A stretch of 34,570 bases of DNA, taken from positions 1 to 34,570 of the forward strand of contig CALDGA010000027.1 in assembly GCA_937942085.1 (NCBI GenBank), in the 5' to 3' direction. The notes beneath the pieces are model-generated. The model searched no databases. It was given only the letters and a program-made list of their open reading frames with translations, and had not been told where the DNA came from. The stretch is from an uncultured Flavobacteriales bacterium. Lineage in GTDB: Bacteria > Bacteroidota > Bacteroidia > Flavobacteriales > Schleiferiaceae. This document shows, piece by piece, positions 1 to 34,570 of the stretch (its first letter is position 1; the number at the start of each line of letters is the position of its first letter). The translations under genes and the position numbers were made by a program.

Positions 1-353
1 CGTTTTGTATCGTAAATGAGGATTTATGGGATCATGTAGGCAAATATATTAAATATAAAGGCGTATGCTACGAACTTCGTACGTCTACACGTTCTCGGCA
101 TAACCCTCCGCCGGGTTTAACATGTCAAGAACTTAAAAACGATGAGTATGAAATTTTTGAAGAATGCGACAAATGTTGGTCGAGCGGTTATACTGGCTGT
201 ATCACGGTTATCAAAAGTATTTCCGGAGGCTCTAGCGCAGAGCTTCAGATCGAAGTGGATGATCTGGCCATCTATGAGGGGAAGGTTTTAGGGCTTTGTG
301 GCCGTCCAAGAACGTATAAATGTAAATGCTGCTCCGACTACGGATCTGGTTAA
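1..353 (+). CDS. Partial cysteine-containing protein, 3' end only
   Basis: Open from the left edge (first full codon at base 3) to a TAA at 351-353, giving 116 residues with no start in the window. I do not recognise it. The visible part is hydrophilic and has paired cysteines: an ECDKCW motif near the middle and CKCC close to the C-terminus, spacing that could bind a metal. The stop is followed two bases later by the GGAGG that serves the next gene, so the two are probably co-translated. The frame is uninterrupted and ends just where the next ribosome site begins, which supports coding. Function unknown. Confidence 0.6.
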   Translation, partial: FCIVNEDLWDHVGKYIKYKGVCYELRTSTRSRHNPPPGLTCQELKNDEYEIFEECDKCWSSGYTGCITVIKSISGGSSAELQIEVDDLAIYEGKVLGLCGRPRTYKCKCCSDYGSG

Positions 354-369
354 ATGGAGGATCTTGTCA

Positions 370-738
370 ATGCCGTGCCGAGGTTGTGGCCAAAATCGTG
401 GTGCAAGTCAATCGGCTCCTGCTGCTGTCGCCAAACCGTTGGAGGCTTCGTCAGAATCAAACGAATCTAAAATTGGGAGTCGAACGAGTTGTCTTGAATG
501 CGTGATGAAACATTTAGGGCAAGCCTGGGTCTTATACTCCGAATATAAGGTTGGCTATCCCTATAAACTGCTTATCATTGGACATCTAGCGGAAGCCGAA
601 GCTGAGTCGGAAAGCTGGCCAGCCCTTCATAACCTTATTCGCGAACAACGAAAACGATTTCAAGATTCAGAGCAGCTTCCAGATTTAGATTTTCTCGGAC
701 TGAAAGTACTGGAAACCGAACAGTTCCTTTTCGATTAG
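370..738 (+). CDS. Small cysteine-containing phage protein, unknown function
   Basis: 122 residues. The ATG at 370 was chosen over an upstream in-frame GTG at 298 because GGAGG lies at 356-360 with a 9-base spacer, and because the GTG would overlap the preceding gene by 56 bases. An N-terminal CRGC motif is followed by a low-complexity Ser/Ala/Glu linker. A conserved-looking core then starts with SCLECVMKHLGQA and includes GHLAEAEAES. The two CxxC pairs could hold one zinc, and the core looks helical. No enzymatic motif is seen. It sits between two other small unknown genes, as in phage accessory regions. Confidence 0.7.
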   Translation: MPCRGCGQNRGASQSAPAAVAKPLEASSESNESKIGSRTSCLECVMKHLGQAWVLYSEYKVGYPYKLLIIGHLAEAEAESESWPALHNLIREQRKRFQDSEQLPDLDFLGLKVLETEQFLFD

Positions 739-753
739 TCGGGAGGTACTGCC

Positions 754-1332
754 ATGCGTTTGGTAATCGTTGCGGTTGTGTTACTCGTGCTGCTTTTTTT
801 AGTAAGTTGTTATTGGATTCGACGCAAGGACGAGAACCACCCTATTCCGGATTACCCGTTCGGTATTGTGGCGCCGGATACGATTTTTGAAACTACCGAA
901 GGACCGGTTCGTGCCGATTGCTTAAAAGCAGGCGATCAGCTTGTTAGTTTAGACGGTACTTGTCAGGTCAAGGCTGTTCAAACACGTTGGGACGTACAGC
1001 TTGATAAAATTGTCGTAAAGCCGAACCGCCTTAGCCGTATTCGGCATATTTTGTATTTCGACCAGATCTCGTTCTGTGCAGCCAGCCGGGATGAGACCAA
1101 TACCGTACGTTTTGTGCCAAAACGTCCTGCTCCGTATGAGCGGATTGTAGTGAGAGAATCCAGAAAATCGGTCAAATCCGGCGAGCTTTCGGCAGATGTT
1201 TCTGAGTACTTGGTTGTTGAGCTTGCGGGTCGATTTCATGAAAAAAGCGGCATTTTGGTTGCCGTTGATCAAAGCGATCGACCCGTTGTTGCCAACGGTA
1301 TTTTCATCTATTTTGTTGGGAGGACGAATTAG
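754..1332 (+). CDS. Membrane-anchored protein with Hint-like segment
   Basis: 192 residues with start ATG 754 and GGGAGG at 741-746 (7-base spacer). Residues about 2-20 are a strongly hydrophobic segment ending in SCYW, then a basic RRK, so it is an N-terminal anchor or uncleaved signal. Residues about 40-75 (APDTIFETTEGPVRADCLKAG and on to LVSLDGT) read like the start of a Hint (Hedgehog/intein) module, where a TxxGPxxxxxLKxGDxLxSLDG pattern is typical. The nucleophilic cysteine expected at the start of a Hint domain is not there (an Ala occupies that region), so self-splicing is unlikely. The TAG stop (1330-1332) lies inside the 18-bp palindrome at 1329. The Hint assignment is tentative. 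Confidence 0.7.
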   Translation: MRLVIVAVVLLVLLFLVSCYWIRRKDENHPIPDYPFGIVAPDTIFETTEGPVRADCLKAGDQLVSLDGTCQVKAVQTRWDVQLDKIVVKPNRLSRIRHILYFDQISFCAASRDETNTVRFVPKRPAPYERIVVRESRKSVKSGELSADVSEYLVVELAGRFHEKSGILVAVDQSDRPVVANGIFIYFVGRTN

Positions 1333-1346
1333 AATTTAAATTCTAA
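1329..1346. repeat. 18-bp palindrome copy 1 (TTAGAATTTAAATTCTAA)
   Basis: Exact copy of the recurrent palindrome. Flanking bases extend the symmetry to 1327-1348. The TAG stop codon of the upstream membrane-protein gene is bases 2-4 of the palindrome. The next gene begins about 60 bases downstream. It could act as a protein-binding site in DNA or as a 7-bp hairpin with a UUAA loop in RNA. Confidence 0.9.
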
Positions 1347-1403
1347 TTTTCATTGGAATGGCAACGAAGGATAGGCAATAATGAATAAGAAGTGCATGTT
1401 GCT

Positions 1404-1607
1404 ATGTCCGAGCCGACAAAAGCTTCCTCTGATGCGAAATGGAGGACATGTTTTAAATGTGGTAAGCGAACAAAAAAGTATTATAAATGGACGGTCCGAA
1501 AGGTCCCGATTGTTTTGTGCGACGATTGTCATGAACGGACGGTTAACCGCCTGATTCGCGAACGGACCTATGATGCAACACATCCTTGTATCGTAGCCCT
1601 ATGGTAA
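1404..1607 (+). CDS. Small zinc-ribbon-like protein
   Basis: 67 residues from ATG 1404. A GTG at 1392 in the same frame would add four residues, and neither start has a strong ribosome site, so the start is uncertain. The motif TCFKCGKRTKKYY, then LCDDCHERTV, gives two CxxC pairs about 22 residues apart, the layout of a one-zinc ribbon. The rest is highly basic. Such small zinc proteins in phages often bind nucleic acid, but no specific family is recognised. A competing frame from ATG 1381 encodes 57 residues without protein-like features and was rejected. Confidence 0.6.
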   Translation: MSEPTKASSDAKWRTCFKCGKRTKKYYKWTVRKVPIVLCDDCHERTVNRLIRERTYDATHPCIVALW

Positions 1608-1626
1608 TCTAAAAGGAGATGATGAA

Positions 1627-1851
1627 ATGCTAATCTTGTCGCGTTATGGAAAAGAGGCTATCCGTATTGGTGATGATATTCGAATTTTGGTAATCGAAGT
1701 GAAGGAAAATTACGTCCGATTGGGGTTTGAAGCGCCTAAAGACGTGCAAATTTTTAGGGAAGAAATTTATTTTAAACGGAAGAAGGCTGCCGAATCCCAG
1801 GATGTTACCAATACGGAGGCTTCCCCGTCATGCGAAAGCTCGTCTACTTAG
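1627..1851 (+). CDS. csrA: CsrA/RsmA-family RNA-binding translational regulator
   Basis: 74 residues. The first 48 align without gaps, from memory, to E. coli CsrA: MLIL start, IGDD at 14-17, VRLG, then EAPKDV and FREEIY. Arg44, the key RNA-contacting residue of the family, is present, with L4 and R6 of strand 1. The family forms a strand-swapped dimer that binds GGA motifs in mRNA leaders, often blocking the ribosome site. The C-terminal tail after residue 52 is Ser/Glu-rich and unlike cellular CsrA. AAGGAGAT at 1612-1619 serves ATG 1627. The 3' end overlaps the next gene by 22 bases. Phage-encoded CsrA could redirect host metabolism or time phage mRNAs, which is inference. Confidence 0.93.
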   Translation: MLILSRYGKEAIRIGDDIRILVIEVKENYVRLGFEAPKDVQIFREEIYFKRKKAAESQDVTNTEASPSCESSST

Positions 1852-2234
1852 CCTGTCCTTATTCGAGCGATGATCCCAAGCAAATTCATCATCGCTTTGA
1901 GTGGTCGTGGAAGGCTTGTATCTGGGGGTGGCGTCAAGGGTTTTACGTATACTCCCCCGTTGCATATACGCATATTATCGCCTGTTTTGTACCTGGAATC
2001 CCCCATGAAACATGGATGGTGTTTGACTTAAATATCCTGTCAAAATGCCATCAGCTATGGGTCTTAACCTTGCCTGGGTATCAAAATAGCCGAGGCATCG
2101 CGCAGGAGATCGATATAGCACGACAATTAGGAATTCCTGTTATCGAGATCGATCCAGCGCGCGTACAGCAGGAAACTCAAGATCTTAACAATTGGCAGGA
2201 TATTGTTCGTGCGGTTCAAAATTTTGTAAAATGA
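1830..2234 (+). CDS. DUF1937-like, nucleoside deoxyribosyltransferase-like protein
   Basis: 134 residues starting at ATG 1830 inside csrA, with GGAGG at 1815-1819. It opens with YLACPYS, has FYVYSPVAYTH, a D-x-x-x-L-x-x-C stretch (FDLNILSKCHQLWVL), and ends the core with GYQNSRGIAQEIDIARQLGIPV. This is the arrangement of the DUF1937 / nucleoside 2-deoxyribosyltransferase-like Rossmannoid group, where S-R-G-x-x-x-E binds a nucleotide sugar. A role in nucleotide salvage or modification is likely from family knowledge, but the substrate cannot be told from sequence. Length fits the family (about 110-150 residues). Confidence 0.8.
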   Translation: MRKLVYLACPYSSDDPKQIHHRFEWSWKACIWGWRQGFYVYSPVAYTHIIACFVPGIPHETWMVFDLNILSKCHQLWVLTLPGYQNSRGIAQEIDIARQLGIPVIEIDPARVQQETQDLNNWQDIVRAVQNFVK

Positions 2235-2316
2235 ACTCCATCCGATATGGCTGCTTTGAAACGAAAAGGTGTATGGTTAGTTGGGTAATGTTGGTTCCTT
2301 ATTAGGAGGGTGGTTA

Positions 2317-3189
2317 ATGTCTCGAGCGGTTAGTTTTGTTGTGTTTTTGGGTCTGACCTGTGGAGCACTGGCTGGAGAGGTTGGGCAGCTTCAGAAGAAA
2401 TATGAGCAGATTCTCTACCCAGTCGTCCGCGTTACTACCGGATCGGTAGGTGGAAGTGGCACGATCGTTTATAGCGAAGATCGAGGAGATGGTTGCCAGA
2501 CATTTGTCTTAACCAATCATCACGTCATTGCCGATGCCATCAAAATCAAAACCGAATGGTCCTCCTTGTTGCAAATGGATATCAAAAAGGAAGTGAACGA
2601 TGAAGTAAAAGTGGAAATCTTTCGCTATGACGACGGCCATCGACAGGATTTTACCGATGCATGTCAGGCGGAAATCGTTGCGCATGATCGAGCCCACGAT
2701 CTTGCGCTGTTGCGGCTGAAAACATCGCGTAAGGTCCAATACGTTGCCAAAATCCTTCCGGAGAATGTGCGTATTCATCTTTTTGAGCGGGCGTGGGCTT
2801 CTGGCTGCAGTCTGCTGCATCCTCCGGTCGTAACAGAAGGTACGATCAATTATCTAAACGATGTCATTGATAATAAGACGTTTTATATGACAACGGCGCA
2901 GATCATCTATGGCAATAGCGGCGGTGCGGTTTTCTATGAACATAACGGGGATTATTACTTTATTGGAATTCCTAGCCGTGTTGCTATTTCTGGTTTCCAG
3001 GCCGTTTCTCACATGGGCTATTTCATTCCGATCGACCGAATTCGGCAGTGGCTTAAGGACGAACACCTTGAATTCCTTTTAGATCCCAAGGTAAAACCGA
3101 GCGATTGCTTCAAGCAGCGGGAGCAACTTCGTAAAGAAGCGGAGCAGCGGCGAGCAAAGCAGCAGCCCGAGCCGGTCAATCCACAATAG
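2317..3189 (+). CDS. Exported trypsin-like (S1/DegP-like) serine protease
   Basis: 290 residues from ATG 2317, chosen because AGGAGG lies at 2304-2309 with a 7-base spacer and because a clean signal peptide then starts at residue 1 (hydrophobic core 5-18, probable cleavage after ALA-19). The catalytic triad is visible: His69 in TNHHV, Asp128 in HDLALL, and Ser201 in GNSGGA. There is no PDZ domain. The C-terminal 30 residues are charged (Lys/Arg/Glu/Gln). It resembles the protease core of DegP/HtrA. In a phage it could act in the periplasm or on the cell surface, for lysis, superinfection or quality control. That role is a guess. Confidence 0.88.
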   Translation: MSRAVSFVVFLGLTCGALAGEVGQLQKKYEQILYPVVRVTTGSVGGSGTIVYSEDRGDGCQTFVLTNHHVIADAIKIKTEWSSLLQMDIKKEVNDEVKVEIFRYDDGHRQDFTDACQAEIVAHDRAHDLALLRLKTSRKVQYVAKILPENVRIHLFERAWASGCSLLHPPVVTEGTINYLNDVIDNKTFYMTTAQIIYGNSGGAVFYEHNGDYYFIGIPSRVAISGFQAVSHMGYFIPIDRIRQWLKDEHLEFLLDPKVKPSDCFKQREQLRKEAEQRRAKQQPEPVNPQ

Positions 3190-3199
3190 GAGCATGGAA

Positions 3200-3646
3200 A
3201 TGGAAGAAAACGGTCAAGTCGTAATTTTTTCTACCGGCGCACGTCGAAGCGCGGATGCAGAAGACGTTCGATACGATTTAATACCGATGGCAGGCCTAGA
3301 AGCGGTTGCCAGAACGGCTGCTGAAGGTGCTGCCAAATATGGGGTTGGTAATTGGTTGTACGGGATTCCGGTTAGCAACCTCTTATCACACGCCATTCGG
3401 CACCTTTGTGAGTTCATCAAAGGCGATACAACGGAAGACCACCTTGGTCATGCTGCCTGGAATGTTCTAGCAGCAATCCATATGATCAAATATCGCCCCG
3501 ACATGAACGATGTCGTGCATCAGCAAATACGGACTTCGACGCCGCCATCGCTTCCGAAACAACCGGAAATCGGGATGCGGATTGATAGGGTGTGTGATGA
3601 TACGCTTTTTGAGGTCGTAACGACTTTCCCCCCGAAAAATTCGTAA
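3200..3646 (+). CDS. MazZ/DUF5664-like dATP/dGTP pyrophosphohydrolase
   Basis: 148 residues. ATG 3200 is preferred over ATG 3194 because AGGAG at 3188-3192 is then 7 bases away. The core (RYDLIP, GAAKYGVGNW, LLSHAIRHL, then EDHLGHAAWNV) matches the DUF5664 family as I recall it, an all-alpha MazG-like fold whose characterised member MazZ of cyanophage S-2L hydrolyses dGTP and dATP to monophosphates. Conserved E/D/H residues for magnesium are present. The last 40 residues are a family-atypical tail. In 2-aminoadenine (Z) phages MazZ feeds PurZ. No purZ is seen in this window, so the family's more general pool-cleaning role is equally possible. Confidence 0.82.
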   Translation: MEENGQVVIFSTGARRSADAEDVRYDLIPMAGLEAVARTAAEGAAKYGVGNWLYGIPVSNLLSHAIRHLCEFIKGDTTEDHLGHAAWNVLAAIHMIKYRPDMNDVVHQQIRTSTPPSLPKQPEIGMRIDRVCDDTLFEVVTTFPPKNS

Positions 3647-3659
3647 AAGACGCTGTCCC

Positions 3660-4043
3660 ATGCACTCCGTACGACTCTTTCTTCTAACGTGCGCTTTGTA
3701 TATTCCATTTCTGATGGTAAGGTTATCAGAGTGGCTTGAGGATCTGTACGATGCCCATGGCAACCGTCTGATCCGACTAGTTTACTTCTTGATTCAGCCG
3801 TTTGTTATTTTGGCTAGGATGATCATTGATATTTTGGTCGATCCGTCCGTTGCATGCCGGCTCTGCTATTCGCGCAGCTATTTACGAACATTTGGCATAC
3901 GAGTTCGTCCGATTTATTTCGATAGCTATTTGTCCGTTTCTTTGCCCCGATGGCTTGGAACATTGCTGAAATGGGTGCTTCTCCCCGTAGCATTGTTCGA
4001 AGAGCTTTTCTACATTTTGAAGGTTAGTCATTTTAGAATTTAA
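3660..4043 (+). CDS. Small integral membrane protein, unknown function
   Basis: 127 residues with start ATG 3660, 13 bases after the upstream stop. No good ribosome site is visible, so translation may be coupled. Hydrophobic stretches at about 5-20, 40-57 and 98-118 suggest two or three membrane segments, with an amphipathic charged piece between. A CRLC pair sits mid-protein. No family recognised. The TAA stop (4041-4043) is in the centre of the 18-bp palindrome at 4033. Confidence 0.6.
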   Translation: MHSVRLFLLTCALYIPFLMVRLSEWLEDLYDAHGNRLIRLVYFLIQPFVILARMIIDILVDPSVACRLCYSRSYLRTFGIRVRPIYFDSYLSVSLPRWLGTLLKWVLLPVALFEELFYILKVSHFRI

Positions 4044-4050
4044 ATTCTAA
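4033..4050. repeat. 18-bp palindrome copy 2
   Basis: Exact copy, symmetry extended one base each side (4032-4051). It contains the TAA stop of the upstream membrane-protein gene and ends two bases before the ATG of the glycosyltransferase gene, leaving no room for a separate ribosome site. Confidence 0.9.
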
Positions 4051-4052
4051 AG

Positions 4053-5069
4053 ATGAGTAGGAAGTTGGTTGTACTGGGCGACTTGTCAACGGGCGATGAT
4101 CGGAATGTGGCGTTTTTACATACGATTTTGGTATGGAAAAAGCTCGGCGTTCCGTTTACGCTTTGGTTAACGGAGCGACCGCTATCGGATTTTCGACAAC
4201 TTTTTCCCGAGATTACGTTTGATCTCGTACGTCCCGGCGTATTTGATGTTGGTAACGTCAAGGATTCGGTTTTGGCCTGCTTTGATCAGCCGGGTATTTG
4301 GGATTACGTTGCCGGGATTAAGAACGCCGGATGTACTACGATTTGGATTACGAATCAACGACATCTAGACGCGACGGTTCGGTTGGATGGCGATGATCTG
4401 CTGGTGTGTAACAGCCAGCAGCAGGCCGATCAGATTACCCGTCAGCTCAGTGCCGAGAATCGTCCTGTTGTCCAAACGCGCGTCATTGCGCCCACATTGT
4501 CGTTAGAAAGTTTGCCGTTCCGATGTCGTCCGCATTTTCGAGGGCAGCGTTTTTATATCGGTCGTAGTGCTACCCCGCACAGGCACTGCTGGCCCGAGGA
4601 TTTGTTTATTTTGTTAACACGTTGTCAGGTACCGGTTTACGGCATTTTTGTTGGACTTAATGCAGAAATTCGTCGGCAGCTTGGCTTTCAACCTCCATGG
4701 ATTGTTTGTCTTAAGCCGACCTTTTTTAACCTCGAGCGGTTGTATGAGCTATTTCATTGCTTTTGGGCGTTGCATGATGACATTGGGCAAAGCGTTCCCT
4801 ATGCGGCGCTAAAAGCAATGGCCAAAGGTGTTCCGATTGTAGCACCGGCGGACAATACCTTATGGAATCCGTTTATCGTCCATAACGAAACCGGTCTTAT
4901 TTATCACAACTGCGAGGAACTTTTGGACTGCTTTCGTCAGCTTGCCGCAGATGAGCCGTTCCGACATCGTTTGGCTCAGAATGCTAGGGACAAGCTGAGC
5001 CAGGTGGTGGATGCGGAGCGCTCTGCCCAGAATTGGATGCAGTTGTTATCGGATGTAGGTGTTGTGTAA
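4053..5069 (+). CDS. GT-B fold glycosyltransferase (family 4-like)
   Basis: 338 residues starting at ATG 4053, immediately after palindrome copy 2, with no recognisable Shine-Dalgarno. The N-terminal half has a Rossmann-like start (LVVLGDLSTGD). The C-terminal half carries the donor-binding signature of GT4-type enzymes: VPYAALKAMAKGVPIVAPA (about 249-267), then NPFIVHNETGLIY and a helical end (FRHRLAQNARDKL). The first acidic residue of the usual E-x7-E pair is not obvious; an Ala/Lys pattern is seen instead. Phage glycosyltransferases modify DNA bases, host surface glycans or virion proteins. Which applies cannot be read here, though the nucleotide-metabolism neighbour allows DNA modification. 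Confidence 0.75.
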   Translation: MSRKLVVLGDLSTGDDRNVAFLHTILVWKKLGVPFTLWLTERPLSDFRQLFPEITFDLVRPGVFDVGNVKDSVLACFDQPGIWDYVAGIKNAGCTTIWITNQRHLDATVRLDGDDLLVCNSQQQADQITRQLSAENRPVVQTRVIAPTLSLESLPFRCRPHFRGQRFYIGRSATPHRHCWPEDLFILLTRCQVPVYGIFVGLNAEIRRQLGFQPPWIVCLKPTFFNLERLYELFHCFWALHDDIGQSVPYAALKAMAKGVPIVAPADNTLWNPFIVHNETGLIYHNCEELLDCFRQLAADEPFRHRLAQNARDKLSQVVDAERSAQNWMQLLSDVGVV

Positions 5070-5100
5070 CTGGTAATTTTTAGCTAAGGAGCATACGGTT

Positions 5101-5373
5101 ATGCGTCGTTGCATCAGCGTAACGCCCCAAGGGGGTCGAATTGAGGTTGTTTTCGAGTCGGACAGCCGTGCGGAATTACTAGATGATGCATTGGGCTATG
5201 AAGCCCGAGATGAACTTACCAAACACGGCTATAATGGGTATGCGATTGAATCGGATCTCATTGTGCCAGTTGCTAGCGACGGGCAACCTATTGCCGATCG
5301 TCCCGTATCGTCGCCTGTCGTGCCAACCGGCTTTCGTCGTATTTTCTACTTTACACCTATTAATTTCTTGTAA
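5101..5373 (+). CDS. Small unknown protein (VTPQG motif)
   Basis: 90 residues with start ATG 5101 and AAGGAG at 5087-5092 (8-base spacer). It starts MRRCISVTPQGGRIEVVF, probably a beta hairpin, followed by an alpha-helical DALGYEARDELTKHGYNGY. The tail is Pro-rich and ends in an aromatic FYFTPINFL. The start motif resembles segments in two other small ORFs of this window (6739-7194 and 7343-7642), where a V/I-T-P-x-G is followed by V-x-V. No known family. Confidence 0.65.
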   Translation: MRRCISVTPQGGRIEVVFESDSRAELLDDALGYEARDELTKHGYNGYAIESDLIVPVASDGQPIADRPVSSPVVPTGFRRIFYFTPINFL

Positions 5374-5381
5374 TCGTACGT

Positions 5382-6047
5382 ATGGCTACGCTATTGCAAG
5401 AAGTTTTTCACAATGAGGATGTTCCGGCCTCTCTGCTCATGACGATTTTTGTCAAATTTTCTGGCAGAGAGGCCTTAGATTTTGATGCCTTTGTCATTAA
5501 AACCCAACTTCGTGAACTTCTTAAGGAAGATCCACCCCGCCGTGCGTATAACAAACTGATGGCGGCCATTAACTTAGTCAAATCGAACGAGTTTTGGAAG
5601 GATCTTCCCTCTTTTGTTCTGCTTTCTAATGCCTTAGCCACAGGTCAATTTGACCCTCGAGTTGTGGATTTAGCGTCCATATGGGAAGTCAATCTTTCCA
5701 TCGGCGATTGTATCATTATTTGGCCTGAAGAACCTTCTGAGTTTTCTGACTCGATTCTCCGTTACATTCAACAGATGCTAAAACTGGAAGGTTACGTTAT
5801 CCCGCCTCGCCTTCTTCTAAAGATTTTCGGCGAAAAGATTCAAGATACATACGAAAACCTTATCTCGCTACAACAAGACCCTCTCCTCTACGAGATTGTA
5901 TTTGAAGTTGCTCGTCAGCGCACCGAAGAAGCCGATAAAGAACTGCTCAAACGCCTTCAAATAGCGAAAGATTACGCTAAACGTCTGGAATTAGACAACG
6001 TCGACCGCCTTTATGAGGCAGTTAGACAGGAACTAATAGCAGAATAG
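5382..6047 (+). CDS. Unknown alpha-helical protein
   Basis: 221 residues from ATG 5382, nine bases after the previous stop. No clear ribosome site, so the start is uncertain. Predicted mostly helical by eye: N-terminal FSGREALDFDAFV, middle IWPEEPSEFSDSILRYIQQML, and a long charged C-terminal helix with coiled-coil character (QRTEEADKELLKRLQIAKDY). No catalytic motif or family recognised. It is the last gene before the structured RNA region: its TAG (6045-6047) is only four bases from the start of the 18-bp closing helix of that region. Confidence 0.65.
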   Translation: MATLLQEVFHNEDVPASLLMTIFVKFSGREALDFDAFVIKTQLRELLKEDPPRRAYNKLMAAINLVKSNEFWKDLPSFVLLSNALATGQFDPRVVDLASIWEVNLSIGDCIIIWPEEPSEFSDSILRYIQQMLKLEGYVIPPRLLLKIFGEKIQDTYENLISLQQDPLLYEIVFEVARQRTEEADKELLKRLQIAKDYAKRLELDNVDRLYEAVRQELIAE

Positions 6048-6051
6048 CCAC

Positions 6052-6184
6052 ATCGGGACGCATATAACGGTAATTTGACCCTCTTTTAAGGACGAAAGTA
6101 GGGATGGCGCAGGTCCGGCCCCGATCAGACCATTCCTAACTCGGGGGGCGAACCGACACTGGCCTGCCGTTATAGCGTCCCGAT
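6052..6184 (+). ncRNA. Candidate structured RNA module closed by bulged 18-bp helix
   Basis: Arms ATCGGGACGC plus TATAACGG (6052-6070, one bulged A at 6062) pair perfectly with 6167-6184. Inside, CCCTCTTT (6079-6086) pairs with 6095-6103 across a single bulged T. CAGG (6110-6113) pairs with 6163-6166 and encloses CCCCGA (6119-6124) paired with TCGGGG (6141-6146). The result is a compact multibranched fold of about 133 nt with no ORF. I see no match to tRNA, SRP RNA, tmRNA or a riboswitch I know. Orientation is assumed from the flanking genes. It may be a free RNA or the 5' domain of the larger structured region that follows. Confidence 0.6.
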
Positions 6185-6270
6185 TGTTTGTTTTAAAAAC
6201 GAAAATACAAACTACCGATGAGCGGTGGAAAGCTAAAAAAGTCTAGAATAGCTAAAAAAAAGGACACACT

Positions 6271-7306
6271 CGTGGCGCCGGGGCCCCTGACGCCCCGTTT
6301 GCTTACCCATCTTCGGTGGGCCGTAAGCCCCAGCTTTGGCCCCCGTGCGGGGGCCTTATCCCCGTCCCTCCCTGCCCCTGAAGCGGGGCTATTTACCCGG
6401 GAGGGGTTAGGGGACCAGGTGCGTCCACGATTAAATGCCATATTACCTGGCGTTTTTAACCTATTTTGGGAAACAGCTAAAAAGTTAAATCTAGGCCCCT
6501 GTTTTAGCTTTTTACAGATAAAAGCTGGCGGGGCAAATTGTTAATTAAATGCCGCTATTAAACGCCGCATTTAACTTGATGTTGGTTCTGTTGACTAACC
6601 ATCCCCGAAAGCTGCCAGGCGCGTAGCTGAGGTTAAATTTTAGGCGTTTTGCTGGCATTTAATATTGGAGGCGTCCTCTTTTTTTATTTTCCCCGGGACG
6701 GTCCCGGGGGGAGGACGCCTAAGGCCCGGAGGGTCGTTATGAGACAATTAGCGAGCGCCCTCCGGGAGGCGGGTCTTTCCCGCCTCCCGGAGGGGAGGTC
6801 CAGTTTGTCTCCCGCGGAGAGGTTGAAAAGCCTCTCCGCGGAGAGGCGAACAATTTATATATTTTGTTGGCTCCCCGGCTATCAGCCGAGGGGCCAACTT
6901 TTCACCGTCACCCCGCAAGGGGTGACGGTGAGCGGCTTCTCCTGGCCCATTTATGGGCCCGGAGGGCCGCAGCGTCATTTCATGGTCCCTATAGAGAATT
7001 ATAGGGACCAGTTTTCCATTCTGGCGGCGGTCGCCGACGTGGCAGACCGCCATGCGTTTCTGGGAGACGGGGACGTCCTCAACGTCCCCGTATTCCCCCA
7101 CCACAACTCCCGGCGGTCTCGCCGGGAGTACGAGCTGGAGGACCACGTCCTCCAGCTCATTCGTCACCCGAACCTTCGGGTGGCGGTGGTGTAAATTTTG
7201 CCCCCCGTTTTTCGGGGGGCAATAGGGAAGGCAAACCCGGGGACGCTCCCCACGCAATACGACGGGGAGCGTCCCCTTTGTCCAACCGGGATGTTCCCGG
7301 TTGGAC
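6271..7306 (+). ncRNA. Candidate giant structured RNA / GC-rich hairpin array
   Basis: Arms listed by position. 5' module: 6279-6284/6292-6297; 6301-6306/6323-6328 enclosing a C(UUCG)G loop at 6311-6316; 6338-6345/6348-6355; nested 6360-6363/6410-6413, 6366-6372/6399-6405 and 6374-6378/6385-6389; 6415-6420/6445-6450; 6475-6482/6502-6509; 6495-6499/6530-6534; 6506-6512/6520-6526; 6545-6552/6567-6574. Array: 6669-6678/6711-6720 enclosing 6691-6698/6702-6709; 6758-6773/6779-6794 (16 bp); 6812-6822/6831-6841; 6867-6880/6884-6897 (one U.G, one mismatch); 6902-6914/6919-6931 with a GCAA loop; 6932-6970 compound; 6983-6993/7000-7010; 7026-7051; 7067-7076/7082-7091; 7106-7115/7120-7129; 7132-7143/7147-7158; 7165-7172/7175-7182; 7198-7207/7213-7222; 7239-7251/7264-7276; 7280-7291/7295-7306. 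Lines I counted here are about 67% G+C against about 40% in a nearby gene. UUCG, GNRA and U.G pairs favour + strand RNA. It recalls the large ornate phage RNAs (GOLLD, ROOL) in character, but I recognise no consensus. Confidence 0.65.
6739..7194 (+). CDS. Possible 151-residue protein encoded within the hairpin array
   Basis: ATG 6739 follows GGAGGG (6728-6733) by five bases, a credible ribosome site. By codon count GC3 is about 74%, clearly above position 2 (about 50%), the pattern of a real gene in G+C-rich DNA. Against it, nearly every part of the frame is also an arm of a perfect hairpin, the hairpins continue on both sides of the ORF, and the antisense strand is open too. The product has an Arg/Pro/Gly-rich N-terminus, a FTVTPQGVTV beta-like segment, FSILAAVADVADRHAF, and EYELEDHVLQLI near the end. 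No family recognised. It may be a gene with structure-constrained codons or a fortuitous frame in a structured RNA. Confidence 0.4.
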   Translation: MRQLASALREAGLSRLPEGRSSLSPAERLKSLSAERRTIYIFCWLPGYQPRGQLFTVTPQGVTVSGFSWPIYGPGGPQRHFMVPIENYRDQFSILAAVADVADRHAFLGDGDVLNVPVFPHHNSRRSRREYELEDHVLQLIRHPNLRVAVV

Positions 7307-7342
7307 TTTCCTTTAGCTATCCTGGAGCAAAGGAGGTTGGCG

Positions 7343-7642
7343 ATGGTAGATCGCGAGAAGGTTTTCCAGAATCCTGAGATTATTCAAGGTGCGATTGTGG
7401 AAGTACTTCAGTCATCGCTTGTTTCGGATCGTTTGCGCCGAAGCATTGTTATTACGCCAGCGGGCATTGTGGTAAAACTTGATGAGGACGATTGGAACTA
7501 TTTGCGACGGTTGGTAAAAACACAGCTTAATCATTTTTTGGATTTTTTGGATGCTATTTATTACCGAACCGACATTTTGTTAGATCCAGTGGAATTGCTA
7601 CCTAAGGTTCGATTTATACGAGGAGAGGTGTGGTATGAATGA
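7343..7642 (+). CDS. Small unknown protein after the RNA region
   Basis: 99 residues. ATG 7343 was chosen because AAAGGAGG ends at 7336 with a 6-base spacer. A further in-frame start at 7301 lies inside the last hairpin of the array. The protein is probably helix (EIIQGAIVEVLQSSL) then a hairpin (SIVITPAGIVVKL), then a long helix with DWNYLRRLVKTQLNHFLDFL. The ITPAGIVV segment echoes the VTPQG segments of the ORFs at 5101 and 6739. Codon composition returns to that of the rest of the genome. No known family. Confidence 0.7.
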   Translation: MVDREKVFQNPEIIQGAIVEVLQSSLVSDRLRRSIVITPAGIVVKLDEDDWNYLRRLVKTQLNHFLDFLDAIYYRTDILLDPVELLPKVRFIRGEVWYE

Positions 7643-7707
7643 GAGCCTATTAACATCCAAATGTAGACTAATTTCAGAATAACCACTCACATGGAGGAGG
7701 AATCGGA

Positions 7708-8862
7708 ATGTCGGATCGTCCGTTGCTTGTGGCTATATCGGATATCCACCTGCGAAATTCTGGTAGATATCTCTTTGCATCTAGACCATTCATTCAAGAT
7801 GATTTGATCGTAGCGATTGATGAGTTTTGTCGTTTGGTTGAGCAATTGAAACCGAAAGGGGTTGTCGTTTCTGGGGATTTTTTCCACAGCAAACAGATTT
7901 CTGCCGGGGATCTCGAACTGGCTATGAAGATCATTGACGTCTGTAAAGCCAATTGCGATGAGCTATTCTATGTACAGGGACAGCATGATCGATTCGAGCC
8001 TCACTTTATCTCGGTTCTAAATAAAAAAGCCATTTATCTGAACGATTTAGAATTTAAATTCTACGGGTATACGCTGCGTGGGCTGGATTATCACTTAAAT
8101 CCCTTGGAGGTTATCTACGACATTCCAGAGGCAGATATCTTTGTTACGCATCAAACCTGGAAAGAACGACCGAATGAGGTTTTCGGAACCATTACCATCC
8201 AAGAATTAACACGACGGTTCCGACTTACTATTTGCGGCGACATCCATACGCATGCCATCTATCGTGTGGATGGCAAAATCGAAAAGCTATTTGCGGAATC
8301 GGGACGCAAATGGCATTTTCCACGAATGTTTGTTTCGCCGGGACCACTATGTTTGCAGAAGCTCGATATTAAAGAAAAATGCGGTGTGGCCGTTGTATGG
8401 GATGATTTGAGCGTCCAGAGTGTCTTTCTCCCTGGACGTATTGTCGCCGTTGAACGGTTTTATTCCGATGTATCCGTTCGAGATTTTATCGAAAAACGAT
8501 TGCCACAACTACTAACGAGTGCGCAATTGCTACCCGAACCAATACGGCCGATCATTGTGCTGGCAAAATGCATCGAACCGCTTCCACAACTACATGAACT
8601 AGCACAGCTTCTCGAAGGGAAGGGGTTCGTATTCTTTGCGTTTGAAAAATTACAACACTCTAATCCAACCGTTGATATGGCAACGCCCAAAACAATTCAA
8701 CAGATTATCAACGAAATCTTTGAAGCCAATGTGCATAAGGAATATATATTGCGACTTTTTGACGCCGCAAAACATGGGCGGCTGGATGAGGAACTTTCAG
8801 CGATCGCAAAACAGCTAAAACCTACCAAGAAGGGAACTGCAAACGATGCTTCAACTACATAA
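7708..8862 (+). CDS. sbcD: SbcD/Mre11-like (T4 gp47-type) recombination nuclease subunit
   Basis: 384 residues with start ATG 7708 behind GGAGGAGG. Calcineurin-like phosphoesterase motifs appear in order: SDIHL (11-15), GDFFH (56-60), GQHD (91-94, where GNHD is usual), THQ at about 149 and GDIHTH near 178. These ligate the two metals of Mre11-type nucleases. With the SbcC partner encoded next (17-bp overlap) it should form the end-processing MR complex used in recombination-dependent phage replication. The Gln in place of the motif III Asn is unusual and may lower or change activity. An imperfect copy of the 18-bp palindrome lies within the coding sequence at 8047-8064. Confidence 0.92.
   Translation: MSDRPLLVAISDIHLRNSGRYLFASRPFIQDDLIVAIDEFCRLVEQLKPKGVVVSGDFFHSKQISAGDLELAMKIIDVCKANCDELFYVQGQHDRFEPHFISVLNKKAIYLNDLEFKFYGYTLRGLDYHLNPLEVIYDIPEADIFVTHQTWKERPNEVFGTITIQELTRRFRLTICGDIHTHAIYRVDGKIEKLFAESGRKWHFPRMFVSPGPLCLQKLDIKEKCGVAVVWDDLSVQSVFLPGRIVAVERFYSDVSVRDFIEKRLPQLLTSAQLLPEPIRPIIVLAKCIEPLPQLHELAQLLEGKGFVFFAFEKLQHSNPTVDMATPKTIQQIINEIFEANVHKEYILRLFDAAKHGRLDEELSAIAKQLKPTKKGTANDASTT
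8047..8064. repeat. Imperfect palindrome copy inside sbcD (17 of 18)
   Basis: Differs from the recurrent 18-bp palindrome only in its last base (C for A), which breaks the outer pair. It is read in frame as LEFKFY within the phosphoesterase. It is the only copy inside an ORF body and not at a gene junction, so it may be a chance relic, a weak site, or the ancestor of the family. Confidence 0.6.
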
Positions 8863-10870
8863 CCTCTATCTGGAAAACTTTTGTCAACACAATGGTATTT
8901 TCCATTTTAAACCAGGGATCAACGTTCTTTTGGGCGCAAATGGATCGGGCAAGAGCAATCTTTTAGCCGCAATCCACTTTGCGCTTTTAGGAAAGGTTCC
9001 AAATCGAACGAAGCAATCCCTTGTGCAATTTGGAAAAGATCACTTTAAGGTTCGACTCGATTTTAGTTGTCGAGGTACGCTGTATGCCGTTGAACGTACT
9101 TCGACCGGAGATGCAACCCTGGTGCGGGTAGTACCAGCAGGAGTATCGAAAGGTGCACAGATTGTAAATCAAGAGCTTGCCAACTTAGGATTTACGGAAA
9201 ATCTGCTTAAGAGAATTTTTATTCTACAAGGCGATTTGGATCAATTTCTTCTCAGCTCGCCGGCAAATCGAATTAAATATTTGATGGATTTAGTGCCTGA
9301 TCTGCCTCTTTTTGAAAAAATATGGAAGCAGATCGGCGCCATTACCGATAAAATCAAAATTTACGCGCTTCCCAAAGCGCCAGATCCAGCACGTGTTGCT
9401 GCCTGCCGACAAAAGATTCGAAAGATTGATGCCGCTCTTACCAAATTACAAGAGCGTATCGTCGTCTTAAAAACAGCGCTGGAAAGCTCGCTAAGTCAGT
9501 CAGAATATGAAGCCTATCAAGCCGAGCTTTCCAGATTGCAATCGACGATACAGTCTAATAAGGAAAAACTGTTGCAAATTAAAGAACAACTGCAACAGAT
9601 TGATCATCGGCAGTTGGAACTTATTGCACCCTACGGAAGCAGCGATAATCTAAAACGGCAGCTGCAACAGGAATCCCATAAGTTACTTCAGCTAATTCAG
9701 ACAAAACGATGGGTTGCGCAAGAGATTGCACGCATTTTGGATGCTTTTACAAAGCGACCCAAATTGGAACACGATATTCGTCTGAGGCTAAAGGACTTAG
9801 ACAAGCAGTTCTATTCTTCTCTGACCAGCCTTAAATTAGCATCGCAAGCGGAAGCTCAGCAACGTTGCCCAATCTGCGGCAGCCGTGATTTTGATGTCGC
9901 ACAGCTTCATACCCGTATTGCACTGTTAAAGGCACACCTTGCACGACTTCAGCAGGACAGAGCAGTAATTGAGGAGCAACTGTCGAATGCGAATTTACGC
10001 AAAGAAGCGATTCAGTATCGACATCGCTTAAAACAACGAATTCATGAAGTGCGCAGCAAGCAGCGAGAATTGACGGAAATTGAATCGCTCCAGGAACTAG
10101 TACATCGATTTCAAGACGCAAACGATCAGCTCGAAAATTTGGAAAAGCAGAAAACTGCACTTTTGGCAACTCAAGCCGCGCTTGAGGCAGCAACCGAGCA
10201 AGCCGAATACGCATTATCTGCCTTGCAGTCCTTGCATGGTAGACAGGTTATTTCATCCGAGCAAAAACAATCTCTCCAAGAGCAGCTTCAATATTGCCTT
10301 GAGAGGCAACGATATCTTCAAGACCGTTTAAGTCATTTCAATGGACGGCTATCGTCAGCCGAAGCGGCAATTAAGCAGCGTAAGCGGGTTTTGGCCATAA
10401 ACCGCTATCGGCGCATTTGGTCGGACCGATTAGCGTCGCTGCGCGCGCAATTTCATCGCTCCGTGCTTCCAAGCCAGATTCTTAATCGAATTACCGAATA
10501 CTGGATTGCACATTCAAACGATCTGTTAGCGCAGTTGGAAGCGCAGTTTTCCATTGAGCGTATAACAGACGATAAAACATTGCTTATTAGAGGTAAAGAC
10601 GGAGTAACGTTTTCGGATCATTACCTTTCTGGCGGTCAACGGGTGCTGCTGTCGCTTGTGCTGCATTTGGCCGAGATTGCGTTTTTAGGCGGAGAAACTT
10701 CGACAATTATTATCGATGAGCCAACGGTATATTTGGACGAGGACCATCGCCACGGATTTGTTGAATTGCTAAAGAAAATCAAAGCACATACGAACCTTCA
10801 TTCGCAGATGATTCTGACAACACATGATGCAATTCTGCAAGATGCCGCCGATCATCTTGTTCGGATATAG
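8846..10870 (+). CDS. sbcC: SbcC/Rad50-like (T4 gp46-type) SMC-family ATPase
   Basis: 674 residues. Walker A GANGSGKS at 30-37 follows a typical FCQHNGIFHF start. Long coiled-coil arms flank a zinc hook CPIC at 341-344. The C-terminal lobe has YLSGGQ (signature, Ser595), then STIIIDEP (Walker B) and a D-loop YLDED, and an H-loop TTHD near the end. The length equals small phage gp46 proteins. It partners the upstream SbcD-like nuclease, and the start lies within that gene with a GGGAAC-type ribosome site. The complex tethers and resects DNA ends for recombination-primed replication. Confidence 0.95.
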   Translation: MLQLHNLYLENFCQHNGIFHFKPGINVLLGANGSGKSNLLAAIHFALLGKVPNRTKQSLVQFGKDHFKVRLDFSCRGTLYAVERTSTGDATLVRVVPAGVSKGAQIVNQELANLGFTENLLKRIFILQGDLDQFLLSSPANRIKYLMDLVPDLPLFEKIWKQIGAITDKIKIYALPKAPDPARVAACRQKIRKIDAALTKLQERIVVLKTALESSLSQSEYEAYQAELSRLQSTIQSNKEKLLQIKEQLQQIDHRQLELIAPYGSSDNLKRQLQQESHKLLQLIQTKRWVAQEIARILDAFTKRPKLEHDIRLRLKDLDKQFYSSLTSLKLASQAEAQQRCPICGSRDFDVAQLHTRIALLKAHLARLQQDRAVIEEQLSNANLRKEAIQYRHRLKQRIHEVRSKQRELTEIESLQELVHRFQDANDQLENLEKQKTALLATQAALEAATEQAEYALSALQSLHGRQVISSEQKQSLQEQLQYCLERQRYLQDRLSHFNGRLSSAEAAIKQRKRVLAINRYRRIWSDRLASLRAQFHRSVLPSQILNRITEYWIAHSNDLLAQLEAQFSIERITDDKTLLIRGKDGVTFSDHYLSGGQRVLLSLVLHLAEIAFLGGETSTIIIDEPTVYLDEDHRHGFVELLKKIKAHTNLHSQMILTTHDAILQDAADHLVRI

Positions 10871-10873
10871 CTC

Positions 10874-10903
10874 CTCAGGAGGTAGCAGCTCAGGAGGTAG
10901 CAG
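10874..10903 (+). repeat. Tandem duplicate of a 15-bp ribosome-binding segment
   Basis: CTCAGGAGGTAGCAG occurs twice back to back (10874-10888 and 10889-10903), just before ATG 10906. Each unit contains an AGGAGG. Only the second is at a normal distance (8 bases); the first could act as a standby site. It looks like a recent slippage duplication. Confidence 0.85.
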
Positions 10904-10905
10904 CG

Positions 10906-11757
10906 ATGTGTGAGCACTTGGTAGCGGTTCCATGCAAAGAACAGCCGAATCTGTTTGAAACCAACATCCGACGGAAACCACTTACAGTTGCAAATTTGAG
11001 AGGTATTAAAGCGACGACACTGTATATATTGGGCGTTCCAGCGTCGTTTCCGTTAATTTATCGGCTTTATGGGCATAATCGCATTTTTCTATTTTCGAAA
11101 AAGTTCTACGAGAAGGCATGCTGTCAATTGCCGGATCTTGTAGAACGGTTGCCAAATACGGATTTAGTTGAAGTCGATGAGAAAGTTATGTCGGTCGTGC
11201 GAATGGATATTGAGCATAAGACCCATCCGGTTTTAAAGACGATGCGCTGGCTCAATATCGATTTGGACAAATGTCGAGCACTTATGTATGCGATTATGGA
11301 TCCTCGATTATTTCAAGGGTCGTCGGCAGCCTTTTCTCAATCGCATATCGCAGCGATTTTAAAGCATCTTGGATTAACATACAGAGTTTTTACCAAAACG
11401 TATAAGGGCAACGAAACCTTGGCTCACCTTTGTCTCCGTTGCTGGTATTCGGCACATAAATTTAAACAGTTTTCGAAGGAATTATTAGAAAACAATGTGA
11501 AGCGACTTTTATTGCCGAACCAGGAATCAGGACTTCGTATTGAGAAACCAGGCAATCATTTTTGGCGAATGTATTTTAATCTATCTACTTTTGGATTTGA
11601 CCCGAAGGCCGCGTTTAAAACGACGAAGCATTTCATCAATCTGTTTTTGCGATTGTGGGGGAAGTATTTAGTTGGGAAACCGTTTTATCCAGAACGGTTG
11701 TTTAAATATCGTGCCGTTGCGGAATTGTGTCGTAAATATCTTAAGTTTCTGGAGTAG
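10906..11757 (+). CDS. Unknown basic protein next to recombination genes
   Basis: 283 residues with start ATG 10906 after the duplicated AGGAGG segment. Cysteines are scattered (CEH, CC, CLRC) without a clear zinc layout. The sequence is mixed alpha/beta and basic, with aromatic-rich segments (WRMYFNLSTFGFD, HFINLFLRLWGKYL) towards the C-terminus. No nuclease, helicase or polymerase motif found. Its place between the gp46-like gene and the SF2 helicase suggests a role in replication or recombination, but that is only context. Confidence 0.75.
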   Translation: MCEHLVAVPCKEQPNLFETNIRRKPLTVANLRGIKATTLYILGVPASFPLIYRLYGHNRIFLFSKKFYEKACCQLPDLVERLPNTDLVEVDEKVMSVVRMDIEHKTHPVLKTMRWLNIDLDKCRALMYAIMDPRLFQGSSAAFSQSHIAAILKHLGLTYRVFTKTYKGNETLAHLCLRCWYSAHKFKQFSKELLENNVKRLLLPNQESGLRIEKPGNHFWRMYFNLSTFGFDPKAAFKTTKHFINLFLRLWGKYLVGKPFYPERLFKYRAVAELCRKYLKFLE

Positions 11758-11805
11758 GCTGAACCTCCGAATTTCGTTCTCAAGGCTTAACAAACGGAGG
11801 CAAAC

Positions 11806-12156
11806 ATGGCTACAACAAAGAATAAACGGAACAGTCAGACTTCTACATTTTGGACGGCGCTGAAACTTCTTATATTACATCATTTTCAGGTCGACTCCAT
11901 TAAGATCGTCGAACGTTCTGACGGTAAGCACATTTGCGCGGAAGTTTCTTATAAGGATGCACCCTCATTTCGGTTCTTTATTTATCTTAGTGCCGATGGA
12001 TCCGCAATACACACTGTTGGCGAAGTTTCAAGCCGCGATAATTCTGAATCTCTATTTCGACTCGCGATGGCGATACTGGACGAACTAATGCCCTCATCAA
12101 GTCGCGGGGAACACTATTGGATACGCAGACTTTTAGAGTTGAGTCCGGCTGACTAA
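11806..12156 (+). CDS. Duplicated small unknown protein, copy A
   Basis: 116 residues with start ATG 11806 and GGAGG at 11796-11800. Residues from FWTALKLLILHH to the end are repeated in the ORF that ends at 12659. The fold appears to be a helix followed by a three-strand sheet (SIKIVERSDGKHICAEVSY, FRFFIYLSADGSAIHTV) and a C-terminal helix (YWIRRLLELSPAD). No family recognised. Copy A has the good ribosome site and its own N-terminus (MATTKNKRN), so it is probably the parent gene. Confidence 0.7.
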   Translation: MATTKNKRNSQTSTFWTALKLLILHHFQVDSIKIVERSDGKHICAEVSYKDAPSFRFFIYLSADGSAIHTVGEVSSRDNSESLFRLAMAILDELMPSSSRGEHYWIRRLLELSPAD

Positions 12157-12261
12157 GACCGATTTGGTTTAGAATTTAAATTCTAATTAATCGGTAATCA
12201 GGCAAAGCTTCGCATAGCGGTTGGAGAACGACGTATGACAGATGAAAAATCGGTAACGATA
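11850..12261 (+). repeat. Direct repeat unit A of a 0.4-kb tandem duplication
   Basis: 412 bp matching 12353-12765 at an offset of 503 (504 after a one-base indel at 12231). It covers most of the small gene, the palindrome, the intergenic region and the first nine codons of the SF2 helicase gene. The intergenic parts are almost identical and the differences cluster near the 3' end of the small gene. Confidence 0.9.
12169..12186. repeat. 18-bp palindrome copy 3
   Basis: Exact copy 12 bases after the TAA of duplicated gene copy A. An outer inverted repeat ACCGATT ... AATCGGT surrounds it with a 3- and 2-base interruption, making a long interrupted hairpin. Confidence 0.9.
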
Positions 12262-12297
12262 TGGTTCTGCCATCGGCATCGGACAAACGCAGGCTAA
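12235..12297 (+). pseudogene. Truncated 5' end of the SF2 helicase gene
   Basis: ATG 12235 and eight further codons (MTDEKSVTI) are the same as the start of the helicase gene at 12739, with the same upstream ribosome site, then the sequence diverges and stops after 20 codons at 12295-12297. It is a by-product of the tandem duplication. If translated it would give a 20-residue peptide and could compete for initiation. Confidence 0.75.
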
Positions 12298-12302
12298 AGG
12301 CT

Positions 12303-12659
12303 ATGTATTACGTAAAGGTGTCAGTACATGTGGGAACATCCGGAAGAATTTATTGGACGGCGCTGAAACTTCTTATATTACACCATTTTCGGGTCGACTC
12401 CATTAAGATCGTCGAACGTTCTGACGGTAAGTACATTGGCGCGGAAGTTTCTTATAAGGATGCACCCTCATTTCGGTTCTTTATTTATCTTAGTGCCGAT
12501 GGATCCGCAATACACACTGTTGGCACAGGTTCAAGCCGCGATAATTCTGAATATATATATCGACTCGTTCGAGCGATACTGGACGGAATACTGCCCTCCG
12601 CACGTCTAGAGGAACACTATTGGATACGCAGACTTTTAGAGTTGAGTCCGGCTGACTAA
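12303..12659 (+). CDS. Duplicated small unknown protein, copy B
   Basis: 118 residues from ATG 12303; an in-frame ATG at 12261 would add 14 residues and would overlap the helicase remnant. Neither has a strong ribosome site, so expression may be low or coupled to the remnant peptide. From YWTALKLLILHH onward it parallels copy A, with changes concentrated around YIYRLVRAILDGILPSARLEEHY. The N-terminus differs from copy A because the duplication breakpoint lies just before TGGACGGCGC. The frame is open throughout, which argues for retained function. Confidence 0.6.
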   Translation: MYYVKVSVHVGTSGRIYWTALKLLILHHFRVDSIKIVERSDGKYIGAEVSYKDAPSFRFFIYLSADGSAIHTVGTGSSRDNSEYIYRLVRAILDGILPSARLEEHYWIRRLLELSPAD

Positions 12660-12765
12660 GACCGATTTGGTTTAGAATTTAAATTCTAATTAATCGGTAA
12701 TCAGGCAAAGCTTCGCGTAACGGTTGGAGAACGAACGTATGACAGATGAAAAATCGGTAACGATA
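12353..12765 (+). repeat. Direct repeat unit B of the tandem duplication
   Basis: Partner of 11850-12261. It includes copy B of the small gene, palindrome copy 4 and the true start of the SF2 helicase gene. One extra A before the helicase ATG lengthens the ribosome-site spacer relative to unit A. Confidence 0.9.
12672..12689. repeat. 18-bp palindrome copy 4
   Basis: Exact copy, located 12 bases after the TAA of duplicated gene copy B, with the same outer ACCGATT/AATCGGT arms as copy 3. It arose by the tandem duplication and so is not an independent insertion. The helicase gene starts about 50 bases downstream. Confidence 0.9.
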
Positions 12766-14268
12766 CGTGTTGGTGGTCCGCTTATCGAGATATCAAAAGA
12801 TGGTAGTTCGCCGATAGAGGATTCTGGATTACTCAATGCACTTCTAAAGAAACTTTCCTTCATGCGACGGAACTTCAATTATGTTACAGGAGAAAAAGAT
12901 TTCGAACTGATAAGTATGTATGTGTTTGATGATAAAGGCCGTTTGGTGTGCCAGAAAGGATGGTTTGATGCAATTTGTAAGATTTTGGACGACTACGGTT
13001 ATAAGCCGATCATTATCGACGAGCGCCGTGCCCGTGAGTCTGCATATACTGAGGATTGGGATGCCGTTTTGAAGCATTTTGTATTTCGACCGATGCAGAA
13101 GCTCTGTCTTGCAAAAATTGTTTCCCGGATTCGCAAACGCTTAGGCGGTATTGTAGAGGCAGCTCCTGCCTTTGGTAAAACAAAACTCATTTCGATGGTA
13201 TGTGCTCTTTACCCAAAAGCAAAGATTGATGTAATATCGTATGGTAATGAGCTTTTAGACGACATTCGGCGCCACATTCTTCAGCATACGCCGAACGTTG
13301 GACGTGCCTACGGAGGTTATAAATCCGAGGATCGTATCACGGTTATTTCGTCCATGAGTCTAAGCTACATTCGACCGGATGCGGATCTAGTTCTCGTGGA
13401 TGAGGTTCATAAGCTCGCCACAGATCGATGCGCTTCGGCATTGGGACGTTACCAAGATGCGTGCATGTTTGGATTCAGCGCAACGCCCAAAGCACGTTTA
13501 GATAATTTGCATCAGCGTTTAGAGGCCTTATTTGGGCCAATTATTTTTTCTACGCAGTGGCAGGAGGCGACTTCTGCTGGGCTACTCGTTCCTATTTTGG
13601 TCGATTGGCGCGATGTGCACCAAGGGACGACCGTTTCGCGCTACTATCAAAACCAGGTGCTACGTAAGCGATTTGCCTATTGGAGGAACCATGAACGGAA
13701 TCATATGATTGCGTCTGCCGCACGCAGTTATTACGAACAAGGCATGCAAGTGCTCATTCTTGTAGAGACCATCGAACATGCGTTATTCTTACAAGAGCTG
13801 CTTCCAGAATTTGAAGTATGCTTTTCGGGCTTAACGAAAGGCACACCGCAGTTTCGACGATTACAAGGGCTGTTTCCAAACGCGAAGCTCGACGTAACCG
13901 CGATGCGGCGACGTGAGCTAAAAAGTCGATTCGAGAATCGCGATCTTTTAGGGGCCATCGCTACCCCCATTTGGGCTACCGGCGTTAGTTTTGATGGGCT
14001 TCAAGTTTTAATTCGAGCTGATGGTGGTGGCAGCGAAATAAATTGCCATCAGTGGCCGGGCCGTGTTGCCCGAATCGATCCGGTTACCGGCAAGCGTGTC
14101 GGTGTTGTGGTCGATTTCCTTGATAAATTTGATCAGTGGACCTATCAACGGAGTTTATTCCGACGTAGAATATATACCAAGAACGGCTGGACCCAAATGG
14201 CCAATTTGGGTAATAAGATCAGCAAATTGTTGGAGGTCGACCATGATACCTCCAGCGCATCGGTTTGA
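12739..14268 (+). CDS. UvsW-like superfamily 2 DNA helicase
   Basis: 509 residues. ATG 12739 was chosen over TTG 12724 because GGAG lies at 12726-12729. Motifs in order: a Walker A variant APAFGKTK (142-149), DEVH (221-224), SAT (247-249), and motif VI QWPGRVAR (438-445). The N-terminal 120 residues resemble the DNA-binding part seen before the helicase core in T4 UvsW-type proteins. Such enzymes unwind D-loops and branched DNA during recombination-dependent replication and repair, in keeping with the gp46/gp47 and RecA-like genes nearby. The first nine codons are duplicated upstream at 12235. Confidence 0.88.
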   Translation: MTDEKSVTIRVGGPLIEISKDGSSPIEDSGLLNALLKKLSFMRRNFNYVTGEKDFELISMYVFDDKGRLVCQKGWFDAICKILDDYGYKPIIIDERRARESAYTEDWDAVLKHFVFRPMQKLCLAKIVSRIRKRLGGIVEAAPAFGKTKLISMVCALYPKAKIDVISYGNELLDDIRRHILQHTPNVGRAYGGYKSEDRITVISSMSLSYIRPDADLVLVDEVHKLATDRCASALGRYQDACMFGFSATPKARLDNLHQRLEALFGPIIFSTQWQEATSAGLLVPILVDWRDVHQGTTVSRYYQNQVLRKRFAYWRNHERNHMIASAARSYYEQGMQVLILVETIEHALFLQELLPEFEVCFSGLTKGTPQFRRLQGLFPNAKLDVTAMRRRELKSRFENRDLLGAIATPIWATGVSFDGLQVLIRADGGGSEINCHQWPGRVARIDPVTGKRVGVVVDFLDKFDQWTYQRSLFRRRIYTKNGWTQMANLGNKISKLLEVDHDTSSASV

Positions 14269-14911
14269 ACCTTCCGCACGAACAATTGCCGATGCAAACA
14301 TTGAGCAGTGGATGCAGGCAGAGACGGATGAATTTCAGCAGCTTACCAAACGGATACGAGCTAGCTACTTCTTGATTTACAACTATTTCAATAATGAAGC
14401 AGATAGCCAATATGGAGCCCAGCCAATCCCCCAATGGGATGGCGGGCAATCTAAGGGCAAAATCTTTCGTCCGATTTGGACAAAGATTGCTCAGCAGTTG
14501 CTGCGACATGGGATAACAAATGTCGAGCGATTTATCTACTCTCAATTCGCTTCTCGTCCCAACAAAAAAATTTTTCCGACCCATCTTTTAACGCAGCGGG
14601 CGCTCGATTATTATAGTGAGTTCGACAAATTTGCTGATGCGGAGCTGGAAATGCGACTTCGCGCCGACATGTGTCGCTTCAAAGAGCAATTTCAACAGTT
14701 GGGAAGAGAAAACCTAGATCGTATCTTACTCGATCCCAACAACGATATTTCGCCTCTTTTCCGATATATTGTCGCAAAAACAGAATCCCGATCCGCAATT
14801 TTGCCGAAGCTAAAGACGTTAGCTAAAATTCAATTCGGTCTCGATCCGGTCGGATACAGTCGGGTTTGGGGCCGATTTGTTCCATCCGAACTGTTTGGAG
14901 ATTTATCATGA
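14243..14911 (+). CDS. Unknown protein between two helicase genes
   Basis: 222 residues. ATG 14243 was chosen because GGAGG at 14232-14236 precedes it by six bases. The longer open frame upstream only shadows the helicase gene. It overlaps the helicase end by 26 bases, and its TGA overlaps the next ATG (ATGA). Helical, with aromatic ASYFLIYNYFNNE and a charged region YYSEFDKFADAELEMRLRADM. No family motif. Its position just before the DnaB-like helicase gene would suit a helicase loader or accessory factor, which is inference from order only. Confidence 0.75.
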   Translation: MIPPAHRFEPSARTIADANIEQWMQAETDEFQQLTKRIRASYFLIYNYFNNEADSQYGAQPIPQWDGGQSKGKIFRPIWTKIAQQLLRHGITNVERFIYSQFASRPNKKIFPTHLLTQRALDYYSEFDKFADAELEMRLRADMCRFKEQFQQLGRENLDRILLDPNNDISPLFRYIVAKTESRSAILPKLKTLAKIQFGLDPVGYSRVWGRFVPSELFGDLS

Positions 14912-16458
14912 GTGCGTTTGCTCGGCCCGGTGCTACATCGATGGAATATCTGTTTGCCTTTTTAATCCATAATCGAGAAGTCTTTAACACAAGTCGACCG
15001 CATTTGGCTTCGTTCTATGCAATTGGGCTTGAGCGCATTCATCAAATTTTGTTCAACCTTTTGTCGCAATACGCAAATACTCGCGGCTCGGTTCCGGATC
15101 GAGCAATTCTTGAATGCGAATATCTGTCGCTCGTCGAAACAAGCCCGACGTGCGGCGAGCACGATTTGGACAATGCAAAAGACCTGGTAAATTGGCTTTA
15201 CGACCAGGTTTCGCAAGATGAAATTATTAAAAATACCGAATACGGTATTGAGCTATTTAAGCGATTTTTGCAAGATCAACTCCGCAAGCGTCTCCAACAA
15301 CAGACGCAAGATGCCTATCTTGGGCAAACGGACGAAGACTTGCCTTCTATTGTGAAACAGATTTCAGAAAAGTTTGCCGAAATTGAGCTGCTGGATAAAG
15401 CACCCAACGGGGAAATCGATCCGTCCCGTTGGATTGAACAGGATCAACAAGAACGCTTTTTGGTTGGATTGCCGTTTTGGGACGCATATACGATTACTTA
15501 CCCCGGCGATGTCAATGTCATTTTAGGCGGCACTGGTGTGGGAAAGACGACACTCGCCTTGCAGATACTCACCTATGCCGCCAGAAAAGACTATTTTGAC
15601 AACAAAGAGAACGCGGGCTTATTTGTCTATTTAGGCTATGAGGATAAGGCTGCGGCTGCCAGCAAACGTATTATTTCTTGTGCAGCGAAAATTTTGCGCG
15701 AGCGATTGGAAACGATTCGGAGTATTGATGAGTTATCAACTAAAGATAATTTGCAGCCTTATGAACTGGAGTTTTTCAAGAACAACCCTTATGCGGAACG
15801 CCGTGGGGAACGCGAGCGCTATTTAGCGGCAATGACTTTTATTAAGCCGACGATTCGTGTTTTTGATTGTTCCGGCCTTAGCCGCGACGGCGGTAAAGCG
15901 CTGGGCAATGGAGGTATTTCGGAAATTAGTGCGTTGCTCGACCGGCTCTGCCAGAGTCAGGAAAAGCGTTTGAAAATGTTGGTGATTGATTGGGCAGGAA
16001 TGGTGGTACGGCGCTATTTACAGACAAAGAATCGCTTTAACGAAAAGGCAATAGTTTTGGAATTGGAAACGTTTGTCGATCGCATTTATCAGGATATTGC
16101 CTTGCCAACAGGTGCTGTTGTCTACGTGGTCCATCAACTACGAGGCCAAGTTGCAAAACAAGCACCAACGACAGCCGTATCCCATGCGGATGCCGCTTGG
16201 TGCAGCAATTTTGCGGTGAATGCATGGAATGCAATTGTTTTTGGTCCGAAGGATCCCGAAACAAATGCGTTTACGCTTTCGTGGACCAAAACGCGCCGCG
16301 GAGTTGGAAAACACAATTTAGTTTGTATTATTGACGACAAGTTCAGCCGCATTATTAACGACGATCATTATTATCTTGATCACGTAACCAGACGAATCCT
16401 GCGGGAGGAGGAGCCAGGTTATGCGAAAAAAACGATCAAAAAGACCGCGGATTATTGA
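14908..16458 (+). CDS. dnaB: DnaB-like replicative DNA helicase
   Basis: 516 residues. Start ATG 14908 overlaps the upstream stop and has GGAG at 14897-14900. The N-terminal 190 residues are helical, as in DnaB. The RecA-like core starts with GLPFWDAYTITYPGDVNVI, Walker A GGTGVGKTT (207-215), an acidic turn GYEDK, Walker B MLVIDWAG (Asp361), and a VVHQLRGQ motif typical of DnaB motif 3, ending with TKTRRGVGKHNLV (arginine-finger region). It should form a hexamer moving on the lagging strand. With the primase and polymerase encoded downstream it makes up the phage replisome. Confidence 0.88.
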   Translation: MSAFARPGATSMEYLFAFLIHNREVFNTSRPHLASFYAIGLERIHQILFNLLSQYANTRGSVPDRAILECEYLSLVETSPTCGEHDLDNAKDLVNWLYDQVSQDEIIKNTEYGIELFKRFLQDQLRKRLQQQTQDAYLGQTDEDLPSIVKQISEKFAEIELLDKAPNGEIDPSRWIEQDQQERFLVGLPFWDAYTITYPGDVNVILGGTGVGKTTLALQILTYAARKDYFDNKENAGLFVYLGYEDKAAAASKRIISCAAKILRERLETIRSIDELSTKDNLQPYELEFFKNNPYAERRGERERYLAAMTFIKPTIRVFDCSGLSRDGGKALGNGGISEISALLDRLCQSQEKRLKMLVIDWAGMVVRRYLQTKNRFNEKAIVLELETFVDRIYQDIALPTGAVVYVVHQLRGQVAKQAPTTAVSHADAAWCSNFAVNAWNAIVFGPKDPETNAFTLSWTKTRRGVGKHNLVCIIDDKFSRIINDDHYYLDHVTRRILREEEPGYAKKTIKKTADY

Positions 16459-16603
16459 TCGTCGAGTCCAGGAACCCCAGAAGATGCCGGCTCCGACTCG
16501 GCATTTGCCTGGGAGTAAGGCGAAAGTCAAGATTTTACAGATTCGCTATATGATGCATCAACAGCTATGGAATGAAAAAGACGCTCAGATCAACCTGGAT
16601 TAG
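16421..16603 (+). CDS. Small basic protein, unknown function
   Basis: 60 residues with ATG 16421 behind GGAGGAGG, so clearly translated, and overlapping the helicase gene by 38 bases. Very basic N-terminus (MRKKRSKRPRIIDRR), which suggests nucleic-acid binding, then a KILQIRYMMHQQLW helix. Its TAG stop (16601-16603) is inside palindrome copy 5. No family recognised. Confidence 0.65.
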   Translation: MRKKRSKRPRIIDRRVQEPQKMPAPTRHLPGSKAKVKILQIRYMMHQQLWNEKDAQINLD

Positions 16604-16617
16604 AATTTAAATTCTAA
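16600..16617. repeat. 18-bp palindrome copy 5
   Basis: Exact core, with symmetry extended four bases on each side (16596-16621), the longest perfect version. It contains the TAG stop of the small basic-protein gene and ends 17 bases before the primase ATG. Confidence 0.92.
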
Positions 16618-16634
16618 TCCAAATCGGACTTCAC

Positions 16635-17636
16635 ATGTTAAACGAACGTCTCTACCGACGGTTGAACCACGTTTTCGGAACGGTTAAGGTTGCGAAGACG
16701 GGTGCGCCGCTTGTGTGGGTTCCTGATGTCTTTGGGCCCACGTCAATTCGTGTCATTGACTACGGCGAAACGTATCGGGTTAATTGTCCTTTTTGTGTAA
16801 AAAAAGGCGATCCCGATCATCGCTATAGGCTATGGATTAGTCATGCCTATGGTACCGAAATTCGAGGTCGCCGGCGCTATCATCTCGCGACATGTTTTCA
16901 CAATAACTGTCTGCAGGATAGCGCTGCCATGGACGAATTGCGAAATCTGATTCTCCTGCCTTCCTCGGTTGCTTTGCCGACGCAGATTACAGAACCTAGT
17001 CTAAAAACGCCTCTTATCTATTCGAGCCTTCCCGGCTCCTGCATTAAGATTTCCGAACTTTCGGTACAGCACAAATCGAACCAGTTTCTATTAAATCGAG
17101 GCCTTAATCTTGACTTTGTTTATAAGCATTTTGATGTTTATTATTGCTTTGATTCGGAGTTATTTCCATATGCTATTGACAAATTAGTTTTCCCGATCTA
17201 TTTTGAAGGGAAAATGGTTTGTTGGCAGTGTCGGTATATTGGAGTGCCGATTACCAAAGGTTGCCCGAAGTACTTTAGTCCTCCGGGTTCATCAATTAAA
17301 TCCTTCCTTTATAATTACGATGTAGCGAGCCAATGCGATTTTATCGTTGTTGTCGAAGGGATTTTGGACGTTTTGAATGTTGGACTTCCAGCAGTGGCTA
17401 TTTTTGGCAAATCGTTATCTGCGCACCAGCAGAGGCTATTGCGACGCTTAAATAAGCCGACGATTATTTTTCTGGACCCCGATGCGTCGGAAGAGGCGGA
17501 GGCGATTGCACGGGATTTAAATCAATCGGACGTACGGATCATTCGTGATGCGCCGAATGATCCAGGAAAACTAAGCAGGGAGCAACTATATGCGCTTATA
17601 CCCGAACTTGAACATTACGGAACAGACCCTTCTTGA
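16635..17636 (+). CDS. DnaG-type DNA primase
   Basis: 333 residues with start ATG 16635; only a weak CGGA lies upstream, since the palindrome ends nearby. Zinc-binding N-terminus: CPFC (51-54) with CFHNNC (87-92). The TOPRIM domain has Glu241 in VVVEGILDV and Asp281/Asp283 in FLDPDA, the residues that hold the catalytic magnesium. The RNA-polymerase basic region between them is short, so it is smaller than cellular DnaG (about 600 residues) and has no helicase-binding domain. It primes Okazaki fragments for the DnaB-like helicase and polymerase coded on either side. The end overlaps the polymerase gene by 47 bases. Confidence 0.87.
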   Translation: MLNERLYRRLNHVFGTVKVAKTGAPLVWVPDVFGPTSIRVIDYGETYRVNCPFCVKKGDPDHRYRLWISHAYGTEIRGRRRYHLATCFHNNCLQDSAAMDELRNLILLPSSVALPTQITEPSLKTPLIYSSLPGSCIKISELSVQHKSNQFLLNRGLNLDFVYKHFDVYYCFDSELFPYAIDKLVFPIYFEGKMVCWQCRYIGVPITKGCPKYFSPPGSSIKSFLYNYDVASQCDFIVVVEGILDVLNVGLPAVAIFGKSLSAHQQRLLRRLNKPTIIFLDPDASEEAEAIARDLNQSDVRIIRDAPNDPGKLSREQLYALIPELEHYGTDPS

Positions 17637-20592
17637 ACTGATTCGGGGAACGCATTGGCTGGCCTCTAAATATCGCTTTATCCCCATTAAATCATTAGCG
17701 GCTACCCGGTTATCGGAAGACTTCTACGGGTTAGCCAATGCTATGTTTTCGTATCCTGATGAGCAGGATCGTCTTAACGCATGGCTTTTCTACCTTTTGT
17801 ATTCGCATAATCAACCTCGCATTCGCTTAAGCGATGGACGCGCTAGCTTTGTATGCCGCTTCGTGCGCGGGCATATTTGGAACGGCAAAGAAAAGGGTCC
17901 TATCGGTTCAGCGGACGTGGTCCTTGTCGGCAAAGCGCCCGGAAACGAGGAGGTCGCAGCCGATAGGAACTTTGTAGGGCCTAGCGGACAATTGCTTTAT
18001 GAGTGTTTACAGGAGGTAGGATTCACGAAGTCCGAAATTGATCACATGTATGTTACGAATATTGTGCGTTGGGTGGCGGAAAATCGTGCTGCGACAACGC
18101 TTCCCATGCGCTGGATAACCGATTGTAAGCCGCTGTTGGAAGAGGAAGTGCGTCTTTTGAAACCGCGTGCGCTTGTGCTGCTCGGATCGGATGCAGTAAA
18201 GGGGGTTTTTGGCGGACAAAAGAGCCTTAACCGCGTAGCGGCATCTAATTCAACATTGACGTTTGCCGATATTGAGGGAAATCCATTTGAGGTCCAACTT
18301 TTTGCTGTCTTGCATCCAGCAGCTGTTTGTCGACAGCCGGAGCTGCGCGAAGCGTTGAAAGCGCAGCTTGCCCGGCTGCGGGAATATCTTACGACGAATA
18401 CGATCGTTTCCAAAAATTCCAAAATCGTCTATGAAACGATTACCGATATTAGTGGTTTAGATCGGTGTATTCAAGAAATTGTAGATAAGCCGGGCCTTAA
18501 GAAGGTCGCGCTGGACCTTGAATGGCACGGTCAGTTTCCTACGAATTCTGGATCGTATATACGCACGATTCAGTTGTGTGAAAGCTGGCCTAAAGCCTAC
18601 ATTATCAAGTTATTTGACCAACAGGGTAACTTATGTTTTCAACCAGATTTAGATGCAGTACGTGATCGGTTGACTCGTTTCTTTTTGCGAGACGATATTC
18701 AGATCGGAGGCTCATTCCTTTTACTGGATCTGTGCTGGCTGGCCGATTGGTTAAAGGTGGATATTTCGAAGCTTCTGCGCCGTATTGAGTATGAGGAGTT
18801 TTATGGCGGTAAGTATGCCGGCATTTTCGATGTCGCTTTGGCCGAACATGCCAGAAATGAAACAGGCAGTTTTGATCTTGAAACGATGGCATGTCTTCGT
18901 GCCGGTTATGTACCTTGGAGTCAGAAGCTTGAAGCATGGAAGTCTGACTATTGCCGGCAAATAGGCATACCAAAAAAGGATCTTTTAGGCTACGGAAGCT
19001 GCCCCGACGATATTTTATTACCTTATGCGGCAATCGATGCCGCAGCAACGAGAGATTTGATGGATATTCAATGTCAGCAGTTGTTTCATGACGGCTACGG
19101 ACTCGAATGTTGGAGACCGTTTTACATTGCTATGTCGGTTTATCCAGCGTTGCTGGAGATGTACCGAACGGGTATTACCATTGATAAGGCGCAATTAGAA
19201 AAGTTATCGCTCGAATATTCGCTTCTTTATGCGGAAAAGCTTCAGCAGTTCCGAGAACAAATCAATTGGCCAACGTTTAACCCTCGAAGTGTTATTTACG
19301 ATTGCGTCGAATTTTTGTTTGGTGAACGGTATACCGGCATTGTGGATACCGAAGGAAGACCTATTCGCAAACGACCAGAAGGCGCCATCAGTTTAGGTTT
19401 AACTCCTATAAAAACGACTGATGGTCGATTGTGGTCGACGCTAAACGAAGCGGAGCAATTGAAAACCAGACCAAGCACCGATCGGCAGGTTTGTGGTATT
19501 TTATCGACACAAAGTGAACTAGCGGCAAAACTTCGAGATTTGCGACTTCTTGATCAAGTATTAAAAACGGTATTACGCACAGAATCCGATGGAGACGCAC
19601 TACGATTTGAAGGAATTGGCCGCTTTATTCATGATGACGGTAAAGTGCATAGCCTTTTTATGCCTATTTTAAAAACCGGTCGCTGCAACAGCGTGCGCCC
19701 CCAGATGCAGAACCTTGCCAAACAACGTGAGGCAACCTACAGCCTGCTAGCTGGGGAGCGCTACCCTGGGCCGCTCCGTTCTATTGTGGTACCATCAAAA
19801 GGTTACAAACTCGTTGAGGCAGACTATAAGATTGCTGAATTATTCTGTATGGCAGTATTTTCTCAGGACAAAACTCTTTTGGAGCACTGCCGAAGAGCAA
19901 ATCTCAATCCTGATCATCCTGATTACTTCGATATTCATTCAAATATTGCCGTTAAGGCGTTTCGTTTGAATTGTAAACCGGTAAAAGAGAGTTTGAAAGA
20001 GAAAGGGTTTGCTCATTATCGTATCGCGGCAAAAGCGATCGTTTATGGTAGCCTGTACGGTCGCGGGGCGGCTGCGATTCAACTGCAATGTTTGGAGGAA
20101 GGAACGCAGGTATCCTTCCGTGATGTCGAGCGATTGTTGGATACGTTCTTTGAAACATATCCTGCATTACGAGTATTTCAGGAAAAGACAAAACAGCGAG
20201 TATTTGATCCTGGTTGGATTCGGACATATTATGGTAGATGTCGACGATTCTATCCCGTTTCTGAGCCGGAGCTTATTGCCGAGCAACAGCGGGAAGCAAT
20301 GAACTTCCTGCCGCAGGCAACAGTTGCCGATTCGATGAGCTTGGCCCTTTCTCAGTTGTATTTCCATCCCGATAAGGAAAAATTAGGCTATCGAATCATT
20401 TGTCAGATTCATGATGCGTGTTTGCTTGAAGTTCCAGAACGATTTGCACAACAGGTTGCATATGAGCTTATTCCTGAATGTTTGTGTGAAAAGGTACAGT
20501 TTAAGGCGTGCAATTTGGATGGAGTAGCGTATCCAAATAGCGATTATTATCGGTTTGATGTGGATGTGGCTATATTTGATCGTTGGGCTTAA
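17590..20592 (+). CDS. Uracil-DNA glycosylase / family A DNA polymerase fusion
   Basis: 1000 residues, start ATG 17590 with AGGGAG upstream. Residues about 100-265 resemble a family 4-type uracil-DNA glycosylase: LVGKAPGNEE, FVGPSGQLLYE, YVTNIVRW, then ALVLLGSDAV and a final VLHPAAV. About 305-490 is a 3'-5' exonuclease: ALDLEW (Asp309, Glu311), LLLDLCWLADWL, and Tyr479-x3-Asp483. The polymerase part has motif A VEADYKIAELF (Asp745), motif B with Arg811, Lys815, Tyr819 and Tyr823, and motif C QIHDACLLE (His941, Asp942). Tyr819 takes the place of E. coli Pol I Phe762, as in T7. It has no 5'-nuclease domain. This is the replicative polymerase; SPO1-type phages carry a similar fusion as I recall. 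Confidence 0.93.
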   Translation: MRLYPNLNITEQTLLELIRGTHWLASKYRFIPIKSLAATRLSEDFYGLANAMFSYPDEQDRLNAWLFYLLYSHNQPRIRLSDGRASFVCRFVRGHIWNGKEKGPIGSADVVLVGKAPGNEEVAADRNFVGPSGQLLYECLQEVGFTKSEIDHMYVTNIVRWVAENRAATTLPMRWITDCKPLLEEEVRLLKPRALVLLGSDAVKGVFGGQKSLNRVAASNSTLTFADIEGNPFEVQLFAVLHPAAVCRQPELREALKAQLARLREYLTTNTIVSKNSKIVYETITDISGLDRCIQEIVDKPGLKKVALDLEWHGQFPTNSGSYIRTIQLCESWPKAYIIKLFDQQGNLCFQPDLDAVRDRLTRFFLRDDIQIGGSFLLLDLCWLADWLKVDISKLLRRIEYEEFYGGKYAGIFDVALAEHARNETGSFDLETMACLRAGYVPWSQKLEAWKSDYCRQIGIPKKDLLGYGSCPDDILLPYAAIDAAATRDLMDIQCQQLFHDGYGLECWRPFYIAMSVYPALLEMYRTGITIDKAQLEKLSLEYSLLYAEKLQQFREQINWPTFNPRSVIYDCVEFLFGERYTGIVDTEGRPIRKRPEGAISLGLTPIKTTDGRLWSTLNEAEQLKTRPSTDRQVCGILSTQSELAAKLRDLRLLDQVLKTVLRTESDGDALRFEGIGRFIHDDGKVHSLFMPILKTGRCNSVRPQMQNLAKQREATYSLLAGERYPGPLRSIVVPSKGYKLVEADYKIAELFCMAVFSQDKTLLEHCRRANLNPDHPDYFDIHSNIAVKAFRLNCKPVKESLKEKGFAHYRIAAKAIVYGSLYGRGAAAIQLQCLEEGTQVSFRDVERLLDTFFETYPALRVFQEKTKQRVFDPGWIRTYYGRCRRFYPVSEPELIAEQQREAMNFLPQATVADSMSLALSQLYFHPDKEKLGYRIICQIHDACLLEVPERFAQQVAYELIPECLCEKVQFKACNLDGVAYPNSDYYRFDVDVAIFDRWA

Positions 20593-20619
20593 TCGTTGGC
20601 GTGAAAAGGAGGTGAAAAG

Positions 20620-21684
20620 ATGGCTCGAAAAGGTCTTAAAAGTCTAATGTTCGATGATCGCGGTGGTAAGAATTTGTTGATTAAAAAAGAGTTCCGTGAT
20701 AAGTATCGCGACATTTGGCCGTTTTCACAATTTGCAGGTCGAGAAGCGATAAATGTATTTCGGTTTCTGCCTACCAAATATTGCGAGGATGATGGTCAGG
20801 AGGTTCTTTCCCCATATCGATTAAGCAACGAGCCGCGTGATTTTGGCGCTTGGATTTATCCTGCCGTGGTTGCCAGTATTGGAGGTCGACAAGGCATTAC
20901 GTTTATTATGGGAAGCCGAGAAACGGATGATGAGCTTTCCATTCGCGAGAAGCCCTATTACGTTTTGTATAACAACGCTCGGCGTCTGTTAGCGAATCAT
21001 GTTTATCCGCATTGGCGCAAGTTTAACTTGATTCAGGGTTTTTGTGCGGACGAGTCCGTGGTGCCGAAACTTATTCGTCCCGAAATTCATTACTTCGTAT
21101 TCGGTCTGGTACTTCATCACCCATTGCATAAATATAATGGACATTATCTCGGCTCCGGCGAGTCGGAACCGCTGCATGTTGTGGTTTTGCGCCGGGCATT
21201 AGGGGAGCGAATGCTGGATATCTGCGATGCTCCCGTAAATGTACAGCCGGATTTTGATCCGATTAGTTTGGATAAAGGCAAATTAGCCTTGATCTATCGT
21301 TCGTCGAGTGCCCAATATCAGGGATTTGATATTACGTTTAAAGATCAGTTTCAAAATACCAGTGCCCGATTGTCGGATTTAGCCGAGACGATTACAAAGA
21401 AACTAGCGTTTTGGGACGTATTGCATTTCCCGACCGTGGAAGAACAGGTGGAATATATCTGCCAGAGTCCGTTACCACCTGAAGTAATTGATCGGTGCCT
21501 GGGAGAGACTTTCGGCTATTTGTTTCCCAAATGGTTTTTGGAGAGGTTAAAAGTTAAGGATTCCGTCGACGAGACGGAGGAACCACAAATCGATGATTTG
21601 GTAGACGCGAATGCAGAGGTGATATTTCCCAAAGGTGAAATTGAGGAAATTCCGGATGATCTGAAGGGACTATTAGGACTCTAG
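20620..21684 (+). CDS. Candidate single-stranded DNA-binding protein
   Basis: 354 residues with a strong AAAAGGAGGTG ribosome site before ATG 20620. The N-terminus is basic (MARKGLKSL). The middle is mixed beta-rich with an AYGT-free, aromatic-rich core (FGAWIYPAVVASIGGRQGITFIMG). The last 40 residues are a strongly acidic tail (DSVDETEEPQIDDLV, then KGEIEEIPDDLKGLLGL), which is how phage and bacterial SSBs recruit partners. Together with its place directly between polymerase and RecA-like genes this points to an SSB, but no sequence signature proves it. A replisome scaffold is another option. Confidence 0.45.
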   Translation: MARKGLKSLMFDDRGGKNLLIKKEFRDKYRDIWPFSQFAGREAINVFRFLPTKYCEDDGQEVLSPYRLSNEPRDFGAWIYPAVVASIGGRQGITFIMGSRETDDELSIREKPYYVLYNNARRLLANHVYPHWRKFNLIQGFCADESVVPKLIRPEIHYFVFGLVLHHPLHKYNGHYLGSGESEPLHVVVLRRALGERMLDICDAPVNVQPDFDPISLDKGKLALIYRSSSAQYQGFDITFKDQFQNTSARLSDLAETITKKLAFWDVLHFPTVEEQVEYICQSPLPPEVIDRCLGETFGYLFPKWFLERLKVKDSVDETEEPQIDDLVDANAEVIFPKGEIEEIPDDLKGLLGL

Positions 21685-21686
21685 CA

Positions 21687-22967
21687 ATGAAACAACCACG
21701 GCATAAGCGATCCGACCGTCCGATACCCGTCGACGATGTTTTGTTATCGGTGGTATCGGCGGTTGCAGATCGACATGCCCGAGAGGACCAACTGGCTGGC
21801 AGCCCTCCTTCGCTTGAGGTAGGGCTGCCAGTCCCCTCTCTGGCAGTTCGTTATTTGTTGCAAAATTCGGGTCTTCCATTAGGGCTTGTTTATCACCTTG
21901 TCGGGCCGCCTGCGGTCTTTAAATCGACTCTTCTGGCGGAAATGATTCGCTGGCATATTGCTTGTGGCGGTGTCGGGATTCTTTGCGAAACCGAGACCAA
22001 GCCAACGCCAGAATTGCGCAAAAGTGTGATTGGTTGGGAGGACAAACGAACGATTGTCCGAGAATGTACGTCCGTCGAAGGATGGCAAAAAACCATTACA
22101 GATTACATTAAGGCAATTCAGAAGGAATATAGCGATCGAAAAGAGGAATTAAAACCCATCATTTTTGGCATCGATAGCTATATGGGCAAAATGCCGCAAC
22201 GATTGCAGGAGAAATTTGCCCGACAGGGCTATGCGGAGAAGCACTTTGGCGAGGCGGCACAGATTATCGGCGATTGGCTCAGCGTTTATACTGCACTTAC
22301 CAAAGGATGGCCATTTACGCTGGTTGGTGTAAATCACCTAAAGAAATCGATCGACCCGGTAACGGGGCTGATTTCTTATCGCACCCCAGGCGGGCAGTTT
22401 CTGCAACACCAAAACGTGACCGAAATTCGAGTTGCTCGATCGAAGACCGAGCGCAAGGAAGCGGATGGTGTTCCGTATTACGAGACAGTAATTCAGCTTC
22501 AAACGACCAAGAATTCCCGGGGCGCTCAGGATAAGCGCATTTTTGTGACCCTCCGCCAATGGCGTGAAATTAAGGATAACCAATCGCGTCTATATAGCAG
22601 CTTCGAGTGGTGGGAATCGACCGTTCGAATGCTGCATGACGGATGGGGTCTAACGAATTCCGAACGGGAAATTTTATTACCGAAAGTTAAGAAGATTCTC
22701 GATATTCAGAAAAGGTCGCGTGGCGACTTGTTCTGGTGCGACCGGCTAAATATCGGTCGTGAGGATGCTATTCAACCGCATGAGTTGGGAATGATTCTCG
22801 AACAACAGGAGGATTTGCTGCAAGAATTATATAAAGTCCTAGAGATTACTCAGTTGCAACTATTTGGGCAGACGCAATTGCATACCGAATCGAGGCTTGC
22901 AGGTGCCAAACAAGAAGATGACGTTGTCGAGATTGAGGAGGGGCTTGATGATACGGTGTCCGAATAG
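21687..22967 (+). CDS. RecA/UvsX-like recombinase ATPase
   Basis: 426 residues, start ATG 21687 two bases after the previous stop, so probably coupled. Walker A is GPPAVFKST (73-81): the glycine just before the lysine in the usual GxxxxGKT is a phenylalanine. Later features fit the RecA fold: VGILCETETKPTPE (the conserved Glu after strand 2), PIIFGIDSYMG (Walker B Asp) and FTLVGVNHLKKS, where RecA has a polar N-Q/H sensor. The C-terminal 60 residues are acidic, as in RecA/UvsX. It should pair homologous strands with the SSB and gp46/47 partners. A 60-nt GC-rich hairpin (21781-21840) lies in its coding sequence. Confidence 0.78.
   Translation: MKQPRHKRSDRPIPVDDVLLSVVSAVADRHAREDQLAGSPPSLEVGLPVPSLAVRYLLQNSGLPLGLVYHLVGPPAVFKSTLLAEMIRWHIACGGVGILCETETKPTPELRKSVIGWEDKRTIVRECTSVEGWQKTITDYIKAIQKEYSDRKEELKPIIFGIDSYMGKMPQRLQEKFARQGYAEKHFGEAAQIIGDWLSVYTALTKGWPFTLVGVNHLKKSIDPVTGLISYRTPGGQFLQHQNVTEIRVARSKTERKEADGVPYYETVIQLQTTKNSRGAQDKRIFVTLRQWREIKDNQSRLYSSFEWWESTVRMLHDGWGLTNSEREILLPKVKKILDIQKRSRGDLFWCDRLNIGREDAIQPHELGMILEQQEDLLQELYKVLEITQLQLFGQTQLHTESRLAGAKQEDDVVEIEEGLDDTVSE
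21781..21840 (+). other. GC-rich hairpin within the RecA-like coding sequence
   Basis: GAGAGG (21781-21786) pairs with CCTCTC (21835-21840). CTGGCAGCCCT (21796-21806) pairs perfectly with 21821-21831, and CCT (21807-21809) with AGG (21817-21819) past a bulged T. It encodes a Pro/Gly-rich loop in a non-conserved part before the Walker A motif. Confidence 0.65.
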
Positions 22968-23041
22968 TTAAACGATCCTCAAATTTAAGAGAATTGGCGG
23001 AAATAGGTAAATCGTAAACCGTTAGCTTAAGGAGGTCTAAA

Positions 23042-23920
23042 ATGTCTTCACAGCTTGTTCGTCGCGCTCAGGCGCTAACCGATTTCGAAAAGGTACGGGT
23101 GGAGCAAATTCGAGAGATTATTGCAAAACAGCTTGAAGGAGAATTACGAAGCTACTGGAAGATTGGGGAACTGATTTGTGAGATTTATCAACATGCCGAA
23201 CGATTTGTGGCAGAACATGGACGAGCGAAAGCGTTAGAACAAAATATGACTGGAGTACAGCGTGTAGCACTTATTGCGCAGGAATTGAATCTTAATCCAA
23301 AAGTCCTAATGGACGCTATGCGCGTCGTCGAACGCTGGGAGACGGAGGAACGTTTCTTAGAGATTGCCGCTTCATCGAAGCAGAAGATGATGACCTTCGG
23401 CCATATGAAGGAATTGAGTCGATTAGCAGATGATTCGCTAGCGAAGCACTATGCTATCGAAGCGGCGAAGCAGAATTGGTCCGTTCGCGAATTACAATTA
23501 GCATTAAAAGGCCTGGAGGGTAAGGCTCCATTGCGGGGTCCGGGTCGAAAACCTAAGGTTCCGGAAAATTTGGAAACTTGCATTTTGTCAATGCAGAATG
23601 CGCTGACAGCGATTAAAAACAAAATTACGACCGTTTGGTTTGGGTCGGAGTATGATTTGCTGGCCGAACTCGCTGAGATTGATCCAAAACTTTTTGCCGA
23701 AGATCCTGCGTTTTTTGATCGGATTGTTGAAGTACATGCTTTAGCACAGGAGGTATCCATGTTGCTAAGCGATGCGGTGGAGCGGTTTTCGGCATGTATT
23801 GATGAGTTGGCGTCTGCTTTTAATACCTCCGAACAGCCGGAAGCGATTGATACAGAATTTACGATCGTAGAGTCGGCTGAGGAAACCGACGAGGATCAGT
23901 ACGACGAAGAGCAAGATTAG
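23042..23920 (+). CDS. DNA-binding-like protein (DUF1016-N-like) with acidic tail
   Basis: 292 residues with ATG 23042 behind AAGGAGG. The middle reads like the helical N-terminal half of DUF1016/YhcG proteins: SYWKIGELICEIY, then ALIAQELNLNPKVLMDAMRV and FGHMKELSRLAD, then a WSVRELQLALK helix. The PD-(D/E)XK half of YhcG is not visible. Residues about 165-180 are basic (GKAPLRGPGRKPK), and the tail is very acidic (EETDEDQYDEEQ). A DNA-binding or partitioning/regulatory role is likely; nuclease activity is not supported. The TAG stop lies in palindrome copy 6. Confidence 0.6.
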   Translation: MSSQLVRRAQALTDFEKVRVEQIREIIAKQLEGELRSYWKIGELICEIYQHAERFVAEHGRAKALEQNMTGVQRVALIAQELNLNPKVLMDAMRVVERWETEERFLEIAASSKQKMMTFGHMKELSRLADDSLAKHYAIEAAKQNWSVRELQLALKGLEGKAPLRGPGRKPKVPENLETCILSMQNALTAIKNKITTVWFGSEYDLLAELAEIDPKLFAEDPAFFDRIVEVHALAQEVSMLLSDAVERFSACIDELASAFNTSEQPEAIDTEFTIVESAEETDEDQYDEEQD

Positions 23921-23934
23921 AATTTAAATTCTAA
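23917..23934. repeat. 18-bp palindrome copy 6
   Basis: Exact copy with the TAG stop (23918-23920) of the upstream gene at its start. One more pair (23916/23935) extends it. The next start codon is 23 bases beyond, behind GGGAGG at 23942-23947. Confidence 0.9.
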
Positions 23935-23957
23935 TTCGGTTGGGAGGTAGTGGGAGG

Positions 23958-24653
23958 GTGAAATATCGACTTTCTCTTAAAAAAGCGCGATGGCGTTATC
24001 TTAATCTGTATGCCGCGTCGCTTTATTTTACGCACAAAGTATTGGATCGTACTTGGTTTGCTCGGTTTTCGGAAACGATTAGCGAAGAGCTGAATACAGA
24101 TGAGGAAACAATTAAGGAATTTTTGCTTCCGTTTTTCAATCAGCGTCTGACCGAAGAGGATTTGAAGCGTCTTGCTTGGTTTTTGGCTGTAAACCAGAAA
24201 TCGTTAGCCGACATTTCCGAATCGGCGAGCTACGAACCTGTTGCATACCAAATTCGCTATAGTCAGCTCGACCCTGATGCTGCACGGCTTATTTGTATTA
24301 CGGATATTCTTTCCGGACCGCTTGCCGGTCAACCCTGTAGGCTTTCTGTCCGCTATCCGACCTATTTGTTTCGTGTAATTTATCCTAAGCTTAAGCGGAC
24401 TGTAAGTATTCGACGATATGACCTTTTGGATGGATTATTGTTTTATGCCGTAGCAAAGCCATTGAGAGATTTGTGGTATTTGGTTCCAAAAACGTTGACT
24501 GTCTCCCCCTCGATGCGCAAAATAAATCGCAAAATGCTCGATGTTCGTGTCCCGCTGCGTCAGAGCGCTATGCGATGCGCTCGAGGGGGAGACACTTTTT
24601 GTTGTCATTGTTCTTTGCGGTGTGATGGCCGTCCGGTGTATCTAATAAGTTAA
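23958..24653 (+). CDS. Unknown protein with C-terminal cysteines and coding hairpin
   Basis: 231 residues from GTG 23958, chosen because GGGAGG at 23942-23947 is 10 bases upstream; a TTG at 23940 is in frame but has no ribosome site. The N-terminus is basic (MKYRLSLKKARWRYLN), then a helical domain (ETIKEFLLPFFNQRLTEEDL) and an alpha/beta part. The last 20 residues contain CCHCSLRC. Bases 24500-24594, just before that segment, form a long hairpin with a T-run behind it, so the C-terminal 50 residues may have come with that insertion. No family recognised. Confidence 0.65.
   Translation: MKYRLSLKKARWRYLNLYAASLYFTHKVLDRTWFARFSETISEELNTDEETIKEFLLPFFNQRLTEEDLKRLAWFLAVNQKSLADISESASYEPVAYQIRYSQLDPDAARLICITDILSGPLAGQPCRLSVRYPTYLFRVIYPKLKRTVSIRRYDLLDGLLFYAVAKPLRDLWYLVPKTLTVSPSMRKINRKMLDVRVPLRQSAMRCARGGDTFCCHCSLRCDGRPVYLIS
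24500..24600 (+). other. Long structured hairpin with T-tract inside an ORF
   Basis: A 14-bp perfect stem (24500-24513 with 24581-24594) is continued by GCGC (24515-24518 with 24577-24580), ATCGCA (24526-24531 with 24571-24576) and GCTC (24536-24539 with 24563-24566), followed by TTTTT at 24596-24600. It has the look of an intrinsic terminator with an elaborate loop, yet lies within an open reading frame. The region between the outer arms is 67 nt. Confidence 0.6.
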
Positions 24654-24664
24654 GGAAGCATACG

Positions 24665-25105
24665 ATGTTTCAGTTTAGACCATTGACACGCGATGCATCC
24701 ACTACGCCAGCATATGCACCTCATCGTGATCTTCTTTATTTAGGTCCAAATTTGGTTGTTATTGCGGTACAGGGAGCGATTGACAGTAGCGAGAAGGAAC
24801 CCTGGTACCGGCAGTTATTGGACTATTTTGGGGTATCGCGATCGGCGTTGCAGCAATATCGTCCAACGCTGGAGGGAGTGTTTACTCGACTAGATCTGGA
24901 GATAAAGGACGCACTGCGTGTTTCCGGGTTTAGTTCACTGCCTCCAGCCATTCAAGCTGCTTTTTATATTAAGTTGGGGCAGGCATGCTTAGCCGCACTT
25001 CATTGTGCGGTCCGGGACGTTGCAACTCCGGATGATATTCCCCCGTCTATTCAACGGATGTTGGAACAAATTAAGGATGCGCTTAAGAAATTAGGGCCCG
25101 CGTAA
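24665..25105 (+). CDS. Unknown small protein upstream of terminase
   Basis: 146 residues with start ATG 24665 and AAGGAAG at 24652-24658. Mostly helical, with YFGVSRSALQQYRPTLEGVF (which could be a helix-turn-helix) and a charged C-terminal helix. Its TAA shares bases with the ATG of the next gene (TAATG). A small-terminase role is possible from position two genes before the large terminase, but I see no direct evidence for it. Confidence 0.6.
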   Translation: MFQFRPLTRDASTTPAYAPHRDLLYLGPNLVVIAVQGAIDSSEKEPWYRQLLDYFGVSRSALQQYRPTLEGVFTRLDLEIKDALRVSGFSSLPPAIQAAFYIKLGQACLAALHCAVRDVATPDDIPPSIQRMLEQIKDALKKLGPA

Positions 25106-26232
25106 TGAATTGTTTCATCTGTGGCGGTACGGTTACGGAATATGTAGGCGATATTCATTGGATTTATTGTCCGACGTGTGATTTTGCAGGCCCGGCAGAT
25201 AAGAAAAAGCGATTTTCGTCAAAACTTCACGTTTTACCTCCAGCAGGGGAGATTGGTAGCCCCCAGCTAGTGGACTTTTGCCGCTTCTTATCGAAGCATT
25301 TTAGGCTGAATATTTCTGATTTAAATGTCGGTTCACAGTTGGCACGCCATTTTTGCGTTTATAGGAAGCAATTTGCTGTTTCGGTTTTTGACCTGCCTAA
25401 TCGCGTTTCATCGCTTTATGTATTAGGTCGGACCCCTAGGCTTGTTGGGGCGACGAAAACAAAAGGGTTTGGTCTTTTGTTTGGTAATGATTTTTTAAAG
25501 GAACGATCGGATCTATGTTATATTCTTTGTTTTCCCGATGCGGTTCGGCTTTTAGCCCGAGCGTATCGATTTGGAGAAGATGAAATTGCACGTTCGATAA
25601 TCTCGGGCCATTTCCCGAATTTCTATTGTCTTCCAGGCGTTTCTAAAGATCGCTCTTCGCTTAGTACTCTTTTGAGTCGCCCGGTCGACTATATCGTTCT
25701 TGTCAATGCAACCGGTCGTGATTTTTCAGAGCTACAGGAATACAAACAGTTTATTAGTTTATTTGCGCACGAGGGATACGTTTATTTTGATGAGGATCTT
25801 CTGAATACAATTACGGCAGAGGAGTTCTTAAAAACTGTTTGTCGCAAAAATCGGCGTTTAAACGACCTTACAGGAACACGCCAACAAATTTCTCGAACGG
25901 ATAGAACGATCGTTTTGTCTCCAAATAAAGTATTAAAGTTAATCAACGGCAACTGGGTGTATAAGGACCGTATTGAAGTAGGATTTGAAATAGCGCGTAT
26001 CGAATTTGATATTGACCGAAACACGTGGATGATTGAGTTGATTTACAATTCAGAGTTATATCGTTTATCTTTTGCTGCGGTAACACCAAATGAGGTTCAC
26101 CGGAACTTTATTACGGCATTTGCTGCGCAGACAGCATCTTATCCGCTACTTAATCTTTCGTCTCGAGATTTTATGGCGTTCCTTCAAGCGCACGGTATTA
26201 AGGTTTGCCATCATAGCGAAACGCTGCTATGA
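25105..26232 (+). CDS. Unknown protein with N-terminal zinc ribbon
   Basis: 375 residues from ATG 25105. Cys3/Cys6 and Cys22/Cys25 (CFICG, YCPTC) form a treble or ribbon-type zinc site as in transcription and primase proteins. The rest is alpha/beta without a recognised catalytic motif: FGLLFGNDFL, PVDYIVLVNATGRDF, and a C-terminal beta region (WVYKDRIEVGFEIARIEFDI). The stop overlaps the terminase start by four bases (ATGA), so it is expressed with packaging genes. It may be a packaging or DNA-end accessory protein; function not shown. Confidence 0.65.
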   Translation: MNCFICGGTVTEYVGDIHWIYCPTCDFAGPADKKKRFSSKLHVLPPAGEIGSPQLVDFCRFLSKHFRLNISDLNVGSQLARHFCVYRKQFAVSVFDLPNRVSSLYVLGRTPRLVGATKTKGFGLLFGNDFLKERSDLCYILCFPDAVRLLARAYRFGEDEIARSIISGHFPNFYCLPGVSKDRSSLSTLLSRPVDYIVLVNATGRDFSELQEYKQFISLFAHEGYVYFDEDLLNTITAEEFLKTVCRKNRRLNDLTGTRQQISRTDRTIVLSPNKVLKLINGNWVYKDRIEVGFEIARIEFDIDRNTWMIELIYNSELYRLSFAAVTPNEVHRNFITAFAAQTASYPLLNLSSRDFMAFLQAHGIKVCHHSETLL

Positions 26233-27965
26233 CCGTTGAGCTTTTGCGCAAATTTACAACATTATGTAGCGATATTGCGTCGGGCAAAATTAAAAATTTG
26301 GCCCCGTTTCTGCCATTGTTCTTTTCGTTGCGGAATAAGCCGTATACATTAAAGGATCATTTCGTTTTCGAGGAGCTATATAACGTAAAACAGCCGACGC
26401 GGACCGTCGTAATGTCGGGTCGGCAGGTCGGCAAAAGCACAAATGTGGCCGTACATAATATCTTAATTGCAGCAACGACGCCGCATATTGTGATTTTGGT
26501 GGTAACACCGCTTTTCGAGCAGGCGGCGCGGTTGAGTACGATGTTTTTTAATCCTCTTCTAAGTCAATCGCCGATTAAGTCCCTTTTCCTTCAGCCAGGA
26601 CACGTAAACCGCGTCCTTCAGAAACAGTTCGCAAACGGCTCATCGATTCTCTTTAGCTTTGCCTTTTTGGATGCTACCCGTGTGAGGGGTATTCCAGCCT
26701 CTCGCTTGGTTATTGATGAGGTCCAGTCCTTTCAACTTGATCTGCTGCCGATTGTTCGAGAATCAATTTCCCATTCCGAGTTTGGACAACAGGAGTTTTT
26801 CAGCGGAACACCGCTTACGTTAGATAACACCCTTACGGTTTTATGGGAAGAAAGTAGTCAGGCGGAATGGTTTATTCCGTGTACACATTGCACGACAAAC
26901 GGGCAGACCACATGGAATATTCCTTCGCCCGAGTTTCACCTAGAAAAGATGATCGGCCCTGTTCATGATCAGATTTCCGAGGAAATTCCAGGTACTATTT
27001 GCTACAACTGCAGAAAGCCTATTTCCCCCCGAATGGGGAGGTGGGTTCATGCCTATCCCGATCGACGGTGGGAAGCGGCTGGATATCACATTCCGCAGAT
27101 TATTATTCCGTATCATTGCATGCATCCTAAGCATTGGGCACGATTGGTTGCAAAGCAACATGGCTCCAGCGCGATGTCGATTAATAAGTTTTACAATGAA
27201 GTTTTAGGATGGCCTTATGATTTAAGCGAATCGTTACTGTCCGAATCGGATTTAAAACGTGTTGCTATTTTGCATGAAAATACTTTGGAAGAAGCTAAAA
27301 AGGTCCGAACAAATTACGAGCTTGTCTCGTTAGGTATTGATTGGGGAGGCGGAGGTGAGGAAGAAATCAGCTTTACCTGTCTGGCTCTATGCGGGTTGCG
27401 ATCCGACGGAATCATCGATGTCATCTGGGGCAAGAAGCTTCTCACCCCGTTCGACCATCTTAGAGAAGCAGCAGAGATTGCTTACTATATTGATCAATTT
27501 AAACCAAATATTGTAGCACACGACTATAACGTAAGTGGTGTAATTAGAGAAACACTGCTGACGCAGGCCGGAATAGATCAGGCAAGAATTATGCCAATGG
27601 TTTATTCCTCCCCGTCTAAAGGGGGGATCTGTATCCACCGGCCAGCAACTGCGCAGCAACCTAGGGATTATTATCGAGTTGATAAGGCGAGGAGTTTGCA
27701 GTTTTTGTGCAATTTGATAAGATTAGGACAGATCCGTTTTTTCAAATATGACTACGTTTCGACCGATTCGCCTGGTTTGATTAAGGAGTTTCTTGCCTTA
27801 AGAGAGGAAAAAATTGAGACTGCCTCCGGTCAGATTTTACGTGTTAGCAGGCGGCCCGGCAAAACGTGCGATTTTGCCGATGCCACCAATTATGGCTGTT
27901 TAGCAATTTGGGTGGCCACGGATAGATGGCCCAATTTGATTGCGGCTTTTGAAGCCGCCTATTAA
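26229..27965 (+). CDS. terL: Terminase large subunit (DNA-packaging ATPase/nuclease)
   Basis: 578 residues. The ATPase has Walker A SGRQVGKST (63-71) and Walker B RLVIDEVQS (Asp163, Glu164), with FSGTP as the coupling motif. Between ATPase and nuclease a cysteine region (CTHC, CYNC) may bind zinc. The RNase H-type nuclease residues are Asp371 in GIDWGG, Asp432 in HDYN, and Asp551 in DFADATN. It packages concatemers into proheads through the portal encoded at 31138. The ATG overlaps the preceding stop. An intrinsic terminator follows at 28060. Confidence 0.93.
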   Translation: MTVELLRKFTTLCSDIASGKIKNLAPFLPLFFSLRNKPYTLKDHFVFEELYNVKQPTRTVVMSGRQVGKSTNVAVHNILIAATTPHIVILVVTPLFEQAARLSTMFFNPLLSQSPIKSLFLQPGHVNRVLQKQFANGSSILFSFAFLDATRVRGIPASRLVIDEVQSFQLDLLPIVRESISHSEFGQQEFFSGTPLTLDNTLTVLWEESSQAEWFIPCTHCTTNGQTTWNIPSPEFHLEKMIGPVHDQISEEIPGTICYNCRKPISPRMGRWVHAYPDRRWEAAGYHIPQIIIPYHCMHPKHWARLVAKQHGSSAMSINKFYNEVLGWPYDLSESLLSESDLKRVAILHENTLEEAKKVRTNYELVSLGIDWGGGGEEEISFTCLALCGLRSDGIIDVIWGKKLLTPFDHLREAAEIAYYIDQFKPNIVAHDYNVSGVIRETLLTQAGIDQARIMPMVYSSPSKGGICIHRPATAQQPRDYYRVDKARSLQFLCNLIRLGQIRFFKYDYVSTDSPGLIKEFLALREEKIETASGQILRVSRRPGKTCDFADATNYGCLAIWVATDRWPNLIAAFEAAY

Positions 27966-27969
27966 CGAT

Positions 27970-28029
27970 GCTGTCAGGCTAAAGCGGATGCGGCCAACAT
28001 ATTAGGCATGCTCAGCTGCCTGACACAGC
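27970..28029 (+). other. Intergenic inverted repeat after terminase gene
   Basis: TGTCAGGC (27972-27979) pairs with GCCTGACA (28018-28025), and a short outer GCTG/CAGC extends it past a bulge. Inside are further short GC pairs. It could be a small RNA, an attenuator or part of a processing site between the terminase gene and the terminator. Confidence 0.4.
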
Positions 28030-28059
28030 CGTTGTATTTTGCTTTCTCCGGAGAAGGTG

Positions 28060-28089
28060 GGCCGGTTATCCATGATAACCGGCCTTTTT
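28060..28089 (+). terminator. Rho-independent terminator downstream of terminase
   Basis: Perfect 11-bp stem, GGCCGGTTATC (28060-28070) with 28074-28084, CAT loop, then TTTTTG. It would close the transcript that includes the large terminase gene. Confidence 0.88.
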
Positions 28090-28115
28090 GTTTGTCGCTA
28101 ATAAGGAGAAGTGCA

Positions 28116-28283
28116 ATGCGAGGTTTGTTTGATGGTATTGTTACGCTCGCGCTCGCCTACGGGGCGATTGCCGGTCTTTTTTCGGTCATTATCGGCTATC
28201 AGACCGGCCAGCTTACTTGGTGGGCGGCGCTGATCGTATTAGTGGTTTCTGGTCTGCTGGCTGATGCAGCTTTAAAGAAATAG
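28116..28283 (+). CDS. Small two-helix membrane protein (holin-like size)
   Basis: 55 residues. ATG 28116 was chosen for the AAGGAGAAG upstream; a longer frame from 28008 would run through the terminator. Two hydrophobic helices (about 6-27 and 33-50) are separated by a GYQTGQLTWW turn, and it ends ALKK. Size and shape suit a class II holin, but no lysozyme or endolysin gene is nearby, so this is only one option. It stands alone between two terminators. Confidence 0.6.
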   Translation: MRGLFDGIVTLALAYGAIAGLFSVIIGYQTGQLTWWAALIVLVVSGLLADAALKK

Positions 28284-28300
28284 CTAGCCGACCACAACAC

Positions 28301-28322
28301 CGGGACGCTCCCGTATTTTTTT
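28301..28322 (+). terminator. Short intrinsic terminator after small membrane gene
   Basis: CGGGA-CGC-TCCCG (28301-28313) followed by TATTTTTTT. The stem is only 5 bp, so weaker than the one at 28060. The apex matches that of the hairpin at 7239-7276. Confidence 0.6.
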
Positions 28323-28327
28323 AGCTG

Positions 28328-28356
28328 TTTCAATAAAGTATTCCAAACACCATAAT
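28328..28356 (+). promoter_or_regulatory. Possible sigma70-type promoter
   Basis: TTTCAA (28328-28333), 17-base spacer, CATAAT (28351-28356). It lies between a terminator and the ATG at 28408, where a new transcript must start. The -10 box matches five of six consensus bases, the -35 only about three. Confidence 0.35.
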
Positions 28357-28407
28357 TAATATATGAGAAGGTTTGATTCTGTTTCTACTACTACAGAGGG
28401 GTGTTAA

Positions 28408-29562
28408 ATGATCTTCGACCAGCAGACCGATCAAAGCGGGCAACAGACTGCACGTGTTTTGCGCGCTTATTCGATGCCGGCGTTCGTAAAGACCGCAAGT
28501 CAACAAGCTATTAGGGGTGATGATAAACAAACCCTTTATGCCGATCCCGAACGCCGACGCTTTCCAATTCATTCGCCGGAAGCTGTATGCGTTTCGACGG
28601 CCTATCTGTTTGAGCAGCAGACGAAATTTAAACCCGAAGAGTTTGATCGAATTTATGCTTCGCTTCGTAAAGCTGCCGAAGCGTTTAATGTGGTTGAGGA
28701 TGTAGAACGCATTGCTTACGAGGCATCCTGTACTCATAATCCTGCGCTATGGCCGGATGAGGTTTTCGGTTATATTGATTCGGAAGGTAACCGATATTGG
28801 CCGATGCGATCAAAAGAGGAGGTTCTCAAAGCCGCCGAATACTTTGTTACGTATGCGTCGGAAATGCCGGTAGATGTTCGACAAACCTTTGCTAGTAACA
28901 TCATTCGGCGTGCAAACGATTGCGGCATAGCCGAAGTGGATGACCGGATCGTTAAATCGGCAACACTTCTTGCTCCGTCGGCCCAGTTTGGTAGCGTTTC
29001 GCACCAATTTATCGTCCCAGTGTCCCATCTTGTGCGCTTGATTCGACATGCGTTGAACGTTCTCAGCCCGAATACACCCCATTATCAAGTGTTGCAAAAG
29101 TTACGTGCTTATCTGAATAGCAATCCTCCCTTAACCCAGGAGCAGACTGCTAAACTAACGCATGCCATTACTACGATTTATCAGAAAAACAATCTGCAAT
29201 ATCCGAAAGGTCTTGACGAAAAGTCTCTAACATCACCTGTATCTGTACCCGAATGGGATGTATTAAAGACAGCAGAGGTTGTGGATTTTTACAACGATTT
29301 GGTTATTAATGGTTCAAGCGGTTTGGTTTATTCCTTTAAAGACGTTGTGGCGAACATTCCAAGAGATGTATTAGAATCCGCGTTTGGAGATGAGCTAATT
29401 AAAGATGCCTGCGACGATTCGGGTAAATTGGACGGTCGACGGTTTTCTGAACTGCTTCAGCGTACCAATTATGGCGAGACATTTGATTCGATTGCGAAGG
29501 AGTTTTCGGTAAAACCGATCGGAAAACTCAAGATGGCGTTCAGCGTTAGGGATCTTCTATGA
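28408..29562 (+). CDS. Unknown protein with internal repeat, possibly structural
   Basis: 384 residues, ATG 28408 after AGAGGGG. Two modules of about 50 residues are related: DPERRRFPIHSPEAVCVSTA and following (about 47-97) and SEGNRYWPMRSKEEVLKAAE and following (about 125-172). Each has an aromatic/Pro-rich strand followed by two helices ending in (R/A)A-x-x-x-(N/G)(V/I). The rest is helical with PNTPHYQVLQKLRAYLNSNPP. First gene after the promoter-like site, in the head/packaging block, so perhaps a virion or DNA-binding protein. It overlaps the resolvase gene by four bases. Confidence 0.65.
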   Translation: MIFDQQTDQSGQQTARVLRAYSMPAFVKTASQQAIRGDDKQTLYADPERRRFPIHSPEAVCVSTAYLFEQQTKFKPEEFDRIYASLRKAAEAFNVVEDVERIAYEASCTHNPALWPDEVFGYIDSEGNRYWPMRSKEEVLKAAEYFVTYASEMPVDVRQTFASNIIRRANDCGIAEVDDRIVKSATLLAPSAQFGSVSHQFIVPVSHLVRLIRHALNVLSPNTPHYQVLQKLRAYLNSNPPLTQEQTAKLTHAITTIYQKNNLQYPKGLDEKSLTSPVSVPEWDVLKTAEVVDFYNDLVINGSSGLVYSFKDVVANIPRDVLESAFGDELIKDACDDSGKLDGRRFSELLQRTNYGETFDSIAKEFSVKPIGKLKMAFSVRDLL

Positions 29563-30011
29563 ATGTTCTAGCATTGGATTTAGGACGAAAATGCGGCTGG
29601 GCGCATAGCGGGGGAATGTCTGGAGTGTGGGATCTTTCGATTAAACCGGATGAAAGTTCCGGTATGCGCCTGGTCCGATTAAGGGCAAAATTGGAAACCG
29701 TTTATAACGCACTAGGCGTTCACTTATTAGTGTTTGAAGCAGCGCGTAACTTGCGGTTTGGAAATGCCGTTCGGTCTAATGCCGAATTCCAGGCTGTCGT
29801 AAAGCTCTGGGCGCATGATCGGGGCGTTGAATATAAAGGGTATTCGCCTAAGCAGATTAAAAAATTTGCAACCGGTAAGGGGACAGCAAGTAAAACGGCA
29901 ATGCTTGCTGCAGCCAAAACAAAATGGCCAGACTTAGAGATTATTGACGATAATCACGCCGATGCGTTGTGGCTTCTTGAGCTTGCAAAATCCGATTTAA
30001 GTATTGGCTAG
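29559..30011 (+). CDS. RuvC-like Holliday junction resolvase
   Basis: 150 residues, ATG overlapping the preceding TGA. RNase H-fold catalytic acids: Asp7 in LALDLG, Glu60 in LLVFEAARN, and the C-terminal DDNHADAL with Asp131/Asp135. GYSPKQIKKFATGKGTASK is the typical DNA-contacting part of phage RuvC-like resolvases. It would trim branched concatemers before packaging, or act on recombination intermediates. Confidence 0.88.
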   Translation: MNVLALDLGRKCGWAHSGGMSGVWDLSIKPDESSGMRLVRLRAKLETVYNALGVHLLVFEAARNLRFGNAVRSNAEFQAVVKLWAHDRGVEYKGYSPKQIKKFATGKGTASKTAMLAAAKTKWPDLEIIDDNHADALWLLELAKSDLSIG

Positions 30012-30021
30012 GTAGATCGTT

Positions 30022-30390
30022 ATGGAAATCGACAAGCTGGTGCAGCGCCTTTCTGAGTTGCAGGAAATGTGTCAGGAGGCCAAAGAGGCTCTAACGAAAG
30101 TACAAAATCACCGATTTTTTTTAGTCATTGCTAAGGATGTAGGCGAACCCCAGGTCCTTGAATTGGAATCGATGGATCAATGTCTTGAACGGCTTCAGCA
30201 ACTGCAGCGCCAGCAGCTCGAAATGCCAGATGTTCCAATCTATGTATCTATCTTTGAGGGGGTCCGATGGCAGCTGGTTACGGGTCCTATAAAAGGATTA
30301 CGGTGCGCTGATCGGTTTGTTCCTCTACCAATCAGCCATGGTCCTGCAACTGAGGTCGCTTCGAGCTTGTTGGCATTTCTTTCTCGATAG
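30022..30390 (+). CDS. Unknown protein with N-terminal coiled coil
   Basis: 122 residues, ATG 30022. Residues 1-28 form a heptad-like helix (KLVQRLSELQEMCQEAKEAL). A second Gln/Leu helix lies at 53-68, and the rest is beta-like with VPIYVSIFEGVRWQLV. No family. Ribosome site weak (TAGGTAG), so coupling to the upstream gene is likely. Confidence 0.6.
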   Translation: MEIDKLVQRLSELQEMCQEAKEALTKVQNHRFFLVIAKDVGEPQVLELESMDQCLERLQQLQRQQLEMPDVPIYVSIFEGVRWQLVTGPIKGLRCADRFVPLPISHGPATEVASSLLAFLSR

Positions 30391-30402
30391 AGGAGAGGAT
30401 GT

Positions 30403-30969
30403 ATGTCGGATCAAGATCCGTTCGCGCTAGAGTCCTTGCTTCCAAAGGGTTGTACGCTTATACCGAAAAGTGTAAATGACGTTGAGCCGGGCTATAACCC
30501 ATATGGGACGCATTTGCCGGTTGTACGTTACTATTTAGACGATCGTAACGTTTTACATGTGGAGCAAGTTGTGTTTCAGCCAAATAAGACCGAATCCCAA
30601 GCGCGTGCGATGCCTTTGAAGTCTGTAGCAACAAATCCAGTACCTCCGACAAATACGCAGATGATAAAAGCGGAGTTCTCAAGCCCTCATTTACCGATTA
30701 CCATTACGATTGCTTATGACGATATTTTGATCCTCGAAAATCAAAAGGCAATTGTCTGTATTACGGATTTGAATTCAATCGCCGCTCTAAATAAGATCTC
30801 GCTTAAGAATAACCTTGCTATGGATATGGTTATGACCGTTCCGACGTTTTCTAAATCGTTCAAGCTCAATTCTGCAAAAATTGTTGTATTCCAATATAAG
30901 GATTTGGAATTTTGCGTTATGGAATATACCGATTGCCTTGATTTAGGAGGCCCAAAAGATGCTCTCTAA
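30403..30969 (+). CDS. Unknown protein upstream of portal
   Basis: 188 residues with ATG 30403 after GAGGAGAGGATG. Pro-rich linker (NPVPPTNTQ) between an N-terminal domain and a beta-rich C-terminal domain (ITITIAYDDILIL, KIVVFQYKDLEFCVMEY). May be a virion-associated or scaffold-type protein by position. Its last four codons overlap the next small gene. Confidence 0.65.
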   Translation: MSDQDPFALESLLPKGCTLIPKSVNDVEPGYNPYGTHLPVVRYYLDDRNVLHVEQVVFQPNKTESQARAMPLKSVATNPVPPTNTQMIKAEFSSPHLPITITIAYDDILILENQKAIVCITDLNSIAALNKISLKNNLAMDMVMTVPTFSKSFKLNSAKIVVFQYKDLEFCVMEYTDCLDLGGPKDAL

Positions 30970-31108
30970 ACAGGGGGTGATCACAACGCCGAAACTTGCG
31001 GCGAATGAGAAGAGCGTACTAACAGCTCTCGAAAAACGCATGTTGACAAAGCAGGTTAAAGATCCAAAAGATAGGCAAAATAGGAAAGAAACTTCGGGCA
31101 AGAATTAG
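30959..31108 (+). CDS. 49-residue basic protein
   Basis: ATG 30959 lies in the end of the preceding gene, with AGGAGG at 30944-30949 (9-base spacer). The product is Lys-rich (KRMLTKQVKDPKDRQ) and helical. The TAG stop (31106-31108) is inside palindrome copy 7, matching four other genes that end this way, which supports it as real. Confidence 0.6.
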   Translation: MLSKQGVITTPKLAANEKSVLTALEKRMLTKQVKDPKDRQNRKETSGKN

Positions 31109-31122
31109 AATTTAAATTCTAA
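31105..31122. repeat. 18-bp palindrome copy 7
   Basis: Exact copy, holding the stop of the 49-residue gene; symmetry extends one base each side. It ends 15 bases before the portal ATG, which has only a weak GGAA ribosome site. Confidence 0.9.
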
Positions 31123-31137
31123 TCTTGGAACGAAACC

Positions 31138-33015
31138 ATGTTTGAAAGTCCGCTATTGAAGTTTTTTGACGAGCAGCGATCGCCGTTTCCAGCGCCGTGG
31201 TTTGATTACGCAAGCACTCAGTTTCCGACAACGCATCGGGATGCGTTGTCGTTATGTGAATTTATTGTGTCATCGCAACCAACCTATAGAGCGGCTCTGG
31301 ACCGTATTGTTTCGTATTTCATTACGGAGATTGAAGTTACCGGCGGCGATCAAGCGGCACGTCGGAACTATAAGGATTATTTTGAAAACACGCTAAAGAT
31401 TTACGATCACTTACGATCCTTTGGACTTGACTATCTGACGTATGGCAATGCTTTTGTAAGCGTTATTACGCCTGTTACGAAATTTGCCTATTGCAGTAAA
31501 AGCGATTGCTCGCATGTTGCGCCATTTTTACGGGTATTGGACGAGCCAACATACGAAGCGAAGTGGTCCAAAGGCAAACTTACAGCGAAATGCCCTGTCT
31601 GCAAAACCTCTGGTATTTGGCGTGTCGAAGAAAAGATTCTAAACAAACCCTCTGACCTCAAACTTCGTCGATGGTCGCCGCACGAAATTGAAATTGAATA
31701 TTCGCCTTACAACGACGAATGCCGTTACTATTGGCGTATTCCTGGTTACCTGAAAACGTTTATTGAAACTGGCAAACCGCTTGTACTCGCTACCACCCCA
31801 GAGGCCATTATTCAAGCATGTCTTAATGGCGAAAACTTTCGCTTTAACGATTCCGTCATTTTCCACGCCAAAGAATCGACGCTTGCGGGGATCAATCTGT
31901 TTGGATGGGGAATCAGCCGAATTCTTACCCAATTCCGACAAGCTTGGCTTCTAACGATTTACAACCGCTGCAATCAAGCCATTGCGCTTGATTATATTAT
32001 GCCTTTACGGATCATTTCGCCGGAGACGAAAGGGCCACCGCTAGCGGATCCGGTCATGATGAGCGACATGGCTGCATTGAAACAGCAGCTGGAAACCGCG
32101 ATTCATGCCCGACGTGTAGATCCGACTCGATGGGAGTTCTTTCCATTTCCCGTCCGTTACCAGCTTATTGGCGCAGAAGGCAGTAATCTCATTCCCGTTC
32201 AGCTTTTGGAGTACACAAAGGCCGATTTATTGGATTCGATAGGGATTCCTGCCGAGTTATATCGCGGCACGCTTGCGTTTGTTGGCGCTCCGGTAGCTCT
32301 TCGACTCTTTGAGAATTGCTGGTCGCATCTAACGAAAGCGTTTAATACCCTTTTGCAATGGATTGCCGATAAATTGGTTTCGATTCTTGGTTGGGATCCT
32401 ATCCGCGTCCATCTTGTCCGACCGTCGCTGTACGACGATCTCAACCGGCAAATGGCTCGTCTGCAGCTTATGGCGGGTGGATTGGTATCGAAGACATCTG
32501 GCCTCAAAGCGCTTGGTTTGGATCTGCAAACGGAGCTGCAGCAAGCATTGGAAGACGAAAAGTTAATTGCCCAAAAGACCAAGCAGACGCAAGAAGAGCT
32601 ACAGAAGACTCAGGCGATGGAGGAGATGATCAATATGCCTCCACTGCCGCCTACCCTGGAGGGCATGATGGGACCAGCTGGAGCCATGCCGCCGTCTGCG
32701 GCTATGGCAGGCGGCCCGCCTCCTGCAAGCCCGCCCGATGTAATTTCGTCGGCAATGGCCAGTCTCGAAATGTTCAAAGGTTCGCCGCAGGAGCTTGAGC
32801 AAGTCGCGCAGACTTGGGCGCAAGCGATTTATGCAATGCCCGAGCGTCGTATTACGCTCTTGCGAGAGCTTCAAAAGCGCAACCCAACCATTCATGCTCT
32901 TGTCAAAGAGTATCTACGTCAAATGGACTCCAGAGCGGAATCGGAAGGACGGATTATGGGTAGAGCCATGGCGGCACAACAAGCGGCAAGTATGGGTCCT
33001 CAGATGCCAATGTAG
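31138..33015 (+). CDS. Portal-like protein with cysteine pairs
   Basis: 625 residues, ATG 31138. The layout of a phage portal: N-terminal helical SSQPTYRAALDRIVSYF, stem region FGLDYLTYGNAFVSVI, and a DSIGIPAELYRGTLAFVGAPVALRLFE segment like portal wing/crown helices. The tail is Met/Pro-rich (about 505-540), then helical. Cys119, Cys124, Cys152 and Cys155 (YCSKSDC, CPVC) could bind zinc, unusual for portals. It follows the terminase block and is expected to form the 12-fold ring at the capsid vertex. Identity is inferred from motif pattern and position. Confidence 0.72.
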   Translation: MFESPLLKFFDEQRSPFPAPWFDYASTQFPTTHRDALSLCEFIVSSQPTYRAALDRIVSYFITEIEVTGGDQAARRNYKDYFENTLKIYDHLRSFGLDYLTYGNAFVSVITPVTKFAYCSKSDCSHVAPFLRVLDEPTYEAKWSKGKLTAKCPVCKTSGIWRVEEKILNKPSDLKLRRWSPHEIEIEYSPYNDECRYYWRIPGYLKTFIETGKPLVLATTPEAIIQACLNGENFRFNDSVIFHAKESTLAGINLFGWGISRILTQFRQAWLLTIYNRCNQAIALDYIMPLRIISPETKGPPLADPVMMSDMAALKQQLETAIHARRVDPTRWEFFPFPVRYQLIGAEGSNLIPVQLLEYTKADLLDSIGIPAELYRGTLAFVGAPVALRLFENCWSHLTKAFNTLLQWIADKLVSILGWDPIRVHLVRPSLYDDLNRQMARLQLMAGGLVSKTSGLKALGLDLQTELQQALEDEKLIAQKTKQTQEELQKTQAMEEMINMPPLPPTLEGMMGPAGAMPPSAAMAGGPPPASPPDVISSAMASLEMFKGSPQELEQVAQTWAQAIYAMPERRITLLRELQKRNPTIHALVKEYLRQMDSRAESEGRIMGRAMAAQQAASMGPQMPM

Positions 33016-33025
33016 GGCTTTACTG

Positions 33026-33226
33026 ATGATAGACCGTCGTCCGACGCTTATTTATCCTGGCCATCCTACGCTGTATGAGCGGTTGTTTCGCAAGTCCGCT
33101 GTTGAAAAACGAACGCTGTTTACCAATCTTCTTCAAAAACATCAGGAAGAGCTGGAGGAAGAAAACAAACAGGTAGTGATTGTGCCTGTACAAGCCACGA
33201 ATCGAGTATTTGATCCGCGAAAGTAA
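33026..33226 (+). CDS. Small unknown protein after portal gene
   Basis: 66 residues from ATG 33026, 10 bases after the portal stop. It starts MIDRRPTLIYPGHPTLYERL, then a helix (LLQKHQEELEEENK) and a beta tail. The open frame extends further upstream but only as an out-of-frame shadow of the portal gene. No clear ribosome site, so probably coupled. Confidence 0.55.
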   Translation: MIDRRPTLIYPGHPTLYERLFRKSAVEKRTLFTNLLQKHQEELEEENKQVVIVPVQATNRVFDPRK

Positions 33227-33246
33227 CTGCACTAAAAGGGCCGCCT

Positions 33247-34570
33247 ATGCCTGATTCGTATATGCCTAAGATACTGGATTCGGGTGTGGACGCATTGCCC
33301 ACGCAGCTTCCACCGGGTGCGCCAAAGGGGCCAAATCAACTCGGCATTAACCAGAAGCAGCCGATGCCTGGGTCGCCCTACTCCAACAAGCCGCTTTTAC
33401 CGGGCGCGCCAAAGGGGCCAAATCAATTCGGCATTAACCAGAAGCAGCAGGAACTTCAGTCGACTTGGTCGTTTTTATCTGGCCCGCGGCCTAGCTATCC
33501 GCGAGGGGCTGGCGATTACAACCAGTGGTGGACATCTACATCGCAAAAGCGTCAGTCGCCAGCCAACGAGCTATTATCGCCATTGCAGAGAATTCAGCAG
33601 TTGTTGAATCCTTCGGAGGGGTCGATATCGGTTTCGCCAGAGCCCAACGCAAACGCACGCCCTCGCCGGCAAGAGAGAGGGGTGATTAATGTACCCATGC
33701 TTGCACGTCAGGCAGAATCGGGCAGACAACTTTTTGATTCCATAGCACAGTTCTATGATCCAACCGGCTCGTCTGGAGAGACCGCCCTGTCTTATGCGCC
33801 CACACTAACGTTTTATGAAGGTTTAGGGTGGGGGCCCTATTTGGCACAGGAAACGCCCGCCCCGGAAATTGCAGGGGCTTCTGGGAGTGTTGCAGGACTA
33901 GCTTTCCCGTCCAAATGGCGGGGCCGTCTCGTACATCATGCAGGCCTACTGTCCTGGATAGGGCTCAAGAGACTAGGCGAGGCAGCGTATGTGCCTCCGG
34001 TGGTCCCGGGACTGCAGCCTACGCTTATTAGTCCAAATCCGAACTATCAACCGGAAATCTCTGCCGAACAGGCGAATGAGCTCGCAAATACGTTCGTCAA
34101 GCGATATGGAAGTTTCTATCCGCAGTCTGTAAAGGGCGCCCTTCCCGAGGAAGGACCTTATGAACTTATGGTCCGTCGCTTTTTTGATGTTACTCTTCCG
34201 AATATTCAACAGTATGCCAACAGCTCTGACGTAGTGCATGAGACCAACGTGGTGAGGCCGCTCATGTACTTCCTCAGGGACACAGCCGCGATTGATGAGG
34301 TATTCGATGAGTATTTTCCAGACCGCTCAATCCATCAAGGAAAATTCTGGAATACACTCGAATTCGCCGGTCGCTTGCTATCTGGGGGAGCGCAATACCC
34401 ATTCGTGTCCCGGTCAGCATCTAGATGGTCGGCGGCACAAATGGTGCTTAGCTCTTTTAAGCAGCACGACCCGATCATGCTCCTTTTGCAGGTCGCTCAT
34501 TCGCCGGAGGCCTCTTCCTTCTTGCGCGATCTGCTGGCAAACCCTGCGGGATTATCACTTGTGGCTGAGG
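33247..34570 (+). CDS. Long unknown protein, open at right edge
   Basis: At least 441 codons from ATG 33247 without a stop to the window edge. The N-terminal 90 residues are Pro/Gly/Gln-rich with a repeated PGAPKGPNQ(L/F)GINQKQ motif. Later parts are helical (RSASRWSAAQMVLSSFKQHD). No family recognised. Its place after the portal gene suits a head-associated or internal virion protein. The start is uncertain since the upstream ribosome site is weak (AAAAGGG). Confidence 0.65.
   Translation, partial: MPDSYMPKILDSGVDALPTQLPPGAPKGPNQLGINQKQPMPGSPYSNKPLLPGAPKGPNQFGINQKQQELQSTWSFLSGPRPSYPRGAGDYNQWWTSTSQKRQSPANELLSPLQRIQQLLNPSEGSISVSPEPNANARPRRQERGVINVPMLARQAESGRQLFDSIAQFYDPTGSSGETALSYAPTLTFYEGLGWGPYLAQETPAPEIAGASGSVAGLAFPSKWRGRLVHHAGLLSWIGLKRLGEAAYVPPVVPGLQPTLISPNPNYQPEISAEQANELANTFVKRYGSFYPQSVKGALPEEGPYELMVRRFFDVTLPNIQQYANSSDVVHETNVVRPLMYFLRDTAAIDEVFDEYFPDRSIHQGKFWNTLEFAGRLLSGGAQYPFVSRSASRWSAAQMVLSSFKQHDPIMLLLQVAHSPEASSFLRDLLANPAGLSLVAE
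33313..33447 (+). repeat. 48-bp direct repeat encoding PGAPKGPNQ units
   Basis: Bases 33313-33360 and 33400-33447 are the same at 46 of 48 positions (period 87), encoding PGAPKGPNQLGINQKQ and its F variant. Lies in the Pro-rich start of the open-ended gene. Confidence 0.85.

Follow-up and report, generated by a model that had tools for sequence, protein, structure and literature searches.

The stretch at positions 6668–7317 of the window (the whole of contig 27, 34,570 bases, from a metagenome-assembled genome of 283 contigs) is best read as a transcription unit holding a small phage gene; the mRNA would be armoured with hairpins from end to end, probably nuclease-resistant, and provided with a folding switch at its ribosome-binding site. 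About half of our confidence goes to this reading. It brings together a chain of hairpins, a protein frame that overlaps them, and promoter-like and terminator-like motifs at the two ends; the features are as follows.

6631–6667, plus strand: bipartite promoter-like motif, GGTTAAA with GGCATTTAATATTG 23 nt downstream
6668–7317, plus strand: putative hairpin-chain transcript of 650 nt (5' leader, 151-aa frame, 3' hairpins), delimited by motifs and folding
6669–6720, plus strand: 5'-terminal hairpin, a 10-bp outer stem around an 8-bp stem, starting at the putative RNA start
6725–6733, plus strand: predicted ribosome-binding site CCCGGAGGG, complementary to 6758–6766 (CCCTCCGGG)
6739–7194, plus strand: protein frame, ATG at 6739, 151 codons, TAA at 7192–7194, overlapping 11 stems
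6758–6794, plus strand: perfect hairpin of 16 bp, competing with the pairing of the ribosome site
6812–7185, plus strand: ten further in-frame hairpins, at 6812, 6866, 6902, 6939, 6983, 7026, 7067, 7106, 7132 and 7162
7198–7222, plus strand: hairpin of 10 bp just past the stop codon
7239–7276, plus strand: hairpin of 13 bp in the 3' part
7280–7317, plus strand: terminal hairpin of 12 bp, followed by TTTCCTTTAGC(TAT), terminator-like

Sixteen stems with arms of 7–16 bp were counted in 6669–7306 (20 in 6269–7310), in good agreement with an earlier note on this DNA, which had reported about fifteen such stems in the last 640 bases. The loops in the array measure 3–12 nt, with the exception of the outer stem at 6669–6720, which encloses another stem; the array consists of local hairpins in a row and has no multi-junction fold. 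Clustering beyond chance, as also claimed in that note, is borne out by a minimum free energy of -440.9 for 6668–7317 versus -273.7 ± 6.2 for 20 dinucleotide shuffles (z -27). Perfect hairpins (arm of at least 8, loop of 3–20) are concentrated here, as 12 of the 35 in the 34.6-kb window start in 6500–7499. When z-scores were computed for 200-nt windows on both strands, with a step of 150 nt, the six lowest values (-9.6 to -14.9) belonged to windows starting at 6751, 6901 and 7051, each on both strands. In 38 loci of phage relatives (L032–L069), any 700 nt hold at most four perfect hairpins, compared with 11 in the array. The stems do not form a repeat family, as had been stated before: direct repeats in 6040–7310 comprise 15 families of 10–18 nt with two or three copies each, and no shared unit of the kind found in REP/BIME, CRISPR or attC-type arrays was present, only these short repeats.

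G+C makes up 71% of the stem pairs versus 28% of the unpaired bases, and the unpaired bases of the plus strand are rich in T (0.41) rather than in A. Mismatches within the stems of 6269–7310 are few (three G.T, one A.C, one C.C and one C.T), and the two strands of 6669–7306 fold about equally well (-429 and -411). The CTTCGG at 6311–6316 and the GCAA at 6915–6918 do lie at the positions given for them, but the argument for the plus strand from wobble pairs proved weak for the array. The plus strand is probably the source of the RNA nevertheless, because promoter-like motif, frame and terminator-like motif all lie on it.

The protein frame is preceded by GGAGGG at 6728–6733. Taken by itself, the stop-free length is only slightly unusual for a sequence with such stems, as 3.7% of 20,000 structure-preserving randomisations contained a plus-strand frame of this length (P 0.037). 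In contrast, the lower GC of its second codon positions and its amino-acid log-odds were reached by none of 3000 structure-preserving randomisations, even with the best of six frames allowed, which speaks against a non-coding array. Scored by its amino acids (-0.004), the frame nevertheless ranks below 29 of the 30 window genes; these genes were also the training set for the score. An antisense frame at 6748–7257 shares the GC dip and has the second-best score (-0.047), above the random mean; the choice of strand therefore depends on the amino-acid score, the AlphaFold2 prediction and the ribosome site. Without an alignment, AlphaFold2 gave a pLDDT of 54 and a pTM of 0.50 for the 151-aa frame (36–44 for the other four models). 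The antisense frame that overlaps it reached 32 and 0.19, and was rejected for its poorer score and the lack of a confident fold.

Searches of Pfam, PHROGs and NCBIfam gave no family for the 151-aa protein. Annotated phages yielded three matches (E at least 0.08) but no relative, and none was found in viral or genome contigs or in ten relatives of the phage. Among 395 genomes of the host order, only its own genome and one other gave a match, the latter over 46 residues with E 0.007, which was taken as noise, as was a match to OLE-associated protein B (E 0.21). Foldseek structure searches returned nothing significant; RNase H-like matches (E at least 0.14, TM about 0.2) and viral matches (E at least 0.16) were likewise considered noise.

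Structure and coding signal can be separated by computation. Synonymous-codon shuffles that keep protein and codon usage gave a mean of -203.8 ± 10.4 (n=100) versus -312.2 for the native frame (z -10.4). Run beside controls, the frame had a z-score of -10.1, whereas 25 segments of 18 of the 30 listed window genes averaged -1.5, with the lowest value, -6.6, in the UvsX-like gene. Synonymous shuffling thus destroys the stems, indicating that RNA shape and protein are apparently encoded together. The computation shows that the stems are due to codon choice and not to the protein sequence; the protein does not account for the RNA shape, nor does the shape account for the protein signal. Two properties expected of a coding mRNA with selected structure were found, namely a coding signal beyond that of the structure and a structure beyond that of synonymous shuffles.

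The reported region is bounded by a gene at 5382–6047 and a gene that starts at 7343 (or 7301) and ends at 7642. On the basis of promoter-like and terminator-like motifs it can be divided into three putative units, one rightward (about 6668–7317) and two leftward (about 6427 to 6254 and about 6541 to 6473). All transcript ends are deduced from recurring motifs, which were chosen by eye before they were counted. The features upstream of the array are listed below.

6050–6186, either strand: separate structured element after the gene at 5382–6047, with a closing stem of about 18 bp
6254–6427, minus strand: putative leftward structured RNA of 174 nt with paired 5' and 3' ends and a 3' run of 8 T plus AGCTATT
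6430–6461, minus strand: promoter-like motif ahead of the 174-nt RNA, GGTTAAA with GGCATTTAAT 22 nt downstream
6473–6541, minus strand: putative short leftward RNA of about 69 nt, a stem and then TTTTTAGCTGTTT, motif-based
6544–6576, minus strand: promoter-like motif ahead of the RNA of about 69 nt, AGTTAAA with GGCATTTAAT 23 nt downstream

The element GGCATTTAATATTG is found at 6654 of the window and at 8584 of locus L078, on contig C86, and the complete bipartite motif of 6631–6667 recurs with the same spacing at L078:8561–8597. Both copies of GGCATTTAATATTG are followed, directly or after one base, by AGG(C/A)GTCCTC, and the exact 13-mer GGCATTTAATATT occurs at only these two places in the whole assembly. 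Downstream of the second copy, at L078:8597–8720, lies a long hairpin (-56.8 and z -5.6 on the plus strand versus -39.2 on the minus strand), which ends in TTTAGCTATT and carries no long frame. GGCATTTAAT, with (A/G)GTTAAA 22–23 bases ahead, is also present on the minus strand at 6553 and 6439; the exact sequence occurs four times in the phage pieces examined versus 0.27 expected from mononucleotide shuffles. Similar bipartite sites (an A run, about 22 bases, and GGCATnnTAAnATG) precede structured stretches in the relatives, in a list made by eye. A sigma-70 scan found no promoter.

The terminator-like sequence TTTAGCTRT occurs nine times in 95 kb versus 1.9 expected (at most five in 50 mononucleotide shuffles), including sites at 7312 on the plus strand and at 6481 and 6256 on the minus strand. 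A strong hairpin stands directly ahead of it at 7312, L104:470 and L105:111; at 28320, 6256, 6481 and L078:8710 the stem is less strong or more distant, and no clear stem is seen at 8819 of the window and L100:5317, both on the minus strand. The A+T stretch at 6428–6665, upstream of the array, is rich in motifs. Long-range pairs of TTAAATGCC and GGCATTTAA, at first candidates for RNA stems or iterons, were reinterpreted as promoter cores in opposite orientations; over the whole window this motif is not enriched (19 matches with at most one mismatch versus 23 expected). The rightward unit, the two leftward units and the hairpin RNA of L078 look like one co-regulated set, since they share a promoter-like motif unlike the palindrome ahead of several other phage genes.

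The 174-nt stretch folds better on the minus strand (-95.5, z -4.0, none of 200 shuffles as good) than on the plus strand (-86.4, z -2.2, 7 of 200), and its closing stem contains one G.U pair that would be A.C on the plus strand. For the RNA of about 69 nt, the fold does not differ significantly from those of shuffled sequences (z -1.3, with 22 of 200 as good). On the plus strand, 6282–6430 reaches only z -1.6 (15 of 200 shuffles as good). The earlier note had assigned the approximately 400 bases before the array to the same plus-strand RNA, as part of a candidate giant RNA of about 1 kb. A single ornate non-coding RNA of this size was rejected, as the 5' part is weakly folded on the plus strand and carries leftward promoter-like and terminator-like motifs, and the motifs delimit a plus-strand transcript of only about 650 nt beside the two leftward units; what survives of the proposal is an unusual structured phage RNA, probably from the plus strand. 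The element at 6050–6186 (z -5.5 on either strand, none of 200 shuffles as good) lies outside the region described in that note.

The same data bear on the alternative that the unit is a non-coding structured RNA of about 650 nt, with the same putative promoter and terminator, in which the 151-codon frame is fortuitous or the remnant of a coding ancestor. The frequency of equally long stop-free frames among the randomisations, the open antisense frame and the lack of homologues of the protein in the searched collections would fit this view, as would the start of a frameless hairpin RNA at the same promoter-like motif in L078 and the similar motifs ahead of structured stretches in relatives. 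We nevertheless regard it as unlikely, albeit as the strongest alternative, because the coding statistics point to precisely the frame that opens with an ATG behind a ribosome site, and because of the difference between the AlphaFold2 predictions for the sense and antisense frames.

Judged by profile searches (in PHROGs, with 20 window proteins in all), the genes of the window are those of a large phage. They include a terminase (phrog_675), a UvsX-like recombinase, a primase, helicases, a family-A DNA polymerase with a uracil-DNA-glycosylase domain, and an SbcC-like protein preceded by a calcineurin-like phosphoesterase, which by its place before the SbcC-like gene would be SbcD. A palindrome, TTAGAATTTAAATTCTAA, occurs eight times in the window (seven exact, one with a single mismatch) versus 0.02 expected at up to three mismatches. 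Seven of the eight sites are at or just before gene starts and the site at 8047 is inside a gene; the palindrome is possibly an operator or promoter. Two intergenic stretches, 12145–12240 and 12648–12723, are near-identical direct duplicates that each contain it. All 24 sites of the 16-base core in the assembly fall on seven of its 283 contigs. In the viral collection, only two records contain the exact 18-mer, with one copy each. The seven contigs, together about 95 kb, would thus represent one phage.

Window 1329, 4033, 8047, 12169, 12672, 16600, 23917 and 31105: sites of the palindrome TTAGAATTTAAATTCTAA
Contigs C27, C56, C86, C106, C150, C204 and C253: contigs with the palindrome core
L058:12274–19674 (relative G101) and L078:11256–15557: RNA-polymerase beta-subunit-like proteins

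Contig C86 carries a 1434-codon frame that is 42–43% identical to a protein of G101, and this G101 protein matches, among other families, those of phage RNA polymerase beta subunits. Such matches indicate that phages of this group probably have a multisubunit RNA polymerase of their own. Relatives found with the terminase (12 loci, 46–52% identity) have kept the order of the replication block, but no hairpin array was found beside their SbcD-like gene, nor any match to the RNA; the material comprised G109 up to its last 465 bases and, for the searched records G102, G103 and G107, pieces. Queries with the SbcD-like protein, the DNA polymerase and the gene at 7301–7642 found no relatives in viral contigs, and the terminase found none in genome contigs. 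An RNA homologue of the hairpin region was not found in the collections searched.

SbcC is a subunit of a palindrome-specific nuclease, and the phosphoesterase and SbcC-like genes begin 0.4 kb downstream of the array. Palindromes lying beside the SbcC-like gene and the replication block could function at the DNA level, as sites for single-strand initiation, replication, recombination or packaging. The stems are almost purely Watson–Crick and equal on both strands, and the scarcity of G.U pairs with equal folding of the strands fits a DNA-level or a mutational origin as well; the motif-rich A+T stretch upstream would also be in keeping with a DNA-level role. However, four relatives (G101, G104, G106 and G109) have these genes before the replication block without an array, the A+T motifs can be accounted for as promoters, the coding signal overlaps the stems, and the GC skew makes no lasting turn at the array. 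A DNA-level function is accordingly considered improbable, and more so than a non-coding RNA.

A mutational by-product is also conceivable: repeated template switching at quasi-palindromes would have homogenised the arms in an ordinary G+C-rich acquired gene, with no selection for RNA shape. The arms are near perfect with no excess of wobble pairs, and the G+C content at codon position 3 is 0.74 in the frame versus 0.41–0.50 in seven other window genes. Template switching is described as homogenising inverted-repeat arms in yeast coding DNA (PMC8604942), where, as far as that source describes, near-perfect inverted repeats within genes likewise arise, but as single events in many genes, whereas the hairpin gene has 16 stems in 640 bases. 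Against such a process, the array is limited to one 650-nt unit from putative promoter to terminator, with stems that extend past the frame on both sides and a marked difference in G+C between paired and unpaired bases; moreover, in the other six phage contigs no 700 nt were listed with more than three perfect hairpins, compared with 11 in the array. We judge this explanation slightly less probable still than a role of the DNA itself.

We propose that the hairpin-armoured mRNA works as follows. The 5'-terminal stem, the stems of the coding region and the stacked 3' stems would shield the ends and the interior from nucleases, so that the message may last through the infection. That the first stem starts at the putative first bases, and that the last stem is the terminator-like hairpin, suggests protection of ends and interior alike, and it is from this arrangement that we infer a nuclease-resistant message. 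During synthesis, the ribosome-binding site at 6725–6733 would pair first with 6758–6766, until completion of the 16-bp hairpin at 6758–6794 undoes this pairing and leaves the site in at most a weak local hairpin of 5 bp; translation would start only after the polymerase has cleared the switch. In computed folds of the growing transcript, the ribosome site is paired with 6758–6766 for 3' ends from 6765 to 6785; the pairing is partial at 6790 and gone at 6795. In the best fold after the switch it lies in the weak 5-bp local hairpin, with the A of the start codon paired, and in the centroid of the full-length fold it is unpaired.

Nuclease resistance and folding switch are both read from sequence and predicted folding, and selection for RNA shape, like the function of the chain, is presumed rather than observed. 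The weak ribosome-site hairpin, the low rank of the amino-acid score and the occurrence of the palindrome before several, not most, genes lower the certainty of the mechanism, and this is included in the confidence given above. A bolder idea, which we consider a long shot, is that of a self-contained protein–RNA module, in which the end-to-end hairpin mRNA, shaped by evolution, and the two leftward RNAs are made from a promoter class of their own, which the multisubunit RNA polymerase of the phage might read, and the mRNA also acts as an RNA, for example bound or packaged by its own protein or serving as a sink for host RNA-handling proteins.

Several known systems share some of these properties. 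RNA viruses and single-stranded RNA phages combine protein and dense RNA structure in one sequence, as the hairpin gene does; unlike these, the chain is one gene of a double-stranded DNA phage and consists of near-perfect short-loop hairpins. The ompA leader, a stabilising 5' stem-loop, and toxin mRNAs, in which metastable structures switch the ribosome site, resemble the proposed logic of terminal stems against nucleases and transient sequestration of the ribosome site. Such known mRNAs have one or few structures, mainly in their leaders, whereas the hairpin gene has stems in leader, coding region and tail. To our knowledge, the known giant phage RNAs are non-coding, and fully structured messages are known mainly from RNA viruses. 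Among the papers listed in literature searches, no title or abstract describes such a gene, which is weak evidence of its absence in print.

Rfam covariance models gave no family at the gathering threshold for the hairpin region, in line with the earlier failure to recognise GOLLD or ROOL. The 28 sub-threshold matches in 6000–7400 with E of at most 5 include none to GOLLD, ROOL or OLE, and the best is to BjrC80 (31.2 bits versus a threshold of 80). A CsrB/RsmZ-type sponge was rejected, as the loops lack a repeated GGA (by eye) and RsmW scored 22.8 bits versus a threshold of 52. PMC12286853 presents GOLLD and ROOL as phage RNAs whose elaborate structure shows covariation, and places them near tRNA genes 'often', in its own limiting word; like these two, which in its account reside in phages and prophages, and like OLE, the hairpin chain is large and strongly structured. 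A diverged member of this class beyond the reach of Rfam, for which phage location and a large structured RNA would speak, is very improbable, given the lack of any model match, local hairpins in place of conserved junctions and pseudoknots, a frame with coding signal through the middle, and no tRNA gene in the 34.6-kb window, the contig being a fragment.

The idea of a giant RNA fits better with another stretch, in the relative IMGVR_UViG_3300021075_000003 (L032:2745–4385, about 59.7–61.4 kb), where a candidate RNA of 1.6 kb is flanked, by eye, by a TATAAT-like box ahead and a terminator-like hairpin at its end. It has 16 stems in L032:2720–4385 with nine G.T, one C.T and no A.C mismatches, and L032:2720–4350 folds better on the plus strand (-696) than on the minus strand (-589). 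Its 200-nt windows reach only z -4.5 (mononucleotide shuffles), a 174-codon frame at 3759–4283 overlaps its second half, and no Rfam family was found at threshold, with one match at E 0.3.

Other structured elements were seen in the relatives. Locus L033:13031–14650 (IMGVR_UViG_3300025133_006513) contains 15 copies, by pattern count, of a hairpin repeat of about 39 nt, TGCCCC(A/T)TCCA(A/G)GT...GGGGATTGCTT, mostly 86–112 bases apart with unrelated spacers, a CRISPR-like layout in a phage. ARAGORN predicted 27 and 13 tRNA genes in L034 and L035 (the first 39 kb of IMGVR_UViG_3300017991_000049), one of which is counted twice in their overlap. Pieces resembling tRNA T-arms were noted by eye in structured stretches at L046:12795–13480 and L033:16160–16460, for which ARAGORN gave no tRNA, and a Group I intron is located at L046:18277–19106.

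If the hairpin-armoured message is real, selection can produce extreme message structure in a DNA virus through codon choice, and the stability, timing or RNA role of a message folded from end to end would become testable. In addition, candidate transcription-signal motifs have been gained for a phage group with a probable multisubunit RNA polymerase of its own, and the findings suggest that its phages make several structured RNAs.
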